NCBI RefSeq assembly: GCF_029714425.1
Contig: NZ_CP121668.1
Span: forward strand, 868,001 to 932,000
Reading direction: 5' to 3'
DNA from: Bradyrhizobium sp. CB2312
GTDB taxonomy: Bacteria; Pseudomonadota; Alphaproteobacteria; Rhizobiales; Xanthobacteraceae
DNA length: 64,000 nt
This document shows, piece after piece, positions 1 through 64,000 of the stretch (position 1 is the stretch's first letter; each line of letters opens with the position of its first letter). The position numbers and the translations under genes were made by a program. A model generated the notes under the pieces. That model ran no database searches, had not been told where the DNA came from, and saw only the letters and a list, made by a program, of their open reading frames with translations.

Positions 1-295
1 TATCGCCGACCAGGACGCGGTCGAGATAGCCGCTGACTTTCGGCGCGATGGTGGTGTTGTCGGCCTTCACATAGGCGTCATCGGTGGAGACGAGGAAGCG
101 GCCGACGGTCCAGTAATCGTAGCCGTACCAGGTCGCGCCGGCGAGAGCGGCGGCGGCCACGCCTGCCAGCAACAACTTGCGAAGATTGAGCTTTTGGCGG
201 CGCGCCGGTTGCGACGGGGCGGGCAGGATGCCCTCCAGCCCAGGGGGCGGAACCACCGTGGCTTCAGTCTTGGACGGGGTGGTGTGCACGGTCAT
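1..295 (-). CDS. HlyD/EmrA-type efflux adaptor, N-terminal part (partial)
   Basis: This is the membrane fusion (periplasmic adaptor) subunit of a multidrug efflux or type I export system, which links an inner-membrane pump to an outer-membrane channel. Only the first 98 residues lie in the window; the gene runs off the left edge. A proline-rich cytoplasmic tail (residues 1-36) precedes one transmembrane helix (about 41-57), followed by TDDAYVKADN (71-80), the hallmark of EmrA/HlyD adaptors where the first beta strand and biotinyl-lipoyl-like domain begin. It diverges from the TetR gene at 387, the usual arrangement for a drug-responsive efflux operon. The exact pump partner cannot be seen. 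Confidence 0.9.
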   Translation of the reverse strand, partial: MTVHTTPSKTEATVVPPPGLEGILPAPSQPARRQKLNLRKLLLAGVAAAALAGATWYGYDYWTVGRFLVSTDDAYVKADNTTIAPKVSGYLDRVLVGD

Positions 296-353
296 GGCCG
301 GCTCCCTCGAATTAGGAAACTTGACGATTTCCAAAATAGGACTAGGTTTGGGA

Positions 354-371
354 CTGTCAATGGAATGACAG
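354..371. promoter_or_regulatory. Inverted repeat, likely TetR operator
   Basis: CTGTCA and TGACAG form a perfect 6-bp inverted repeat with a 6-bp spacer in the 91-bp gap between the divergent efflux adaptor and TetR genes. Size, symmetry and position fit a TetR-family operator controlling both directions. The assignment is inferred from position only. Confidence 0.5.
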
Positions 372-386
372 GCATCATCTAAAAAC

Positions 387-1049
387 ATGGCTCAGGCAAA
401 ACCTTCATCAGAATGTCGCCCGCGCGGGCGGCCGCCGGTGCGCAGCGACGACGAGACGAAGCGAATCGTCCTCGAAGCTGCACGGCACGCCTTCGCCGTC
501 GACGGCTACGCAGCCACCAGCACCGAAGAGCTGGCGCGCGGCGCCGGCATCTCCACCAAGACTCTCTATCGGCTGTTTCCGGGCAAGGCGGCCTTGTTCG
601 AAGCAATGTGCGCGGACCGGCTCGATCGGTTGCTCTCCGACGTCAATCTTCAGGCCAGCAATCAGGCCGACATCGAAACCAGCCTGACCGCCGTGCTGGT
701 CGCCTGTGCTGATCTCGCGCTCGATCCGGAAGTCGTGGCGCTCCAGCGTATGGTGCTGCAGCAATCGGCTACGTTCCCCGACCTTGCCGCGAATTTCTAC
801 AGGGATGGCATCGCCCGTACCGCGGCGGCGCTCGCGGGCTGGCTCCGCGATCAAGTCAAGACGAAGCGCATCGCACTCGATAACGTCGATGAAGCTGCCG
901 GAATGATGATTGGCATGATGGTGTCAGCGCCGCAGCGCGCGGCGATCTACGCCAGCCTGACACTGCCTTCGCGCAAGGAGATCGAGAAGCGGGCGCGGGT
1001 ATGTGCCGCAATTCTGCTCGACGGCTGCCGCGGGACGTCGGGCAGCTAG
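387..1049 (+). CDS. TetR/AcrR-family transcriptional regulator
   Basis: One-component repressor of 220 residues. The N-terminal tetrahelical domain has its helix-turn-helix at about residues 44-64 (TSTEELARGAGISTKTLYRLF region), preceded by the GRPP basic arm common in this family. The C-terminal half is an all-helical ligand and dimer domain of the AefR/AcrR type. It diverges from the HlyD-type adaptor, with an 18-bp inverted repeat at 354-371 in between, so it most likely represses that efflux operon and itself. The ATG at 387 has no clear Shine-Dalgarno sequence (preceded by aaaaac), suggesting weak or leaderless initiation. The ligand is unknown. Confidence 0.9.
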   Translation: MAQAKPSSECRPRGRPPVRSDDETKRIVLEAARHAFAVDGYAATSTEELARGAGISTKTLYRLFPGKAALFEAMCADRLDRLLSDVNLQASNQADIETSLTAVLVACADLALDPEVVALQRMVLQQSATFPDLAANFYRDGIARTAAALAGWLRDQVKTKRIALDNVDEAAGMMIGMMVSAPQRAAIYASLTLPSRKEIEKRARVCAAILLDGCRGTSGS

Positions 1050-1060
1050 CGGCGGCAGTT

Positions 1061-1102
1061 TTGACAATCCGCCGGAGTGCGGTTATATGCTTCGCATGCG
1101 AA
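1061..1102 (+). promoter_or_regulatory. Promoter and palindromic operator of the MarR gene
   Basis: TTGACA (1061-1066) and TATATG (1084-1089) are separated by 17 bp, a good housekeeping promoter. Immediately downstream is the perfect 12-bp palindrome TTCGCATGCGAA (1091-1102), placed over the expected transcription start. This is the position expected for autorepression by the MarR-family product. The palindrome also contains the ATG at 1096. Confidence 0.6.
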
Positions 1103-1551
1103 ATAAAATGCCCGAGGCGAGACACCACCGGCTGATCTACCTGCTGAGCGTCGCGCAACGCCGACTGCAGCGCTGGATGGCAGCGCAGCCCTCGAACCAG
1201 GTGACGCCGGCGCAGGCGGGGCTGTTGTTCATCCTCGGCAAGCAGGACGGCGTGCTGATGGGCGAGGCGGCAGCCGCGCTCGATATGGGACCGGCTGGTA
1301 TCTCGGGGCTGGTCGATCGCTCTGCCGCGGCGAGGCTGGTCGAGCGGCGGGCCGATCGCGAGGACGGACGGGCCTTTCGCGTCTGGCTGACGCCGAAGGG
1401 GCGCACCGTGCTGACCCAGGCGAAGACTGAAGCTGCAGAGATCAACGCGGCGCTGACGGAAGGATTTACGGCTGCGGAGATCGACATCGTCGCGCGTTGG
1501 CTGACGAGCATTCAGGACAAGTTTCCAAGAGAAAGAGATTCAGAGGACTAA
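1096..1551 (+). CDS. MarR-family transcriptional regulator
   Basis: Winged-helix regulator of about 151 residues. The recognition region follows the pattern VLMGEAAAALDMGPAGISGLVDR and the wing contains the conserved RREDGRAF-type stretch (here RADREDGRAF). In-frame ATG codons lie at 1087, 1096 and 1108. The promoter hexamers at 1061-1089 predict transcription starting near 1096, so a leaderless start at 1096 or the ATG at 1108 is favoured over 1087. It precedes a crotonase-fold gene by 10 bp, so the two are one operon. Related MarR proteins in alphaproteobacteria sense acyl-CoA or aromatic acyl-CoA intermediates; that is inference here. Confidence 0.85.
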   Translation: MRNKMPEARHHRLIYLLSVAQRRLQRWMAAQPSNQVTPAQAGLLFILGKQDGVLMGEAAAALDMGPAGISGLVDRSAAARLVERRADREDGRAFRVWLTPKGRTVLTQAKTEAAEINAALTEGFTAAEIDIVARWLTSIQDKFPRERDSED

Positions 1552-1561
1552 GGAGAGACCC

Positions 1562-2332
1562 ATGACCGAGCATGTGCGAGTCGAGAACAACGGCGGAATT
1601 CTCACGCTCACTTTGGCGCGCCCCGACAAGAAGAACGCGCTGACCGATGCGATGTACGGCAAGCTCGCCGACAGCATCGAATCCGCCGAATTCGATCCGT
1701 CAGCCCGCGTGATCCTGATCCGCGGCGAGGGCGACATGTTCACCGCCGGAAACGACGTCGGCGAGTTCGCGGCGGTCGCATCCGGCAAGTCGGAAGGCAG
1801 CCGCAACGTCGTGCGCTTCATCCAGTCGCTGGCGCGCTGTACCCGGCCGCTGGTCGCGGCGGTGCAGGGCCGCGCGGTCGGCGTCGGCGCCACGATGCTG
1901 CTGCATTGCGATCTCGTCGTGCTCGCCGACAATGCGCAATTGTCGACGCCCTTCGTCAGCCTCGCGCTGGTGCCGGAAGCCGCCTCCAGCCTGTTGATGC
2001 CGGCGCGGATCGGCTATGCCCGCGCCTACGAGATGTTCGCGCTCGGCGAGACCGTGCCGGCGAAGTCCGCGCTGGAATGGGGCCTTGCCAACCGCGTGGT
2101 GCCGCTCGACAAGCTCGATGCCGAGGCGCTCGCGTTGGCGCAGCGCCTTGCCCGCCAGCCCGCCGGCGCGCTCACCGCGACCAAGAAGCTGATGCGCAAT
2201 GGCGAGGCGCTGGTGGCGCAGATGCAGGCCGAGGGCGAGCACTTCGCTCAGCGCCTGCGCACCGCGGAGGCGCGCGAAGCGTTCACGGCATTTGCCGAGC
2301 GCCGCGCGCCGGATTTCACCAAGGTCGCCTAA
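1562..2332 (+). CDS. Crotonase-fold enoyl-CoA hydratase/isomerase family enzyme
   Basis: Acyl-CoA processing enzyme of 256 residues with strong AAGGAGAG ribosome binding site, co-transcribed with the MarR gene. The oxyanion-hole segment FTAGND (60-65) and the second one around GVGAT (107-111) are present. The Glu that follows the glycine-rich loop in true hydratases (GGGCE) is replaced by Thr111, while Glu139 in LVPEA is retained. That pattern is typical of delta3,delta2-enoyl-CoA isomerases and PaaG-like members rather than two-Glu hydratases. The role is therefore probably double-bond isomerisation or a related CoA reaction; the substrate is unknown. Confidence 0.88.
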
Positions 2333-2454
2333 CGAACCCCGGCCTGGCGCAGGCGCGGCAGGCCGAAACGCTGGTATTTGACTACAACCTTAACGAAACA
2401 TTGGCAGGTTGCGATGCAGGGTGGCCACTCGTGAAGAGTAGGCCCCCTGACCCC

Positions 2455-4536
2455 ATGGCAATGTTTAAGAAATCGGTAAGCTCGCTTCTCCTGACCTTGA
2501 TGGCCCTGCTGGCCGTGGGCGCGCTGGCCTCGACGGCGATCCAGATGGTCGGGGCCTTCGGCCGCTACAGCGACAGTCTCGAGACTGCGCGGCTTGCTGC
2601 CGCCGACAAGGCGATCTTCCATGGCGTGCTGTCCTTGCGCAACAATCGTGGCGACGCCCAGAGTGCCATCCTCGGCGAGGACGATCCCAAGGCAAAGCTC
2701 GCCGAAGCCGAGAAGGCCGAGCAGGCCGGCTATGATGGCATCATCGCCGCGCTTGCCACCGTTGAATTCGCCCGCCGCGACGAGCTCGCCGGCACGCTGA
2801 AGCAGCGCTGGAACGACGCCGCGCCGCAGTTCCAGCTGTTCTACGACGAAGCCAAGCGTCCGCGCGCCGAGCGCAGGATCGAGCGGACCAATTCCTGGTA
2901 CGACGCCGTCACCAAGGTGATTGACACGGCGAACCTCGCCTCCACGGCGGTGTCGAACCGCGCCTGGATGAACGATCCCTACATCGCCCGCATGATCCAG
3001 GTCCGCCGCTTCGCCTGGCAGGTGCGCGATCGCTACGGCGTCCATTGCTCGCAGCTCCGCTCGAACGTCAACAGCAGCAGGCCGCTCGACGACGCCCAGA
3101 AGCGGTCGGTGGCGCAATGGGACGGCACCATCGCCTCCGGCTGGGCGGGCATGGCGGAGTTGCTGGCTGCGCCCGACGTGACGGCAGAGCTGACGGCGGC
3201 AGCGTCGGACGCGAAGGTCAAGACCGACGCCGTCCTCAAGCAGATCGGCGATCTCACCAAGAATTTTGACGGCAGTGGCAAACCCGCAATGCCCGCGTCC
3301 GAATGGAACACGCTGTGCCAGTCGCCGTTCCCGCTGATCGTCGGCGTCGCGACCAAGGCGCTGGACCAGTCGATCGCGCGCGCCGAGACCGTTCAGACGA
3401 CGGCGCTGACCAAGCTCATCGTGCAGTCGCTCGCCTTCCTGCTGGCGCTCGCCGTGACCTTGGCGGGCGTGTACGTCGTGCGCAATCGCCTGATGCGGCC
3501 GGTGCGCGCCATCCTGGACGCGATCGCGCGCATCAGCGCCCGCGATTACGCGACGCCGGTGCCGCAATCCAGACATCCCGACGAGTTCGGCACCATGGCC
3601 GCGGCGCTCGAAAGCCTGCGCGAGAGCGCGGCAACCGCCGAGCGTCTCGGCCAGGAGCGTGAATCGCAGCAGGCGCTGCAGCTCGCCCGCTCCGGCACTG
3701 TCGATGCGGCGTGCCGCAGCTTCGACGACACCGTGCAGGCGGTGATCCAGAGCGTGGTGGCCTCGACCAAGGAGCTCGATGCCACCGCAACCGGCGTGCG
3801 CTCGCTGGTTTCGGAATCGAGCAGCCAGACCGCGGCGGTCTCGTCCGCCGCCGAGCAGGCCACCAACAATCTCGAGACCATCGCGGCGGCGACCGAGGAG
3901 CTCTCGGCGTCCGTCGGCGAGATCTCCGCGCAGGTGCAGTCCAGCGCCCGCGAGGCGCGCGAGGCCGTGTCGCAGGCCGAGCAGACCAACGCGACGGTCG
4001 AGATCCTCGACCAGACCGCAAGCCGCATCGGCGAGGTCGTGAAGATGATCAACGCCATCGCCGGCCAGACCAATCTCCTCGCGCTGAACGCCACCATCGA
4101 GGCCGCGCGCGCGGGCGAAGCGGGCCGCGGCTTCGCCGTGGTCGCCGGCGAGGTCAAGAGCCTTGCGGCGCAGACCGCGACCGCGACCGAAGAGATCTCC
4201 CGCCAGGTCGAGGAGATCCAGGGTGCGACCGGCGAGGCGGTTGCCGCGATCCGCTCGATCGGCGGTGCCATCAGCGGCATCGACGAGAAGATGACGGCGA
4301 TTGCGGCGGCGGTCGAGCAGCAGCGCGCGGCCACCACCGAGATCTCGCGCAACTTCCAGCAGGCCGCCCAAGGCACCCGCGAGGTCACCGACACCATCGG
4401 CAGCGTCGCCAGGCTGAACGAGGAGACCGGCAACGCCGGCACGGTGCTGTCTGAATCCGTGAAGAAGATGTCGGCGGACGCCGATCGTCTCCGCGTCGCG
4501 GTCGAGGGCTTCCTCGGCGCGGTGAAGACCGCCTAG
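2455..4536 (+). CDS. Methyl-accepting chemotaxis protein
   Basis: Transmembrane chemoreceptor of 693 residues. TM1 lies at about residues 8-30, followed by a long helical periplasmic sensor domain (about 31-320) with two cysteines (in VHCSQ and TLCQS), TM2 (about 322-342), a HAMP linker (about 343-395) and the cytoplasmic signalling coiled coil. The highly conserved hairpin tip that contacts CheA/CheW ([20 protein letters not shown]) lies near residues 533-552. ATGs at 2455 and 2461 are both possible starts. No chemotaxis partners are adjacent, so it works as a stand-alone receptor for a remote che cluster. The ligand is unknown. Confidence 0.93.
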
Positions 4537-4657
4537 TTTCGATCATCCTCCATCCCGCCGTCGCGCGGGCATTGCCGCCGGTCCGCGCGACGGGTACACC
4601 TGTGCCGCCGCGCGAGCGCGGCACCAGACGCAAGACACCTCAGGGATGGAGAGTTCG

Positions 4658-5596
4658 ATGCCGGTCACCCCACACAAGGCCCAGCGCCCCTATCGCGGCG
4701 TGTTCCCGGTCGCGCCCACCATCTTCGACGAGCGCGGCGAGCTCGATCTGGAGGGCCAGCGCCGCTGCATCGATTTCATGATCGATGCTGGCTCGCACGG
4801 CCTCTGCATCCTCGCCAACTTCTCCGAGCAGTTCGTGCTCACCGATGCCGAGCGCGAGACCGTGATGCATGCCGTGCTGGAGCATGTCGCCGGCCGGGTT
4901 CCCGTCATCGTCACCACCACGCATTTCAGCTCCGCCGTCTGCGCGGCGCGCAGCAAGCAGGCCGAGGCGGCGGGTGCCGCCATGGTGATGGTGATGCCGC
5001 CCTATCACGGTGCGACGTTCCGCGTGCCCGAGAAGGGCATCGTCGAATTCTTCAAGGTGCTCTCCGGCGCGATCAACATTCCGATCATGATCCAGGATGC
5101 ACCGGTCGCGGGCACGCCGCTGTCGGTCGAGCTGCTGGCGCGGCTGTCGCGCGAATTCGCCAACATCCGCTATTTCAAGATCGAGGTGCCCGGCGCCGCC
5201 TCAAAGCTCCGCAACCTGATCGAAGCGGGCGGCAAGGACATCGAAGGTCCCTGGGATGGCGAGGAGGCGATCACGCTGCTCGCCGATCTCGACGCCGGCG
5301 CGACCGGCGCGATGACCGGCGGCGGCTATCCCGACGGCATCCGCCAGATCATCGACCCCTATTTCGCCGGCGACCGCGAAAAGGCGAAAGCCGCCTATGA
5401 GCGCTGGCTGCCGCTGATCAACTACGAGAACCGTCAATGCGGCCTGATCGCCTGCAAGGCGATGATGCAGGCCGGCGGCGTGATCAAGTCGGAGGCAGTG
5501 CGCCATCCCTTGCAGCCGCTGCATCCGGCGACGCGGGCGGGGTTGCTGGAACTCGCCAAGGAACGCGACGCGCTGGCACTGCGGTGGGGCAAGTAG
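4658..5596 (+). CDS. Dihydrodipicolinate synthase family aldolase/dehydratase
   Basis: Class I TIM-barrel lyase of 312 residues. Lys174 in YFKIEVP matches the Schiff-base lysine of the DHDPS/NAL family. The segment MIQDAP (144-149) replaces the canonical YNxP tyrosine loop, a variation I associate with L-2-keto-3-deoxyarabonate dehydratase-like members, so a sugar-acid role is more likely than lysine synthesis. The start at 4658 is preferred to an upstream ATG at 4646 because GGAGAG lies 4 nt before it. It stands alone between a chemoreceptor and a repeat-filled gap, so context does not name the substrate. Confidence 0.85.
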   Translation: MPVTPHKAQRPYRGVFPVAPTIFDERGELDLEGQRRCIDFMIDAGSHGLCILANFSEQFVLTDAERETVMHAVLEHVAGRVPVIVTTTHFSSAVCAARSKQAEAAGAAMVMVMPPYHGATFRVPEKGIVEFFKVLSGAINIPIMIQDAPVAGTPLSVELLARLSREFANIRYFKIEVPGAASKLRNLIEAGGKDIEGPWDGEEAITLLADLDAGATGAMTGGGYPDGIRQIIDPYFAGDREKAKAAYERWLPLINYENRQCGLIACKAMMQAGGVIKSEAVRHPLQPLHPATRAGLLELAKERDALALRWGK

Positions 5597-5615
5597 CGCC
5601 AAACATTCAGCAGTC

Positions 5616-5702
5616 GTAGGGTGGGCAAAGGCGCGGAGTGCCGTGCCCACACTTTTACCGACGGCGATGGGTGGTGGGCACGCTCCGCTTTGCCCACCCT
5701 AC
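5616..5702. repeat. GTAGGGTGGGC inverted-repeat element, copy 1
   Basis: GTAGGGTGGGCAAAG at 5616-5630 is mirrored by CTTTGCCCACCCTAC at 5688-5702, giving a transcript able to fold into a long stem. A second copy is at 14455-14543. It lies directly after a gene end, where it may also act as a bidirectional terminator. Confidence 0.8.
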
Positions 5703-5709
5703 GAAGGCC

Positions 5710-5777
5710 GTCATTGCGAGGAGCGACTTGTCCTCCGTAGCTCGAAGAGCGAAGGCGGAAGCGACGAAGCAATCCAG
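5710..5777. repeat. GTCATTGCGAGGAGCGA repeat element
   Basis: The stretch begins GTCATTGCGAGGAGCGA and ends GCGACGAAGCAATCCAG, a short interspersed element type that I recognise from Bradyrhizobium genomes. It is interrupted internally by a TCCGTAGCTCGAAGAGCGAAGG segment that I recognise from another repeat. The rest of the gap to the gene at 6003 shows no gene; it should contain the promoter of the SBP56 gene. Confidence 0.65.
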
Positions 5778-6002
5778 TTTGCGGAGAAATCTGGGTTGCT
5801 TCGCATGACGGGGTCTGCCCATTTCGGCTAAAGGCGTCGAATTGGCGCGGCTCGGGCCGTTTCCCGCGGCCCGGCGATGACATATTGTACGCTCGCCGAC
5901 CAAGCCCGCGGGACGCATCTCAAGACATCGCGGAACAGTTCTTCATTATGCCGCTATCCCGAGCCAGGTTGGCGCGAACCGACAGAACAGGGAGGCAGTG
6001 CC

Positions 6003-7403
6003 ATGACGATGAGGCCGGATCCCACCTTTCACGCATCGCCAAAGCTTGCGATGGAAGCACCAGCGGAGAACTTTGCCTACACGTTGCTGCTCAGTCCGGA
6101 TTTCTCAAAGCCGGATGCTCTCGCGGTCATCGACGTCAAGCCGGGATCGCCGACCTATAGCCAGATCGTTCACACCGTGACGATGCCCAACAAGGGCGAC
6201 GAGTTTCATCATTTCGGCTGGAATGCCTGCTCCTCCGCCTTGTCGCCGCTTACCGGACACGCCTTCATCGAGCGGCGCTATCTCATTATCCCCGGGCTGC
6301 GCTCGTCGCGGATCTACATCATCGATACCAAGCCAGATCCGACCCAAGCCAAGATCCACAAGATCATCGAACCGGAGGAGGTCTTCAAGAAGACCGGTTA
6401 CTCACGGCCGCATACGATCCATTGCGGGCCGGACGGCGTCTATGTGAGCACGCTGGGCGGTGGCGGCAAGGACGGCACCAACGGACCTCCTGGTGTCTTC
6501 ATCATGGATTGCGAAACGTTCGAGGTCCTTGGACGATGGGAGATCGACCGGGGCCTGCAGACGCTGCATTATGATTTCTGGTGGAATCTGCCGCGCGATT
6601 ACATGGTGACGAGCGAATGGGCGTTGCCGCCGCAGTTCGAGAACGGGATCGTGCCGCAGGATCTGCTGTCGAACAAGTATGGCCATCGTCTCCACTTCTG
6701 GGATCTCCGCGCCCGCCGCAACGTGCAGACCATCGATCTCGGCGCCAATCACCAGATGGCGCTGGAGGTGCGGCCAGCGCACGATCCGGTTCGCGAGTAC
6801 GGCTTTGCCGGCGTGGTGGTCGACACCACCAATCTAGAAGGTTCGATCTGGACCTGGTGGCGCGAGGGCGGAAAATTCCATGCCGAGAAGACGGCGACGA
6901 TTCCACCGGAGCCCGCAGACAAGGAGAAGCTTCCGCCGCTGCTGCAGGGCTTTGGCGCGGTGCCGCCACTGGTGACCGATATCGACCTGTCGATGGACGA
7001 TAGATTCCTCTACGTCTCCTGTTGGGGCACCGGCGAGATGCGCCAGTACGATGTCAGCGATCCCAGAAAGCCCAAGCTTGCGGGCTCGGTGCATACCGGA
7101 GGCATCGTGCGCCGCGCGCCGCATCCGAACGGCAAGGCATATACGGGTGGCCCGCAGATGGTCGAGATCAGCCGCGACGGCAGACGCGTGTATTGGACCA
7201 ATTCGCTCTATTCCACCTGGGACGACCAGTTCTACCCCGACGGGGTTCCGGGCGTGGAGGTCATGGCCAATGTCGGTCGCAACGGCGGCCTCGAGCTCGA
7301 CAAGGACTATTTCGTGAGCTTCCCCGACGGATATCGTGCGCACCAGATCAGGCTCGAGGGCGGCGATTGTTCGACGGACTCCTTTTGCTACCCGTCGGTC
7401 TAG
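6003..7403 (+). CDS. mtoX: SBP56-family protein, probable methanethiol oxidase
   Basis: Beta-propeller protein of 466 residues closely following the selenium-binding protein SBP56/SELENBP1 pattern, a family whose bacterial members oxidise methanethiol to formaldehyde, H2S and H2O2 using copper. Visible family marks are HHFGWNACSS (Cys76, matching the reactive cysteine of SELENBP1), several His-rich propeller segments such as RPHTIHCGPDG, and the C-terminal HQIRLEGGDCSTD. The length is normal. The start at 6003 has GGGAGG upstream. A membrane protein overlaps its 3-prime end. Methanethiol oxidation is inferred from family membership; no SCO1-type copper chaperone is adjacent. Confidence 0.88.
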   Translation: MTMRPDPTFHASPKLAMEAPAENFAYTLLLSPDFSKPDALAVIDVKPGSPTYSQIVHTVTMPNKGDEFHHFGWNACSSALSPLTGHAFIERRYLIIPGLRSSRIYIIDTKPDPTQAKIHKIIEPEEVFKKTGYSRPHTIHCGPDGVYVSTLGGGGKDGTNGPPGVFIMDCETFEVLGRWEIDRGLQTLHYDFWWNLPRDYMVTSEWALPPQFENGIVPQDLLSNKYGHRLHFWDLRARRNVQTIDLGANHQMALEVRPAHDPVREYGFAGVVVDTTNLEGSIWTWWREGGKFHAEKTATIPPEPADKEKLPPLLQGFGAVPPLVTDIDLSMDDRFLYVSCWGTGEMRQYDVSDPRKPKLAGSVHTGGIVRRAPHPNGKAYTGGPQMVEISRDGRRVYWTNSLYSTWDDQFYPDGVPGVEVMANVGRNGGLELDKDYFVSFPDGYRAHQIRLEGGDCSTDSFCYPSV

Positions 7404-8080
7404 ATTGGGGGCACGCGAGCCCAGCCGTCGGCTGGCTGTGGCTCGCGCTTGTTGCGAGCGGTCTCTACCACGGGGTCAATCCGGGAATGGGATGGCCGCT
7501 CGCCGTTTCGGCCGGGCTCATGGACAAGAGTCCACGCGCGCTGTTTCGCGCGTTGTGGGCCCTGGCGGCCGGGCATCTCCTGGCAACACTTCTCGTGCTG
7601 CTGCCATTCGCCTTCCTGCTCGTGCTGGCCGCGTGGCAGCGTCCGATCCAGCTGGTCGCGAGCCTTGTCGTCATCGGCTTTGGCATCTATCGGCTGATCG
7701 ACCGACGTCATCCGCGCACGCTGGCACGAATTCCGCCGACGCAATTGGCGCTCTGGTCGTTTGCCGTCGCCATTGCTCACGGCGCCGCCTTGATGCTCGT
7801 GCCGATCTATCTCGGGCTCTGTCAGGCCTTTGAGCTCGATGCTGGCCATGAGGCGGCGGGCGCGCTGATGAAGGCACGCCTCGGGATGGCGGTGCTCGTG
7901 TCGCTGGTTCACGTGACCGCCATGGTCGGCGCCGGCGGATGTCTGGCGTGGCTGGTCTACCGCTATCTGGGATTGAAGTTCGTCTCGCGAAGCTGGTTCA
8001 ATCTGGATGCAGTCTGGGCGTCCAGCCTCGTTCTGGTCGGCGCGGTGGCGCTTGCCTTCAATCTTGCGAGCTGGCGCTGA
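7367..8080 (+). CDS. Polytopic membrane protein overlapping the SBP56 gene
   Basis: About 237 residues of mostly hydrophobic sequence with around six membrane helices and the motif YHGVNPGMGWPLAVS in the first luminal/cytoplasmic turn. There is no ATG near the beginning; the reading frame offers TTG at 7367 (GAGGGCGG just upstream) or TTG at 7385, either of which overlaps the end of the SBP56 gene, indicating translational coupling. I do not recognise the family. The HxxNPxMGW motif and the tight linkage suggest a membrane partner of the methanethiol oxidase, for instance in metal delivery or substrate passage. That is inference. Confidence 0.75.
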   Translation: MFDGLLLLPVGLDWGHASPAVGWLWLALVASGLYHGVNPGMGWPLAVSAGLMDKSPRALFRALWALAAGHLLATLLVLLPFAFLLVLAAWQRPIQLVASLVVIGFGIYRLIDRRHPRTLARIPPTQLALWSFAVAIAHGAALMLVPIYLGLCQAFELDAGHEAAGALMKARLGMAVLVSLVHVTAMVGAGGCLAWLVYRYLGLKFVSRSWFNLDAVWASSLVLVGAVALAFNLASWR

Positions 8081-8083
8081 GCT

Positions 8084-8782
8084 TCACCGCGCCAAAGCCC
8101 ATTCGCCGATGATGCGAAAGCGCGCCTTGGCGTCATCCTGCTTGAACAGCGCGATGCGATCGACCGTCAGCGTATCGAGCTTCAGCGCCGCAAATCGCTC
8201 GCGCAGCATCTGCAGAATCGGCCCGCGCCGCTCCGCGTCCAATCGCCCGGTTAGCGTCATGTGGAAACGGAATTCTTCCATCACGTAGGGATAGCCCCAG
8301 CGGTCGAGATAATCGCGCTGGCGCTCACTCAGTCTTTCGGGCCTCCGACGGGCGCGATCTTCCGCGGTCAGGGCCAGACGCAAGGAATCGAACTCGCGAA
8401 CGCAATCGGCAGCGAGCTGTTGAAGCGCATCCACCGGCGCTGCCGGAATGACCGCGATGAAGCCGCTGATGGAATCCACGATCGGGCTGATCGCCGGGAT
8501 CGGCCGCGCCTTGCCGGCGAAGCTCACGCAGGCCGCCGACAACTCGGCCTCGGACTTGCCGGGCGCGAGCGCCATCGGCGCCTTCAGCGTGGCGTGAAAG
8601 CCGTATTTGCGGGGATCGCTGGTGACGTCGCGCCAGTCCGGCGCGATGCGCAATGCATCCGCGGGAAACGGCAGCTCGTCGCCTGTATAGGCATCATAGC
8701 CGAGCAGCTCGGCGCCGAAGCGGGTGAGGGCGCTGTCGGCGCCGGCCGCAAAATAGATCGCGTAGCGGGGAAAGCCTGTCAT
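8084..8782 (-). CDS. 2H phosphoesterase-like phosphonate metabolism protein (DUF1045)
   Basis: A 232-residue protein of the DUF1045 family that recurs in phosphonate operons. It carries two HxTL motifs, His63-x-Thr65 in GFHATLKAP and His174-x-Thr176 in FHMTLTG, the catalytic pair of 2H phosphoesterases, which open 2-prime,3-prime or 1,2-cyclic phosphates. It is the last gene of the minus arm, 18 bp after phnM. No metallo-beta-lactamase PhnP is present in the window, so this enzyme is a good candidate for hydrolysing 5-phosphoribosyl 1,2-cyclic phosphate released by C-P lyase. The family and motif are seen; the substrate is inferred. Confidence 0.85.
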   Translation of the reverse strand: MTGFPRYAIYFAAGADSALTRFGAELLGYDAYTGDELPFPADALRIAPDWRDVTSDPRKYGFHATLKAPMALAPGKSEAELSAACVSFAGKARPIPAISPIVDSISGFIAVIPAAPVDALQQLAADCVREFDSLRLALTAEDRARRRPERLSERQRDYLDRWGYPYVMEEFRFHMTLTGRLDAERRGPILQMLRERFAALKLDTLTVDRIALFKQDDAKARFRIIGEWALAR

Positions 8783-8800
8783 TGCCCGAACATAACCGGT

Positions 8801-9994
8801 TTATGCCGCAACGACAGCCTCGCGCGGCGTCGGCACTGCTGCGTGCAGCCGCGTCGTATCGGTGAGGTGCACGAGCTTGCCGCCTGATATCACGGCGATC
8901 AGCCGCGGCCGCAGCGGCATGGTGTCGTCGACCAGCAGGATGTCGGCGCGGCGACCTTCTGCAAGCACGCCGCGATCGGTGAGGCCGGTTGCGCGCGCAG
9001 GTCCCGCAGAAATCAGGCTCCAGGCTTCGGTCAGCGGCAACACGCCGTCGGCGGCGAGACGGAACGCGGCGAGCAGCTGCGCGGGATAGTAATAGTCCGA
9101 CGCCAGCACAGAGCAGAGCCCCTTGGCGATCATGTCGGATGCCTTGGTCCACCCGGTGTGGCTGCCGCCGCGCACGACGTTTGGCGCACCGTAGACGATG
9201 GCATCGCCGTGGCTTGCTGCGGCGCGCGCCGTCTCCTCGTTGATCGGGAACTCCGCGATGTCAGCGCCGAGCTCGCGAAACTCCTGGCGCATCGCCGGCG
9301 TCGCATCGTCATGCGAGAGCATCCGTACTTCGGCGGCCCGGGCCGCGGCGGCCAGCCGCGATACGGATGCCGGGACATCGGAGGCGCGGGACACGACATG
9401 TCCGACCAGCCGGTCGAACGCCTCGCTCGACAGTCCGGTGCGCTCGACCATGCGGTTGCGCTTGCGCGGATTGGAGATGTCGGCAACGACCCCGTCCATG
9501 TGGTCGTTGAAGGCGAACAGGTCGACGCGGCCCTCGGCGAGCCATTGGGTCATCTCGGCCTCGGCGTCGAGATTGTAGGTCTCGTGGCGCAAATGGAAAC
9601 GGGTGTCGGCGGCGAATTGCGGACGCTGCCGCTCGATCGCCTCCATCAGGCCGCGCGCATTGTCGGCGCTGCGTAGGCCCGGCTCCCACGAGCAGGTCGT
9701 GGCGTGAAACACCGTGGTGATGCCGTTGCTGATCGCCTGGCGGTCGCTGTCGGCGAGCGCGACGTCGATCGGAAAGTCGACGCCGGCCCGCGGCATCATC
9801 TGCCGCTCGAAGGCATCGCCATGCAGGTCGACGATGCCGGGAAGCACCAGGAGATTGCGCGCATCGATCGAAAGCCGCGCCCGGCCGCGCGAGGCATCGA
9901 CCTCGACGATATCCGTTCCGGACACGAGAAGCGACGTCTGGACGAGCTCGGTGCCGATCAGGGCCCGGCCGCCCTCAAGGAAAATGTCTGTCAC
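8801..9994 (-). CDS. phnM: PhnM paralogue, ribose methylphosphonate triphosphate diphosphatase
   Basis: Amidohydrolase-fold enzyme of 397 residues. PhnM removes pyrophosphate from alpha-D-ribose 1-methylphosphonate 5-triphosphate in the C-P lyase route. The metal motif is H-x-D as His58-Gly-Asp60 in [11 protein letters not shown], and [16 protein letters not shown] and ASDYYYP match the family. It starts with GTG at 9994, sharing GTGA with the stop codon of the upstream acyltransferase. A second, divergent PhnM with HTDH lies at 20040. Two PhnM genes in one locus imply different substrates or division of labour. The Pho box at 10697-10725 controls this arm. Confidence 0.9.
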
Positions 9995-10650
9995 GCGACC
10001 GCGCTTCGTTTGCTGGTTGTGGAATTCGTCCGTGCTTCGTATGTCGCGAGGAAATCTTCAATCCCGAGTTTGCGGAAATTGGGCAGGGCTTCACGCAATT
10101 TGTCGTGATCCCAATCCCACCACGCGAGCTTGGCGAGCCGTCCGGCGATCTCTTCCGAGAACCGCCGCCGCACGATGCGCGCCGGATTGCCGGCGACGAT
10201 GGTGTAGGCCGGCACGTCCTTGGTGACGATGGCGCCGGCCGCGATCACCGCGCCGGTGCCGATGTTGCGGCCCGGCAGCACGATGGCGCCGTGGCCGATC
10301 CAGACGTCATGGCCGATATGGACGTGGTGCTGGCGCCGCCAGTCGAAGAACTCGTTGTCGTCGCTCTCGCCTTCGAAATAGGCGCTGGAACGATAGGTGA
10401 AGTGCGCTTGCGTCGCGCGATGCATCGGATGATTGCCCGGATTGATCCGCGTCATCGCGGCGATCGAGCAGAACTTTCCGATCGTCGTGTAGGTGATCTG
10501 AGCGTCGTTCACGACATAGGAGTAATCGCCCATCGCCACTTCATGCAGGATGGTGCGAGCGCCGACCTCGGTATAGGCGCCGAGCCTGGTCTCATGCAGT
10601 TTTGCGGAAGCATCAATGGTCGGTTGAACCGAAAGCTTCTTACCGGCCAT
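9991..10650 (-). CDS. Hexapeptide-repeat acyltransferase of phosphonate loci
   Basis: Left-handed beta-helix (LbetaH) protein of 219 residues with isoleucine-rich hexapeptide turns and the xenobiotic/chloramphenicol acetyltransferase-like signature [17 protein letters not shown]. This family is repeatedly found in phosphonate operons. It probably N-acetylates aminoalkylphosphonates, a job done by PhnO in Escherichia coli, which is not seen here. The start MAGKKLS at 10650 is preferred over an upstream extension because the extension would cover the Pho boxes. It is the first gene of a three-gene minus-strand operon with 4-nt overlap to phnM. Confidence 0.85.
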
Positions 10651-10696
10651 GTTACATCCGTAATGCGAGGGCGGGCACTCGTCTTCGAGTGGCTTG

Positions 10697-10725
10697 ATGA
10701 CGATGTCATGACGCGGTGATGACAG
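10697..10725 (-). promoter_or_regulatory. Triple Pho box for the minus-strand phn arm
   Basis: On the minus strand CTGTCAT, GCGTCAT and TCGTCAT occur in register, each separated by 4 bp (11-bp period), matching the PhoB direct-repeat consensus with three half-sites. It lies 47 bp upstream of the acyltransferase start codon. Confidence 0.85.
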
Positions 10726-10762
10726 GGGACGAGGTGTGTAGGATCGCCGCACCGCAATGCGC

Positions 10763-10780
10763 GTGTCACACAAGTGTCAA
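10763..10780 (+). promoter_or_regulatory. Pho box for phnCDE
   Basis: GTGTCAC and GTGTCAA are separated by ACAA, one PhoB-binding unit in plus orientation, 43 bp before phnC. A box in this position would replace the -35 element, placing transcription initiation near 10800. Confidence 0.8.
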
Positions 10781-10797
10781 GCGCCGGGGTTAGCGGT

Positions 10798-10820
10798 GGG
10801 CTCCAGCTACTCTGGAGCCC
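10798..10820 (+). promoter_or_regulatory. Hairpin enclosing the phnC ribosome binding site
   Basis: GGGCTCCAG (10798-10806) and CTGGAGCCC (10812-10820) form a perfect 9-bp stem with a 5-nt loop, ending 3 nt before the phnC ATG. The only plausible Shine-Dalgarno sequence, GGAG at 10814-10817, is inside the stem. Confidence 0.7.
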
Positions 10821-10823
10821 TAC

Positions 10824-11633
10824 ATGCTGGTGGTTGAAGGTCTGACGTGCCGCTTCGGCGCAAAAGCCGCGGTGGACGACGCTTCGTTTCAAATTTCCCC
10901 CGGCGGCTTCGTCGGTGTGATCGGGCGCTCCGGCGCCGGCAAGTCGACCCTGCTGCGGACCATCAACCGTCTCGTGACGCCGACGCAGGGCCGCATCCTG
11001 TTCGACGGTCTGGACGTCACCGCGTTGCGCGGCAAGGAACTGCGGCAGTGGCGGGCGCGCTCGGCCATGATCTTCCAGCAGTTCAATCTGGTCGGCCGGC
11101 TCGATGTGCTGACCAATGTCCTGATGGGGCGCCTCGCCACCATTCCGGCCTGGCGCTCGCTCTCGCAGATCTGGCCCGAGCAAGACAAGGCGCTGGCGAT
11201 GTCCGCGCTCGAGCAGTTCGACATCGCCTCGCTCGCCGCGCAGCGCGCCGACCAGCTTTCCGGCGGCCAGCAGCAGCGCGTCGCGATCGCCCGCGCGCTG
11301 GTGCAGCAGCCCGACATCATCCTCGCGGACGAGCCGATCGCCTCGCTCGATCCGCGCAACACCAAGATCGTGATGGATGCGCTTTTGCGCATCAACAAGC
11401 ACTTCGGCATCACCGTGCTCTGCAACCTGCATTCGCTCGATCTGGCGCGCACCTATTGCGATCGCCTGATCGGCATGGCGGCGGGCCGCGTGGTGTTCGA
11501 CGGCGCCCCGTCGGCGCTGACCGACCTCGTTGCGCGTGAGCTCTACGATCTCGAAGCCGCCGACGTCATGGGCGGAACATCTGCACCGGCGCCCGAGGGC
11601 GTTCCGGCGCTCGGAACCGCTGCGGCGGCCTGA
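10824..11633 (+). CDS. phnC: Phosphonate ABC transporter ATP-binding protein
   Basis: ATPase subunit of the PhnCDE phosphonate importer, 269 residues. Walker [10 protein letters not shown] (34-42), the Q-loop IFQQFNLV, the ABC signature [15 protein letters not shown] and Walker B IILADEP are intact, and the order of motifs matches PhnC. It is the first gene of the phnC-D-E-E2 unit under its own Pho box, and its ribosome binding site is locked in a hairpin. The C-terminal tail ([16 protein letters not shown]) is a low-complexity extension. Confidence 0.95.
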
Positions 11634-11698
11634 GCCGCATCGCACCTGTTCAATTGCCAGTTTTGCGTCAACCGACCCCAACCGATGAAGAGGGTATC

Positions 11699-12634
11699 AT
11701 GATCACTCGCAGACTCGTTCTTGCCGGCGCTGCCGCGCTCGCCTTCACCGCTTCTGCCTCCGCCGAGGATTGGAAAGCAAAATATCCCGAGCTGACATTC
11801 GCGGTCATTCCGGCGGAAAACGCCTCGGGCGTGACCGAGCGCTGGGCGCCGTTCATGAGCTATCTCTCCAAGGAGCTGGGCGTGAAGGTCACGCTACGCA
11901 TCGCCAACGACTACGCGGCCGTCATCGAAGGCCAGCGCGCCGGCAACATCCATATCGCCAGCTACGGCTCGGCCTCGTTCGCCCGCGCCCGCCTGACCGG
12001 CGTCAAGACCGACGCCTTTGCCAACGACATCAACGCCGACGGTTCGACCGGCTACTACTCGGTGTTCTTCGTCAAGGCGAACAGCCCCTACAAGAAGATC
12101 GATGACCTCAAGGGCAAGAACCTCGGCCTCGTCGACCCGAACTCGACGTCCGGCAACAACGTGCCGCGCTTCGAGCTCGACAAGATGGGCATCGCAGACG
12201 CCGACACTTATTTCAGCAAGGTCGTCTTCACCGGCAGCCATGAGAACGCGATGCTGGCGCTGGCGCAGGGCACGGTCGACGTTGCCGCCAACCAGTGGAC
12301 CAGCGACGACGATTCGACGCTCGCGCAGATGCTGACCAAGGGCATGCTGAAGAACGCCGACGGCTCGCCGATGAAGAAGGACGATTTCCGCATCATCCAC
12401 AAGTCGGCGCCGATCATCAACGGCCCCTACGCCTATAACTCAGACCTGCCGGAAGACGCCAAGGCCGCGATCGCCAAGGCGTTCTTCGACGCGCCGGCCA
12501 AGGACAAGGCGGCCTTCGACCGCCTCCAGGACGGCCAGAAGAAGGGTTTTCATCCCGCCACCACCAAGGACTGGGATGGCACGATCGAGCTGATCAAGTT
12601 CGTCGATGCGCTGCGTAAGAAGAAGGCGTCCTGA
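11699..12634 (+). CDS. phnD: Phosphonate ABC transporter substrate-binding protein
   Basis: Periplasmic phosphonate-binding protein of 311 residues. A Sec signal peptide (MITRRLVLAGAAALAFTASASA, cleavage after ASA) leads into the mature domain starting EDW. The PhnD/SsuA-like fold is indicated by ASYGSASF and the ligand-pocket stretch DPNSTSGNNVPR, in which the STSGN loop typically binds the phosphonate oxygens. It follows phnC by 65 bp and is followed by a strong terminator at 12655-12690, which should raise the ratio of binding protein to permease. Confidence 0.94.
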   Translation: MITRRLVLAGAAALAFTASASAEDWKAKYPELTFAVIPAENASGVTERWAPFMSYLSKELGVKVTLRIANDYAAVIEGQRAGNIHIASYGSASFARARLTGVKTDAFANDINADGSTGYYSVFFVKANSPYKKIDDLKGKNLGLVDPNSTSGNNVPRFELDKMGIADADTYFSKVVFTGSHENAMLALAQGTVDVAANQWTSDDDSTLAQMLTKGMLKNADGSPMKKDDFRIIHKSAPIINGPYAYNSDLPEDAKAAIAKAFFDAPAKDKAAFDRLQDGQKKGFHPATTKDWDGTIELIKFVDALRKKKAS

Positions 12635-12654
12635 GCTTTCGGGACGAGTCACTT

Positions 12655-12690
12655 GAGCCGGGTCGATGGACCCGGCTCTTTCTCTTTTTT
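12655..12690 (+). terminator. Intrinsic terminator between phnD and phnE
   Basis: GAGCCGGGTC (12655-12664), a 4-nt loop, and GACCCGGCTC (12669-12678) form a perfect 10-bp GC-rich stem followed by TTTCTCTTTTTT. This is a classic Rho-independent terminator inside an operon, so it probably works as a partial attenuator. Confidence 0.85.
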
Positions 12691-12713
12691 GACTGAGCAC
12701 TGTTCCCGATCCG

Positions 12714-13598
12714 ATGACCGTCGCGGTTTCGATCCTCCCCGAGCAGCAGCTGGCTGCGTTGAACGCCGCCTATCGCCAGGCGGTTGCGCGCAAGCGGCTT
12801 CGTCTCCTGCTCGGATTTGCGGTGTTCGCCGCCGCGCTGGTTCTCGCCGGCATCGGCGCCGAAGTGAACCTGCGCACGCTGTTCACCCATTTCGGCAATT
12901 TCATCAGCTATTTCGACCGCATCCTCACGCTCGACAACGGCCAGCGGGTCTGGACCGATTTCGGCGAGTGGCTCTGGGGCTGGCGTAAATGGCTGAAGAT
13001 GCTGGGCGAGACCCTGCTGATCTCCTATGTCGGCACGCTGATCGGCGCGACTTTCGCCTTTGGCCTGAACTTCTTCGCAGCTGAAAACACCTCGCCGTCG
13101 TCCTGGCTGCGCTTCGTGGTTCGCCGCCTGCTTGAATTCGCGCGCACCGTGCCCGGCATCGTGTTCGCGCTGGTCATCGTGATCGCCTTCGGGCTCGGAC
13201 CGATGGCCGGCGTGCTCGCGATCGCGATCCACTCCACCGGCGCGCTCGGCAAGCTGTTTTCCGAGATCGTCGAGAACGCCGACATGAAGCCGGTCGAAGG
13301 CATTCGCTCGACCGGCGCGAGCTGGCTCGCCTGCATGCGTTTCGCCATCCTGCCGCAGGTGACCGCGGGCTATGCCAGCTATGCGCTGCTGCGCTTCGAG
13401 ATCAACGTCCGTGAGGCTTCGGTGATGGGCTTTGTCGGTGCCGGCGGCATCGGTCAGGAGCTCGTCGTCGCGATCCGCAAGTTCTACTACTCAGACGTCA
13501 GTGCGATCCTGCTGTTCATCATCATCACCGTCTTCATCATCGACATCTCCACCGGCTGGCTACGCGGCCGGCTGTTCGGCAAGGAGGCGCGGACGTGA
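12714..13598 (+). CDS. phnE: Phosphonate ABC transporter permease PhnE (first)
   Basis: Inner-membrane permease of 294 residues. One N-terminal membrane segment (about 28-48) is followed by the binding-protein-dependent transport domain with several helices. The cytoplasmic EAA loop is visible around EGIRSTGASWLACMRFAILPQV, which contacts PhnC. The start codon lies 23 bp after the terminator, and its stop overlaps the second phnE by 4 bp (ATGA-type arrangement with GTG start). The two permeases presumably form a heterodimer. Confidence 0.93.
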   Translation: MTVAVSILPEQQLAALNAAYRQAVARKRLRLLLGFAVFAAALVLAGIGAEVNLRTLFTHFGNFISYFDRILTLDNGQRVWTDFGEWLWGWRKWLKMLGETLLISYVGTLIGATFAFGLNFFAAENTSPSSWLRFVVRRLLEFARTVPGIVFALVIVIAFGLGPMAGVLAIAIHSTGALGKLFSEIVENADMKPVEGIRSTGASWLACMRFAILPQVTAGYASYALLRFEINVREASVMGFVGAGGIGQELVVAIRKFYYSDVSAILLFIIITVFIIDISTGWLRGRLFGKEART

Positions 13599-14443
13599 CG
13601 AAGCCGCAGGAGGTCGATACGCGCGAGATGCGCGCGCGCTACCCTGATGTGTTCGACCGGCCGGCTTCGGCGCGGCTGGCCATGCCGGCGATGATCGTCG
13701 GTGCGTTCGCGATCCTGATCTACGGCCTCGTCGACCTCGATTTCTCGCCGTCGCGGTTCTTCGCAGGCCTGAGCCAGCTCGGCTGGATCAGCTTGATGAT
13801 GATCCCGCCGGATCCCGGCTCGTCGCTGCCGATCTATCTGAAGGCGCTCGGCGAGACGCTCTCGATCGCGCTGCTCGGCACCACGCTCGCGGCACTGTTC
13901 GCGTTGCCGGTCAGTCTGCTCGCCGCCCGCAACGTGGTGCCGTCGACCATTCTTCGCTTTCCCGTGCGGCGTTTCCTCGATTCGATCCGCGGCGTCGATA
14001 CGCTGATCTGGGCGCTGGTGTGGATCAACGTCGTCGGGCTCGGCCCGTTCGCCGGCGTGCTCGCCATCGCGGTGTCGGATTTCGGCGCGTTCGGAAAACT
14101 GTTCTCAGAAGCGATCGAGGGTGCCGACCAGAAGCAGGTCGAAGGCATCCGCGCCTCCGGCGGCAGTGCGCTGCACGAGATCCGCTTCGGTCTGTTGCCG
14201 CAGGTCCTGCCAGTGATCGCCGGCCAGGTGCTCTATTTCATCGAGTCGAACACCCGCTCGGCTACCATCATCGGCATCGTCGGCGCCGGCGGCATCGGCC
14301 TCCAGCTCGCCGAGCAGATCCGCGTCCTGGAATGGCAGAAGGTGTCGTTCCTGATCCTGATGATCCTGGTCGCGGTCGCCGCGATCGACTTCATCTCGGG
14401 CAAGCTGCGGTTTGCGATCATCGGGCGGCGGGCTGTGGCCTGA
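13595..14443 (+). CDS. phnE: Phosphonate ABC transporter permease PhnE (second)
   Basis: Second permease subunit, 282 residues, starting with GTG overlapping the end of the first phnE. The EAA loop reads EGIRASGGSALHEIRFGLLPQVLP, and the later VGAGGIGLQLAEQIR matches VGAGGIGQELVVAIR of its partner, showing they are paralogues. A membrane helix at about 25-45 precedes the transport domain. The gene ends just before a GTAGGGTGGGC inverted repeat that may terminate the transporter transcript. Confidence 0.93.
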   Translation: MTKPQEVDTREMRARYPDVFDRPASARLAMPAMIVGAFAILIYGLVDLDFSPSRFFAGLSQLGWISLMMIPPDPGSSLPIYLKALGETLSIALLGTTLAALFALPVSLLAARNVVPSTILRFPVRRFLDSIRGVDTLIWALVWINVVGLGPFAGVLAIAVSDFGAFGKLFSEAIEGADQKQVEGIRASGGSALHEIRFGLLPQVLPVIAGQVLYFIESNTRSATIIGIVGAGGIGLQLAEQIRVLEWQKVSFLILMILVAVAAIDFISGKLRFAIIGRRAVA

Positions 14444-14454
14444 TCAAAGGTGCC

Positions 14455-14543
14455 GTAGGGTGGGCAAAGCGAAGCGTGCCCACCACTTTTAATGATTGAG
14501 AGAGGTCGTGGGCACGGCGCAAGTGCGCCTTTGCCCACCCTAC
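14455..14543. repeat. GTAGGGTGGGC inverted-repeat element, copy 2
   Basis: GTAGGGTGGGCAAAG at one end and CTTTGCCCACCCTAC at the other, same family as 5616-5702. It sits between the convergent ends of phnE2 (plus) and phnF (minus), so it may serve as a two-way terminator. Confidence 0.8.
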
Positions 14544-14578
14544 GGGTCTACGGGTCCGGTTTCGTGGAGAGAGACCCC

Positions 14579-15307
14579 CTACGACTCCACCAGGAACTCC
14601 ACCCGTTCCGCCGCGAAGCGTGAGTGCTTCGTCACCAGCGGCTTGCCGCCGAGATCGTGGTCGGTCGCATCCACCACCAGGATCGGCCGGCCCAGCGGCA
14701 GGTCGAGCCGTGCGGCGTCGGTGGCATCGACGATGCCGGCGGTGATGCGCGTCGCGCCGCGGCGATAGTCGCGCACGCCGAAATGCTCGAGCAGCTTCGT
14801 CATCGAGCGCGTTTCGGCGAACACCTCGCCGGCGCCGGGAAACAAGTCCGCTGACAGCCACGTCGTGGAGACGCAGATCGGCGTGCGGTCGGCGAGCCGG
14901 ATCGCCTCGATCCGCACCAATGGCGCGCCGGTCTTGAGGCCGAGCTCCCGCGCCAGCTCGCGCGTTGCGACGTCACCGGTCGCCTCGATCAGGCGGCCAT
15001 GCGGCTCGCGGCCGTCGGCGCCGACGATCTCGGAGAAGCGCGTGCGCGAGCGCAAGGGATAAGCAAGCTTCTGCGCCTCGACATAGGTGCCGCTGCCGCG
15101 CTCGGCGCGCACGAGGCCACGCTCGGCAAGCGCCGCCAGCGCACGCCGCACGGTGTGGCGGTTCACGCGATAGGTTTCGGCGATCTCCATCTCGCCCGGC
15201 AATTTGTCGCCGGCCACAAAGCGGCCGTCGGCAATGCCGCGTTCGATGCCATCGGCAACGAGGCGCCATAGCGCGACGCCCGAGGAGGCGGTGTCCTGCA
15301 TACTCAT
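14579..15307 (-). CDS. phnF: GntR/HutC-family phosphonate regulator PhnF
   Basis: Repressor of 242 residues. The N-terminal winged helix (about 10-80) contains PGEMEIAETYRVNRHTVRRAL, the GntR recognition helix, and the C-terminal part is a UTRA ligand-binding domain (about 95-235). It diverges from phnG, with a 28-bp palindrome at 15372-15399 between them that should be its operator. ATGs at 15307 and 15301 are both possible. By family knowledge PhnF-type proteins repress C-P lyase genes until a phosphonate-derived or phosphate signal is bound. Confidence 0.92.
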   Translation of the reverse strand: MSMQDTASSGVALWRLVADGIERGIADGRFVAGDKLPGEMEIAETYRVNRHTVRRALAALAERGLVRAERGSGTYVEAQKLAYPLRSRTRFSEIVGADGREPHGRLIEATGDVATRELARELGLKTGAPLVRIEAIRLADRTPICVSTTWLSADLFPGAGEVFAETRSMTKLLEHFGVRDYRRGATRITAGIVDATDAARLDLPLGRPILVVDATDHDLGGKPLVTKHSRFAAERVEFLVES

Positions 15308-15340
15308 GTCGCCGGAAAGCCTACTCCAGAAATCACACGT

Positions 15341-15358
15341 TTGTCACGAAACAGTCAT
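15341..15358 (+). promoter_or_regulatory. Pho box for phnG operon
   Basis: TTGTCAC and CAGTCAT are spaced by GAAA, one PhoB unit in plus orientation; a weak third half-site AAATCAC lies one 11-bp period upstream (15330-15336). It lies 13 bp before the PhnF-type palindrome, so activation and repression converge on one promoter. Confidence 0.75.
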
Positions 15359-15371
15359 GGCGCTTCCGTAT

Positions 15372-15399
15372 CAAGTTGTCTATTATCATAGACAACTTG
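15372..15399. promoter_or_regulatory. 28-bp palindrome, probable PhnF operator
   Basis: CAAGTTGTCTAT (15372-15383) and ATAGACAACTTG (15388-15399) are perfect 12-bp arms with the 4-bp spacer TATC. The core TGTCTA/TAGACA resembles operator cores of GntR/HutC regulators. Part of the half-site recurs downstream as CAAGTTGT at 15408-15415, overlapping the proposed phnG start. Confidence 0.8.
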
Positions 15400-15412
15400 G
15401 ATTCGGCAAGTT

Positions 15413-15892
15413 GTGTCGAAAAGCTCGGTGGATCAGGTGACCCAGCACAACAACCAGCAAGCCCAGCGCCAGGCCGCAATGGCCGTGCTGGCGCATGCGG
15501 AGGCGGGCGAGATCGCCGCCCGCCTCCGCGCTATCGCACTGCCCGATCATCGGGATCTGCGCGCGCCCGAGAACGGCCTCGTGATGCTGCGCGGCCGGGT
15601 CGGCGGTGAGGGCGCGCCGTTCAATCTCGGCGAAGCCACGGTGTCGCGTGCCGCGGTGAGGCTTGCGAGCGGCGAGGTCGGCTTCGGCTACACGCTCGGA
15701 CGCGACGGCGAGAAGGCGCGGCTGATCGCGCTGTGCGACGCGCTGGTGCAGTCGCGCGACTTCGGCGCCGCCGTCGAGCGCGACGTAATCGCGCCGTTGC
15801 GCGAGCAGCTTATGGTCGAGCGCAAGCAGGTTGCGGCCGAGACCGCCGCGACGAAGGTTGATTTCTACACCATGGTGCGCGGTGAGGGGTGA
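15413..15892 (+). CDS. phnG: C-P lyase core subunit PhnG
   Basis: Small subunit of the PhnGHIJ C-P lyase core complex, about 159 residues from GTG at 15413. Other GTG starts at 15428 and 15437 would give 154 or 151 residues, closer to the 150 of Escherichia coli PhnG. RQAAMAVLAHAEAGE, ENGLVMLRGRVGG and VDFYTMVRGEG near the C-terminus match the family. It opens an eight-gene unit phnG-H-I-J-K-L-M-N with tiny gaps or overlaps, plus a PPOX-family gene. Confidence 0.92.
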   Translation: MSKSSVDQVTQHNNQQAQRQAAMAVLAHAEAGEIAARLRAIALPDHRDLRAPENGLVMLRGRVGGEGAPFNLGEATVSRAAVRLASGEVGFGYTLGRDGEKARLIALCDALVQSRDFGAAVERDVIAPLREQLMVERKQVAAETAATKVDFYTMVRGEG

Positions 15893-15896
15893 GGCC

Positions 15897-16505
15897 ATGA
15901 CCACGATTGCGGAACTGCCGCCGGGGTTCGCCGACAAGGTGTTGTCGGCGCAATCGACCTTTCGCTCGGTGATGGACGCGATGGCGCGGCCGGGCTCGGT
16001 CCAGCGCATCGTGCCGATGGCGGGCGCGCCTGACATGATGATGCGCGGCACCGCCGCGATCGCACTGACGCTGTTCGACCACGACACGCCGCTTTGGCTC
16101 GACGCGCGGATCTCGGAAAGCTCCGACGTGACGAAGTGGCTGAAGTTCCACACCGGCGCGCCGGTGATCCAGGATTCGTCGATTGCAAGCTTCGCGCTGA
16201 TCAGCGACGGCGTCCTGCTGCCGCCGCTCGAGCGCTTCGCGCTCGGCACCAATGAATATCCGGATCGTTCGACCACGGTGATCATCCAGGTCGAGAGCCT
16301 CGACTCTGGGCGTGGCTTCGAGCTGCGCGGCCCCGGCATCGACGGCGTCGCGACGCTCCAGGCCTCGATCAAGCCGGCCGATCTGTTCGAGCGGCTGAAG
16401 TTCAACGAGGCGCTGTTTCCGCGCGGCATCGACGTGGTTCTGGTCGCCGATGACGCCGTGGTTGCGATCCCGCGCACGACGCGTGTCGCGAACAAGGGAA
16501 GCTGA
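15897..16505 (+). CDS. phnH: C-P lyase core subunit PhnH
   Basis: PhnH, 202 residues, is a PLP-transferase-like fold without the cofactor lysine; in the core complex it binds PhnJ and supports the transfer steps. The ATG at 15897 follows the phnG stop by 4 bp, with GAGG from the preceding sequence as ribosome binding site. FRSVMDAMARPGSVQRI near the N-terminus and LPPLERFALGTNEYPDRSTT are typical PhnH stretches. Length is as expected. Confidence 0.92.
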   Translation: MTTIAELPPGFADKVLSAQSTFRSVMDAMARPGSVQRIVPMAGAPDMMMRGTAAIALTLFDHDTPLWLDARISESSDVTKWLKFHTGAPVIQDSSIASFALISDGVLLPPLERFALGTNEYPDRSTTVIIQVESLDSGRGFELRGPGIDGVATLQASIKPADLFERLKFNEALFPRGIDVVLVADDAVVAIPRTTRVANKGS

Positions 16506-16508
16506 AGC

Positions 16509-17624
16509 ATGTATGTCGCAGTCAAAGGCGGCGAACGCGCCATCGAGAACGCCCATCGCCTGCTCGCCAATGCCAGGCGCGGCGACCAGAGCGTTCCGGA
16601 GGTCACGCTCGACCAGATCTCGGAGCAGCTTGGGTTGGCCGTCGATCGCGTCATGAGCGAAGGCTCGCTCTACGACCGCGAGCTCGCGGCGCTCGCCATC
16701 AAGCAGGCGCGCGGCGATTTGATCGAGGCGATCTTCCTGGTCCGCGCCTTCCGCGCCACCTTGCCGCGCTTCGGTGTCAGCGAGCCGGTCGATACCGGCG
16801 CGATGCGCGTGCAGCGCCGGGTGTCCTCGACCTTCAAGGACATCCCGGGCGGCCAGATCCTCGGGCCGACCTTCGACTACACGCACCGTTTGCTCGATCC
16901 CACGCTCGCCGAGGGATTTGTGCCGGAGGCGCCCGCAACGGCCGAAGCCTCGACTGCGGCGACGCCGCGCGTGACCGACATTCTCGGCCGCGATGGGCTG
17001 ATCGAATCCTCGCCGCAGGCCGAGGATGGCGCCAGCGTCGGCGATCTCACCCGCGAGCCGCTGAACTTCCCGGCCGATCGCGATCTGCGCTTGCAAAACC
17101 TCGCGCGCGGCGACGAGGGCTTCCTGCTGGCGATGGGCTATTCGACCCAGCGCGGCTATGGCCGCAACCATCCCTTCGCCGGCGAGATCCGCTTCGGCGA
17201 GGTCGAGGTCGAATTCTTCGCGGAAGACGTCGGGTTTGCGGTGCCGCTCGGCTCGATCGAGCTCACCGAGTGCCAGATGGTCAACCAGTTCAAGGGCTCG
17301 GCGACCGAAGCGCCGTGCTTCACCCGCGGCTATGGCCTCGCCTTCGGCCAGAGCGAGCGCAAGACCATGTCGATGGCGCTGGTCGACCGCGCGCTGCGTG
17401 CCCGCGAGCTCGGCGAAGAGGCCGTGGCCCCCGCGCAAGATGAAGAATTCGTGATGTCGCATTCGGACAACGTCCAGGCGACCGGCTTCGTCGAGCATCT
17501 GAAGCTGCCGCATTACGTCGACTTCCAGTCCGAGCTCGGCCTCTTGCGCAAGCTGCGCCAAGAATTTTCCAAAGCGTCTGCCGAGGCCGATGCGCCCGAT
17601 GCCATGAAGGAGGCCGCGGAATGA
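16509..17624 (+). CDS. phnI: C-P lyase core subunit PhnI
   Basis: PhnI, 371 residues, is the nucleosidase/phosphonate-ribose transferase subunit that with PhnG, H and L joins the phosphonate to the ribose of ATP. It begins MYVAVKGGERAIENAHRLL, a highly conserved N-terminus, and contains LAMGYSTQRGYGRNHPFAGEIR and SHSDNVQATGFVEHLKLPHYVDFQSEL, the His-rich segments expected for the active site. It starts 3 bp after phnH and overlaps phnJ by 4 bp (ATGA). Confidence 0.94.
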   Translation: MYVAVKGGERAIENAHRLLANARRGDQSVPEVTLDQISEQLGLAVDRVMSEGSLYDRELAALAIKQARGDLIEAIFLVRAFRATLPRFGVSEPVDTGAMRVQRRVSSTFKDIPGGQILGPTFDYTHRLLDPTLAEGFVPEAPATAEASTAATPRVTDILGRDGLIESSPQAEDGASVGDLTREPLNFPADRDLRLQNLARGDEGFLLAMGYSTQRGYGRNHPFAGEIRFGEVEVEFFAEDVGFAVPLGSIELTECQMVNQFKGSATEAPCFTRGYGLAFGQSERKTMSMALVDRALRARELGEEAVAPAQDEEFVMSHSDNVQATGFVEHLKLPHYVDFQSELGLLRKLRQEFSKASAEADAPDAMKEAAE

Positions 17625-18517
17625 ACGCGCCCGCCTACAATTTCGCCTATCTCGACGAGCAGACCAAGCGGATGATCCGCCGCGCGATCCTGAAGGCGAT
17701 CGCGATCCCCGGCTATCAGGTGCCGTTCGCCAGCCGCGAGATGCCGATGCCCTATGGCTGGGGCACCGGCGGCGTGCAGGTGACGGCGGCGATCCTCGGT
17801 CCCGCCGACGTGCTCAAGGTCATCGATCAGGGCTCCGACGACACCACCAACGCGATCTCGATCCGAAAATTCTTCGCCAGGACCGCCGGCGTCGCGACCA
17901 CGACGGTGACGGACGAGGCGACCGTGATCCAGACCCGTCACCGCATCCCCGAGACGACGCTGCACGCGAACCAGGTGCTCGTGTACCAGGTGCCGATCCC
18001 GGAACCCTTGCGCTTCCTCGAGCCGCGCGAGACCGAGACGCGGCGCATGCATGCGCTCGCCGAATACGGCCTGATGCATGTGAAGCTCTATGAGGACATC
18101 GCCCGCTTCGGCCACATCGCGACGGCCTACGCCTATCCCGTGAAGGTCAACGCGCGCTACGTGATGGACCCGTCGCCAACGCCGAAATTCGACAATCCCA
18201 AGATGGACAATTGCGCGGCGCTGCAGCTGTTCGGCGCCGGCCGCGAGAAGCGCATCTACGCGATCCCGCCTTATACGCAGGTGGTGTCGCTCGATTTCGA
18301 GGATCACCCGTTCGAGCCCTACCGCTTCAACGCGCCTTGCGCGCTGTGCGGCGCCGAGAATTCCTATCTCGACGAGATCGTGACCGACGACCAGGGCGGG
18401 CGCATGTTCGTCTGCTCCGACACCGATTATTGCGAGGGCCGCCAGGCCGAGGGCCATCACGGCGCCCTCAGCGCCGCGCCGTACAAGGAGAAGGCGCAGG
18501 GGAGTTCACATGGCTGA
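17621..18517 (+). CDS. phnJ: C-P lyase radical SAM subunit PhnJ
   Basis: Catalytic subunit, 298 residues, that cleaves the C-P bond of ribose phosphonate 5-phosphate by radical SAM chemistry. Four cysteines have the PhnJ-specific spacing Cx2Cx21Cx5C: Cys240, 243, 265 and 271. Three hold the [4Fe-4S] cluster and one is the thiyl radical site in the Escherichia coli enzyme. Gly31 in AIPGYQVPF corresponds to the glycyl radical position. The gene overlaps phnI by 4 bp and phnK by 8 bp. Confidence 0.96.
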   Translation: MNAPAYNFAYLDEQTKRMIRRAILKAIAIPGYQVPFASREMPMPYGWGTGGVQVTAAILGPADVLKVIDQGSDDTTNAISIRKFFARTAGVATTTVTDEATVIQTRHRIPETTLHANQVLVYQVPIPEPLRFLEPRETETRRMHALAEYGLMHVKLYEDIARFGHIATAYAYPVKVNARYVMDPSPTPKFDNPKMDNCAALQLFGAGREKRIYAIPPYTQVVSLDFEDHPFEPYRFNAPCALCGAENSYLDEIVTDDQGGRMFVCSDTDYCEGRQAEGHHGALSAAPYKEKAQGSSHG

Positions 18518-19307
18518 TCTCGATACGCTCGAAAACGACCAGCCGCTGCTGGTCGCCGAAAGCCTCAGCAAGTCCTATGGCCGCATCGCCGCCTGCCGCG
18601 ACGTGTCGTTCGCGCTCTATCCCGGCGAGGTGCTGGCGATCGTCGGCGAGTCCGGCTCGGGCAAGTCGACGCTATTGCAGATGTTGTCGGGCCAGCTCAC
18701 GCCGAGCGCGGGCCAGGTTTCCTACCGCATGCGCGACGGAATCACCCGCGATCTCACGACGCTGGGCGAGGCCGAGCAGCGGTTTTTGTTCCGCACCGAT
18801 TGGGGCTACGTGCACCAGGATCCCGCGCAGGGCCTGCGCATGGCGGTCTCGGCGGGCGCCAATGTCGGCGAGCGGCTGATGGCGGTGGGCTGGAATCACT
18901 ATGGCCGCATCCGCGACACCGCATCCGATTGGCTCACCCGCGTCGAGATCGACACAGCCCGCATCGACGATGCCCCGCGCACCTATTCCGGCGGCATGCG
19001 CCAGCGTCTCCAGATCGCGCGCAACCTCGTCACCGAGCCGCGGCTGGTGTTCATGGACGAGCCGACCGGCGGCCTCGACGTCTCCGTGCAGGCGCGCCTG
19101 CTGGACCTGTTGCGCAGCCTCGTCGCCGAGCTGCATCTCGCCGTCATCATCGTCACCCACGATCTCGCGGTGGCGCGCCTGTTGTCGCACCGCGTGATGG
19201 TGATGAAGGGCGGCCGCGTCATCGAGACCGGACTCACCGACCAGGTGCTCGATGATCCCCGCGAGCCCTACACCCAGCTCCTCGTCTCCTCGATTCTGCC
19301 GCCATGA
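18510..19307 (+). CDS. phnK: C-P lyase ABC-type ATPase PhnK
   Basis: ATP-binding cassette protein of 265 residues that docks on the C-P lyase core rather than on a membrane transporter. Walker A GESGSGKST, Q-loop VHQDPAQGLRM, signature SGGMRQRLQIARNL and Walker B LVFMDEPTGGLD are intact, and the Opp/Dpp-like C-terminus ends in the usual PYTQLLVSSIL. It overlaps phnJ by 8 bp, which suggests strict translational coupling. Confidence 0.94.
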   Translation: MADLDTLENDQPLLVAESLSKSYGRIAACRDVSFALYPGEVLAIVGESGSGKSTLLQMLSGQLTPSAGQVSYRMRDGITRDLTTLGEAEQRFLFRTDWGYVHQDPAQGLRMAVSAGANVGERLMAVGWNHYGRIRDTASDWLTRVEIDTARIDDAPRTYSGGMRQRLQIARNLVTEPRLVFMDEPTGGLDVSVQARLLDLLRSLVAELHLAVIIVTHDLAVARLLSHRVMVMKGGRVIETGLTDQVLDDPREPYTQLLVSSILPP

Positions 19308-19329
19308 GCCTTCCAACAAGAGCCTTCCG

Positions 19330-20028
19330 ATGACCGCCATGATCGACATCACCGACGCCGGCAAGACTTTTACGATGCACCTGCAAGGCGGCATCGAGCT
19401 GCCGGTCGTGCGCGGCGTCACCTTCCAGGTCAACCCGGGCGAATGCGTCGTGCTATCGGGGCCATCAGGCGCCGGCAAGTCGTCGATCCTGAAGATGATC
19501 TTCGGTAACTACCGCTGCGACTCCGGCCGCATCGGCATACGCCATCGCGGCGCGGTGGTCGATCTCGCCACCGCCGAGCCGCGGCAGGTTCTGAACATCC
19601 GCCGTTCAACCATCGGCTATGTCAGCCAGTTCCTGCGCGCCGTGCCGCGGGTTGCCACCATCGACGTCGTCGCCGAGCCGCTGATCGTGAACGGCATGGC
19701 GCGAGCCGATGCACAGGCCCGCGCCGGCGAGCTGCTGCATCGTCTCAACATCCCTGAGCGCCTCTGGCAGCTGCCGCCCGCGACTTTCTCCGGCGGCGAG
19801 CAGCAGCGCGTTAACATCGCCCGCGGCTTCATCTCGGACCTGCCGATCCTGCTGCTGGACGAGCCGACCGCTTCGCTCGATGCCGCCAACCGCGCCGTCG
19901 TGGTCGAGCTGGTCGCCGAGAAGAAACGCCAGGGCGTCGCCATGGTCGCCATTGTCCACGACGACGAAATCCGTCATCTGATTGCCGACCGCATCGTCGA
20001 CGTTACCAGCTTTGCCGCCGCGGCCTGA
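19330..20028 (+). CDS. phnL: C-P lyase ABC-type ATPase PhnL
   Basis: Second ABC ATPase of the pathway, 232 residues; it is needed with PhnI, G and H for forming the ribose triphosphate phosphonate. Walker A GPSGAGKSS, Q-loop YVSQFLRAVPRV, signature FSGGEQQRVNIARG and Walker B ILLLDEPTASLD are present. The start at 19330 (MTAMIDITDAGKTF) gives the family length; ATG 19339 is an alternative. It lies 22 bp after phnK. Confidence 0.93.
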   Translation: MTAMIDITDAGKTFTMHLQGGIELPVVRGVTFQVNPGECVVLSGPSGAGKSSILKMIFGNYRCDSGRIGIRHRGAVVDLATAEPRQVLNIRRSTIGYVSQFLRAVPRVATIDVVAEPLIVNGMARADAQARAGELLHRLNIPERLWQLPPATFSGGEQQRVNIARGFISDLPILLLDEPTASLDAANRAVVVELVAEKKRQGVAMVAIVHDDEIRHLIADRIVDVTSFAAAA

Positions 20029-20039
20029 AGGGAATGGAC

Positions 20040-21191
20040 ATGAAGCCGAAGGAAACTGTGATCGCCAATGCCAGGGTCGTGCTGGCTGATCGGGTGATCG
20101 AGCAGGGCTGGCTCGCCCTTGCCGACGGATGCATTGCGGAGATCGGCGAGGGGACTGCACCCACGGGCGCGGAAGATGCCGGCGGCGACCTGATCATGCC
20201 CGGCCTGATCGAACTCCACACCGACCATCTCGAAGCGCATTACGTGCCGCGCCCGAAAGTGTTCTGGAATCCGGTCGCCGCCGTGATCTCCTATGACGGC
20301 CAGCTCGCGACGTCAGGCATCACCACCGTGTTCGATTCGCTCCGGGTCTGGCGCGAGGACGGCGCCGAGGAGGTCGACGGCCGCGCCGGTGTGCTCGCCG
20401 CCGCGATCACGACGGCGCGCAACGCCAATCTGCTGCGCGCCGACCACTTCCTGCATCTGCGCTGCGAAATCCCGATGCCGAGCGTGGTCGAGGAGGCCAA
20501 GGAGCTGATCGATCGTCCCGACGTCAAGCTGATGTCGCTGATGGATCACACGCCCGGCCAGCGCCAGTTCCGCGACGAGGTCAAGCTGCGCGACTATTAC
20601 CGCGGCAAAGGTGGCGGCAAGACCGATGCCGAGCTCGACGAGCTGTTCGCCAAGCGCTTCGAATATCAGAGGCTCTATGCAGCGGCCAACATGCGCGAGA
20701 TCGTGGCGCTGGCGCACGAGTACAAGATCCCGCTCGCGAGCCACGACGACACCACCGAGGAGAACGTCGCGGATGCCGTGCGCGATCGCGTGTCGGTGGC
20801 GGAATTCCCGACCACGCTGGAGGCCGCCCGCGGCCTGCACCAGGCCGGCATCGATATCCTGATGGGCGCGCCGAACGTGGTGCGCGGCGGCTCGCATTCC
20901 GGCAACATCGCCGCGGTCGATCTCGCCCGCGAAGGCCTGCTCGATATCCTGTCGTCGGACTACATTCCCTCGAGTCTCTTGATGGCCGCGCTGCAATTGC
21001 CCGAGCATGTGCCGGCGATCAGCCTGCCGGCCGCGGTTCGCACCGTGACCAAAGCGCCGGCCGAGGCGGTCGGCCTCACCGACCGCGGCGAGGTCGCGAC
21101 CGGCAAGCGCGCGGACCTGATCCGCGTGCACGTCGCGGGACACGTTCCCGTCGTCCGCAGCGTCTGGCGTGAAGGACACCGCGTCGCATGA
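20040..21191 (+). CDS. phnM: PhnM, ribose methylphosphonate triphosphate diphosphatase
   Basis: Canonical operon copy of PhnM, 383 residues. The metal-binding N-terminal motif reads LIELHTDHLEAHYVPRP with His60, Asp62 and His63, as in Escherichia coli PhnM, and SHDDTT plus [14 protein letters not shown] follow. The start at 20040 is chosen because AAGGGA (20028-20033) is 6 nt upstream; the ATG at 20034 abuts that sequence. It overlaps phnN by 4 bp. It differs clearly from the HGD-type paralogue at 8801-9994. Confidence 0.94.
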   Translation: MKPKETVIANARVVLADRVIEQGWLALADGCIAEIGEGTAPTGAEDAGGDLIMPGLIELHTDHLEAHYVPRPKVFWNPVAAVISYDGQLATSGITTVFDSLRVWREDGAEEVDGRAGVLAAAITTARNANLLRADHFLHLRCEIPMPSVVEEAKELIDRPDVKLMSLMDHTPGQRQFRDEVKLRDYYRGKGGGKTDAELDELFAKRFEYQRLYAAANMREIVALAHEYKIPLASHDDTTEENVADAVRDRVSVAEFPTTLEAARGLHQAGIDILMGAPNVVRGGSHSGNIAAVDLAREGLLDILSSDYIPSSLLMAALQLPEHVPAISLPAAVRTVTKAPAEAVGLTDRGEVATGKRADLIRVHVAGHVPVVRSVWREGHRVA

Positions 21192-21784
21192 GCGAGACCG
21201 CGGCCATGGCGCAGGATGAGACGGGCGCGATCGGCCCCGGGCGGCTCGTGCTCGTGGTCGGTCCCAGCGGCGCCGGCAAGGACACGCTCCTGCGGCTGGC
21301 GCAAGCGGCCTGCATCGAGGATCACGACATCGTCTTCCCGCGCCGCGTCGTGACCCGCGAACCCTCCGCGGCTGAAGACAACATCGCGATGAGTTTTGAC
21401 GAATTCCGCCGCGCGCTCGATCACGGCGATTTCGCCGTGCACTGGGAGGCGCACGGGCATTCCTATGCCCTGCCGCTCGAAATCAACGGCGACATCCACG
21501 CCGGCCGCGCCGTCGTCGTCAACGTCTCGCGCACAGTGATCGGCGCACTGCGCAAGACATATGCGAACGTCGTCGTGGTCGCGATCACCGCACCGCCGGA
21601 CGTGCTGGAGCAGCGGCTTGCCGCGCGGGCGCGGGTGAGCGACGGCAATATCGCGGACCGCCTCGCGCGCAGCGTCGACGATGTGGCCACGCTGGCCGAT
21701 GTCACCATCCTCAACGCCGGCAGCGCGGACTACCACAGCCGCCAGCTCGTGCGGGTGATCAGGAACGAAGGCTGGCGCGAGTAG
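21188..21784 (+). CDS. phnN: Ribose 1,5-bisphosphokinase PhnN
   Basis: Guanylate-kinase-like enzyme of 198 residues that phosphorylates ribose 1,5-bisphosphate to PRPP, the last step of phosphonate carbon recovery. Walker A is GPSGAGKDT near residue 24, and FPRRVVTREPSAAEDNIAMS is the substrate-binding arm typical of PhnN. The first ~17 residues (MSETAAMAQDETGAIGP) are a nonconserved extension. The ATG overlaps the phnM stop codon. Confidence 0.93.
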   Translation: MSETAAMAQDETGAIGPGRLVLVVGPSGAGKDTLLRLAQAACIEDHDIVFPRRVVTREPSAAEDNIAMSFDEFRRALDHGDFAVHWEAHGHSYALPLEINGDIHAGRAVVVNVSRTVIGALRKTYANVVVVAITAPPDVLEQRLAARARVSDGNIADRLARSVDDVATLADVTILNAGSADYHSRQLVRVIRNEGWRE

Positions 21785-21811
21785 CCGCTGGCAGAACAAG
21801 GAGAGAGTGGA

Positions 21812-22423
21812 ATGACGGTGATCAATACGGTCGAGGAGCTAGAGGCCATCTACGGCGTCACCAACGACGCTTCGACCGTGAAAGTCGCCGACCACGTCAC
21901 CCCGCTCTACCGCATCTTCATCGAGAAGGCACCTTTCGCGGCGCTCGCGACCATCGGCCCGGAGGGCATCGACTGCTCGCCCCGTGGTGATCTCCCCGGC
22001 TTCGTCCGCATCCACGATCCGAAGACGCTGATGCTGCCGGATCGACGCGGCAACAACCGGGTCGATTCCCTGCGCAATATCGTACGCGATCCGCGCGTGT
22101 CGCTGATGTTCCTGATTCCCGGCTCCGGCAACGCGATCCGCGCCAATGGCCGCGCGCATCTCTCGGTCGATCCCGAACTGCTCTCTTCGTTCAAGGTCGA
22201 CGGCAAGGCGCCGCGCAGCGTCATGGTGATGGCGGTGGACGAGATCTACTTCCAGTGCGCCCGCGCCATCGTCCGCTCCGACCTCTGGAATCCGGACAAG
22301 CGTATCGACCCCAGGACACTGCCGACGCCGGGCCAGATCCTCGCCGAGATGAGCGAGAACAAGGTCGGCGGCGAGGAGTACGACCGCATCTGGCCGACGC
22401 GCGCTGCCGCCACGATGTGGTGA
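21812..22423 (+). CDS. Pyridoxamine phosphate oxidase-family FMN protein
   Basis: Split-barrel flavin-binding protein of 203 residues of the DR2398-like PPOX type. Conserved segments include FAALATIGPEGIDCSPRGD, DRRGNNRVDSLRNI and VSLMFLIPGSGNAIRANGRA, which line the FMN site. It lies 27 bp after phnN with AAGGAGAGAG upstream, so it is very likely transcribed with the C-P lyase genes. A function in phosphonate use is not established; it may act on a side product or simply be at the operon end. Confidence 0.82.
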   Translation: MTVINTVEELEAIYGVTNDASTVKVADHVTPLYRIFIEKAPFAALATIGPEGIDCSPRGDLPGFVRIHDPKTLMLPDRRGNNRVDSLRNIVRDPRVSLMFLIPGSGNAIRANGRAHLSVDPELLSSFKVDGKAPRSVMVMAVDEIYFQCARAIVRSDLWNPDKRIDPRTLPTPGQILAEMSENKVGGEEYDRIWPTRAAATMW

Positions 22424-22431
22424 GCCTTTCT

Positions 22432-22585
22432 TACCCTCTCCCCTTGTGGGAGAGGGTGGCTCGCCGCGATAGCGGCGAGACGGGTGAGGGGTCTCTGTCC
22501 CCACGAAAAGCGTTGCGCGTGGATAGATACCCCTCATCCGGCGCTTCGCGCCACCTTCTCCCACAAGGGGAGAAGGAAGAGGGTA
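22432..22585. repeat. CTCTCCCC/GGGGAGA long inverted-repeat element, copy 1
   Basis: TACCCTCTCCCCTTGTGGGA at the left end pairs with TCCCACAAGGGGAGA...GAGGGTA at the right. Related copies are at 27930-28077, 33635-33768 and 45240-45402. It separates the convergent PPOX (plus) and SDR (minus) genes. Confidence 0.75.
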
Positions 22586-22607
22586 CACGTCGCGCCCGCC
22601 ATGCCCG

Positions 22608-23339
22608 CTAGTTAAACGCCATCCCGCCGCTCAGCGCGATGGTCTGCCCGGTCATGTAGGCATTTTCCACCAGCAGCATCACGGCTTTCGCCACCTCGTC
22701 CGCCGTGCCGAAACGGCCGAGCGGAATGCGGCCGACGAGTTGCGGCTGGCCGCTCATCATGTCGGTCTCGATCAGCGACGGCGCCACGGCATTGACGGTG
22801 ATGCCTTCCTTGACCAGCCGCGCCGCATAACCGCGCGTGAGCCCCTCCATGCCGGCCTTGGACGCGTTATAGTGCGGGCCGATCGAGCCGGCGCCGCGCG
22901 CCGCACCGGAGGAGATGTTGACGATGCGGCCCCATTCGCGTGCGCGCATCGAGGGCAGCACGGCCTGCGTGCACAGGAACACCGACTTCAGATTGACCAG
23001 TATGGTCCGGTCGAAATCGTCCTCGGTGAGATCGTCGATACCGCGCGTGATGGCGATGCCGGCATTGTTGACGAGGATGTCGATGGGGCCGAGCCCGCCG
23101 CTGACGCGCTCCACCATGTCAGCGACGGCCTCGCGCTGCGAGACGTCGGCGGCGACGACGATGGCACGGCCGCCCTGCCGGCTGATCTCGCCCGCCAATT
23201 GCTCGGCCTGGCCGATCTGTTCGCGGCAGTTGATCGCCACGGCGGCGCCGGCCTCGGCCAGCGCGCGACAGACGGCGGCGCCGATTCCGCGCGAGCCGCC
23301 GGTGACGAGCGCCGTGCGCCCCTTCAGATCATTTGCCAT
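22608..23339 (-). CDS. Short-chain dehydrogenase/reductase (FabG-like)
   Basis: NAD(P)-dependent reductase of 243 residues. TGGSRGIG (near residue 14) is the cofactor loop, NNAG the structural motif, and the Ser...YNASK segment carries the catalytic Tyr and Lys. The 3-oxoacyl-ACP or acetoacetyl-CoA reductase subfamily is suggested by the IETDMM and GQTIALSGG segments. Start MANDLKGRTALVTGG at 23339 is the natural N-terminus. It stands alone on the minus strand, so the pathway is not shown by context. Confidence 0.88.
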   Translation of the reverse strand: MANDLKGRTALVTGGSRGIGAAVCRALAEAGAAVAINCREQIGQAEQLAGEISRQGGRAIVVAADVSQREAVADMVERVSGGLGPIDILVNNAGIAITRGIDDLTEDDFDRTILVNLKSVFLCTQAVLPSMRAREWGRIVNISSGAARGAGSIGPHYNASKAGMEGLTRGYAARLVKEGITVNAVAPSLIETDMMSGQPQLVGRIPLGRFGTADEVAKAVMLLVENAYMTGQTIALSGGMAFN

Positions 23340-23595
23340 ACCCGTATCTCCCGATTTTCTCTTGCGCCCACCGGGAACGTAGCATGCCGGCCGCGCGGCC
23401 GTGTTGAACTCATCGCGAGATAAATCCGGCTGCGGGCGCTTGCCGCGGGAGAAGCGCTCCAGCGCGCTCACGACAAATATGGATAGCCATTTCATTGACC
23501 AATCGTGCCAACCGCTCGATATTCGAAGCGTCGAAACTGCTCCTCGAGCCTGAAGCCGCGATATGAGAACCGATCACCAGCGTAACAGAGGCGAC
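23340..23595. other. Intergenic region with divergent promoters, no gene seen
   Basis: The gap between the minus-strand SDR and the plus-strand leader frame holds no convincing coding sequence; a 63-codon minus frame in it lacks recognisable features. It must contain the promoters of both units. Confidence 0.5.
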
Positions 23596-23658
23596 ATGCA
23601 TGCGTGCATGACGCGGCGCTGTTTCTCGGCCGCCACAGGCGCCTGTTGCTGTTGCTGA
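23596..23658 (+). CDS. Cysteine-rich leader peptide (uORF)
   Basis: A 20-codon reading frame, MHACMTRRCFSAATGACCCC, with six cysteines, four of them consecutive immediately before the TGA stop. AGAGG at 23587-23591 is well placed as a ribosome binding site. It lies 71 bp upstream of a two-gene unit for a small protein and a sulfonate-binding protein. Tandem regulatory codons just before a stop are the mark of amino-acid-sensing leader peptides, and cysteine-tract leaders controlling sulfur genes are established in mycobacteria. The inferred role is that ribosome stalling at Cys codons under cysteine shortage opens downstream expression. Too short for statistical gene calls, so the evidence is composition, ribosome binding site and context. 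Confidence 0.6.
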   Translation: MHACMTRRCFSAATGACCCC

Positions 23659-23702
23659 CCGCCTCCTAGCAACACCTCACACCGCAAATCCCAAGACAGG
23701 AA

Positions 23703-23718
23703 CGCCGAGACTTCGGCG
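23703..23718 (+). promoter_or_regulatory. Small hairpin before the 23730 start
   Basis: CGCCGA (23703-23708), loop GACT, TCGGCG (23713-23718) form a perfect 6-bp stem ending 11 nt before the ATG at 23730, close to the ribosome binding region. It could be the switchable element responding to the Cys-rich leader upstream. Confidence 0.4.
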
Positions 23719-23729
23719 AACGAGCAGCC

Positions 23730-23951
23730 ATGTCCCAGACCCTATCGAACGCCTACATCATCGAAATCCACGACCGCGCCGCCGGCATCATCACCCGCGA
23801 TGAACGCGGCTTCCGCTTCTTCTCCTCCGAGCGCCTGTTCGACAGTCTCGAAGGCCGCCAGTTCCGATCGGCGCGCGACGCGGAGCGCGCTGCCCGCGCC
23901 GTATTCTCCGAGCGGAGCCGCCGCGCGAATTTCCGACTGTTCGCCAACTGA
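23730..23951 (+). CDS. Small conserved-looking protein upstream of ssuA
   Basis: A 73-residue soluble protein (MSQTLSNAYIIEIHDRAAGI...) with a short beta-like N-terminus and an Arg-rich helical C-terminus (FRSARDAERAARAVFSERSRRANFR). I do not recognise a family. It lies between the Cys-rich leader and the sulfonate-binding gene, only 21 bp ahead of the latter, so it is probably co-transcribed and under the same sulfur control. The coding potential is supported by GC-rich third positions and the tight spacing. Confidence 0.7.
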   Translation: MSQTLSNAYIIEIHDRAAGIITRDERGFRFFSSERLFDSLEGRQFRSARDAERAARAVFSERSRRANFRLFAN

Positions 23952-23972
23952 CCCCAGCGAAAGGACCGCGAT

Positions 23973-24926
23973 ATGATCAGCCGACGACACATCCTTGCGA
24001 CGACACTCCTGCTCGCCACCGCCCTGGCCGCCCCCGCGCACGCCGAGGACAAGCCCGCCGAAATTCGCATCGGCACACAGAAGGGCGGCTTCTTTCCGGC
24101 GGTGCGCCAGCGTCAGACGCTCGAGAACGCCTTCAAGCCGCTCGGCATCGAGGTCAAGTGGATCGACTTCCAGTTCGGCCCGCCGCTGCTCGAAGCCATC
24201 AATGTCGGCAGTGTCGATTTCGGCTATGTCGGCGACTCACCGCCGATCTTCGCGCAGGCCGGCGGCGCCAAGATCCGTTACGTCGCCGCGGTGAAATCGG
24301 AAGGCAACACCCAGGCGATCATCGTGCCAAAGGACTCACCCATCAAGACGCTCGCCGATCTCAAGGGCAAGCGCGTCGCCTTCGGCAAGGGATCGAGCGC
24401 GCACAATCTTCTGGTTGCGGCGCTCGAAAAGGCCGGCCTGTCCTGGTCCGACATCACGCCGGCGCCGCTCGCGCCGGCGGACGCGACGGCCGCCTTCGTC
24501 AAGGGCTCAGTCGATGCCTGGTCGATCTGGGATCCGTATCTCGCGCTTGCCGAATTGAAGGAGAACGCGCGCGTGATCGCCTTCGACAAGGACGTGCACA
24601 AGCCGAATGCGTTCTACATCGCCAACACGGATTTCGTGGAGAAATATCCGTCGCTGGTCGCGAAGCTCAACACGAGCTTCGCGTCCGAAGGCGTCTGGGC
24701 CAACGGACACCACGAGGACGTCGCCAAGGCGCAGGCCGACGCCACCGGCGTCGACATCGAGGCCGTCAGGCGTTTCGTGGCGCGCTCCAACTTCCGGGTC
24801 GTGCCGTTGGATGCCGAAATTGTCGCAAGCCAGCAGGCCGTCGCCGATCGCTTCGCAAAGCTCGGCCTGATCCCGAAGCCGGTCAACATCTCCGACATCG
24901 TCTGGAAGTGGACGCCGGGGTCGTGA
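23973..24926 (+). CDS. ssuA: Aliphatic sulfonate-binding periplasmic protein
   Basis: Substrate-binding protein of 317 residues for a sulfonate ABC importer. A Sec signal peptide (MISRRHILATTLLLATALAAPAHA) precedes the mature protein. VGDSPPIFAQAGGAKIRYVAA, AFGKGSSAHNLLVAALEKAG and VDAWSIWDPYLALAE are classic SsuA segments. The ATPase and permease (SsuB, SsuC) are not adjacent, so it is an orphan that must feed a transporter encoded elsewhere. It lies behind the Cys-rich leader frame, in line with sulfur-starvation control. Confidence 0.9.
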   Translation: MISRRHILATTLLLATALAAPAHAEDKPAEIRIGTQKGGFFPAVRQRQTLENAFKPLGIEVKWIDFQFGPPLLEAINVGSVDFGYVGDSPPIFAQAGGAKIRYVAAVKSEGNTQAIIVPKDSPIKTLADLKGKRVAFGKGSSAHNLLVAALEKAGLSWSDITPAPLAPADATAAFVKGSVDAWSIWDPYLALAELKENARVIAFDKDVHKPNAFYIANTDFVEKYPSLVAKLNTSFASEGVWANGHHEDVAKAQADATGVDIEAVRRFVARSNFRVVPLDAEIVASQQAVADRFAKLGLIPKPVNISDIVWKWTPGS

Positions 24927-24946
24927 GGGGTGCAGCGACGCAACGT

Positions 24947-25032
24947 CGTCATGCCCGGGCTTGTCCCGGGCATCCACGTTCTTTCCTCTGTGTGGGTAGG
25001 CGTGGATGGCCGGGACAAGCCCGGCCATGACG
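24947..25032. repeat. CGTCATGCCCGGGC inverted-repeat element, copy 1
   Basis: CGTCATGCCCGGGCTTGTCC at the left mirrors GGACAAGCCCGGCCATGACG at the right, enclosing a variable centre. The same family is at 60637-60719. It directly follows ssuA. Confidence 0.8.
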
Positions 25033-25081
25033 CTCGTGGAGGCTGTCTTGGTCCAAACTCTTACGTCGGAGGCGACTCCGC

Positions 25082-25126
25082 CCTCATCCCGAGGAGCCCG
25101 CCCAAGCGGGCGTCTCGAAGGATGGG
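25082..25126. repeat. CCTCATCC-GAGGAGC repeat, short copy
   Basis: CCTCATCCCGAGGAGCCCGC and the following GGGCGTCTCGAAGGATGG match the left part of the element at 43103-43236. Only this half is present here. Confidence 0.65.
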
Positions 25127-25184
25127 CCACAGGGGAACTGCTTCTCGTGTTCGGCCGTGCCGGCTCCGGAATCAGCGCCACTGA

Positions 25185-25688
25185 TCAACGCTTGCGGCGC
25201 GCCCGGGTGCGTGCCGCCTTCTTTGCGGCAGCGGAGCGAACCTTCGCTCCCTTGGTGTGGCTCGCTTTCCGCGCGGCCGCCGAACGGGACGCTGCGGTTC
25301 GCCGGCTTGCGGCGCGCTTGCCCTGCTTCGACAGCGCGCTCCGCGACGCGGTCGAGCGCGGCTCCTTCCTCAACACGCCTTCGACAGCGCGCGACACCTT
25401 TGGCCGGCGCTTCGGCGTGCGTTTGCCCTGACCGACCTCATAGGCGTATTTGGCGCTGCGGCGCGTCGACTTCTTGGTGCGGCCTTTGCGCGGCGGCGGC
25501 AAATCGACACCGGCGCGGCGCGCCTCGGACAGGCCGATGGCGATGGCCTGTTTGGTCGAGCGCGCGCCGTGCTTGCCCTTCCTGATCTTGTCGATCTCGT
25601 CCTTGACGAACTCGCCGGCCTGCGTGCTGGCCGATTTGCCGACACGCTTGTCCTGCTTCGCTTTGCGGATGACTTCCTGTCTTGGCAT
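25185..25688 (-). CDS. DUF6496-type basic protein with histone-like tail
   Basis: A 167-residue, very basic protein. The N-terminal ~65 residues (MPRQEVIRKAKQDKRVGKSA... with GEFVKDEIDKIRKGKHGARS) match the DUF6496 pattern; the rest is a Lys/Arg/Ala/Ser tail resembling histone H1 or alphaproteobacterial nucleoid-associated proteins. Nucleic-acid binding is likely from the charge, not proven. It is monocistronic on the minus strand, with a GC-biased low-complexity tail that creates many false overlapping frames. Confidence 0.8.
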   Translation of the reverse strand: MPRQEVIRKAKQDKRVGKSASTQAGEFVKDEIDKIRKGKHGARSTKQAIAIGLSEARRAGVDLPPPRKGRTKKSTRRSAKYAYEVGQGKRTPKRRPKVSRAVEGVLRKEPRSTASRSALSKQGKRAASRRTAASRSAAARKASHTKGAKVRSAAAKKAARTRARRKR

Positions 25689-25755
25689 GGGTCAAAATCC
25701 CGTTTCAGTCACAGGGGTGTCTGACCGCAACGCACGACGCGGAAGATTGATCCTA

Positions 25756-26538
25756 TCAGCCTCTCAATGCCGCGAGCAGCTCATCCGGGCGTTCGGCCAT
25801 GATCATGTGGCCCGCGCCCGGCACCATGACGGTCTTCGCGTGCGGGATCGCGGCCGCGAGCGCCTTGCCCGCCTTCGCCGGTGTCATCATGTCCCGCTCC
25901 CCGAGGATGAGCGTCGTCGGCACCTTCACGCTCGCGGCCGCGGCAAGCGCATTCGCGTAGGCATTGCAGGCCGACAAATCCCTGAACAGCACGCCCGGCT
26001 CGCATGACTTCAGGACCGCCTGCGCGCCGCCATGCATCCACAGGCCAGGCGCAAGACTGCCGCCGAGCTCGGCATTGAAGCCGAGCCCCCAGATCGAGAC
26101 CATGTCGTTGGCATCCTGCGAATTGGCTTCGGCGGCCTTGAGCAGATCCGGGCCGACCGTCATGGTCGCGGCGGTGCCGATCAGGCTCAGCGCCGACACC
26201 TTGTCGGGATGCCGTGCCGCCGTCTCCAGCGAGATCAGCGAGCCCATGGAATGTCCGATCAGATGCGCCTTCGCAGCTCCTGCCGCATCGAGCAGTGCAG
26301 CGGTCCAGTCGGCCATCTCGGCGATGCTACCGAGCGAAGGGCCGGGGGAGCGACCGTGACCGGGCAGGTCGGGCGCCAGCACGCCAAAGCCGTGATGCGC
26401 AAACCAGCGCGTGTGCAGCGCCCAGGTCGAATGATCGAAGCCGGCGCCGTGAATGAAGACCACGGTCGGCAGGGACTTGTCGAAGTCGCGGCCGCCATTC
26501 GCGACGAACACATCGGTGCCGTTGACGGAGAGGTTCAT
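25756..26538 (-). CDS. Alpha/beta-fold hydrolase
   Basis: Hydrolase of 260 residues. The nucleophile elbow GHSMGSL (Ser at about residue 97) and C-terminal GAGHMIMAERP give the catalytic Ser and His; the acid is in the LGERD(MM) segment. HGAGFDHSTWA provides the HGxG-like oxyanion region. It begins 4 bp after the metY stop codon, so the two form an operon. Such a pair suggests hydrolysis of a thioester or ester linked to homocysteine or methionine metabolism, but the substrate is unknown. Confidence 0.88.
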   Translation of the reverse strand: MNLSVNGTDVFVANGGRDFDKSLPTVVFIHGAGFDHSTWALHTRWFAHHGFGVLAPDLPGHGRSPGPSLGSIAEMADWTAALLDAAGAAKAHLIGHSMGSLISLETAARHPDKVSALSLIGTAATMTVGPDLLKAAEANSQDANDMVSIWGLGFNAELGGSLAPGLWMHGGAQAVLKSCEPGVLFRDLSACNAYANALAAAASVKVPTTLILGERDMMTPAKAGKALAAAIPHAKTVMVPGAGHMIMAERPDELLAALRG

Positions 26539-26542
26539 GGCG

Positions 26543-27838
26543 TCAGACCTTTTGCGAGATGCGCAGCGCCTGCGCCAGATCGTCGATGATGTCGGAGGCG
26601 GTCTCGATGCCGACCGAGAGCCGCACCAGCTCCTCGCCGATGCCGGCCGCCTTGAGCTGCTCGGCGTCCATCTGCTGATGCGTGGTCGAGGCGGGGTGGA
26701 TCACCAGCGTCTTGGCGTCGCCGACATTGGCGAGATGGCTGATCATGCGCAGCGATTCGATGAACTTGCGCCCGGCAGGCCGGCCGCCCTTGATACCGAA
26801 GGAGACGATCGAGCCGGCGCCGCGCGGCAGCAATGTCTTTGCGAGTTGATAGTCCGTGTGATCCTCGAGCGACGGATGCAGCACCCAGTCAACAGCCTTG
26901 TTCGACTTCAGCGCCTCCAGCACCAGATGCGTATTCTGCATGTGCCGGTCCATGCGCACGCCGAGCGTCTCGACGCCCTGCAAGAGCTGGAACGCGTCGG
27001 TCGGCGACAGGCAGGCGCCGAAATCGCGCAGGCCCTCGGTGCGCGCGCGCATGATGAACGCCGCCGTGCCGAACTGCTCGTCGAAGACGATGCCGTGATA
27101 GCCGCCATACGGCTCGGTCAGCACAGCAAACTTGCCTGAGTCGCGCCAGTCGAAGCGGCCGCCGTCGACGATGGCGCCGCCGATCGCGATGCCGTGGCCG
27201 CCGATCCATTTGGTCGCCGAATGCATCACGATGTCGGCGCCCAGCTCGATCGGGCGGCTGAGATAGGGCGTGGCAAAGGTGTTGTCGATCAACAGCGGAA
27301 TCCTTGCCTCATGCGCGATCGCCGCGACCTTGGGAATGTCGAGCACCTCGAGCCCGGGATTGCCGATGGTCTCGCCGATCACAAGCTTCGTGTTCGGCTT
27401 GATCGCCGCGCGGAACGCGTCGAGATCGCGCGGCTTCACGAACGTGGTGGTGATGCCGAAGCGCGGCAGCGTATGCGCCAGAAGGTTGATGGTGCCGCCA
27501 TAGAGCGAGCTCGACGCCACGATATGGTCGCCTGCATTGAGCAGCGTCGCGATGCCCAGATGCAGCGCGGCCATGCCGCTCGCGGTGCAGATCGCGCCCA
27601 CGCCCCCTTCGAGCGCCGCGAGCCGCTCCTCCAGCACGCCGGTGGTCGGATTGGAGATGCGCGTATAGATGTGGCCGGCGCGCTCCAGGTTGAACAGCGC
27701 AGCCGCGTGGTCGGAATCCTGGAACACGTAGGACGTGGTCTGGTAGATCGGCACCGCCCGGGCGCCGGTCGCGGGATCCGGATGCTGGCCCGCATGCAGG
27801 CTCAGGGTTTCGAAGGCAGGCGGTTTCGGCGCGGGCAT
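26543..27838 (-). CDS. metY: O-acetylhomoserine sulfhydrylase (MetY type)
   Basis: PLP enzyme of the Cys/Met metabolism family, 431 residues, converting O-acetylhomoserine and sulfide to homocysteine. The PLP lysine lies in MHSATKWIGGHG, and the N-terminal FETLSLHAGQHPDPATGARAVPIYQTTSY plus the C-terminal SVGIETASDIIDDLAQAL are diagnostic. The 431-residue length favours MetY over shorter MetZ/MetB. Together with the sulfonate-binding protein nearby it gives the region a sulfur-assimilation theme. A methanethiol-using variant cannot be excluded. Confidence 0.92.
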   Translation of the reverse strand: MPAPKPPAFETLSLHAGQHPDPATGARAVPIYQTTSYVFQDSDHAAALFNLERAGHIYTRISNPTTGVLEERLAALEGGVGAICTASGMAALHLGIATLLNAGDHIVASSSLYGGTINLLAHTLPRFGITTTFVKPRDLDAFRAAIKPNTKLVIGETIGNPGLEVLDIPKVAAIAHEARIPLLIDNTFATPYLSRPIELGADIVMHSATKWIGGHGIAIGGAIVDGGRFDWRDSGKFAVLTEPYGGYHGIVFDEQFGTAAFIMRARTEGLRDFGACLSPTDAFQLLQGVETLGVRMDRHMQNTHLVLEALKSNKAVDWVLHPSLEDHTDYQLAKTLLPRGAGSIVSFGIKGGRPAGRKFIESLRMISHLANVGDAKTLVIHPASTTHQQMDAEQLKAAGIGEELVRLSVGIETASDIIDDLAQALRISQKV

Positions 27839-27929
27839 GCGTGGCCTCGTTGGTCAGTCGGCGAGGCGGCTCTTGTGCCACAAAACCGAGCGGCACGTCA
27901 GCCCATTGACAGGGCAGCATCGGCGGTGC

Positions 27930-28077
27930 GCCCCCTCGCCCCGTTCTTACGGGGAGAGGGTTGGGGGTGAGGGGCTCTATCCGCGATCGTGGTGACCGTT
28001 GGACTCGCGGAGACTCCCCCTCACCCGGAATTTGCTACGCAAATTCCGGCCTCTCCCCGCACGCGGGGAGAGGCGAA
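27930..28077. repeat. CTCTCCCC/GGGGAGA inverted-repeat element, copy 2
   Basis: Left arm ...CCCCGTTCTTACGGGGAGAGG and right arm CCTCTCCCCGCACGCGGGGAG, with an internal GGAATTTGC/GCAAATTCC stem. It fills the space between the divergently placed end of iclR and start of metY. Same family as 22432-22585. Confidence 0.75.
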
Positions 28078-28078
28078 G

Positions 28079-28870
28079 CTACCCGCCGATCGCCTGCTCG
28101 ATGATCCGCGCCTCCCGCAGCAAAATCTCCGCGACCTCCTGCTCGCGCCTTGGCCCGAGCCTCGTCCGGACGGCGGAGACCGTCATCGCCGCGGCGGGCT
28201 GGCCATCCGGGGTCTTGATCCAGGTCGAGATCGATTTCGTGCCCTGTATGAGGCCGATCTCTCTCATGTAGTAGCCGCGCTTGCGCGCCGCGGTGACCTC
28301 GCCCAGCACGGTCGCGGCGTCGGTGTGATAGGCCTCGAACCGCTTCTCGTTGGCTGCGACGATTTTTCGCGCGTCCTGTGCCGGCATCGCGGCGAGGATG
28401 GCGACACCGGCGCTGGAGACGCCGAGTGGCCGGCGCGCGCCGATCTCGATCGACAGCACCTGGATCGGATAGACCCCGATCCTGCGATCGACGCACAGCG
28501 TGTCGTTGCCAGTCCGAACCGTCAGGAACAGCGTGTCGCCGATCTCGGTGGAGGCGCGCCGCAGCGACGGATTGGCGGCCACTAGCAGCCGCGACGGTCG
28601 CGGCCGCGCGAGCGCCAATTCCGGCACCTGGTTGCCGATGGCATAGCGGCCGCTTCGCTCGTTCCGCTCGACGATACCTTCCTCGATCAGCACGTGGACG
28701 ATGCGATGCACGGTCGGACGGGTGAGGCCGGTCGCCTGCACGACCTCGGCCAGCGGCACGCCGTCCTCGCGCCCCGCGGCAAGAATGCGCAGCACCGCGA
28801 GCGCGCGCCGGATCGTTTGTGCGCCTTGCCGCGGTTCCATCGCGCTGCGGATCGATTTTGCTCTGTCCAT
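28079..28870 (-). CDS. IclR-family transcriptional regulator
   Basis: Regulator of 263 residues with an N-terminal winged helix (about 15-75; VPLAEVVQATGLTRPTVHRIVHVL is the recognition region) and the C-terminal IclR effector domain. It diverges from the catabolic cluster at 28997-33612. A 17-bp palindrome at 28864-28880 overlaps its start codon, which argues for autorepression and control of the cluster. ATG 28840 is a possible alternative start. The effector is probably an aromatic or dicarboxylic intermediate, by analogy with the family. Confidence 0.9.
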   Translation of the reverse strand: MDRAKSIRSAMEPRQGAQTIRRALAVLRILAAGREDGVPLAEVVQATGLTRPTVHRIVHVLIEEGIVERNERSGRYAIGNQVPELALARPRPSRLLVAANPSLRRASTEIGDTLFLTVRTGNDTLCVDRRIGVYPIQVLSIEIGARRPLGVSSAGVAILAAMPAQDARKIVAANEKRFEAYHTDAATVLGEVTAARKRGYYMREIGLIQGTKSISTWIKTPDGQPAAAMTVSAVRTRLGPRREQEVAEILLREARIIEQAIGG

Positions 28871-28880
28871 AATATGGACA
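28864..28880. promoter_or_regulatory. Palindrome overlapping the iclR start codon
   Basis: TGTCCAT (28864-28870) and ATGGACA (28874-28880) are perfect arms around AAT. The left arm contains the complement of the IclR-gene start codon. Position and symmetry fit an operator used by the IclR product. Confidence 0.6.
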
Positions 28881-28996
28881 AGAACGCCACAATTCCCTCG
28901 ACAGGTAAAGCGCGCATCTGGAGATTGCGCTCCGATCGGGATGCCTTGCCGTCAGGGCAACCGACCTGAAATTGGAAGCGCCGCCGGGAGGTTAAC

Positions 28997-29962
28997 ATGA
29001 GATTAATCTGGATTGCCATAGCTGCCGCAGCCGCGATGCTGGCGGGCCCCGCATCGGCCCAGCAATGGCCGGCGCGCAACGTCAAACTGATCGTGCCCTA
29101 TCCCGCCGGCGGCAATGTCGACAGCGCCGCGCGCATCATCGCCGACAAGCTTCAGGAAAAGCTCGGCCAGCCCTTCATCATCGAGAACAAGGCCGGCGCC
29201 GGCGGCATGATCGCGGGCGAAGCCTTCGCGAAGTCGGCGCCCGATGGCTACACGCTGTTCGTCGGCGCCAACGGGCCGGTGCTGTTCGCGACCGAGATCA
29301 ACAAGCGCGAGGCCTATACCTGGAAGAAGGACTTCCTCCCCATTTCGACGATCTCGATGACGCCGCTGGTGCTCGAGGTGCATCCGTCGGTGCAGGCTAA
29401 CACCTTCAAGGAATTCATCGAGCTCGCCAAGCGCGAGCCCGGCAAGCTGACCATGGCCTCGCCCGGCCCCGGCACCACCAACCATCTGCTTAGCGAGCTG
29501 ATGCAGTCGAACCTCGACCTGCAATGGGTCACCGCGCACTACCGCGGCAACGCGCCGGCCATCAACGACCTCCTGGGCGGCCAGGTGCAGTTCGCATTCG
29601 ACCAGCTCACGGTCAGCCTCCAGCACATCAAGGCCGGCCTGTTCCGCGCGCTTGCGGTCACCAGCCCGCACCGGCTGAAGTCGCTGCCTGACGTGCCGAC
29701 CTTCGCCGAGCTCGGCTACAAGGATTTCGACGGCCAGACCTTTACCGGCCTGTTCGCGCCGGCTGGCACGCCGGGCCCGATCGTTGACAAGCTGCACGAG
29801 ACGCTGGTCGCGATCCTGAAAGACCCCGGCGTGGTCGACAAGTTCGACAAGCTCGGCGGCGAAGCAACAGTGATGACGCCCGCGGGGTTCAGGGCTTATC
29901 TCGAGCGCGAGGACGCCAAGTGGATTCCGGTCGTGCGCAAAGCCAACATCAAGGCTGACTGA
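28997..29962 (+). CDS. Bug/TctC-family tripartite tricarboxylate-type binding protein
   Basis: Periplasmic solute receptor of 321 residues with a clear signal peptide (MRLIWIAIAAAAAMLAGPASA). NVKLIVPYPAGGNVDSAARI, PFIIENKAGAGGMIAGE and LPDVPTFAELGYKDFDG are Bug-family hallmarks. These proteins bind carboxylates or amides and may deliver them to TctAB or act as sensors. GGGAGG precedes the ATG. As first gene of the IclR-controlled cluster it probably captures the compound degraded by the downstream enzymes. No TctA/TctB genes are adjacent. Confidence 0.9.
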   Translation: MRLIWIAIAAAAAMLAGPASAQQWPARNVKLIVPYPAGGNVDSAARIIADKLQEKLGQPFIIENKAGAGGMIAGEAFAKSAPDGYTLFVGANGPVLFATEINKREAYTWKKDFLPISTISMTPLVLEVHPSVQANTFKEFIELAKREPGKLTMASPGPGTTNHLLSELMQSNLDLQWVTAHYRGNAPAINDLLGGQVQFAFDQLTVSLQHIKAGLFRALAVTSPHRLKSLPDVPTFAELGYKDFDGQTFTGLFAPAGTPGPIVDKLHETLVAILKDPGVVDKFDKLGGEATVMTPAGFRAYLEREDAKWIPVVRKANIKAD

Positions 29963-29966
29963 TCGC

Positions 29967-30584
29967 ATGCGCATCGATCCCACCGAGCTCGGCGCGGAGC
30001 GCATCTACCGCCTGATGACCGGCATCGTGGTGCCGCGCCCGATCGCGTGGGTGACAAGCCTCTCCAGCAAGGGTGTGCTCAACCTCGCGCCGTTCAGCGC
30101 CTTCACCTTCGTCTCGCAGAAGCCGCCGATGCTTGCCATCAGCGTCGGCCGCAAGGGCGCCGACTACAAGGACACCGCGCACAACATCCTCGATACCGAG
30201 GAATATGTGATCCACATCGCCGATACCCCGCTGATGTCGGCGGTGCACGACAGCTCGGTCGAGCACCCGCCCGAAATCAGCGAGGTCGAGCATCTCGGGC
30301 TGGAGACGGTGCCGTGCGAGCGCATCAAGGTGCCGCGGCTTGCAGCGGCGCCGGTCGCGATGGAATGCCGCTTCCGCCAGTGCCTCGAATTCGGCGAGGC
30401 CAAGAGCCGGCTCATCGTCGGCGAGGTCGTGATGTTCCACTTGCGCGACGGCCTCGTCAACGACGGCAAGGTCGAGACCAAAGCGCTCGACCCGATCGCG
30501 CGCATCGGCGGGCCGCGCTACGCCCGGCTCGGTGAGATCGTGACGCTGAACACCGTGTTCCAGACGCCCAAATCGAAGGACTGA
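29967..30584 (+). CDS. Flavin reductase-like FMN-binding protein
   Basis: Split-barrel flavoprotein of 205 residues. PRPIAWVTSLSSKGVLNLAPFSAFTFVS is the standard N-terminal FMN-binding segment of the flavin reductase-like domain, and GEVVMFHL follows. These proteins supply reduced flavin to two-component oxygenases or have small-molecule reductase roles. The start is 4 bp after the Bug gene stop. In this cluster it may have served the luciferase-like monooxygenase downstream, which is now inactivated. Confidence 0.87.
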   Translation: MRIDPTELGAERIYRLMTGIVVPRPIAWVTSLSSKGVLNLAPFSAFTFVSQKPPMLAISVGRKGADYKDTAHNILDTEEYVIHIADTPLMSAVHDSSVEHPPEISEVEHLGLETVPCERIKVPRLAAAPVAMECRFRQCLEFGEAKSRLIVGEVVMFHLRDGLVNDGKVETKALDPIARIGGPRYARLGEIVTLNTVFQTPKSKD

Positions 30585-30637
30585 GCGCGCGGCCAAGCGC
30601 GGCGGCCTGCGGCTGAAAATCATTGGAGGAAACGACA

Positions 30638-31498
30638 ATGCGACTCGTAAGCTATCTCCTGGACGGAGAGCCGCGCTATGGCGCGGCCGTCGAAGGCGGC
30701 GTGGTCGATCTGACCAAACGGATCGGCCGCGACTTTTCCGACGTGAAGGCGCTGATCGCGGCGAACGCGCTGGCCGACGCACAAGAGGCCGCGGCCGGAC
30801 AGAAGCCGGATCACGCACTGGAAGATCTCGTCCTGCTGCCGCCGGTGCTGGCGCCGGAAAAGCTCTGGTGCATCGGCGTCAACTACGCCGAGCGCAACGC
30901 CGAATACAAGGACAATTCCGACCTGCCCAGATATCCCAGCCTGTTCGTGCGCAGCATGTCGTCGATGACCGGTTCCGGCCAGCCGCTGGAGAAGCCTGAT
31001 GTCTCCGACCAGCTCGATTACGAAGGCGAGCTCGTCATCGTGATCGGGCAGGGCGGCCGTCACATCCCGCGCGAGAGGGCCTTCGCGCACATCTTCGGCA
31101 TGACGCTGTGCAACGAGGGCACGATCCGCGACTGGCTGCGCCACGGCAAGTTCAACGTCACGCAGGGCAAGAATTTCGACCGCTCCGGCAGCATCGGGCC
31201 GTGGATCGTCACCGCGGACGAGCTCGATCCGCGCGGGCCGCACGACATCGTCACCCGCGTCAACGGCGAGGTGCGCCAGCAGGACACGACCGAGCGGCTG
31301 ATGTTCCCGTTCGACTTCCTGATCTCCTATCTCTCCACCTTCGCCACGCTGAAGCCCGGCGACATGATCGTGACGGGCACGCCGACCGGCGCCGGCGCAC
31401 GCTTCGATCCGCCGCGCTGGCTCAAGGTGGGCGACGTCGTCGAGGTCGAGTCCAGCCGCATCGGCGTGCTGCGCAACACCGTCGCCGCGGAGAGTTAA
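30638..31498 (+). CDS. Fumarylacetoacetate hydrolase-family enzyme
   Basis: FAH-fold enzyme of 286 residues. WCIGVNYAERNAEY, the metal-ligand segment DYEGELVIVIG and TGTPTGAGARFDPPRWLKVGDVVEVE are typical of the hydrolase/isomerase-decarboxylase branch acting on beta-diketo or ring-cleavage acids. TTGGAGGAAAC is a strong ribosome binding site. Following genes encode an HpaH-like hydratase and RidA, so it probably acts on an aromatic ring-cleavage product, as HpaG does in the homoprotocatechuate route. Confidence 0.9.
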   Translation: MRLVSYLLDGEPRYGAAVEGGVVDLTKRIGRDFSDVKALIAANALADAQEAAAGQKPDHALEDLVLLPPVLAPEKLWCIGVNYAERNAEYKDNSDLPRYPSLFVRSMSSMTGSGQPLEKPDVSDQLDYEGELVIVIGQGGRHIPRERAFAHIFGMTLCNEGTIRDWLRHGKFNVTQGKNFDRSGSIGPWIVTADELDPRGPHDIVTRVNGEVRQQDTTERLMFPFDFLISYLSTFATLKPGDMIVTGTPTGAGARFDPPRWLKVGDVVEVESSRIGVLRNTVAAES

Positions 31499-31501
31499 AT
31501 C

Positions 31502-32305
31502 ATGCTGGACAGCGCGACGATCGAACGCCTGGCCGCGTGCCTCGATGAGGCCGAGCGCAGCAAGGCGCTGATCCCGATGTTCTCGAAGGAATATCCCGAT
31601 TTCAGCATCGAGGACGCCTACGCCATCCAGCGCGCCTGGACCAAACTCCAGCTCGGCCGTGGCCGCGTCATCAAGGGCCACAAGATCGGCCTGACCTCGA
31701 AGGCGATGCAGAACGCAGTCGGCATCAACGAGCCCGATTACGGCGTGCTGTTCGCCGATATGTTCTATGCCGATGCGACGCCGATCCCGTTCGACCGCTT
31801 CCAAGCGCCAAGAATCGAGGTCGAGCTCGCCTTCGTGCTGAAGGCGCCGCTGCGCGGGCCCGACTGCACCATCTTCGACGTGCTCAACGCCACCGACTAC
31901 GTCACGCCCGCGCTGGAGATCCTGGAGACGCGCATGCACCGCGTCGATCCCGAGACCGGCAAGATGCGCAAAGTCATGGACACGATCTCGGACAACGCGG
32001 CCAACGCCGCGCTGGTGCTCGGCGGCCGGCCGATCCGCCCGATGGATGCGGATTTGCGCTGGATCGGCGCGCTGTTGTTCCGCAACGGCGAGGTCGAGGA
32101 GACCGGGCTTGCCGCCGGCGTGCTCAATCACCCCGCCAACGGCATCGCCTGGCTCGCCAACCGCCTCGCGCCGCATGACGAGCATCTCGCCGCCGGCGAG
32201 GTGGTGCTGGCGGGATCGTTCACGCGTCCGGTCGATATCCGTCGCGGCGACACGTTCCACGCGGATTATGGCGCGTTCGGCTCGGTGTCGTGCCAGTTCG
32301 TCTGA
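31502..32305 (+). CDS. 2-oxo-hepta-4-ene-1,7-dioate hydratase-like enzyme
   Basis: Hydratase/decarboxylase of the HpaH/MhpD family, 267 residues. [12 protein letters not shown], the metal-site segment [10 protein letters not shown] and the acidic residues that follow, and [23 protein letters not shown] are characteristic. It starts 3 bp after the FAH gene. The pair HpaG-like plus HpaH-like indicates hydration of a 2-oxo-dienoate after ring opening. The extradiol dioxygenase and aldolase of a full homoprotocatechuate pathway are absent, so the true substrate differs or the rest lies elsewhere. Confidence 0.88.
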
Positions 32306-32330
32306 ACCAACAACAAACAGGGAGCGCATC

Positions 32331-32723
32331 ATGACGGGTCAGTCGCGGCGCAAGAGCATCCACATCGGCGGCTTCAAGCACGCCAATCCGATCCCGAACG
32401 CCTGCCGCATCGGCAATCTCGTGATGTCCGGGGTCATCCTCGGCCGCGACGCGGCCGGTGTGATGCCCGAGAGCCTCGACGCCCAATGCGCCAACATGTT
32501 CGCGCATATGAAGGCGACCGTGGAGGCCGCCGGCGGCAGCACCGACGACATCATCAAGATGACGGTGTGGCTGAAGGACCGCACGCAGCGCGGGCCGGTC
32601 AATGTCGAGTGGCTCAAGATGTTTCCGGACGAGCATTCGCGCCCGGCGCGCCACGCGCTGCCGATGGACAACATGGATGGCGGCGCGCTGGTGCAGTGCG
32701 ACTTCACCGCCGTGATCGACTGA
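32331..32723 (+). CDS. RidA/YjgF-family deaminase-like protein
   Basis: Small trimeric-fold protein of 130 residues. PIPNACRIGNLVMSGVILGRD, DIIKMTVWLKDRT and SRPARHALPM, including the conserved Arg that binds carboxylates, fit RidA. Housekeeping RidA hydrolyses reactive enamines and imines; pathway members can act as 2-aminomuconate deaminases. Its location among ring-cleavage enzymes suggests removal of an imine or amino group, which points to a nitrogen-containing aromatic substrate (inference). Confidence 0.88.
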   Translation: MTGQSRRKSIHIGGFKHANPIPNACRIGNLVMSGVILGRDAAGVMPESLDAQCANMFAHMKATVEAAGGSTDDIIKMTVWLKDRTQRGPVNVEWLKMFPDEHSRPARHALPMDNMDGGALVQCDFTAVID

Positions 32724-32736
32724 AGGAGTTTTGCGC

Positions 32737-33612
32737 ATGCCGACCTATCTGCCGTTCGATCCCAATCCGCGCCGCCCGGTCAAGGCGCCGCCGCCGAAGA
32801 CCATCGACAGCCAGTTCCACGTGCTCGGGCCCATCGACAAATATCCGGAGCGTCCTGGTGCTGCCTATCGGATGCCGACCGCGACCTGGGAAGCGGCGCT
32901 GCGCATGCACAAGGCGCTCGGCATCGAGCGCGGCATCATCGTGCAGACCACGACCTACGGCGCCGACCATGCCGTCGTGCTCGACGCTCTCGCCGCGATG
33001 GGTCCGAACTATCGCGGCTGCGCCAACGCGCTGGTGTTCGCCGAGGCGAGCGACTCCTATCTCGGCAAGCTGCATGACGCCGGCGTGCGCGGCGCGCGCT
33101 TCAGCTTCCGCCAGGAGCTCGGCGCGGTGCTGTCGGACGCCGATTTCGCGCGTGCCATCGCGCGCATCCGCGAACTCGGCTGGTACGTCAAGATCCAGCC
33201 GGAGAAGGACGGCATCGTCTCCAGCGTCGCCAAGTACGAAAATCTCGACGTGCCCGTGCTGATCGACCACATGGCGCGGCCTGATCCCGAGGCCGGCAAG
33301 AACGATCCGAACCTGCGCAAGATGCTGGAACTGCTCAAGAAGGGCAATTTCTGGGTCATGCTGTCGCTCGGCGAGAAGACCTCGAAGGCCGGCGCTCCCT
33401 ACGACGACGTGATCCCGATCGCGCGCGCCTATACCGAGGCCGCCATCGACCGCTGCGTCTGGGCCAGCGACTGGCCGCATCCGGTCTCCGTGAAGCAGCC
33501 GCCGAACGATGCCGATTTGCTCGAGCTGATGTATCGCTACGCGCCCGATCAGGCGGAGCTCGAGAAGATCCTAGTGCACAATCCGGCGAAGCTGTTCGGG
33601 TTTCCGGACTAG
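32737..33612 (+). CDS. Amidohydrolase-family (LigI-like) hydrolase
   Basis: TIM-barrel hydrolase of 291 residues of the Amidohydro_2 group containing 2-pyrone-4,6-dicarboxylate lactonase. The N-terminal HxH motif reads Gln-x-His (TIDSQFHVLGP), so the first metal ligand is changed, while the C-terminal Asp is kept in VWASDWPHPV. Family members such as LigI act without metal. GAAGGAG precedes the ATG at 32737. It is the last intact gene of the cluster and probably opens a lactone or cyclic intermediate. Confidence 0.86.
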   Translation: MPTYLPFDPNPRRPVKAPPPKTIDSQFHVLGPIDKYPERPGAAYRMPTATWEAALRMHKALGIERGIIVQTTTYGADHAVVLDALAAMGPNYRGCANALVFAEASDSYLGKLHDAGVRGARFSFRQELGAVLSDADFARAIARIRELGWYVKIQPEKDGIVSSVAKYENLDVPVLIDHMARPDPEAGKNDPNLRKMLELLKKGNFWVMLSLGEKTSKAGAPYDDVIPIARAYTEAAIDRCVWASDWPHPVSVKQPPNDADLLELMYRYAPDQAELEKILVHNPAKLFGFPD

Positions 33613-33634
33613 AGGCCTCGGATCTCGCCGCGAA

Positions 33635-33768
33635 CGCGGTGCACTCGCTCTCCCGCTTGCGGGAGAGGGGCGGGGTGAGGGCTCTTTCCTCTCGGGGATT
33701 GTCCCATTGCGGAAGACACCCTCTCCCCAACTCTCCCCCACGCGCGGAGGAGGGGGCGCAGCTCCGTC
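33635..33768. repeat. CTCTCCCGC/CTCTCCCC inverted-repeat element, copy 3
   Basis: GCTCTCCCGCTTGCGGGAGA forms one hairpin and a degenerate partner ending CTCCCCCACGCGCGGAGGAG the other. It lies between the convergent amidohydrolase and monooxygenase pseudogene. Confidence 0.7.
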
Positions 33769-33785
33769 GAGGCGCTACGAACCGC

Positions 33786-34793
33786 TCACACCGCCGGCTG
33801 CTTCGCCAGCCGGTCCCGCACCTCGGCCGCGATCTCGAACGAGCGCAGCCGTGCGGCATGGTCGTAGATCTGGCCCGTGGTCATCAATTCGTCCGCGCCG
33901 GTCTCGGCGATCAGCGCCTTCAGCTTCGCTTCGACCACTTCCGGTGAGCCGACCGCGGAGCAGGACAGCGACTGCCCGACGCCGGCCTTCTCGGCCGGCG
34001 ACCACAGCGCGTCCATGTCGTCGGCCGGCGGCGGCAGGGGGCCCGGCGTGCCGCGGCGCAGATTGATGAACTGCTGTTGCAGCGAGGAGAACATGCGCCG
34101 TGCCTCCGCGTCGCTGTCGGCGGCGAACACGTTGACGCCCACCATCGCATAGGGCTTGTCGAGCTGGGCCGAGGGCTCGAAACGCGCGCGATATTCGCGC
34201 AGCGCCGGCATCATCATCTGCGGCGCGAAATGCGAGGCGAAAGCGAACGGCAGGCCGAGCATGGCCGCAAGCTGCGCGCCGAACGTGCTCTAGCCCAGGA
34301 TCCAGAGCGGCACCTTCGTCCCCATGCCGGGCACGGCGCGGATCGCCTGGTTCGGCTGCACATCGCCGAGCAGCGCCTGCAATTCCAGCACGTCATGCGG
34401 AAAATTCTCGGACGTGGTGGCGAGGTCGCGCCGCAGCGCCCGCGCGGTGAACTGGTCGGTGCCCGGCGCGCGGCCAAGGCCGAGATCGATCCGCCCGGGA
34501 TAGAGCGATTCCAGCGTGCCGAACTGTTCGGCGATGACAAGCGGCGAATGGTTCGGCAGCATGACCCCGCCGGAGCCGACGCGGATCGTCTTGGTGCCGC
34601 CCGCGACATGCCCGATCACCACCGATGTGGCGGCGCTCGCGATCCCCGTCATGTTGTGATGCTCGGCGAGCCAGAAGCGTTTGAAGCCCCAGCGTTCGGC
34701 ATGTTGCGCGAGATCGAGCGAATTGCGGAACGCCTGCGACGCATCGCCGCCCTGACGGATGGGTGCGAGGTCGAGCACGGAGAAGGGGATCAT
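33786..34793 (-). pseudogene. Luciferase-like flavin monooxygenase, disrupted by an amber codon
   Basis: Reading from [19 protein letters not shown] (34793) to the stop at 33786, the frame encodes a complete LLM-class oxidoreductase of 335 sense codons, with AEHHNM and [10 protein letters not shown] as family marks, except for TAG at 34290-34292. The interrupted context reads VPLWILG-stop-STFGAQLAAML, where the family has a serine at the stop position, so a single TCG to TAG change explains it. There is no frameshift and both halves keep full coding quality, which implies a recent mutation (or a sequencing error). An internal ATG at 34262 could allow re-initiation of the C-terminal half, but the flavin site would be incomplete. 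Confidence 0.88.
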
Positions 34794-34961
34794 GGAAACG
34801 TCCGGGTGGAGCGCGATGCGCGCAGGGACCTCACATGTAATGCCGGACGGGGCAAATGGTAGCGCGACACGGTGCTCGGACGGCGGCGCAACGATGCCAT
34901 TCAAAATTGCCGTGCCTGATACGGGCCTCTCGGCGCGAACCGTCGCCAGACGGAGCGGCAA

Positions 34962-35732
34962 TCACGTTTTCCCGCGCGGGTCTTTCAGGAGATTGGGGGC
35001 GACACGACCGCCGTCACCGAATGCGCCCAGAACCTCACTGCAAAACGCACCGATCTCGGCAGCGTCGGCTCGCACCGCATACTCGGCGTCTGCTTTTTCC
35101 CGCGCCACATCGTCCGCAATCCCTTCGGGGGTAGCGTGCTGCCAATTTGGTCCGTTGCGCAGAAATTCGGTCCACGACGCGCGACCGGCCGCGATGATCG
35201 CTTCTGCGGCCTGTGTATTCGCCCCGACGCCTGCGCATTTGCCGGGAACGGCGAGCGCGTAATACGCTGCGAAAACGGAACTCAATGACTTGTTTGCAGT
35301 GGGCTCTTCGTCCGGTCGCAGCCCGATTCCCGCAATTGCGTCGGCCTTCGTGCATCGGGCCAATGTCTCCGGCGGACCGGGCTTGGTCAGGGACGTGACC
35401 TCAATGACGCCGTTGTCGAGCACCTTCACCTTCTTACGCCACCCCGACGGATTGCCGGGGCCCTTCAGCTTGAGGATGTATCCGTCCTTCAGCTTCTGGT
35501 GCGACACGATGTCGGCGCCGCACATGGAGCCGCCGCAAAACTCGTAACTTGTCGCGCTGATCGAGGTGAGATTGTCGGACTTGCGGTGGTAGGACTGACA
35601 TTGAACGGGACTGTTGCCGTATTTGCCGATCAGCTCGCGGGGGGCGTTGGGATAGGCTTTCGCCTCGCCGGCCTCTGCCGCCATCTGTCCGACGAAGACC
35701 GATAGCAAGGTGATCGCAAACAGCTCTTTCAT
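34962..35732 (-). CDS. Secreted hypothetical protein with cysteine pairs
   Basis: A 256-residue protein with a signal peptide (MKELFAITLLSVFVGQMAAEAGEA). The mature part has a beta-rich N-terminal half with CGGSMCGADIV and a C-terminal helical half with several alanine-rich stretches; six cysteines suggest disulfides in the periplasm. An ATG 15 nt upstream (35747) is possible but adds MGHGT in front of the signal. I recognise no family. Base composition is slightly less GC-rich than its neighbours. Confidence 0.75.
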   Translation of the reverse strand: MKELFAITLLSVFVGQMAAEAGEAKAYPNAPRELIGKYGNSPVQCQSYHRKSDNLTSISATSYEFCGGSMCGADIVSHQKLKDGYILKLKGPGNPSGWRKKVKVLDNGVIEVTSLTKPGPPETLARCTKADAIAGIGLRPDEEPTANKSLSSVFAAYYALAVPGKCAGVGANTQAAEAIIAAGRASWTEFLRNGPNWQHATPEGIADDVAREKADAEYAVRADAAEIGAFCSEVLGAFGDGGRVAPNLLKDPRGKT

Positions 35733-35834
35733 CGTCCCATGCCCCATCGATGTATGAACGCTAGCTCTCGTTGTCTGTGGATGATGCCACGCTCAATGGG
35801 CGAACCTACGACCGCGTCAGCCGGCCTTCAAGCG

Positions 35835-35868
35835 GTAGGATGGGTAGAGCGCAGCAAAACCCATCATG
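35835..35868. repeat. GTAGGATGGGTAGAGC repeat, half copy
   Basis: GTAGGATGGGTAGAGC followed by AAACCCATCATG. It is the left half of the element at 37528-37612; another half copy is at 38150-38184. Confidence 0.7.
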
Positions 35869-36015
35869 TTTCGTCCTCGAACAGAGCCTCTGCCCAGGCA
35901 ACGTTTTTGATCCAGCGGACGTCAGCGCAGGTTTGACTTACGTCAACATTCGGAACCTGGCTTCATTTTTCATTGTCAGCATTGCCTGCTTCGATCTTCT
36001 TCCAGGAGAGACATC

Positions 36016-36192
36016 ATGGCCGATCCGACCAAGCTCTCGGTTGAGAAAGCGCTCGAAAAGATACGTCAGCGTGACGAGCCGAAATCAGAGAATTCACGCC
36101 TTGATGAAAAAACCGACGCTCTCAATGAAGAGATAAAGCGTATGAGAGCACAAAGGCTCCGCCTTGAACGAGGACAGGGCAAGCGTGGCTGA
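36016..36192 (+). CDS. Small coiled-coil protein
   Basis: A 58-residue protein (MADPTKLSVEKALEKIRQRD...) rich in Lys, Glu and Arg with heptad-like Leu/Ile spacing, so a single amphipathic helix or coiled coil is expected. AGGAGAG lies 6 nt before the ATG, and a less GC-rich upstream region holds a plausible promoter. Short charged helical proteins of this kind are common in Bradyrhizobium, but no function is known to me. Confidence 0.65.
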   Translation: MADPTKLSVEKALEKIRQRDEPKSENSRLDEKTDALNEEIKRMRAQRLRLERGQGKRG

Positions 36193-36400
36193 ACGGTGCG
36201 GCTCGGTAGATGGATAAGGGCGCATTCTGAGAGACCCGCGGGTCGCCATGTCGCTTGGCGTCCGTCTGCGACGACGCGGCCTTCGTTCACAACCCTGTTA
36301 TTCCGGCCTGTGGCGCCGTTCGTCCCAACTGGGCGTTTCGCCCCTGTTGTTGTACCCTCGCCGGAGCCAAGCCCTTGCATGGCCGCCCGGAGGAACCGAC

Positions 36401-36886
36401 ATGACCACGGTCGTCTTCAATCGCCGCACCCTCCTCACCGCTGGCGGCACTCTCCTTGCCGGCGCGTCCGGGCTTCTGTTGCCGGTCCGTGCCGAAGGCC
36501 TCGCGCCGACCGAAACGATGTCGGGCGGAGCGAACAATTATCGCAAGGGCGCGGCGATCGTGGAGCGGATCGGCAAGGGCGGCTTCTGGATGAGCGGCAC
36601 GGTGCGCCGCGCCGGCGACGGGGCTCCGCTCGCGGGACAGCGCATCCAGATCTGGGCGCACACGGTCGAAGGGCAGGAGCACGAGCCGCAGAGCCACGGC
36701 GCTACGCTCACCGACAAGGACGGCAAGTTCCGGCTCGAGATGCCGCAGATCATTCCGATCTTCGGCCAGCCGCATGGCCACCTCGCCTATGACAGCGGTG
36801 AATTCAAGACCGTGTTCCTGCGGCCGGTGATGCGGAGCCCGAAGGAAACCAGCCTCGAGGCGCATTTCGTCCTTGCGCCGGCCTGA
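36401..36886 (+). CDS. Tat-exported transthyretin/dioxygenase-like beta-sandwich protein
   Basis: A 161-residue protein with a twin-arginine-type leader (NRRTLLTAGGTLLAGASGLLL). The mature domain resembles the beta-sandwich core of intradiol dioxygenases or carboxypeptidase regulatory domains: GTVRRAGDGAPLAGQRIQIWAHT and TDKDGKFRLEMP. The Tyr/His iron ligands of active intradiol enzymes are not evident, except HGHLAYD. GGAGGAACCGAC precedes the ATG. It is followed by a ferric-reductase-like membrane protein after 12 bp, suggesting a periplasmic redox or metal-binding pair. Confidence 0.78.
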   Translation: MTTVVFNRRTLLTAGGTLLAGASGLLLPVRAEGLAPTETMSGGANNYRKGAAIVERIGKGGFWMSGTVRRAGDGAPLAGQRIQIWAHTVEGQEHEPQSHGATLTDKDGKFRLEMPQIIPIFGQPHGHLAYDSGEFKTVFLRPVMRSPKETSLEAHFVLAPA

Positions 36887-36898
36887 GCGAACCAGCGA

Positions 36899-37531
36899 AT
36901 GACGGGGTGGAAGCTCGCCCGGGTGATCCTGATCTGGGCCGCGCTCGTTTTGGCCATCGGCATGCCGATCGCCGCTGCAGCAACAAGCGAGCAGCTCGCC
37001 TGGCGCGGCCCGGTCTACATCCTCGCCGGCTTCGCCGGGATCGTTGCGCTCGCTCTCGTGCTGGTTCAGCCCTTGTTGATCGGCGGATATCTGCCGGGCC
37101 TCTCGGCCTATCGCGGTCGGCGCGCGCATCACTGGATCGGCGGCGCGCTGGCCCTGGCGATCGTGATCCACGTCGCCGGCCTCTGGATCACCAGTCCCCC
37201 TGATATGATCGACGCGCTGACCTACACATCGCCGACGCCGTTCTCCCCCTTCGGCGTCACCGCCATGTGGGCGATCTTCGCCGTCGCGCTGCTGGCCCTG
37301 CTGCGCCGGCGATTGGGTTTGCGGCCGCGAACCTGGCGCTTCGTTCATATGCCGCTGGCGATCGTCATCGTTGCCGGCAGCGTCGCCCATTGTCTGCTGA
37401 TCGAGGGAACGATGGAGACGATCTCGAAGGCGGCGCTATGCGCGCTGGTGCTTGCGGCAACCGTCAAGGCCATGGTCGATCTTCAGGTGTGGCGAAAGCG
37501 AAGGACGCTCCGCGGCAGTGAGCCCGCGTAG
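36899..37531 (+). CDS. Ferric-reductase-like transmembrane protein
   Basis: A 210-residue membrane protein with about six helices. Histidines in RAHHWIGGALALAIVIHVAGLW and WRFVHMPLAIVIVAGSVAHCLL are spaced as the two b-heme ligand pairs of the ferric reductase-like domain. There is no cytoplasmic flavin domain, so electrons must come from another protein. It lies 12 bp after the Tat-exported gene. The stop codon TAG at 37529-37531 belongs to the GTAGGATGGG repeat that begins at 37528, so the repeat insertion set the C-terminus. Confidence 0.85.
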   Translation: MTGWKLARVILIWAALVLAIGMPIAAAATSEQLAWRGPVYILAGFAGIVALALVLVQPLLIGGYLPGLSAYRGRRAHHWIGGALALAIVIHVAGLWITSPPDMIDALTYTSPTPFSPFGVTAMWAIFAVALLALLRRRLGLRPRTWRFVHMPLAIVIVAGSVAHCLLIEGTMETISKAALCALVLAATVKAMVDLQVWRKRRTLRGSEPA

Positions 37532-37612
37532 GATGGGTAGAGCGAAGCGAAACCCATCATGCGTCAGCGCTGATGAAGCGCGATGAGTTTCGCTTCGCTC
37601 TACCCATCCTAC
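37528..37612. repeat. GTAGGATGGGTAGAGC inverted-repeat element, full copy
   Basis: GTAGGATGGGTAGAGCGAAG at the left mirrors CTTCGCTCTACCCATCCTAC at the right, with AAACCCATCATGCGT and GCGATGAGTTT inside. It overlaps the last codon of the preceding gene. Confidence 0.8.
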
Positions 37613-37666
37613 GAGCTGACGCGCGCTCTCCTTGCCGCAGATTGCAGCGGGGCGTATCCTCGCGCA

Positions 37667-38143
37667 ATGGCTGTCACTGCCCCCGACCTGAAAGCGTTCC
37701 TGCTCGCAACGCCATTCTTCGGTGGTCTTGCGGATCAAAGTCTAGACCTCCTGAGGTCGATGCTGGTCGAACGCCGCTTCGATCCCGGCGCAACGGTCGT
37801 GGCCGAGGGCGAGCCGGGTCGCTCGCTGTTCATCATCGAATCCGGCCGGCTCGCGGTGAGCAAACGGGCGAATGCGGGAGGCATCATCCCGATTTCCGTT
37901 CTGGAGCGCGGCGATTTCTTCGGCGAGATGACCCTGATCGAAATGCAGAACCGCTCCGCCACGGTGATCGCAGAAAGTCCGACGGTGCTGTACGAACTGA
38001 CCGCCAAAAATCTCTACGCCTGCTACAAGGCCGACATCCACGCCTATGTGATCGTCCTGCAGAACATCAATCGCGAGCTGTGCCGGCGGCTGCGAAGGGC
38101 CGATGATCGGTTCGCCGGGCGCGAGGTGGGTGACGACAATTGA
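37667..38143 (+). CDS. Cyclic nucleotide-binding (Crp-like sensor) domain protein
   Basis: A 158-residue protein made of one cNMP-binding beta roll: FDPGATVVAEGEPGRSLFIIESGRLAV and the phosphate-binding-cassette-like RGDFFGEMTLIEMQNRSATVIAES. There is no DNA-binding domain after it; the C-terminal helix ends RRLRRADDRF. It may therefore act as a stand-alone regulatory subunit. An upstream in-frame extension exists but lies inside the repeat at 37528-37612, so the ATG at 37667 is preferred. The ligand (cAMP, cGMP or none) cannot be judged. Confidence 0.83.
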   Translation: MAVTAPDLKAFLLATPFFGGLADQSLDLLRSMLVERRFDPGATVVAEGEPGRSLFIIESGRLAVSKRANAGGIIPISVLERGDFFGEMTLIEMQNRSATVIAESPTVLYELTAKNLYACYKADIHAYVIVLQNINRELCRRLRRADDRFAGREVGDDN

Positions 38144-38149
38144 TCGTGC

Positions 38150-38184
38150 GTAGGATGGGTAGAGCACTTGCGAAACCCATCATG
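38150..38184. repeat. GTAGGATGGGTAGAGC repeat, half copy 2
   Basis: GTAGGATGGGTAGAGCACTT and AAACCCATCATG, a left-half copy like that at 35835-35868, just after the cNMP-domain gene. Confidence 0.7.
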
Positions 38185-38296
38185 CTTCGCCACGGAGCAG
38201 TTTCGTCACGGAGCAAGGCTTCGACGGCATTCGCTTCCACCTTCGCTCGATGAGCTACTGCGGACAAGTCGCTCCGCCCGTCCTGCTAGCGGGAGG

Positions 38297-38500
38297 TCAC
38301 GACTTATCGTGCGCGTACTTCTCCAGGAGCAGCCGATTATATTCGTCTCTCACGGCTCTCTTCGAAACATGCCCTTTTCGGTCTTTGGCAATCTTCAGAA
38401 GATCACGATCAGTTGGTGCCCGTGATTTCCGCCTGAATTTCGCGAAGAGTGGGGTCGTAGGCGCCGACGTCCTTCCAAACAGCCCGTCAAACCATCCCAT
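38297..38500 (-). CDS. Small basic hypothetical protein
   Basis: A 67-residue protein starting MGWFDGLFGRTSAPTT, with an amphipathic N-terminus and a Lys/Arg-rich remainder (KFRRKSRAPTDRDLLKIAKDRKGHVSKRAV). GGGAGG lies 5 nt before the ATG on the minus strand, a strong ribosome binding site that supports it as real. The WFDGLFG start may be membrane-associating. No family is recognised; overlapping plus-strand frames look like shadows. Confidence 0.6.
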   Translation of the reverse strand: MGWFDGLFGRTSAPTTPLFAKFRRKSRAPTDRDLLKIAKDRKGHVSKRAVRDEYNRLLLEKYAHDKS

Positions 38501-39120
38501 TGTGTCCTCCCGGACAGACCGCGAGGTATGAGACTATCACTCTGAATTTGGAGGGCAAACGGACAGTGCGACTGCATCTTTCTCGAAAGGCTCGCCACCA
38601 CATGGTCCGCGACGGGGGCTGGCCTCAAGCGACGCAGTTCAAATGCCGGTGAGCGGCTGGGCCGCGGCTCAGGCGCGTCGGATGAGCCGCAACTCCTTGC
38701 TTCGCGGATTCGTGCAATATATTCCAGGTTGTGGTGCGCGAGATGCGTTCGCTGACGCGATTACAGCAGCGCCATCGAGTGTAGCGAGTTTCTATGAAAG
38801 CCGAAGGCAACGATGCCGGACAGAAGCAACGCAATCCCAGTCACGATCAGGCAACACGCAAACACTATCGAAGCCTCTTGCTCGTCATCCACGGCAAGGA
38901 CGATAATAGATAAAATTTTACCGACAATCGAAAGGAAGAATTAACCTTACCTGCGCGGTGCAATCTCGACCCGTCCGGCAACACACCTCCTGCGCGTGTC
39001 GGTTTTTTGGATCGCAAGCGCGGTCGCGGACCGCGCATGGAGAGTCCAGTGTACCCCTGACTCCAGACGTCGGGGGCCTTTCAAGGTTCTTCTGCTCGGA
39101 GCCAAGAGCGGCTCGTTGGG
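38501..39120. other. 620-bp region without a convincing gene
   Basis: Less GC-rich than its neighbours. A 39-codon frame at 38794-38913 (MKAEGNDAGQKQRNPSHDQA...) has only weak support. The stretch around 38955-38985 resembles the left end of the long repeat at 39985 (GACCCGTCCGGCAACACACC). Otherwise nothing recognisable is seen. Confidence 0.5.
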
Positions 39121-39816
39121 TCAAATACTTCCAGCCAACCTCGCGTCCTGGCGGATGTGGACTTGTGGACGTTGAAAGTCCTCGTTGAGGAACAGAACGT
39201 CGGCATTCTTCTCGGGCGCACACAAGCGTTCATAAAGATCGAATGCGGGACGGTATCTCTCAGCATAGAGCCGTTGCGCGAGGACCTCATCACCGAGGTG
39301 AACGGCATCACGGGTCACACCTCTATGTTCAGAAGTCTGCTCCGACGTCTTTACGAAAATCGTTACATCCCAATCGTCGCGCAGTTCAGGTCGCTGAAGA
39401 AACGTGCCATCGACAATAAGAATGGCATTGGCTGGTGCCAATTGTGGTTCCTGTTCGATGGGCAAGTCATTTTCCAGATCAAAGGATTGCGTGCGATACA
39501 GACGGTTTCCCTCCGGCCCCAATGGAGCAAGCAGGAGCGTCTTCACCGCAGCCAGATCGCGCGCATCGTAGTAATAGCCTTCGGCTGAATAGCGACCGCG
39601 GGCATAGCGCTCGGCCCTGGGACGATGAAAGCCGTCGATCGACGTTCTAATAACAGGACAGCCTTTGCTGCGAACGCGCGACGCGATCTCGTCAGCCAGA
39701 GTCGTCTTGCCGGAAGCAGTGCGGCCATCGATCGCCACCCTGACAGGCCGTCCCAACGAAACACGCAAGAGCCTTGTTGCGAGTTTTTCCAGAACTGTTG
39801 CCTTGTCCGCCGTCAT
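39121..39816 (-). CDS. Uridine kinase-like P-loop protein
   Basis: A 231-residue P-loop kinase-fold protein. Walker A GRTASGKTT is near residue 32; the following IRTSIDGFHRPRAERYARGRYSAEGYYYDARD corresponds to the uridine kinase DxFH substrate segment, and ILIVDGTFLQRPEL is the Walker B region. Bacterial relatives are annotated as nucleoside or uridine kinases of uncertain substrate. It is monocistronic, lower in GC than the surrounding genes and next to a long repeat, so it may have been acquired by transfer. Confidence 0.82.
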   Translation of the reverse strand: MTADKATVLEKLATRLLRVSLGRPVRVAIDGRTASGKTTLADEIASRVRSKGCPVIRTSIDGFHRPRAERYARGRYSAEGYYYDARDLAAVKTLLLAPLGPEGNRLYRTQSFDLENDLPIEQEPQLAPANAILIVDGTFLQRPELRDDWDVTIFVKTSEQTSEHRGVTRDAVHLGDEVLAQRLYAERYRPAFDLYERLCAPEKNADVLFLNEDFQRPQVHIRQDARLAGSI

Positions 39817-39984
39817 AAATCCGTTTCTTTTCGTTTCGAAGCCGGTGAGAAATTTGCTTACCTCATCGAGAGGGAAACATACCGGGGCCGTGCACGTTTT
39901 GGTAGTCGATCAATGAGCTTGCTCGTGCCGTGCTGAACTGGGCTGAAAGCCGTGCGTCGTCGCCAGTGCTGATCATCGGCGCCA

Positions 39985-40575
39985 ATCCGACCCGTCGGGC
40001 AACACACCCGCCTCCGCCAAAACCCCGTCAATCCTCCCTCGAAAAAATATTCCACTTTACCGAAATTCGGATTTACGGCATTATCCCGCCATCCCGGTCC
40101 CCGGAGAGGGGCGATCGTACGTCGTGTCGAACGTGGATCGGGGTGCGGTGGACGCGGCAGCGCCGGGCACGGGTATGCGGAACCAGGGCGAGATGAACCT
40201 CGTGAGGTCTTCGCTCCGTGCGGACGGACGGCGCTGTGTCCGGCGAAGCTACTCAAGCGAAGCCGGGCCAGCTGCGTACGGCGAAAGCGCGTGGTCCTGA
40301 CCGTCGTTGCTACGGTCAAGCCTTGCGGAGATGGATCGAGGCTCAACCGGGTTTCGGGACGTCGCCAATTCGCGAGGTGACGGAGGCCAGAAGGAACTCG
40401 GCTCCGGGGAGAGCGCGTATAAGCCGTCAGACCATCGCGCAGGGAAGGCCGGGTGTTTTCCGGCCCACCTGTTTCCCGCCTGCGCATTTGCGTGTGCAAT
40501 TCTTCGCGCAGCGGATCATGGGTGCCAGCCGGCACCCGGCCTTCCCTGCGCCCTCTTCATTGGAAGAGGGCGAAA
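39985..40575. repeat. Long bradyrhizobial-type noncoding repeat element
   Basis: From GACCCGTCGGGCAACACACC through TTTACCGAAATTCGGATTTA, GTGCGGTGGACGCG and GGGGAGAGCGCGTATAAGCC to CCCTGCGCCCTCTTC, the stretch matches a structured element I recognise as recurrent in Bradyrhizobium-related genomes. Near its right end GCGCAGGGAAGGCCGGGTG (40437-40455) and CACCCGGCCTTCCCTGCGC (40533-40551) are perfect 19-bp inverted arms. Several open frames cross it, but none has a protein-like pattern. Exact boundaries are uncertain. Confidence 0.65.
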
Positions 40576-40644
40576 GAGGAGAGCAAAACTCGGGCGTCTG
40601 GTGCCGCGAGAATGCTGATCTGCGCGTGATTGAACCGAAGAAAA

Positions 40645-40719
40645 TGGTGCTGCCAGACAGGATTGAACTGTCGACCTCTCCATTACCAATGGAGTGCTCT
40701 ACCACTGAGCTACGGCAGC
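40645..40719 (-). tRNA. tRNA-Thr (GGT)
   Basis: The minus strand reads GCTGCCGTAGCTCAGTGGTA... with acceptor stem GCTGCCG/TGGCAGC, D loop AGTGGTA, anticodon stem CTCCA/TGGAG around loop TTGGTAA (anticodon GGT), T-arm sequence GTTCAATCC and encoded 3-prime ACCA. All stems pair. It serves ACC/ACT threonine codons. Confidence 0.96.
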
Positions 40720-41034
40720 ATGTGCTGGGATCAGAATCGGCCGCCAAGGGGCCTACCAAGCGGGCCGATATCTGCCACAACCCCCCCTCCTGTGCAAGCT
40801 TGCTAGCTCCGTCAAAACGAGAAAATCGGGCCGATATTGGGGCCAAAATGCCCGTTTTGGCGCGAAACGACCGACTTTCTGCCGATTCGGGTTCCGATAT
40901 CCCCACCCAACTGGCCAGTTGGCCCGCTTGCCGGATTCGACTCATTTGGAGTTTCGCACGATCGAATTGCGCGCGCCTCTTGAGCTGCCACGTTGATGGG
41001 GCATGTTATCGCCGATCCCGTGAATGGAGCTGTG
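40720..41034. other. Promoter region between tRNA-Thr and the 41035 gene
   Basis: No gene is seen. Two symmetric sequences stand out: GCCAAAA-TGCCCG-TTTTGGC near 40845, a possible hairpin, and the perfect 14-bp palindrome CAACTGGCCAGTTG at 40908-40921. The promoter of the minus-strand tRNA must lie at the left end. Confidence 0.45.
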
Positions 41035-41223
41035 ATGGCCGACGAGAACGACAAGCGCGCGCGGCAGGCGAAGACGTCCCGGGACGACCGGCTGAAATCG
41101 GCGCTGCGCGAAAATCTGAAGCGACGGAAGGTGCAGGCGCGCGAACGCGCCGCAGGTACCGAGCCCGAGCAGAACGATAACGGTTCCCTCGACGAGGAAG
41201 CCGCCGGGAAGGCCGGCGGCTAG
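41035..41223 (+). CDS. Small basic conserved-type protein
   Basis: A 62-residue, highly charged protein (MADENDKRARQAKTSRDDRL...KSALRENLKRRKVQARERAA), predicted to be one long helix with an acidic C-terminus. TGGAG lies just before the ATG. Similar short basic proteins occur next to tRNA-Thr in relatives, as far as I recall. No function is known; the gene precedes a flavoprotein gene by 18 bp and may be co-transcribed with it. Confidence 0.65.
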   Translation: MADENDKRARQAKTSRDDRLKSALRENLKRRKVQARERAAGTEPEQNDNGSLDEEAAGKAGG

Positions 41224-41241
41224 GTTTTGCAATGAGCGAGA

Positions 41242-42954
41242 ATGACAATGGCGAAGGACGAGGTGCAACGAACCGACAGGAACGCGCTCATGCCGCAGTT
41301 CACGCGTCCCGAGCAGACTTTTCCGGCGCTGGCGCCGGCCGAGATCGAGCGCCTGCGCCATTTCGGTGAGTTGAGGCGCTATAAAGACGGCGAGCTGCTG
41401 TTCGAGACCGGCAAGCAGGGTCCCGGCATGTTCGTGGTGCTGGCGGGCCACGTCGCGATCACCCAGCGCGACGGGCTCGGCCATGTCACGCCGGTGATCG
41501 ATCAGGGGCCGGGGCAGTTCCTGGCCGAGCTCGGCCAGCTCTCGGGCAGGCCGGCGCTGGTCGACGGACGCGCCGAGGGCGAGGTCGAGGTGCTCCTCGT
41601 TCCGCCGAACCGGCTGCGTGCGCTGCTGGTGGCCGAAGCCGAGCTGGGCGAGCGCATCATGCGCGCGCTGATCCTGCGCCGGGTCAATTTGATCCAGGGC
41701 GGCATCGGCGGGCCCGTGCTGATCGGGCCGTCGAACTCCGTCGGCGTGGTGCGCCTGCAGGGCTTTCTCACCCGCAACGGCCAGCCGCATCATCTGCTCG
41801 ACCCCGACAGCGAGCATGACGCGGCCGAGATCATCACGCGCTATTCGCCGAAGCCGGAGGATTGGCCGCTCGTCGTCACCGCCGACGGCACCGTCCTGCG
41901 CAATCCCAGCGAGACCGAGCTCGGCCGTGCCATCGGCATGATCGGCGGCGCCAAGGACGATCGCATCTTCGACGTTGCGATCGTCGGCTGCGGACCGGCG
42001 GGACTTGCAACCGCGGTCTATGCGGCGTCCGAAGGCCTCTCGGTCGCGGTCGTCGACACCCGCGCTTTCGGCGGCCAGGCCGGCGCCAGCGCGCGCATCG
42101 AAAACTATCTGGGCTTTCCGACCGGCATCTCGGGCCAGGCGCTGGCGGGGCGCGCCTTCACCCAGGCGCAGAAATTCGGCGCCGAGATCATGATTCCGAT
42201 GTCGGTGAGCTCGCTGGATTGCTCGCGTACCAACGGCGCCTTCGCGTTGGCGCTGGATTGCGGCGACACCTTGCGCTCGCGCGCGGTGGTGGTCGCGAGC
42301 GGCGCGCGCTATCGCCGTCCCGACATCGCGAACCTCGACACGTTCGAAGGACGCGGCGTCTGGTACTGGGCCTCGCCGGTCGAGGCGCGGCTCTGCGCCG
42401 GCGAGGAGGTCGCTTTGGTCGGCGCCGGCAATTCGGCGGGGCAGGCGGCCGTGTTCCTGTCGGGCCACGCCAAGCGCGTGCTGATGATCATCCGCGGCGG
42501 CGGCCTAGGGGCCAGCATGTCGCGCTATCTCATCGAGCGCATCGAAGCGACGCCGAACATCGAATTGATGTTCAACACCGAGATCACCGCGCTCGAGGGC
42601 GACGAGACCTCGCTCTTGCGGCGCATCCGCTGGAAGAGCCGGCTCTCGGACGACGAGGACGAAGCCGAGATCCACAACCTCTTCCTGTTCGTCGGCGCCG
42701 ATCCCGCCACCAGCTGGCTCGACGGCTGCGGCGTGACGCTCGATCGCGGCGGCTTCGTCGTCACCGGCGCGCAGTCCGAGCTGAATCAGGGCAAGCTGGT
42801 GGCGCCGCTCGAGACCTCGGTGCCCGGCGTCTACGCCGTCGGCGACGTCCGCTCCGGCTCGGTCAAGCGCGTCGGCGGCGCCATCGGCGAGGGCGCGCAG
42901 GTCGTCGCCTCCCTGCACGGCTATCTCGGCGACGCCGCAAAACCGGCGCTTTAG
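41242..42954 (+). CDS. cNMP-domain flavoprotein, TrxR-like without redox cysteines
   Basis: A 570-residue fusion. Residues ~25-140 are a cyclic-nucleotide-binding beta roll (LRRYKDGELLFETGKQGPGMFVVLAG). Residues ~235-570 follow thioredoxin reductase: FAD motif GCGPAGLATAVYAASEGL, FGGQAG..IENYLGFP, NADPH motif GAGNSAGQAAVFLS and VYAVGDVRSGSVKRV. Where thioredoxin reductases have YCATCD, this protein has YWASPV, so it cannot reduce thioredoxin in the usual way and is probably an FAD/NADPH oxidoreductase with another acceptor. ATG 41248 is an alternative start. The cNMP domain suggests second-messenger control. Confidence 0.88.
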   Translation: MTMAKDEVQRTDRNALMPQFTRPEQTFPALAPAEIERLRHFGELRRYKDGELLFETGKQGPGMFVVLAGHVAITQRDGLGHVTPVIDQGPGQFLAELGQLSGRPALVDGRAEGEVEVLLVPPNRLRALLVAEAELGERIMRALILRRVNLIQGGIGGPVLIGPSNSVGVVRLQGFLTRNGQPHHLLDPDSEHDAAEIITRYSPKPEDWPLVVTADGTVLRNPSETELGRAIGMIGGAKDDRIFDVAIVGCGPAGLATAVYAASEGLSVAVVDTRAFGGQAGASARIENYLGFPTGISGQALAGRAFTQAQKFGAEIMIPMSVSSLDCSRTNGAFALALDCGDTLRSRAVVVASGARYRRPDIANLDTFEGRGVWYWASPVEARLCAGEEVALVGAGNSAGQAAVFLSGHAKRVLMIIRGGGLGASMSRYLIERIEATPNIELMFNTEITALEGDETSLLRRIRWKSRLSDDEDEAEIHNLFLFVGADPATSWLDGCGVTLDRGGFVVTGAQSELNQGKLVAPLETSVPGVYAVGDVRSGSVKRVGGAIGEGAQVVASLHGYLGDAAKPAL

Positions 42955-43023
42955 AGCACGATCCGGACCCGAAGGGCCGCGTCAGCGAAAAGTGTGAAGC
43001 GGTTTTCCGAAAAGATCGTGCTC
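42954..43023. repeat. GAGCACGATCC...GATCGTGCTC repeat element
   Basis: GAGCACGATCCGGACCCGAA and GGTTTTCCGAAAAGATCGTGCTC are the two ends of a structured rhizobial element; a related copy lies at 62351-62401. It begins at the last base of the stop codon of the preceding gene. Confidence 0.75.
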
Positions 43024-43102
43024 AAACAATAAGTCAAGGACAAGACAAGCAAATGGCAAGTCGAATGAGGCTTGCCATCGTGCCTTGTCCCACAGACTAT
43101 CG

Positions 43103-43236
43103 CCTCATCCTGAGGAGCCGCGACAGCGGCGTCTCGAAGGATCGAGGCCCGGAACGGCGACCCGGGCCTTCATGGTTCGCGCGGCGATGCGAAAGCATCG
43201 TCCGCAGAGGCGCTAACGCGCCTTCTCACCATGAGG
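43103..43236. repeat. CCTCATCCTGAGGAGC repeat, full copy
   Basis: CCTCATCCTGAGGAGCCGCG, GCGTCTCGAAGGATCGAGGC and the closing CCTTCTCACCATGAGG belong to one interspersed element, of which 25082-25126 is a shortened copy. The gap 42955-43281 contains only this and the previous repeat besides the promoter and GGGAGG of the next gene. Confidence 0.7.
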
Positions 43237-43281
43237 ATCGAAAGCTGAACGAGCGAACAAAAGATTCAACGGGAGGACTAA

Positions 43282-43590
43282 ATGGCTGAAATCGTCGTGC
43301 TCTACAAAACGCCCAAGGATGCCGCGGCCTTCGACAAATACTATGCCGAGACCCACATTCCACTCGCCAAGAAACTTCCCGGCCTGAAGAAATACGCCGT
43401 CAGCAAGGGGCCGGTCGGCTCCCCCGCCGGCCCGACCGGAATCCATCTCGTCGCCATTCTCACCTTCGGCAGCGTTGCCGACATCCAGGCGGCATTCGCC
43501 AGCCCGGAAGGCCAGGCGACCGGAGCTGACGTGCCGAAATTCGCCAGCGGCGGCGCTGACATCTTGATCTTCGACACCAAGGACGTGTGA
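43282..43590 (+). CDS. EthD-family protein
   Basis: A 102-residue ferredoxin-like-fold (dimeric alpha/beta barrel) protein. VVLYKTPKDAAAFDKYYAETHIPLAKKLPGLKKY is the canonical EthD N-terminus, with the HIPLAKK segment. Such proteins bind small hydrophobic compounds and are often partners in degradation pathways, originally of ethyl tert-butyl ether; specific activity is mostly unknown. GGGAGG lies 7 nt before the ATG. The downstream neighbours are a membrane protein and an alpha/beta hydrolase, with repeats between, so no clear operon is seen. Confidence 0.88.
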   Translation: MAEIVVLYKTPKDAAAFDKYYAETHIPLAKKLPGLKKYAVSKGPVGSPAGPTGIHLVAILTFGSVADIQAAFASPEGQATGADVPKFASGGADILIFDTKDV

Positions 43591-43776
43591 ACGATCGCTT
43601 CGACTTTCGTCGAAAACCCGCTGTCGTTTGCGACAGCCTTGCAAAAAAAAATCAGCCATGCGTTTGTCGATTCGCACGATGACGCATGGCCGTGCACATG
43701 CATGTGACGACAACGCATGTGACCATGAGGAGCGTAATACTACTCTCATCTCAATGCAGAGCGTAGGAGAGATGCC

Positions 43777-44286
43777 ATGGTCCTTGGGTTGAGCCTGCCC
43801 GCCTTCACACTGGTCCATGTCATCATCAGCCTGATCGCCATCGCCGCCGGCCTTGTCGTGATGTTCGGCCTGCTCGGTTCGAACTCGATGCCGGGCCTCA
43901 CCGCGATCTTCCTGCTGTTCACCATCCTCACCAGCGCCACCGGCTTCCTGTTTCCGTTCAAGGAGCTGCTGCCCTCGCACATCATCGGCATCATCTCGCT
44001 GGTGCTGCTCGCGATCGCCTGCTTCGCGCTCTACGGCAGGAAGCTCTCCGGAGTCTGGCGTCCGGTCTACATCGTCACCGCGATGATCTCGCTCTATTTC
44101 AACGTCTTCGTGCTGGTGATCCAGTCGTTCCTGAAGGTGCCGGCGCTGGCCGCGCTCGCGCCCGCCGTGCCGCCGGCGCCGCCTTCGGGGCCGGTGTTCG
44201 CGGTGGTGCAGGGCATCGTGCTGGTGTTCTTCGTGGTGCTGACGATCGGCGCCTGGCGCCGCTTCAAGCCGATGACGTTTGCCTGA
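43777..44286 (+). CDS. Small integral membrane protein
   Basis: A 169-residue protein with four to five hydrophobic helices: residues ~10-32, ~35-55, ~66-86, ~95-118 and a C-terminal one (~140-160) after a Pro-rich loop (PAVPPAPPSGP). GTAGGAGAG precedes the ATG. I recognise no family name with certainty; similar proteins of this size are annotated only as hypothetical in Bradyrhizobium. No motif suggests transport or catalysis. Confidence 0.8.
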   Translation: MVLGLSLPAFTLVHVIISLIAIAAGLVVMFGLLGSNSMPGLTAIFLLFTILTSATGFLFPFKELLPSHIIGIISLVLLAIACFALYGRKLSGVWRPVYIVTAMISLYFNVFVLVIQSFLKVPALAALAPAVPPAPPSGPVFAVVQGIVLVFFVVLTIGAWRRFKPMTFA

Positions 44287-44298
44287 TCGCCAACAGCC

Positions 44299-44391
44299 CG
44301 TCATTCCGGGGTATCGCGTAGCGATGAACCGGAATCTCGATCTAGCAATCTCCAGATTCCGGGTTTGCGCTTCGCGCGCCCCGGAATGACG
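44299..44391. repeat. CGTCATTCCGGGG inverted-repeat element
   Basis: CGTCATTCCGGGG at the left mirrors CCCCGGAATGACG at the right, with GAACCGGAATCT and AGATTCCGGGTTTG forming an inner stem. It lies between two plus-strand genes. Confidence 0.8.
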
Positions 44392-44413
44392 TCTTTCACT
44401 AAAGGAGCCCACC

Positions 44414-45238
44414 ATGCCCACCATCACCACCAAAGACGGCGTCGAGATTTTCTTCAAGGACTGGGGCGCGGGCCAGCCGATCGTGTTCAGCCATGGCTGG
44501 CCCCTGTCGTCAGACGATTGGGACGCGCAGATGATGTTTTTCGTCACGCGCGGCTACCGCGTCATCGCCCATGACCGTCGCGGCCACGGCCGCTCGTCGC
44601 AGGTTGCCGACGGCCACGACATGGATCATTACGCCGACGATCTCGCCGCAGTCACCGCGCATCTCGATCTCAAGAACGCGATCCATGTCGGCCATTCCAC
44701 CGGCGGCGGTGAGGTGGTGCACTACATCGCGCGCCACGGCGAGAGCCGGGTGGCGAAGGCCGCGATCCTCTCCGCGGTGCCGCCGCTGATGGTGCAGACG
44801 GCAGCCAATCCCGGCGGTCTGCCGAAGAGCGTGTTCGACGACCTGCAGAAGCAGCTCGCCGCCAGCCGCACGCAATTCTATCGCGACCTCCCGGCAGGCC
44901 CGTTCTACGGCTACAACCGTCCCGGCGCAAAACCGTCCGAAGCGGTGATCCAGAACTGGTGGCGCCAGGGCATGATGGGCGGCGCGAAAGCGCATTACGA
45001 CGGCATCGTTGCGTTCTCGCAGACCGACTTCACCGAGGACCTCAAGAAGATCAACGTCCCCGTGCTGGTGATGCACGGCGACGACGACCAGATCGTGCCT
45101 TACGCTGATTCCGCCCCGCTCTCGGCCAAGCTGCTCAAGAAGGGGACGCTGAAGACCTACAAGGGTTTCCCGCACGGCATGCCGACCACGCACGCCGAGA
45201 CGATCAACGCCGACCTGCTGGCGTTTTTTAAGGAGTAA
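44414..45238 (+). CDS. Non-heme chloroperoxidase-type alpha/beta hydrolase
   Basis: Hydrolase of 274 residues of the bacterial chloroperoxidase/perhydrolase family. [16 protein letters not shown] is the oxyanion segment, GHSTGGGEV holds the nucleophile Ser (about residue 97), [11 protein letters not shown] the Asp and [12 protein letters not shown] the His region. Family members hydrolyse esters or lactones and can form peracids with H2O2; no metal or heme is used. AAAGGAG precedes the ATG. The gene is monocistronic between two repeats, and the natural substrate is unknown. Confidence 0.9.
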
Positions 45239-45239
45239 G

Positions 45240-45402
45240 GTGTCTTCCTTCTCCCCTTGTGGGAGAAGGTGGCGCGAAGCGCCGGATGAGGGGTTCTATC
45301 CGCGAATGCATTTGAGAGTGAGTATGCGGAGACAACCCCTCACCCGTCTCAATCGCGCAGAGCGCGATTGATCCACCCTCTCCCGCAAGGGGAGAGGGGA
45401 AG
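45240..45402. repeat. CTCCCCTTGTGGGAGA inverted-repeat element, copy 4
   Basis: TTCTCCCCTTGTGGGAGAAG at the left pairs with CTCTCCCGCAAGGGGAGAGG at the right; the inner GGATGAGGGGTT and AACCCCTCACCC also pair. It separates the convergent hydrolase and TetR genes. Confidence 0.75.
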
Positions 45403-45406
45403 AATG

Positions 45407-46048
45407 TCACTTCAAGATTGCCCGGATCGCATCGAAGGTCCGCTTCACGAAAACTTCCGGCTTTTCCCGCGCGCCTTCGCCCATCCAGCTGTCGCCGCCG
45501 ACGCGCATTGCGCCGGTGGCGATCATGGCGACGAGCCGGGCCTTCGCCATGTCCGACTTGCTTTTCGCGCGCTGGGCGAGCCCATCGGCCAGCGCGCGCT
45601 CGAGCTTCTCGTATTTGAGCTGGTCGCGCGCATGAAGCGCGGGGTTGTCCCGCTTGAGCCGCGACATTGCCGTCGCCTCGGCCGGATCGACGCGCTTGAC
45701 CGCTGCGGCGATGGCATTCTCCGCCGCGGTGAGCATGGATTCGTCCGCAGGCCTTGCGAGGATCTCGGCGACCAGCGCGGCCGCGGCATCTTCCTGCCAG
45801 GCGGCGACCACGTCCTCCTTGGACGCGAAGTAATGGAAGAAGCTGCGGCGCGACATCTCCGCTTTGGCCGCAATGTCGTCGATCGTGGTGGCTTCGAAGC
45901 CGCGCTCGCGGAACAGCGCCATCGCCGCGCGGGTCAGGCGCTCGCGCGTCGCCTGCTGCTTGCGCTGGCGCAGGCCCGCAGTCGGCGGCGATTTTCCTTC
46001 CACGGCCAATGGCTTGGCACGCTTCCCGATGGCCTTCGAAACCTTCAA
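45407..46048 (-). CDS. TetR-family transcriptional regulator
   Basis: Repressor of 213 residues. The helix-turn-helix (TTIDDIAAKAEMSRRSFFHYF) lies at about residues 55-75, after a basic tail rich in Lys. The only in-frame start close to a ribosome binding site is TTG at 46048, with AGAGGTG 9 nt upstream on the minus strand; the nearby ATG is out of frame. It diverges from an SDR gene with two overlapping palindromes in between (46063-46083), so it most likely represses the SDR pair and itself. The inducer is unknown. Confidence 0.87.
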   Translation of the reverse strand: MKVSKAIGKRAKPLAVEGKSPPTAGLRQRKQQATRERLTRAAMALFRERGFEATTIDDIAAKAEMSRRSFFHYFASKEDVVAAWQEDAAAALVAEILARPADESMLTAAENAIAAAVKRVDPAEATAMSRLKRDNPALHARDQLKYEKLERALADGLAQRAKSKSDMAKARLVAMIATGAMRVGGDSWMGEGAREKPEVFVKRTFDAIRAILK

Positions 46049-46062
46049 ATCATTTCACCTCT

Positions 46063-46083
46063 TGCAAATTTGCACTCAGTGCA
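46063..46083. promoter_or_regulatory. Two overlapping palindromes, TetR operator candidate
   Basis: TGCAAATTTGCA (46063-46074) and TGCACTCAGTGCA (46071-46083) are each perfectly symmetric and share TGCA. They lie between the divergent TetR and SDR genes, close to both starts. Confidence 0.65.
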
Positions 46084-46133
46084 CATTTAGACCGATCGCG
46101 GGCCTCATTCCAGCCCCCGAACGGAGACATGGC

Positions 46134-47072
46134 ATGACCGACTGGACGACGGCAGACATCCCCTCTCTCGGCGGCAAGACCGCCGTCGTGACCGGGGCGA
46201 CAGGCGGCCTCGGCTATGAGACGGCAATGGCGCTGGCGGGCGCCGGGGCCATTGTCATACTCACCGGGCGTAGCGACGCAAAGGGCCTGCGCGCGATCGA
46301 GGGCATTTGCGCACGCTTTCCCAATGCGTTGATTGCGTACGAGCATCTCGACCTCGCCAGCCTTGCCTCCGTCGCCGACTTCGCCAGGCGCTTTGCCGCC
46401 GGCAACGAGCAGCTCGATCTCCTCGTCAACAATGCCGGCGTGATGGCGCTGCCGAAGCGGCAGCAGACCGAGGATGGTTTCGAGATGCAGCTCGGCACCA
46501 ATTATCTCGGCCACTACGCGCTGACGGCACGCCTGTTGCCGCAGCTTCGCCGCGCCAAGGCCGCGCGTGTCGTCAATCTCTCCAGCCTTGCGCACCGCTC
46601 CGGCGCGATCAATTTCGACGATCTCCAGAGCCAGCGCTCCTATCGTCCGTGGCGGGCCTACTGCCAGTCCAAGCTGGCGATGCTGATGTTTGCCCTGGAA
46701 TTGCAGCGTCGCAGCCTCGCCGCCGGCTGGGGCGTGACGAGCCTTGCCGCGCACCCCGGCTATGCGCGGACCGATCTCATTGCGAACGGGCCGGGCGCAA
46801 ACACGTTCCAATGGCGGGTCGGCCGGTTGCTCCAGCCGTTGATGAGCCAGTCCGCGGCCGAAGGCGCGCTGCCCACATTGTTCGCCGCGACCTCGCCGGC
46901 CGCCGAGCCCGGTGGCTATTACGGCCCGAACTGGTTCTATGAATTGAAGGGCCCGCCGGTACCTGCGCGGATCATGCCGCAGGCGAAGGACTTTGCCGCG
47001 GCGGCCATGCTGTGGGATGTCTCGGCAACGCTGACCGGTGTATCCTTCGACGAGATCGCGGTCGCCGCATGA
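46134..47072 (+). CDS. Short-chain dehydrogenase/reductase (retinol dehydrogenase-like)
   Basis: NAD(P)-dependent oxidoreductase of 312 residues. TGATGGLG is the cofactor loop, NNAGVMA the structural motif, and Ser...YCQSK carries the catalytic Tyr and Lys. The length and the C-terminal GGYYGPNWFYELKGPPV resemble retinol/protochlorophyllide reductase-like SDRs. CGGAGAC precedes the ATG at 46134. It shares a regulatory region with the TetR gene and is followed by a second Rossmann-fold gene, so the two probably handle the same inducing compound. Confidence 0.88.
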   Translation: MTDWTTADIPSLGGKTAVVTGATGGLGYETAMALAGAGAIVILTGRSDAKGLRAIEGICARFPNALIAYEHLDLASLASVADFARRFAAGNEQLDLLVNNAGVMALPKRQQTEDGFEMQLGTNYLGHYALTARLLPQLRRAKAARVVNLSSLAHRSGAINFDDLQSQRSYRPWRAYCQSKLAMLMFALELQRRSLAAGWGVTSLAAHPGYARTDLIANGPGANTFQWRVGRLLQPLMSQSAAEGALPTLFAATSPAAEPGGYYGPNWFYELKGPPVPARIMPQAKDFAAAAMLWDVSATLTGVSFDEIAVAA

Positions 47073-47098
47073 GCCGCGACATCGGTGGGGACATCGCG

Positions 47099-47758
47099 AT
47101 GCGAGTGATCATCTTCGGCGCGACCGGCATGGTCGGGCAGGGCGTCCTGCGCGAGTGCCTGATCGATCCCGGCATCGAGCGCGTGCTCGTGATCGGCCGC
47201 AGCCCGACGGGCGTACACGACGCCAAGCTCGCCGAGATCATCCACGATGACTTCCTGAATTATTCGCCGATCGAAGCCCAGCTCACAGGCTTCGACGCCT
47301 GCTTTTTCTGCCTCGGCGTCTCCTCGATCGGCATGAGCGAGGAGCGTTACCGCCATCTCACCTACGACCTCACGCTCGCGGCGGCGACGACGCTGGCGCG
47401 GCTCAATCCGCAGATGACCTTCACCTATGTCACCGGCGCCGGCACCGATTCCACCGAGCAGGGCTCGCGGATGTGGGCGCGTGTCAAAGGCAAGACCGAG
47501 AACGATCTGCTCAAGCTGCCGTTCAAGGGCGCCTACATGTTCCGGCCGGGGGCGATCCAGCCGCTGCACGGTGCCCGTTCCAAGACCGCCTGGGTGCAGG
47601 CCGTGTATACTGCAACCTGGCCGCTCTGGTCGGTGCTGCGCCGGATCTCGCCTTCGCTCGTCACCTCGACCGAGCAGATGGGCCGCGCCATGATCCATGT
47701 TGCCCGGGAGGGGTATCCGCGGAAGGTGCTGGAGATGGAGGATATCAATAGCGTCTAG
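47099..47758 (+). CDS. NAD(P)-binding epimerase-like protein
   Basis: Rossmann-fold protein of 219 residues from MRVIIFGATGMVGQGVLRECL, with the dinucleotide motif GATGMVG. FTYVTGAGTDSTEQGSRMWARVKGKTENDLL contains the atypical SDR Tyr/Lys-free active-site arrangement typical of NmrA/HTATIP2-like proteins. An alternative ATG at 47069 would overlap the preceding SDR stop (ATGA) and add ten residues; GGTGGGGA before 47099 supports the shorter form. It forms an operon with the SDR gene. Substrate unknown. Confidence 0.84.
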   Translation: MRVIIFGATGMVGQGVLRECLIDPGIERVLVIGRSPTGVHDAKLAEIIHDDFLNYSPIEAQLTGFDACFFCLGVSSIGMSEERYRHLTYDLTLAAATTLARLNPQMTFTYVTGAGTDSTEQGSRMWARVKGKTENDLLKLPFKGAYMFRPGAIQPLHGARSKTAWVQAVYTATWPLWSVLRRISPSLVTSTEQMGRAMIHVAREGYPRKVLEMEDINSV

Positions 47759-47839
47759 CCGGCCGGCCCGTTAGTTGTGGGGAAATTTCGGCGCCTGCGC
47801 GCGTTGAGCACTGTCCGTCCTGAAGGAGAAGCGCCAGCG

Positions 47840-48289
47840 ATGTCTCCCCAGCTCAAGATGATCGCGCTCGATGCCGACGATCTCGCCGTGATCTCGACCC
47901 ATGTCCAGGATGCCCGCGTGCAGGCCTCCGACATCATCTGGCGGCAGAGCGAGAAGCGGCTTGTGGTCGGCATGAGCCGGCTCGACTGGGAGCAGACGCT
48001 CGCGGGTGAGGCAGAGCCGCGCCGGCTGGTCGCCGCGCTTCGCTTCGACCGCGTGCTCGCCTGCAAGTCGCGCAACATCGATCTGGCCGCGCCGGACAAG
48101 GTGTTGGACCTCGTCGGCATCGAGTTTCACCCCCAGGACGGCCGCGCCGAGGAGCCGAGCGGGAGCGCCCTGCTGCTGTTTGCCGAGGGCGGCGCCATCC
48201 GTCTCGACGTCGAATGCCTGGAATGCGAGCTGACCGATCTTGGGGCGGACGAACTGGGAACGGGACTGGAGATCGAGGGGGAGGGGTGA
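47840..48289 (+). CDS. DUF2948-family protein
   Basis: A 149-residue protein conserved in alphaproteobacteria next to hisD. LKMIALDADDLAVISTHVQDA and ALLLFAEGGAIRLDVECLECELTDLG are the family ends; a mixed alpha/beta fold is expected. GAAGGAG lies 11 nt before the ATG. The function is unknown. The constant linkage to hisD suggests only that it belongs to the same conserved block, and the 144-bp gap to hisD leaves room for a separate start of transcription. Confidence 0.85.
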   Translation: MSPQLKMIALDADDLAVISTHVQDARVQASDIIWRQSEKRLVVGMSRLDWEQTLAGEAEPRRLVAALRFDRVLACKSRNIDLAAPDKVLDLVGIEFHPQDGRAEEPSGSALLLFAEGGAIRLDVECLECELTDLGADELGTGLEIEGEG

Positions 48290-48433
48290 GGTCCCCTGTA
48301 TACCAGCCGAGCCGGCTCAGGCGTTCGCCGGAGCGGCACCGAGCAAGGGTTGACGCCGCTTTCCCGCCGCGCCATTGAGCAGGGGCCGGGTGAGCCAATC
48401 CGCCCCAAAAGACCAGCCGAAAGCCAAGCCAAA

Positions 48434-49729
48434 ATGCCCGTTCGTCTCGACCGCAGCAGCGCCGATTTTGACCAGCGATTCGCGGCCTTTCTCGCCGCCA
48501 AGCGCGAGGTCTCGGCCGACGTCGAGGCCGCCGCGCGCGCGATCGTCGACGATGTGGCCAAACGCGGCGACGCGGCCCTGCTCGAGGCCACCGCCAAGTT
48601 CGATCGCTTGACGCTGGATGCATCCGGCCTGCGCGTCACCGCCGCCGAGATCGAGGCCGCGGTGAAGGCCTGCGATGCCGCGACGCTGGATGCGCTCAAG
48701 CTGGCGCGCGACCGCATCGAGACCTATCACAGCCGTCAGCTGCCGAAGGACGAGCGCTTCACCGACCCGCTCGGTGTCGAGCTCGGCTGGCGCTACACCG
48801 CAATCGAATCCGCCGGCCTCTATGTGCCCGGCGGCACCGCGGCCTATCCATCCTCGGTGCTGATGAACGCGGTGCCGGCGAAAGTCGCGGGCGTCTCGCG
48901 CCTCGTGATGGTGGTGCCCTCGCCCGACGGCAAGCTCAATCCGCTTGTGCTGGCGGCAGCCCATCTCGGCGGCGTCACCGAGATCTACCGCGTCGGCGGC
49001 GCACAGGCCGTGGCCGCGCTCGCGCACGGCACCGCCACCATCGCGCCGGTTGCCAAGATCGTCGGCCCCGGCAATGCCTATGTCGCTGCCGCAAAGCGGC
49101 TGGTGTTCGGCAAGGTCGGCATCGACATGATCGCCGGCCCTTCCGAAGTGCTGGTCATCGCCGACGATACCGGCAATGCCGACTGGATCGCCGCTGATCT
49201 CCTCGCGCAGGCCGAGCACGATGCCAGCGCGCAGTCGATCCTGATCACGGACTCCGCGCGGCTCGCCGCCGACGTCGAAAAGGCCGTCGAAGCGCAGCTG
49301 AAGACGCTGCCACGCACCGCGATTGCCAGCGCCTCCTGGGCCGATTTCGGCGCCATCATCATGGTGAAGACTCTCGCCGACGCGGTCCCGCTCGCGGACG
49401 CGATCGCGGCCGAGCATCTCGAGATCATGACCACCGATCCCGACGCGCTCGCCGTAAGGATCCGCAATGCCGGCGCCGTGTTCCTCGGCGCGCACACGCC
49501 CGAGGCGATCGGCGATTATGTCGGCGGCTCCAACCACGTGCTGCCGACGGCGCGCTCGGCGCGGTTTTCCTCAGGCCTCTCGGTGCACGATTTCATGAAG
49601 CGCACCTCGATCCTGAAATGCGGGCCGGACCAGTTGCGTGCGCTGGGACCTGCCGCGATGACGCTCGGACAAGCGGAAGGACTGGACGCCCATTCGCGCT
49701 CGATTGGATTGCGCCTCAATCTGTCATGA
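48434..49729 (+). CDS. hisD: Histidinol dehydrogenase
   Basis: Zn-dependent enzyme of 431 residues that carries out the last two oxidations of histidine synthesis (histidinol to histidine). [42 protein letters not shown] and [24 protein letters not shown] are the classical signature segments; the His and Glu that bind Zn lie in AEHDASAQS and AAEHLEIM. The start [16 protein letters not shown] at 48434 gives the family length. The stop overlaps the UPF0262 start (ATGA). Other his genes are not in the window. Confidence 0.96.
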
Positions 49730-50223
49730 CAAAGCCGCCCGAACAGGACGACTCGCAGAACCGTATCGTCGGCGTCACGCTCGACGAGGACTCGATCGGC
49801 CGTTCCGGGCCCGACATCGAGCATGAGCGCGCGATCGCGATCTACGATCTGATCGAGCAGAATCTGTTCGCGCCCGATGGCGCGGACGGGCAGGGCCCGT
49901 TCACGCTGCATATCGGCATCACCGGCAACCGCCTGATGTTCGACATCCGCCGCGAGGACGGCGCGCCCGTGGTCGCGCATCTGCTGTCGCTGACGCCGTT
50001 CCGGCGGATCGTGAAAGACTACTTCATGATCTGCGACAGCTACTACCAGGCGATCCGCACCGCGACGCCGGACAAGATCGAGGCCATCGACATGGGCCGC
50101 CGCGGCATCCATGACGAGGGATCGCGCACGCTTCAAGAGCGGCTGAAGGGCAAGGTGCGGGTCGATTTCGAGACCTCGCGCCGGCTGTTCACGCTCATTA
50201 CTGTTCTCCATTGGAAAGGCTGA
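49726..50223 (+). CDS. UPF0262-family protein
   Basis: A 165-residue alphaproteobacterial protein of unknown function, regularly found between hisD and a low-molecular-weight phosphatase. [42 protein letters not shown] and the terminal [16 protein letters not shown] stretch (here [12 protein letters not shown]) are highly conserved. It overlaps hisD by 4 bp and precedes the phosphatase by 6 bp, so all three are translated from one transcript. Confidence 0.9.
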
Positions 50224-50229
50224 TCGCGG

Positions 50230-50697
50230 ATGGCTGCGCCCTCACGCGCACGCGATCCGCAATCGGTGCTGTTCGCCTGCGCGATGAACAGTGTGCGCTC
50301 GCCGATGGCCGAGAGCCTGCTGCGGCACATGTTTCCGCAAGGCCTCTACGTGAAGTCGGCCGGGGCCAGGAAGGGCGAGCTCGATCCGTTCGCGGTATCG
50401 GTGATGGCCGAGCTCGGCCAGGACATCTCCATCCACAAGCCGCAGACCTTCGAGGAGCTGGAGGATTGGGAGGGGCTCAATTTCGATCTCATCATCACGC
50501 TCTCGCCCGAAGCGCACCACAAGGCGCTGGAGCTGACCCGCACGCTCGCCGCCGACGTCGAATATTGGCCGACGCACGACCCCACCACCATCGAGGGCAG
50601 CCGCGACCAGAAGCTCACCGCCTACCGCGACGTCTGCGACCAGCTCCTGATGCGCATCCGCCGGCGTTTCGCCAAGGCGGGCGCGGCGAGCGGGTAG
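50230..50697 (+). CDS. Low-molecular-weight protein tyrosine phosphatase-like protein
   Basis: A 155-residue LMW-PTP-fold protein. The catalytic P-loop C-x5-R-S reads CAMNSVRS (Cys17 to Arg23), with MAESLLRHMFP following, and the general-acid loop is HDPTT. The canonical CxGNxCRS cysteine and glycine are replaced, which is typical of this alphaproteobacterial branch also annotated as ArsC-like. It may dephosphorylate protein tyrosines or arginines; arsenate reduction is less likely because the second cysteine is missing. Confidence 0.87.
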   Translation: MAAPSRARDPQSVLFACAMNSVRSPMAESLLRHMFPQGLYVKSAGARKGELDPFAVSVMAELGQDISIHKPQTFEELEDWEGLNFDLIITLSPEAHHKALELTRTLAADVEYWPTHDPTTIEGSRDQKLTAYRDVCDQLLMRIRRRFAKAGAASG

Positions 50698-50850
50698 CAT
50701 CGAGGGTCCGTAACACCCGCGTCACAGAGCGCAGGCACACGCTTATCGGAAGCCTCGAATCACCTAAGCTCGGGTTCCCGGTTGTGAAATCAGCCCCCTT
50801 CCGATAGGTTCCGCGCGCAATTCACCCCGCTTCATCCCCCAAATCACCTG

Positions 50851-51480
50851 ATGCTCGGCCGCCCCAAATTCGTACTTGCCTCCGGTTCGCCGCGGCGCCT
50901 GTCGCTGCTCAACCAGGCCGGCATCGAGCCGGATGCGCTCCGGCCGGCCGACGTCGACGAGACGCCGAGGCGGGGCGAGCTGCCGCGCGCCTGCGCCAAC
51001 CGCCTTGCCCGGGCCAAGGCCGACGCGGCGCTCAAATCGGTGCAGCTCGACGACGAGCTGCGCGGCTCCTTCATCCTCTCCGCCGACACGGTCGTGGCGG
51101 TCGGCCGCCGCATCCTGCCCAAGGCCAATCTGGTGGACGAGGCCGCGCAGTGCCTGCGGCTGCTGTCGGGCCGCAACCACCGCGTCTACACCGCGATCTG
51201 CCTCGTCACGCCGCGCGAGGCGTTCCGCCAGCGCCTGGTCGAGACCCGCGTCCGTTTCAAGCGCCTCTCCGAGGACGACATCCAGGCCTATATCGGTTCC
51301 GGCGAATGGCGCGGCAAAGCCGGCGGCTACGCCGTGCAGGGCATCGCCGGCTCGTTCGTGGTGAAGATGGTCGGGTCCTACAGCAACGTCGTCGGCCTGC
51401 CGCTCTACGAGACCACGACCCTGCTCGGAGGCGAGGGCTTTCCGATCCGCTTCGGCTGGCTCAACGCCACCGCGGTGTGA
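50851..51480 (+). CDS. maf: Maf-family nucleoside triphosphate pyrophosphatase
   Basis: House-cleaning pyrophosphatase of 209 residues that hydrolyses noncanonical or modified nucleotides (dTTP/UTP type or 7-methyl-GTP type). [16 protein letters not shown] is the N-terminal signature, [16 protein letters not shown] the metal and base-recognition segment, and [30 protein letters not shown] the conserved C-terminal part. The spacing after the phosphatase (153 bp) allows an internal promoter. It precedes yacG, the usual order in this group. Confidence 0.92.
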
Positions 51481-51626
51481 GCGCGCCGATAAAAATCTCG
51501 AAAACAACCCCATGCACAGTAGAATGGCCCGGCCGGACCCCGGCGGGCACGCCTGCGCCGCTGCTCCCGGAACCTGAGCGCCGACCGGCGCTTGACGTCC
51601 TCCACCCCGTGTAAGCTGCGCCCGTC

Positions 51627-51809
51627 ATGGACGACCTCGTCAAAAAGCCCACCGGCCCGCTCAAAACCTGCCCGATCTGCGGCAAGCCCACCGAGCATGC
51701 CACCCGCCCGTTCTGCTCCTCGCGCTGCCGCGACGTCGATTTGAACCGCTGGCTGAAAGGCTCCTACGTCATCCCCGGCCGCGACGACGAGGTCGATGAC
51801 GTCGAATAG
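51627..51809 (+). CDS. yacG: DNA gyrase inhibitor YacG
   Basis: A 60-residue zinc-ribbon protein that binds GyrB and blocks gyrase in Escherichia coli. The four cysteines are CPICGK and [14 protein letters not shown], giving Cx2C and Cx3C pairs. The acidic C-terminus (DDEVDDVE) is common in the family. It follows maf by 146 bp and is followed by a short gap to the tRNA-Phe promoter. No Shine-Dalgarno sequence is evident at cgcccgtc before the ATG. Confidence 0.92.
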
Positions 51810-51927
51810 ATAAGTAATATCAATATCTTGTTCGTGCGACGGCCGCGCCGCGCGCCAGCCGCGGCAAGCCAGCCCCAGCTTGTACACAGCCGGGCCGCGC
51901 CCGGCGAAGCCTCTTGGCGAAGCCGGG

Positions 51928-51956
51928 TGGACAGGCCGCTCTCAGCCCACTATAAA
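51928..51956 (+). promoter_or_regulatory. Promoter of tRNA-Phe
   Basis: TGGACA (51928-51933) and TATAAA (51951-51956) are separated by exactly 17 bp, 40 bp before the mature tRNA 5-prime end. This is a near-consensus housekeeping promoter. Confidence 0.7.
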
Positions 51957-51995
51957 CCGCCCGCTCGATGGGCCTTGGCCCCTCTCTTGGAGCAT

Positions 51996-52071
51996 GCCCA
52001 GGTAGCTCAGTTGGTAGAGCATGCGACTGAAAATCGCAGTGTCGGTGGTTCGATTCCGCCCCTGGGCACCA
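51996..52071 (+). tRNA. tRNA-Phe (GAA)
   Basis: GCCCAGGTAGCTCAGTTGGT starts a 76-nt cloverleaf with acceptor GCCCAGG/CCTGGGC, anticodon stem loop with CTGAAAA (anticodon GAA), T arm TCGGTGGTTCGATTCCGCC and encoded CCA. A 16-bp piece of its T-arm region is repeated 50 bp downstream. Confidence 0.96.
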
Positions 52072-52104
52072 TGACTTCTACCCACCAAATGTCGGTGGTT
52101 CGAT

Positions 52105-52258
52105 TTCCGATCTCGCGCTCGGCTTGGGCGTTTTGCGTATCTCTAGCCCGAGCATGACGTTGTCGAGCACGCTGCGCCACGGCAGCAGCAGATCCTTTTG
52201 CAGCATGTAGCCGACGGCCACTCCTTCGCGTGCGCGATCTACCCAATCGTGCGCCTGC
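52105..52258 (-). pseudogene. ABC transporter ATPase fragment
   Basis: The minus strand encodes VGYMLQKDLLLPWRSVLDNV and MLGLEIRKTPKPSARSEIE, the Q-loop segment of a nitrate/sulfonate/taurine-type ABC ATPase (normally VFQKDALLPWLTVLDNV). About 50 residues survive. Walker A upstream and the ABC signature downstream are missing, because the frame runs into the repeated tRNA fragment on one side and the end of the Bug gene on the other. It is a remnant left by rearrangement next to the tRNA. Confidence 0.7.
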
Positions 52259-52259
52259 G

Positions 52260-53318
52260 CTAATGCGCGGCGATGCCCGCGCTCTCGATCACCCGCTTGT
52301 AGCGTGCGGTCTCCTCGACGATGAACGGGCCCATCTCGGCTGGCCCCTTGTCAGCGATCGACACTTGGCCGTTGGTGGCGAGGTCCGCGACGATGCCGGG
52401 GTCGGCGAGCACGGCGGTCAGCGCCTCGGAGAGCCTGCCCACGATTCTCGGGTCGGTCCCGGCCGGGACCGAGACCCAGGTCGAGCCGACACTGACGGCG
52501 TCCGGGTAACCGGCCTCGAGCACCGTCGGCGCGTCGGGCAGCGCGGCCAGCCGCGCCGTGCCGGTGGTGCCGAGCACCTTGACCTTGCCGGTGTCGATCA
52601 GCGGCCTGAGCACGGCGAGGTAATCGAAGGAGACGTCCAGGATGCCCGACATCATGTCGGTCATCTGGCTCGAGCCCGACTTGTAGGGCACGTGGGTCAG
52701 CTTGATGCCGGCGGCCGCCTGGAACATCTCGCCGGCAAGGTGCTGGGCGGTGCCGGGGCCGGGGGAGCCGAAATTGACCTTGCCCGGGTTAGCCTTCGCG
52801 TAGGCGACGAACTCAGCAAGCGTGCTGTAGGGCGCTGCTGCGGTCGCGACGAGGATCTGGTTCGCCGAGCTCACTCCGCGGATATGGACGTAGCTCTTGA
52901 GCGGGTCGTAGTTGAGCTTCGCCATCCCCAGGTTCGGCTGGATCGTCATCGGTCCGCCGGAGGCGTAGAGCACGGTGTAGCCGTCGGGCTGGGCCCGGGC
53001 AACGAACTCCGTCCCGATGGTCCCGCCAGCGCCGGGTCGGTTCTCCACCACCACGGGCTGCCCAAGCCGCGTCCGCAGCAGCTCCGCGATCTTGCGCGGG
53101 ACGAGGTCGGTGACGCCGCCGGCCCCGAACGGGACCACCCAGGTGATCGCGCGGTTCGGCCAGGATTCCGCGGCGGTCTGGGCCCCCGCGGCGCCCGTCT
53201 GGAGCGCCAGCGTCGTCGCGGCGACGAGAAACAGGAGCGCGACCGTGTTCTTGTTCACCTGCCGCGAGGACTGATGATAGCCGCGCCGCTGCGACAGGAC
53301 GAAGAGCCCGAATTCCAT
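52260..53318 (-). CDS. Bug/TctC-family binding protein with foreign N-terminal extension
   Basis: Periplasmic tripartite-tricarboxylate-type receptor. ITWVVPFGAGGVTDLVPRKI, PVVVENRPGAGGTIGTE and LPDAPTVLEAGYPDAV are Bug hallmarks. From GTG at 53258 it has a normal signal peptide (VNKNTVALLFLVAATTLALQ) and 332 residues. The frame also extends in phase to ATG 53318 (352 residues), with AGGA upstream, adding MEFGLFVLSQRRGYHQSSRQ, which looks like the start of a luciferase-like monooxygenase, not a Bug protein. A fusion made by deletion is likely; the true start is uncertain. No transporter partners are nearby. Confidence 0.82.
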   Translation of the reverse strand: MEFGLFVLSQRRGYHQSSRQVNKNTVALLFLVAATTLALQTGAAGAQTAAESWPNRAITWVVPFGAGGVTDLVPRKIAELLRTRLGQPVVVENRPGAGGTIGTEFVARAQPDGYTVLYASGGPMTIQPNLGMAKLNYDPLKSYVHIRGVSSANQILVATAAAPYSTLAEFVAYAKANPGKVNFGSPGPGTAQHLAGEMFQAAAGIKLTHVPYKSGSSQMTDMMSGILDVSFDYLAVLRPLIDTGKVKVLGTTGTARLAALPDAPTVLEAGYPDAVSVGSTWVSVPAGTDPRIVGRLSEALTAVLADPGIVADLATNGQVSIADKGPAEMGPFIVEETARYKRVIESAGIAAH

Positions 53319-53442
53319 GGATGCAGTCCTCCCCGTTGCAGCGCGGCCGTTTATGGCCATGTTGACCGAAGGCTACAGACTTGAGTCTTTTCCAACCATT
53401 GGCGGAGTCTGAGCATCTCTTTTGCAAAATATGAAAAGATCG

Positions 53443-53660
53443 ATGGATCGCCTTCAGGCCATGGAGCTGTTTGTCAGCACCATCCGCAAGAGCTTCTCTG
53501 CGGCCGGCCACAGCGCCGGGCTCGGTGTCGCGACATCGGCGAGCTCGAGGCGCAACTCGGCGTGCGGCGGTTCAACCGCAGCACTCGGCATCGCGGCCTG
53601 ATCGAGGCTGGCAAGATATTCTTCCAGCGTACCGAGCAGGTGCTGCGCCCCAACGCTGCT
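53443..53660 (+). pseudogene. LysR-family regulator remnant, frameshifted
   Basis: MDRLQAMELFVSTIRKSFSA begins as a LysR helix-turn-helix domain; the frame then shifts, and the continuation DIGELEAQLGVRRFNRSTRH and LIEAGKIFFQRTEQVL appears in another phase. Everything beyond about 53660 is unrecognisable as LysR. At least one frameshift and loss of the effector domain make it nonfunctional. The 53661-53877 stretch contains no recognisable gene. Confidence 0.75.
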
Positions 53661-53877
53661 GGCTGTTGCCGATCGTAGGCTTGCCGAACATCGGGAAGAT
53701 TTCCTAGCGCACTGCGGGCAGGGCTCGTTGGACAGCGCTGGCCTGCTCTGATCCCATCCGGCTGAACAGCTTTCTCGCGGGCGGCGCGATGAGTTCGCTC
53801 TTCAGCCAGCGAGGAAGCATGCATGTCGTGAACGGCGCCCGGATCCGCGAGCTCCGCTCCAGCGATGGGTTGCAGCG

Positions 53878-55113
53878 ATGAGCAAGAGCTTGCGCACGAA
53901 TGCTGCCAGAGCGGCAATCCTTGTGGCCGGACTTTTCATCACGCCCCCTTTGCTTGCTGGTGATCGTCAATTTGGCGGCCATCAATATGGTCCTGGCGCA
54001 AGTGATACCGAGATCAAGATCGGCCAGACGATGCCCTATAGCGGTCCGCTTTCGGCATCCTCGGTGATCGGCAAGGTGCAGGCGGCCTATTTCCGCATGA
54101 TCAATGATCATGGCGGCGTCAATGGGCGCAAGATCACGTTGATTTCCTACGATGATGCGGCGACGCCGTCCAAGACAGTCGAGCAGGTCCGCAAGCTCAT
54201 AGAGAGCGACGAGGTGCTGTTCACATTCGAGACGCTCGGCAACGCCTCGAACATCGCGGTTCAGAAATATCTCAATGACCGCAAGATCCCTCAGCTTTTC
54301 GTGGCCGGGCGGTCGACGCGTTTCGAGGATCCGGTCAACTTCCCCTGGACGATGGGATTTGCTCCCAATCTGCGCACGGAGGTTCGCGTTTACGCGCGCT
54401 TCATCCTGGATAACTATCCGAATGCCAGAATCGGCCTGCTTTACCAGAATGATGAGAGTGGCAGGGATTATCTGACCGGCTTGAAGGAAGCACTCGGCGC
54501 AAGGGCAGCCGAACTCATCATCAGTGACGTTTCATACGATGTGACGGACCCGACCGTCGACTCGCAGGTCGTGCGCCTCAAGGCGGCCGGCGTCAACGTT
54601 CTCGTCAATATGGCTGCCTCGAAGTTCGCCGCCCAGGTCATCAGAAAGATGGCAGAGCTGGATTGGAAGCCGGTTCATCTCCTCGGCGTCGGTTCGTCCT
54701 CGATCGACGCGGTCCTGAGCCCCGCCGGTATCGAGAACGCAAAGGGCATCATCTCGGCGAGCTCGTTCAAGGAGGCCGATGACCCGACCTGGCGTGATGA
54801 CGAAGGCATGAAGCGCTGGAGCGCCTTCATGGACGGCTACTATCCGGGAGGCGACCGGAAAAGCATCTTCACGGTCTATGGCTATAGCGCCGCCGAGCTG
54901 CTGGTCCAGGTCTTGAAGCAATGCGGTGACGACCTCTCGCGCGAGAATGTCATGGCGCAAGCGACGAACCTGAAAAGCGTGAAACTTGATCTGCTGCTCC
55001 CGGGGCTCTCCGTCAACACGGGCGTGGCCGACTATCGTGTGGTCAAGGAGTTCCGAATGATGCGCTTCACTGGTGCCCGATGGGAGGCGTTTGGGCCGAT
55101 TGTCGCCGATTGA
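53878..55113 (+). CDS. LivK-type branched-chain amino acid/amide binding protein
   Basis: Periplasmic ligand-binding protein of 411 residues. A signal sequence (RAAILVAGLFITPPLLA) is followed by DTEIKIGQTMPYSGPLSASS and INDHGGVNGRKITLISYDDA, the standard start of type 1 periplasmic binding domains of the LivJ/LivK/AmiC group; YGYSAAELLVQVLKQCGDDL is the conserved C-terminal part. Urea, amides, aromatic acids and branched amino acids are all possible ligands. No permease or ATPase genes are next to it, so it is an orphan receptor in the decayed region behind tRNA-Phe. Confidence 0.9.
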   Translation: MSKSLRTNAARAAILVAGLFITPPLLAGDRQFGGHQYGPGASDTEIKIGQTMPYSGPLSASSVIGKVQAAYFRMINDHGGVNGRKITLISYDDAATPSKTVEQVRKLIESDEVLFTFETLGNASNIAVQKYLNDRKIPQLFVAGRSTRFEDPVNFPWTMGFAPNLRTEVRVYARFILDNYPNARIGLLYQNDESGRDYLTGLKEALGARAAELIISDVSYDVTDPTVDSQVVRLKAAGVNVLVNMAASKFAAQVIRKMAELDWKPVHLLGVGSSSIDAVLSPAGIENAKGIISASSFKEADDPTWRDDEGMKRWSAFMDGYYPGGDRKSIFTVYGYSAAELLVQVLKQCGDDLSRENVMAQATNLKSVKLDLLLPGLSVNTGVADYRVVKEFRMMRFTGARWEAFGPIVAD

Positions 55114-55397
55114 TCCTGTGCGTGGCCGCACAAGGGGGACCTCTCCCGTGTGAAATCGCGATCCCATTCGGCCAAAAGCCCGGCCTGGTCTCGCGAATTC
55201 GACCGCTCCAATGGGAAAACGGGCTTCTCCGACCGCGATTTAGCCGGACCACCATGCCGAGCGCTCACGCCGCCATATTAAGCATAACAGCAGCTCGCTG
55301 TACCCGATCCCATCCGCCCATTCCTGGCACTCCGCTTGCTCAGTCAGGACCAAAGCCCGGTCCCGGCATGGAGACCGTTTCAGGTTGAGGCAAAGCG

Positions 55398-55646
55398 ATG
55401 CAGGAAGTGTCCCGTTCTGGTGCTGCCGATGAACTTCGGCTCGATGGATTGATCGCCGATCTGTGGTGGCGTGTGCGGCTGCTCAACACCGACATTCTCG
55501 AAGAAGAGGCGAAAGCCGGGGTGTTCGACGTGCAGCAGCCGGCCTATCCGCTGCTCGCGCTGACCCTTCGCGGGCGACGCGACAATCTGGTCGCGACGAT
55601 CGGCGTGCTCGAGCAGCGTGCGAGATCGATGTCGAAGGCGGCCTGA
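55398..55646 (+). CDS. Small hypothetical protein
   Basis: An 82-residue protein with two predicted amphipathic helices (GLIADLWWRVRLLNTDILEEEAK and DNLVATIGVLEQRARSMSK). GAGG lies 7 nt before the ATG. The sequence resembles short unassigned Bradyrhizobium proteins; no family is recognised. It is plausible as a soluble helical-hairpin protein and lies 112 bp before the class V aminotransferase gene. Confidence 0.65.
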   Translation: MQEVSRSGAADELRLDGLIADLWWRVRLLNTDILEEEAKAGVFDVQQPAYPLLALTLRGRRDNLVATIGVLEQRARSMSKAA

Positions 55647-55757
55647 GAGCGGTCTCCGGTCGACGGGCACGCCCGGCGTCGTCAGACTGTCGTCGCCCTG
55701 TCATCGGCGTTCCATGGATTGCTGCTCTCCCTTCGCCGCGCATCGCGGAGGGCGGAC

Positions 55758-57077
55758 ATGCATCTGATCAAGGCAATTTCTTCCGACCGCCGGTCGATCC
55801 TGAAGGGCCTCGCGGCCGCAGCCGTCGCGCCGCTGGCGGCGCCGGTCATGGCGACCGAGGGCCTGCCGGTGCAGCCGACCGGGTCGGCGGCCGTGGTCGC
55901 CACCGACAAGGCCTATTGGACGGCCGTGAAGGGGCTCTACGCCGTGACGCCCGACGTCGTCAATCTGGAGAACGGCTATTGGGGCATCATGGCCGAGCCT
56001 GTGCGGCGCGAGTTCATCCGCCTGTCCGACATGATCAACTATCAGAACACCTATTACGCGCGGCAGCGGGCGGGCGCGGATTTCGAGGCCGTGCGGGCCA
56101 AGGTGGCGGCGGCGGTCGGAGCTGCGCCGGAGGAAATCGCGCTCACCCGGGGCGCGACCGAAGCGCTGCAGCTGCTGATCAGCGGCTACAACAGACTGAG
56201 GCCCGGCGACAGCGTGCTCTACGCCGACCTCGATTACGATTCGATGCAATATGCCATGAACGCGCTGAAGGCGCGCCGCGGCGTCGACGTGGTCAAGTTC
56301 GAGGTGCCGGAGCCGGCCACCCGTCAGGCCGTGCTCGACGCCTATGCCCGCGCCCTCGAGGCAAATCCGAAGACCAGGCTTCTCCTCCTCACGCATGTCA
56401 GCCATCGCACCGGCCTCATCATGCCGGTCACCGAGATCGCCCGCATGGCGAGGGCGAAGGGCGTCGACGTCATCGTCGACGCCGCGCATTCCTGGGGCCA
56501 GCTGGACTTTAGGGTGAGCGAGCTCGAGGTCGATTTTGCCGGCTTCAACCTGCACAAATGGATCGGTGCGCCGCTCGGCGTGGGTTTCCTCTACATCAAG
56601 AAGGGCCGCCTCGCCGACATTGATCGCGACCTCGGTGACGAGGATTTCCCGGAAACCGACATCCGCTCGCGGGTGCACACCGGCACGGTCAATTTCGCGA
56701 CGGTGCTGACGGTACCCGCGGCGGTCGAGCTCCATCAGCAGATCGGTGCTGCGGCGAAACAGGCCCGCCTGCGCTATTTGCGCGACTACTGGGTCAGTCG
56801 TAGCAGGGGCTTCAAGGACATCGAGATCCTGACACCGGACGAGGCTGGCCTGTATGGTGCGATCACGTCCTTCCGCCTGGCCGGCAAGACGAGCAAGGCC
56901 GACAATGACGCCACCGTGGCGAAGCTCAGGGACACCCACAAGGTCCTGACGGTTCGCCGCGCGGGCGTCGCCAGGGGTCAATGCATCCGCGTGACGCCGT
57001 CGCTCTACACCGAGGAGGCCGATCTCGACCGGCTCGTCGAGGCGCTTGCTGCCGTCACCGGTTCGAAGGCAGGCTGA
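55758..57077 (+). CDS. Tat-exported class V aminotransferase (isopenicillin N epimerase-like)
   Basis: Fold-type I PLP enzyme of 439 residues. The PLP lysine lies in FAGFNLHKWIGAPLGVGFLY, with VDAAHSWGQLDF supplying the cofactor Asp and His. The closest look is to isopenicillin-N epimerase/cysteine desulfurase-like members. The N-terminus SSDRRSILKGLAAAAVAPLAAPVMA is a twin-arginine leader (DRRSILKG), so the holoenzyme is probably exported folded with PLP, which is uncommon. GGAGGGCGGAC precedes the ATG. The substrate is unknown. Confidence 0.87.
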   Translation: MHLIKAISSDRRSILKGLAAAAVAPLAAPVMATEGLPVQPTGSAAVVATDKAYWTAVKGLYAVTPDVVNLENGYWGIMAEPVRREFIRLSDMINYQNTYYARQRAGADFEAVRAKVAAAVGAAPEEIALTRGATEALQLLISGYNRLRPGDSVLYADLDYDSMQYAMNALKARRGVDVVKFEVPEPATRQAVLDAYARALEANPKTRLLLLTHVSHRTGLIMPVTEIARMARAKGVDVIVDAAHSWGQLDFRVSELEVDFAGFNLHKWIGAPLGVGFLYIKKGRLADIDRDLGDEDFPETDIRSRVHTGTVNFATVLTVPAAVELHQQIGAAAKQARLRYLRDYWVSRSRGFKDIEILTPDEAGLYGAITSFRLAGKTSKADNDATVAKLRDTHKVLTVRRAGVARGQCIRVTPSLYTEEADLDRLVEALAAVTGSKAG

Positions 57078-57224
57078 ACCCGCGCCAGGCGGGTGCATCG
57101 TTGATCGCGCGCAGCCTGGCCCGTAGCTAGTTGCATGATTCAGCGATGCAACTGCATTTCGCACGTGATAACTTTCCATTCGGGGGATGGAATTGACTGT
57201 CCCCACATTTGGAAGGACAGGTCC

Positions 57225-57728
57225 ATGCGAATCTCGTCTCGCTTCCTTGCGCGTCCCGCTGTCGCCATCTCGTCCATTGCACTGCTGTGCGCCTTCGGCG
57301 GCCCGGCAATGTCGCAACCGACACCCGCAGACACCCAGCTTCCCGGCGTCATGGTCGAGGCGCCGAAGCATGTGGTGAGGCCGCACAGGGCGGCGCATCA
57401 CCCGACGATCCGGAGCACGAGGTCTATCGCCGCGCCCCGAGCCGTCGCTGTGACCCCCGCAGCGCCGATGTCGGATGTCGCGAAGCTCGCCAAGCTCGAG
57501 CGCGAAACGGGCAGCTGCGCCGGCGGCTGCCAATCGAGCTTCAAAACAGGCGACAAGCCCTGGGTCGGCTGCAACGCCTCGGGCGGCGTGTACTCGGCCA
57601 CGTGCCGAAACGTCGGCAATTACAAGAGCTACGACGAGTGCAAGGAGGCGGGACGGGTCACCGGCTGGCGCACCGGTGAGACTTCGGCGTATTGCAGCAG
57701 CATCGCGTTGGCGGCGGGCTGGCGTTGA
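57225..57728 (+). CDS. Secreted hypothetical protein, Cys-rich C-terminus
   Basis: A 167-residue protein with a signal peptide (MRISSRFLARPAVAISSIALLCAFGGPAMS), a Pro/His/Ala-rich linker, and a compact C-terminal domain with six cysteines (CAGGCQSSFK, GCNASGG, CRNVGNYKSYDEC, YCSS). Paired cysteines suggest disulfides in the periplasm. GGAAGGACAGG before the ATG is a strong ribosome binding site. I recognise no domain name; it resembles short secreted proteins of soil alphaproteobacteria. Confidence 0.75.
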   Translation: MRISSRFLARPAVAISSIALLCAFGGPAMSQPTPADTQLPGVMVEAPKHVVRPHRAAHHPTIRSTRSIAAPRAVAVTPAAPMSDVAKLAKLERETGSCAGGCQSSFKTGDKPWVGCNASGGVYSATCRNVGNYKSYDECKEAGRVTGWRTGETSAYCSSIALAAGWR

Positions 57729-57947
57729 AGTAGCGCGGCTGCAGTTGGCGGGATCGGCTTCGGGTTGTGTCGGCGGCCGTGGAAGTCCCTGGCCGTCGGT
57801 CGTCGTATTTCCCTTGGCGAACTCCCTTGAAGCCCGACGATCACCTGCGCGGGGCGCCGACGTCCATTCGCGATTGTGAGGCTCGAGCACGCGCCAGGTA
57901 CCCGTCTCCGTGCTATTGCTGCCTCAGCAACTTCCCGCGAGGCCCCC

Positions 57948-58607
57948 ATGCTTCCCATTCCCGCTGATATCTTCACCGAGCCCGAGGACGTCTCGCCTGA
58001 CGCCCTTGCCAATCTTGGTCCGCTCCGCCGGCTCGCCGGCACCTGGCAGGCGGACAAGGGCATCGACATCAATCCGAAGGCGGAAGGGCCGGAGCGTCGG
58101 ACCTTCATCGAGCACATCCGGATGGACCCGATCGATCCGCAGGCCAACGGCCCGCAGCTGTTCTATGGCCTGCGCTACCACATCCACATCAACACGCCCG
58201 AGGAAGACATCACCTTCCACGATCAGGTCGGCTACTGGCTGTGGGAGCCCGCGACTGGGCTGATCATGCAGACGCTGGCGATCCCGCGCGGGCAGGTGCT
58301 GCTCGCCTCTGGCAAGGCCAAGCCGGATGACAAGACAATCTCCGTCACGGCGAAACGTGGCGACACCGCCTACGGGATCTGCTCGACCGATTTCCTGGAA
58401 CAGGCCTTCCGCACCGATTCCTACCGTTGCGACATCACCTTCAACGATGACGGAAGCTGGAGCTATCTGATCCAGACCGAGTTGTTCGTGCGCGGCGCGC
58501 CGTTCAACCATCACGACAGCAACACGCTCAAGCTGGTCGCGCCGCCCAAGCTCAATCCGCTCGCGGTGATCGTCAACGATCGTGCCAAGGGCGGCGAGAC
58601 GGCCTGA
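57948..58607 (+). CDS. Nitrobindin-like heme-binding beta-barrel protein
   Basis: A 219-residue protein of the THAP4 C-terminal/nitrobindin (DUF1794-like) group. LRRLAGTWQADKGIDI corresponds to the first strand motif GxWxGxG, here degenerate (ADKG), and FHDQVGYWLWEPATGLIMQTLAIPRGQVLLASG to the central strands. Family members bind heme and nitric oxide or peroxynitrite; heme binding by this member is unproven. It starts at MLPIPADIF with GAGG nearby and is followed by a reductase-domain gene after 16 bp. Confidence 0.78.
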   Translation: MLPIPADIFTEPEDVSPDALANLGPLRRLAGTWQADKGIDINPKAEGPERRTFIEHIRMDPIDPQANGPQLFYGLRYHIHINTPEEDITFHDQVGYWLWEPATGLIMQTLAIPRGQVLLASGKAKPDDKTISVTAKRGDTAYGICSTDFLEQAFRTDSYRCDITFNDDGSWSYLIQTELFVRGAPFNHHDSNTLKLVAPPKLNPLAVIVNDRAKGGETA

Positions 58608-58623
58608 CAAGCGGAGAACTGCA

Positions 58624-59349
58624 ATGAAGCCCTACGTCATCTGTCTGATGCACTCGAGCCTCGATGGCCGCACGCATCCGAGCCGCTGGCGTCCGAAGGG
58701 CGCGGGCACGGACTGGTTCGAGAAGATTCACGACGAGCTCGGCGGCGATGCCTGGGCGATCGGCCGCGTCACCGGCTCGGAGTTCGCCAAGGGCAAGCCC
58801 TATCCCGAGACGCCCGGCGAGACCTTTCCACGCAAGAGCTGGTTCGCCTGGGGCGACGGCAAAAAGCCGGATGTGAAGAGCTACGGCGTCGTGCTCGATG
58901 CGCAGGGCAAGATCGGTTGGGGCCGTTCGGATATCGGCGGCGATCCGATCGTGGTGGTGCTGACCGAGGGCGTGCCGGATTCGCATCTGGCCGGGCTCCG
59001 CGGCGAGGGTGTGTCCTACATCTTCGCCGGCGCGTCCGAGATCGACCTGGTGCTGGCGCTCGACATCCTCAATCGCGAGCTAGGGGTGAAGCGTCTCCTG
59101 GTGGAAGGCGGCGGTGTCGCCAATGGTGCGTTCCTGCGCGCCGGTCTCATCGACGAATTCAACCTGATCCTCAGCCCCGCGATCGATGGCGCGAAAGGCG
59201 CCCCGTTCGTGTTCGATTCGACCGACGCGGATGGCGACAAGCGCGCGCCGATCACGGCGATGACGCTGGAGAGCACCCGGGAGCTCGGCGGCGGTGTGCT
59301 GCTGCTGCGCTATCTGATCAAGAACGATCCGCAAGCCGTAGCGAAATAA
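58624..59349 (+). CDS. RibD C-terminal/dihydrofolate reductase-fold protein
   Basis: A 241-residue NADPH-dependent reductase-like protein. MKPYVICLMHSSLDGRTHPS is the DHFR-like first strand with the SLDGR motif of RibD-C proteins, and VKRLLVEGGGVANGAFLRAGLIDEFNLILSPAIDG is the conserved pyrimidine-reductase stretch. Family members reduce diaminopyrimidine intermediates or other small molecules; a role in riboflavin synthesis is unlikely for a stand-alone gene. CGGAGAAC precedes the ATG. Confidence 0.87.
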   Translation: MKPYVICLMHSSLDGRTHPSRWRPKGAGTDWFEKIHDELGGDAWAIGRVTGSEFAKGKPYPETPGETFPRKSWFAWGDGKKPDVKSYGVVLDAQGKIGWGRSDIGGDPIVVVLTEGVPDSHLAGLRGEGVSYIFAGASEIDLVLALDILNRELGVKRLLVEGGGVANGAFLRAGLIDEFNLILSPAIDGAKGAPFVFDSTDADGDKRAPITAMTLESTRELGGGVLLLRYLIKNDPQAVAK

Positions 59350-59358
59350 AGCGCTGGC

Positions 59359-60630
59359 ATGTCGGACAGATCGGAGCACATCATCGTCGTCGGCGCCGGG
59401 GCGGCCGGGTTGATGGCGGCGCGCGAGCTCTCGCGTGCGGGCCGGACGGTGACGATCCTGGAGGCGCGCGAGCGCTGCGGCGGCCGAATCCATCCGCTGC
59501 CCGCGTCGGAATTCGGCTATCCCGCCGACGGCGGCGCCGAATTCGTCCATGGCGAGGCGCCGGTCACACGCGCTCTGCTGCGCGAGGCCGGACTGTCATT
59601 GCAGGAGATCGAAGGCACGCAGCGGAGTTTTGACGGCACAAAATTGTCGCGCGAGGATCGCCGCGATCCGCATGAGGCGGAGCTTCATGCGGTGCTCAGG
59701 GAGCTGAAGGACGACCTCACCGTCGCCGAATTCCTGCGCCGTCACTTCGCCGGGGAGGAATATGCGCAGCTGCGCCATTCGATCGAGCGGATGGTCGAAG
59801 GCTACGACGCCGCAGATCCCGAATGCGCCTCCATTCTGGCGCTGCGCGAGGAATGGATGGACGGCGGCCACCGCGTGCAGGCGCGCATCGATGGCGGCTA
59901 TGGCGCGCTGATCGAGTTTCTGGCGGCCGAGTGCCGCCGGCACGGCGCCACGATCCGTCTCGGCTGCATGGTATCGGCCATCGCGGAGGAGGGCGACGTA
60001 TTGGCCGTTCGCTGCGCCAGCGGCGAGGTGCATGGCTGCGATCGCGTGATCCTCACCGTGCCGCTGCCGCTGCTCCGCGACATCGCGCTGCCGGCGCGTG
60101 CACGCGTAAAGGCGGCGGCCAGCGACGACATCGGCTTCGGCAACGTCGTCAAGATCGTGCTGCGTTTCGCGCGGCCCTGGTGGCGCGAGCGCAAGCAGGA
60201 TCTCGCCGACATGACCTTCCTGCTGTCGGGCGAAACGATCCCGGTGTGGTGGACGCGATATCCGGGTCAGCATCCCGTGCTCACAGGCTGGTTCGGCGGT
60301 CCGCGGACGGCGGAGCTGCAAGGCCTCGATCCACAGGGACTTGTCGATGCCGGCATCGAATCGCTCGCCGCCATCTTCGGCTTGTCGCGCGAGGAGGTCG
60401 CGCGCGACCTCGTCGCGGCTGCGGCGATCAATTGGGCGCACGATCCCTTGGCCCGCGGCGCCTATTCCTGGGCAACACCGCGTACGCGCGCGGTGCAGAC
60501 GATGCTCGCGCGCGCCGATGGTCCCGTGCTGTTCTCCGGCGAAGCGCTCTATCGCGGCCGCGACATGGGCACGGTCGAGGCAGCGCTGGCGAGCGGGCTG
60601 GAGACGGCGAGGCTGATCCTGCGGGCATAG
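59359..60630 (+). CDS. FAD-dependent amine oxidase-like protein
   Basis: Flavoprotein of 423 residues of the flavin amine oxidase family. The FAD motif IVVGAGAAGLMAARELSRAGRTVTILEARERCGGRI is at the N-terminus, and VLFSGEALYRGRDMGTVEAALASGLETA is the conserved C-terminal FAD loop. There is no signal peptide. Polyamine or monoamine oxidation is possible, as are desaturase-like roles. It starts 9 bp after the reductase-domain gene and is probably co-transcribed with it. Confidence 0.88.
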   Translation: MSDRSEHIIVVGAGAAGLMAARELSRAGRTVTILEARERCGGRIHPLPASEFGYPADGGAEFVHGEAPVTRALLREAGLSLQEIEGTQRSFDGTKLSREDRRDPHEAELHAVLRELKDDLTVAEFLRRHFAGEEYAQLRHSIERMVEGYDAADPECASILALREEWMDGGHRVQARIDGGYGALIEFLAAECRRHGATIRLGCMVSAIAEEGDVLAVRCASGEVHGCDRVILTVPLPLLRDIALPARARVKAAASDDIGFGNVVKIVLRFARPWWRERKQDLADMTFLLSGETIPVWWTRYPGQHPVLTGWFGGPRTAELQGLDPQGLVDAGIESLAAIFGLSREEVARDLVAAAAINWAHDPLARGAYSWATPRTRAVQTMLARADGPVLFSGEALYRGRDMGTVEAALASGLETARLILRA

Positions 60631-60636
60631 TTATTT

Positions 60637-60719
60637 CGTCATGCCCGGGCTTGACCCGGGCATCCACGTCTTGGTCGCCGAAAGGAATGTAGATGGCCGG
60701 AACAGGCCCGGCCTTGACG
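60637..60719. repeat. CGTCATGCCCGGGC inverted-repeat element, copy 2
   Basis: CGTCATGCCCGGGCTTGACC and GGAACAGGCCCGGCCTTGACG are the two ends; same family as 24947-25032 but with a more diverged right arm. It lies between convergent genes. Confidence 0.78.
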
Positions 60720-60768
60720 ATCAGACCATCATTGAGAGAGAGGCCCGCATCGCTGCGGGCCTTTTACG

Positions 60769-61086
60769 TTACCAGCGGTTGCCGCCGAAGCTGAACGTCA
60801 CGCCGGGACCGCCACCGCCGTAATATCCGTAGGGTCCGCCACCGTAATAGCCGTGGTGCCGCGGATAGTAGCCGTAGCTCCTGTAGTGCGGACGATAATG
60901 GCCGTGGTGAGGGCGCCAATGATGATGGCGATGGCCGTGATAATGGTGCCGGTGCTGTGCGCTGATGTCGGTCGCCTGGCTTCCTCGCGCGCTTTGCTTC
61001 GCGCTTGTGTTGTTGGCCGCGTGCGCCGCAGATCCGCCGGCAAGCGCCGCAGCTCCGACCGCTAGCGCGACAAAGAGATACTTCAT
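60769..61086 (-). CDS. Secreted His/Tyr/Gly-rich small protein
   Basis: A 105-residue protein with a signal peptide (MKYLFVALAVGAAALAGGSAAHA) and a mature part that is almost entirely low complexity: about 20 histidines (HRHHYHGHRHHHW) followed by Tyr/Gly repeats (GYYGGGPYGYYGGGG). Metal binding in the periplasm or at the cell surface is plausible from the histidine content; this is inference. TGGAG lies 6 nt before the ATG on the minus strand. Confidence 0.82.
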   Translation of the reverse strand: MKYLFVALAVGAAALAGGSAAHAANNTSAKQSARGSQATDISAQHRHHYHGHRHHHWRPHHGHYRPHYRSYGYYPRHHGYYGGGPYGYYGGGGPGVTFSFGGNRW

Positions 61087-61250
61087 GTCATCACTCCAGT
61101 TGAATGTCGTGTGACAACAGATGGAGGTCGGCTGCGTTCCGTCCAGTGCGGGCGTCGAAACGACGCAGCGCGCGCAGTCTCATTCTGCAGGAATCATCGA
61201 GTCTCGTGAGATGTATTGTCGCATCGGCGATGTCGATCGCGCCGCCGCCA

Positions 61251-61820
61251 TCACTCCGCCGCGAATGACGCGATCACGTCGCCGGTGGTGACGATGCGCG
61301 CGAATTCGCCGTTCAGATTCGATAGCGTCATCGCATGGATTGCCTCGGCGGAATGCGCGTCACCGTCAGGCCCGATGCGGTCGAAGGTCCAGGTCGCATC
61401 GCGGACGAGACGCGCATCGAAGCCGAGATTGCCGGCCATCCGCGTCGTGGTCTCGACGCAATGATTGGTGGTGGCGCCGCAAATCACGAGCGTGGTGATG
61501 TGACGCGCGCGCAGGCGCTGCTCGAGATCGGTGCCGATGAAGGCGCTGTTGACGCGCTTGACGATGACGGGCTCGCCCGCTTGCTCGCGCGCCTCGTCCT
61601 TGACGGCGTAGCCGGTACGCGACGGCAGGAATGTCGAGTTCGGCTTGGTGCCCTCGTGGCGGATGTGGAAGATCGGTGCGCCGTTCGCCCTGAATGCCTT
61701 CAGCAGATCGGCGATACGCTTAATCGCGTCCGGATTGTTGCGCCGCTTGCCCGCCGCTTCCCATTCGTCGAACGCACGCTGGACGTCGACGACGATGAGG
61801 GCGGGGAGGGGGCTGGTCAT
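61251..61820 (-). CDS. Cysteine hydrolase (isochorismatase-like)
   Basis: Isochorismatase-fold hydrolase of 189 residues. The catalytic triad is visible: Asp in LIVVDVQRAFD, Lys in PVIVKRVNSAF and Cys in VICGATTNHCVETTTR, preceded by the usual cis-peptide segment. The family includes nicotinamidase, N-carbamoylsarcosine amidase and related amidases; the length and RHEGTKPNSTFLP stretch do not fix the substrate. It is monocistronic on the minus strand. Confidence 0.9.
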   Translation of the reverse strand: MTSPLPALIVVDVQRAFDEWEAAGKRRNNPDAIKRIADLLKAFRANGAPIFHIRHEGTKPNSTFLPSRTGYAVKDEAREQAGEPVIVKRVNSAFIGTDLEQRLRARHITTLVICGATTNHCVETTTRMAGNLGFDARLVRDATWTFDRIGPDGDAHSAEAIHAMTLSNLNGEFARIVTTGDVIASFAAE

Positions 61821-61926
61821 GAGGCGGATCTTTCGAACTGCGTGCTGAACGGAATATGCGAGACGAGGAGGAATGCGCGCAATGCCGATCTTCCCTCATT
61901 TCGGGACGCCATCCGGGCTACAAGAC

Positions 61927-62274
61927 CTACGGATGGGGATCGGGAAATCCATGGCGCTCGGAGAGCGCCGCCAGGATCGCGTCCTTGTCGGCGATGAAGG
62001 CGCGGCCCTGATGGCTGCCGGTCTGGTGCCGCGATGTCGCGTCCTCCGCCAGCACGAGCAGCGGCAACGACTGGTTCTCTTCGCCGACCAGCGCGATCGC
62101 CGCCTGCCGCGGCCGCGGCCAAGCGATGCGGTCGACGTCGAGCTTTTCGGCAAGCGCCGGAAACGAGGCCAGCACGCCCTCGATCAGCGCGCAGTGCCAG
62201 CAATAGAAGCGCTGGTTCGGAAACGCCGGGTCCTCGAAACCAGGGCGCAGCAGAAACAGACGGTCGCGCGTCAT
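61927..62274 (-). CDS. DUF3088-family protein
   Basis: A 115-residue protein with MTRDRLFLLRPGFEDPAFPNQRFYCWHCALIEGVL at the N-terminus; the CWHC pair resembles a thioredoxin-fold or metal-binding CxxC, and the rest has a thioredoxin-like strand pattern (LPLLVLAED). GGAG lies 6 nt before the ATG at 62274 on the minus strand, so longer forms are unlikely. The function is unknown. Confidence 0.8.
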   Translation of the reverse strand: MTRDRLFLLRPGFEDPAFPNQRFYCWHCALIEGVLASFPALAEKLDVDRIAWPRPRQAAIALVGEENQSLPLLVLAEDATSRHQTGSHQGRAFIADKDAILAALSERHGFPDPHP

Positions 62275-62297
62275 GGGTCGCTCCATAAGATGGCTGC

Positions 62298-62401
62298 CTA
62301 AAGCGCGATGAGATTGAGATGAATCGTCATCGCGCTTTAGGTTGTTGTTTGAGCATGATCTTTTCGGAAAACCGCTTCGCACTTTTCCGGATCATGCTTT
62401 A
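62298..62401. repeat. CTAAAGCGCGATGA / GAGCATGATC composite repeat
   Basis: CTAAAGCGCGATGA and TCATCGCGCTTTAG (62298-62340) form one hairpin; GAGCATGATC and GATCATGCTTTA (62351-62401) form the second unit, with ACCGCTTCGCACTTTTCCGG inside. A copy of the second unit is at 42954-43023. The right end supplies the TAA stop of the histidine kinase gene. Confidence 0.78.
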
Positions 62402-64000
62402 GCTCGGCGCTGCCAGCGGCAAGCTGATGTGAAAGACGGCGCCGCCCGTCGGCGCGTTCTCGGCCCAGATCCGGCCGCCATGCGCTTCGACGATGGTGCG
62501 CGCGATCGACAGGCCGATGCCCATGCCTTGCACCTTGGTCGTGAAGAACGGCTTGAAGATCTCGGTCAGCTTGTCCGCGAGGATGCCGTCGCCGGCATCG
62601 GCGATGGAGACGACTGCCTGGTTGCCGTCGACGAGACTGGTTCGGCCGACCACGCGGCGCCGCTCATCGGGAAGATGGGCGACCGCATCCATGGCGTTCA
62701 CCACCAGATTCAGGATGGCTTGCTGCAGCTGGACCTTGTCGGCCTTGACGCGAATGTCGGCGGGCGAGGGCTCCGTCGCAAGCCCGACATCGTGGGTCAG
62801 GGCCTGCACGGACAGGAATCGAAACACCTCCCCGACCGTCGCGTTGAGGTCGAGCTCGCGCCGCTCGGTCGGATCCCGCTTCAGGAACATCCGCAGCCGG
62901 CCGATGACCTCGCTTGCGCGTTGATCGTCGTGGCGGATGTTGTCCAGGATGTTTCGGACTTCGGCAAGGTCCGGCGTGGGATGCCGCAACACCTCCTTGG
63001 CGGCCTCGGCATTGATCATGATGGCGGCCAGTGGCTGGCTCAGCTCGTGCGCGATCGAGGCGGACATCTCTCCCGCGGTCGCGCGGCGATTCAGATGGGC
63101 GAGCTCCGACATGCGCTGGCGTGCCTCGATCTCCGCCAGGAATCGCAAGCGGCGCTGGTGCAGTAGGCCGGTGATCAGCAGCGCCTGCACCAGCACCACG
63201 CCCGCGACGATGGTCGAGTGCCAGTAATATCGCTCCCAGAAGGTCGCTTCCCGGAAGCGCACCTCGCTGCCTGGCGGAAGGTTGGCTTCATCCACGTTCC
63301 AGTGTTGCAGCTGCCGCCAGTCGAAGATCGGCTTCACGTTGTTCCCTGCAACGGGCGGGATGCTGGACGGCGCTTCTCCGTTGAGCATCCGCATCGCTAC
63401 TTCGCCGGTTTCCCGTCCGATGATTTCGGGCAGCAGCAGGAAGCCGCCGACTCCCGACCGGCCGAGGAACGTATCGGACGTAATGACGATCGGGCGGTTC
63501 GCGGTCTCGGCGACGCGTGCGAGGGCCGAGGCCGGCGAATAATAGGTGCCTTCGCCGTCGGAATACATCGCCGAGGTCAGGATCGCGGAACGGGCGGGCA
63601 GGGAGGCGACTCGCTCGCGCACCTCGCGGAGCACCAGGCCGGACAAATCGGTGACCTCGAGATCGGGCATCGCCGCCGCGAAGTCCTGCTTCCAGTACCC
63701 GTAGACCAGCGGATTCTTCCAGGCGTCGCCGACGAGGACGACACGTGTCAGGTCGGGAACGATGGCGCGCGCCGCAGTCAGGAGATGGGCGGGTCTGACC
63801 GTTGTAAAGATCGCCGTCGAATCGGGCAGGAACAGCGCGCGCGTCTCGGGCAGATCGGGCACGAAGCCATACACGACGGGGGTGCCGGGCCAGATCTCCC
63901 GCTTCCGTTGCTGAAGGAATTTCGCCGATGCGACGCCGATCGAAACGATCACGTCGATCGGTCGGCGCGCATATTTGGTCTTGAGGTGACCGACCAGGCT
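62399..64000 (-). CDS. Sensor histidine kinase with ABC-sugar-binding-like sensor (partial)
   Basis: Membrane histidine kinase of at least 533 residues; the frame is open to the right edge, so the N-terminus is missing. The visible N-terminal part resembles ABC-type periplasmic sugar/substrate-binding sensors (PARSAILTSAMYSDGEGTYYSPASALARVAETA), followed by a single membrane helix (WHSTIVAGVVLVQALLITGLL), the H box SIAHELSQPLAAIMINAEAA, N box VVNAMDAV and G boxes ADAGDGI and GMGIGLSIAR. The H box follows the SQPLAAI type common in rhizobial HWE-distinct, FixL-like kinases. No response regulator is in view. It ends in a repeat that gives its stop codon. Confidence 0.88.
   Translation of the reverse strand, partial: SLVGHLKTKYARRPIDVIVSIGVASAKFLQQRKREIWPGTPVVYGFVPDLPETRALFLPDSTAIFTTVRPAHLLTAARAIVPDLTRVVLVGDAWKNPLVYGYWKQDFAAAMPDLEVTDLSGLVLREVRERVASLPARSAILTSAMYSDGEGTYYSPASALARVAETANRPIVITSDTFLGRSGVGGFLLLPEIIGRETGEVAMRMLNGEAPSSIPPVAGNNVKPIFDWRQLQHWNVDEANLPPGSEVRFREATFWERYYWHSTIVAGVVLVQALLITGLLHQRRLRFLAEIEARQRMSELAHLNRRATAGEMSASIAHELSQPLAAIMINAEAAKEVLRHPTPDLAEVRNILDNIRHDDQRASEVIGRLRMFLKRDPTERRELDLNATVGEVFRFLSVQALTHDVGLATEPSPADIRVKADKVQLQQAILNLVVNAMDAVAHLPDERRRVVGRTSLVDGNQAVVSIADAGDGILADKLTEIFKPFFTTKVQGMGIGLSIARTIVEAHGGRIWAENAPTGGAVFHISLPLAAPS

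Follow-up and report, generated by a model that had tools for sequence, protein, structure and literature searches.

A conserved leader peptide with an invariant cysteine upstream of sulfonate genes in Bradyrhizobium: a candidate translational attenuator

The polycysteine leader ORFs of mycobacteria are cysteine-responsive attenuators, as passages of PMC13236596, PMC9031893 and PMC9094748 report in citing Canestrari et al. (2020). Candidate Cys-rich uORFs have been proposed from ribosome profiling (PMC4633059, in extract), and leaders with runs of Cys codons were predicted before actinobacterial cys and cbs genes by Seliverstov et al. (2005; PMC1262725, in extract). An overview of RNA elements in Alphaproteobacteria (PMC1273637, in extract) contains nothing like the leader described here. 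Among the matches listed from the open-licence literature there was no Cys leader in Alphaproteobacteria or for sulfonate scavenging, which is weak evidence in line with a preliminary description of this DNA, where a Cys leader ahead of ssuA was held to be undescribed in this group.

The leader frame and its conserved core

The leader lies in a window of 64,000 nucleotides, the whole stretch of DNA that was analyzed, from the 9.78 Mb genome of Bradyrhizobium sp. CB2312. As first noted, it is a frame of 20 codons (23596..23658, plus strand) that reads MHACMTRRCFSAATGACCCC*, with six Cys codons at positions 4, 9 and 17-20, a CCCC abutting the TGA stop, and 71 nt between that stop and the ATG (23730) of a gene for a 73-aa protein. 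All of these particulars are exact in the window sequence. The AGAGG named as its ribosome binding site is present at 23587-23591, but it is absent from all other alignment rows that cover the position. Codons 7-17 make up the core, RRCFSAATGAC, and the Cys tail of codons 18-20 is variable.

Conservation was assessed in loci for which the leader had no role in the choice: named genomes were searched with the downstream 73-aa family only, and the best 80 of 114 matches were taken. About 260 nt upstream of each 73-aa gene were scanned for RRCxSAATGxC at a threshold of at least 7/9. Such a frame occurs in 77/80 loci compared to 1/1,370 control windows of the same loci, and the exact motif is found in 66/80; because nearly all of these loci belong to one genus, they are related samples and not independent. 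Three loci fall below the threshold: L157 has no leader score owing to a contig end, L148 has a diverged leader (VQCRISVATGGCCCC*) ahead of an SsuD-like gene, and the leader of L149 is degenerate. Judged by these comparisons, the leader frame is real and not a chance frame.

The full leader is likely longer than 20 codons. An in-frame ATG at 23563 occurs in 74/77 loci and would give an ORF of 31 codons (23563..23658, plus strand; MRTDHQRNRGDMHACMTRRCFSAATGACCCC*); the exceptions are L154 and L170, where Met comes one codon later, and L111, where it is shifted. The length from Met to Cys17 is 28 codons in Bradyrhizobium, in Tardiphaga-type loci and in L252, a locus of a further genus (g309) whose leader is MKMCLRTLTRLFGTVFYSRQAIAATGAC*, with 28 codons from first Met to last Cys. 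Because the ATG is kept and this length is shared by the L252 and Tardiphaga-type leaders, 23563 is the likelier start than 23596. A sigma70-type promoter for the leader transcript, TTGACC-17-GATATT, is predicted at 23495..23523 (plus strand; 9/12 matches), its -10 box ending 39 nt before the likely ATG. The promoter search of the region found two sites compared to 0.3 expected, and TTGAC[CG]-17-GATNNT stands upstream of 76/77 leaders. A divergent short-chain dehydrogenase frame (window 22608-23495, minus strand) extends to the -35 box of the predicted promoter; its true start probably lies further in.

Parsimony on a tree of the 77 leader regions assigns 21, 9 and 83 changes to the first, second and third positions of codons 8-18, compared to 66, 101 and 118 for codons -9 to 0. 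With changes treated as independent, the third-position share of the core (83/113) departs from one third at p ~3e-18 and from the N-terminal share at p ~9e-9. The leader peptide is therefore under strong selection in its core, as changes in codons 8-18 concentrate on third positions, a pattern characteristic of peptides that are translated, here in the frame first noted. The N-terminal part of the leader is weakly constrained.

Among the 77 loci, R8 and C9 are each kept in 76, S11, A12, A13 and T14 each in 75, G15 in 74 and C17 in all. Behind Cys17 there are none to three further Cys: Cys stands at codon 18 in 74 loci, at codon 19 in 64 (ten others have a stop there) and at codon 20 in 61. 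By these counts, leaders vary in how many Cys they have but keep Cys17 and the residues before it, and the conserved unit as aligned is the peptide RRC[FV]SAATGxC, not the Cys run. The preliminary description would have taken a conserved frame and Cys run, with synonymous drift elsewhere, as support. The frame and the drift are borne out, but the run is not kept, and six Cys cannot be called a conserved feature when only Cys17 is fixed.

The codon for Cys17 (TGT, 23644..23646, plus strand), the proposed stall site, has zero inferred change at any position in 77/77 loci. It reads TGT in 82/83 unique cores of a larger set; in 34 long ORFs of the window, TGT accounts for 19 of 120 Cys codons. Third-position changes number 5, 3, 0 and 3 at codons 15 to 18 and 10, 16, 24 and 16 at codons 9, 11, 13 and 14. 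Their scarcity at codons 15-18 may reflect a constraint at the RNA level; they are also low at codons 8, 10 and 12 (1, 2 and 3).

These counts bear on two ways in which the leader might work. Under the plain hungry-codon model of the classical amino-acid leaders, nothing but the Cys codons would count. The Cys tail of most loci (codons 18, 19 and 20 in 74, 64 and 61 of 77) and the sulfonate genes downstream would suit such a leader, but the non-Cys residues of the core are about equally conserved, some leaders have only two Cys in total (L168, L160 and L252), and no terminator-like hairpin is found, which leaves this explanation distinctly unlikely. Stalling on Cys codons, as originally suggested, keeps a basis in the conserved Cys leader frame, but not as a plain run of hungry codons, since R8 and S11-G15 are about as fixed as Cys.

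Alternatively, RRCxSAATGxC may be an arrest peptide like TnaC that stalls for a sulfur metabolite or free cysteine, with Cys-tRNA supply not being the signal. Ribosome arrest peptides have conserved residues close to the stall site, and here the residues within about 10 of Cys17 are nearly fixed as the N-terminus drifts. The constant 28-codon length from Met to Cys17 in Bradyrhizobium, Tardiphaga-type loci and L252 would also be expected, as would the three leaders just named, from which the Cys tail is absent. However, a pure ligand sensor would have no need of a Cys tail, and the tail is usual (Cys18 in 74/77). We consider such a sensor unlikely.

Genes downstream and distribution of the leader

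The constant downstream partner of the leader is the 73-aa gene (23730..23951, plus strand). Its product, a relative of Bsr1232, contains no Cys, has its start as the sole Met, and matches no Pfam or NCBIfam model. A search for relatives passed 1,613 proteins; among the 120 listed, none is functionally named and one is Bsr1232 itself. Next comes an ssuA-like gene for an aliphatic sulfonate substrate-binding protein (23973..24926, plus strand; TIGR01728 at 252.8 bits against a cut-off of 163.5, with the NF008588 score under its cut-off), the product of which has 0 Cys and 1 Met. In the arrangement first described, the leader precedes the small gene and ssuA. The small gene is constant, but ssuA is found behind it in 54 of the 74 loci with enough contig and is missing in 20, and in further species the leader and the 73-aa gene stay with ssuA gone. 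The broader claim holds: a leader frame whose codon pattern is that of a translated peptide precedes sulfonate genes and is conserved across species.

The other downstream genes searched by family are all of sulfonate or sulfur type. SsuD-like monooxygenases, below NCBIfam cut-offs, occur downstream in L072, L169 and also L148; L170 (BTAi1) has a TauD-family gene and a MetN-like ATPase, both below NCBIfam cut-offs, with TauD over its Pfam cut-off; and L168 has an NtaA/DmoA-type monooxygenase, over its cut-off, behind ssuA. Departures from the leader motif are commoner without ssuA (9/20 compared to 6/54, p 0.003), also when four non-comparable loci are dropped (6/16 compared to 6/54, p 0.02), with kinship ignored in both tests. 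Of the SsuA-like proteins long enough to count, 51/52 are without Cys and 44/52 have a single Met, numbers that come with no matched controls. Proteins so poor in Cys and Met fit synthesis under sulfur shortage.

At 20 other loci of the same genome (19 of the other 36 SsuA-family matches and one sulfate-binding gene), no leader with the motif was found; three short, motif-less frames with three Cys near the end occur at these loci. An O-acetylhomoserine aminocarboxypropyltransferase gene (window 26543-27838, minus strand; NF006004 over cut-off) lies 1.6 kb past ssuA.

At the class level, a peptide profile matched 2/385 genomes at E <1e-6, both of the leader's own genus, with at most 23 candidates scored per genome. 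At the family level it matched 15/248 genomes at E up to 5.9e-5 (seven of the own genus, seven of g325 and one of g344), and one of these 15, G608, is a remnant. A covariance model matched 20/296 genomes of the family at E up to 4.5e-10 (12/27 of the own genus, seven of g325 and one of g344) and 4/297 of the order, all four within the family. In this filtered search a full match is missing in 15/27 own-genus genomes; because filters were used, absence in the distribution searches is not certain. Weak covariance matches above E 1e-8 numbered 33 as listed, of which 19 were inspected. The 73-aa gene was present in one of the 16 outside the own genus (L252, a true case) and in one of the three within it (L265, where the leader is absent).

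The genomes with no full match in the filtered search, together with motif departures in some ssuA-less lineages, might suggest a chance frame or the fossil of an old gene with no regulatory role. The third-position bias and the invariant Cys17 across 77 loci contradict this, as does the motif's occurrence in a single one of the 1,370 control windows, and such an origin is hardly credible.

Several look-alikes and oddities were met in these searches. The peptide profile suggested a second leader copy (G000:C1:2191673) and similar peptides in other genomes, which were rejected: the L061 copy lies out of frame inside a long gene, by eye one for a 2-oxoacid:ferredoxin oxidoreductase, and the others are the same out-of-frame peptide. 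In G608:C5 (L071/L267), a deletion apparently runs from the SAATG codons of the leader into ssuA, leaving a leader-ssuA remnant, and no 73-aa gene is found within the surrounding 5.5 kb. Records titled Frankia sp. RB7 and Burkholderiales MAG (L108 and L157) hold Bradyrhizobium-like copies of the 73-aa gene; their labels may be wrong or the contigs misplaced.

RNA elements before the 73-aa gene

The hairpin CGCCGA-GACT-TCGGCG (23703..23718, plus strand) lies shortly ahead of the ATG of the 73-aa gene. Its six perfect base pairs are exact in the window, as originally reported, and it also covaries across relatives. The alignment used here (A6) comprises 92 of 93 unique segments, with L134 omitted as too long. 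L139 is outside the 93-segment set, as the script found no in-frame ATG there; within A6, the hairpin of L015 is aligned one base out of register, and four leaders that have one Cys codon less carry gaps in the arm. The hairpin is paired in 93.1% of cells, has two-sided changes in 4/6 pairs, and reaches a covariation score equaled in 0/500 shuffles. Of the two-sided cells, 20/23 belong to the outermost pair on the loop side, a pair that does not form in 32 rows; three inner pairs contribute one each. Sliding the hairpin by -1 gives a score of 0.110 compared to 0.108, yet only 42.9% of cells are then paired. In this alignment, the hairpin is conserved with compensatory changes, mostly through one pair.

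No terminator-like site was found in 23380-25100, where 1.4 are expected in shuffles. At gathering scores, Rfam models match two tRNAs only in the whole window, and there is no Rfam match at E up to 10 in 23380-24000.

Paralogues of the 73-aa gene in 11 loci (L021-L030 and L063) have no such hairpin. In L172 (which covers L063), L173 and L177, the paralogue is near genes that by eye resemble those of a GlpR-type regulator and GlpD, with neither leader nor hairpin, so the 73-aa family has another context as well. L265 (G669:C1, ~6061) has the 73-aa gene, a GACAGGA box and the hairpin but is leaderless, the gene being in frame with a short upstream stretch. By eye, its neighbors are the end of an ssuB gene before, and a substrate-binding protein and a TauD-like gene after. 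Because G669 keeps hairpin and gene in this way, the hairpin may belong to the 73-aa gene's own start site.

The peptide may instead work in trans, or sense a metal via its cysteines, with the RNA features merely setting the strength of the 73-aa start site. Cys-containing leaders that respond to copper exist in other Proteobacteria, and both the conservation at the peptide level and the leaderless hairpin of G669 could be explained in this way. Against it are the hint of RNA-level constraint on codons 15-18, the fact that confirmed leaders always adjoin the same gene family, and a gene context of sulfonates, not metals. This alternative is very unlikely.

A second RNA pairing may link the leader to the next start. 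The proposed leader arm, GGCGCCTGTT (23638..23647, plus strand), spans codons 15-17 and the first base of codon 18 and is complementary to 23695-23706. The GACAGGAA box (23695..23702, plus strand) may serve the 73-aa gene as Shine-Dalgarno region; the G, G and A of its GGA are each kept in at least 90% of A6 rows. In A6, the GGCGCCTGTT arm and the GACAGGAACGCC stretch are paired in 94.7% of cells, compared to 31-56% when slid. No pair has two-sided changes and shuffles reach the covariation value; as aligned, the arm-box pairing is conserved in sequence without covariation support. In Tardiphaga-type loci the leader arm misfits the box.

Folding of 93 sequences was predicted with a mask for a ribosome at Cys17, and with control masks at Cys9 and upstream. 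The Cys17 mask reduces leader-box pairing from 0.41 to 0.00 and raises the hairpin from 0.69 to 0.81, compared to 0.64 (Cys9) and 0.60 (upstream) with the control masks. The AGGA box opens only slightly, its mean going from 0.32 to 0.38 with gains above 0.05 in 37/93 sequences, and the AUG becomes slightly less open (0.47 to 0.41). In the window sequence, the Cys17 mask changes pairing from 0.44 to 0.00, the hairpin from 0.46 to 0.95 and the box from 0.29 to 0.34. The control masks raise that hairpin too, from 0.46 to 0.94 (Cys9) and 0.82 (far upstream), so its rise is not specific to Cys17. The stability of the 231-nt leader region is not unusual (z -0.47). A thermodynamic switch between arm-box pairing and hairpin is plausible but finds no clear support in these models, and is weakened by the action of the control masks and by the weight of one pair in the covariation. 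The opening of the downstream binding site, as the preliminary description proposed, is likewise plausible, given that the arms can pair in 94.7% of cells; that part of the proposal, however, finds no covariation and only a weak folding response.

A possible mechanism and its relation to known systems

The reading we favor, at a probability of roughly 45%, is that the leader is a cis-acting translational attenuator of the sulfonate genes, with a stall at Cys17 aided by the nascent peptide. Cysteine supply is the likely signal. Aid from the nascent peptide is favored because the plain hungry-codon explanation fails on the fixed non-Cys residues and the two-Cys leaders, and the ligand sensor fails on the usual Cys tail.

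In this attenuator, transcripts would start from the conserved promoter and their first frame, of 28-31 codons, would be translated. Under cysteine shortage the ribosome would stall with Cys17 or Cys18 in the A site, aided by the nascent RRCxSAATG residues in the upper part of the exit tunnel. The stalled ribosome would cover GGCGCCTGT, which would otherwise be paired with the ACAGGA...CGCC region. With GGCGCCTGT covered, the hairpin before the AUG would form, and the 73-aa and sulfonate genes would be translated. When cysteine is ample, the ribosome would clear the leader and the arm-box pairing would lower initiation.

The frequency of the motif (77/80 compared to 1/1,370), the third-position bias, the invariant Cys17, the hairpin covariation, the kept arms, the scarce third-position changes at codons 15-18, the sulfur-type neighbors, the SsuA-like proteins poor in Cys and Met, and the more frequent motif departures where ssuA is absent all speak for this attenuator. 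Several findings speak against it. The arm-box pairing has no covariation, the folding effect is weak, the hairpin's rise in the window sequence is shared with the control masks, the Tardiphaga-type arm misfits, and 15/27 own-genus genomes have no full match. G669 keeps the hairpin and the 73-aa gene with no leader. Finally, Cys9 precedes Cys17, so a Cys-starved ribosome would meet Cys9 first.

A further-reaching idea is that the leaders are arrest peptides of a new family that senses cysteine or sulfur: RRC[FV]SAATG in the tunnel would halt the ribosome at the invariant Cys, and the same bases would encode the sensor peptide while also forming the strand that shuts the next start. This is tentative, and we lean against it. 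If the favored reading is true, cysteine leader control, known from Actinobacteria, would extend to Alphaproteobacteria with the peptide sequence itself conserved, and the leader would offer a small, naturally occurring candidate arrest peptide responsive to cysteine. A 73-aa family with no assigned function would be tied to sulfonate use, and Bradyrhizobium, where the annotated gene Bsr1232 is related to the regulated one, would provide a ready test system. Sulfur supply is important to soil life and to nitrogen-fixing symbiosis.

The leader has the general features of a Cys leader: it is a short ORF, it has Cys codons close to the stop, and sulfur genes follow it. A consecutive Cys run is not among its conserved features. 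It also has the conserved residues near the stall site that are expected of an arrest peptide, with the stall site placed by inference. To our knowledge, TnaC has no Cys tail. Otherwise, TnaC-type arrest peptides (PMC10941005, in extract) are similar, with conserved residues and a short leader ORF that precedes genes for transport and catabolism; TnaC is a known arrest peptide, whereas arrest is proposed here from sequence. The Sinorhizobium leader peTrpL, likewise an attenuator leader peptide in an alphaproteobacterium, is described in the extract of PMC7298713 as a transcription attenuator of the trp type, in contrast to the present locus with no terminator-like site. The actinobacterial cys and cbs leaders share Cys codon runs near the stop and a place upstream of sulfur amino-acid genes; in the part seen of PMC1262725 they have no conserved terminator-capable hairpin, whereas here a covarying hairpin precedes the next start. 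The mycobacterial polycysteine leaders, as the citing passages describe them, are also short ORFs with contiguous Cys codons that regulate downstream genes. Their attenuation depends on cysteine supply, a dependence only proposed here, and they are leaderless; at our locus the predicted promoter lies some 40 nt ahead of the likely start. By description rather than by peptide comparison, the leader reported here is set apart from them by its conserved core and variable Cys run, and by its occurrence in Alphaproteobacteria ahead of sulfonate genes.
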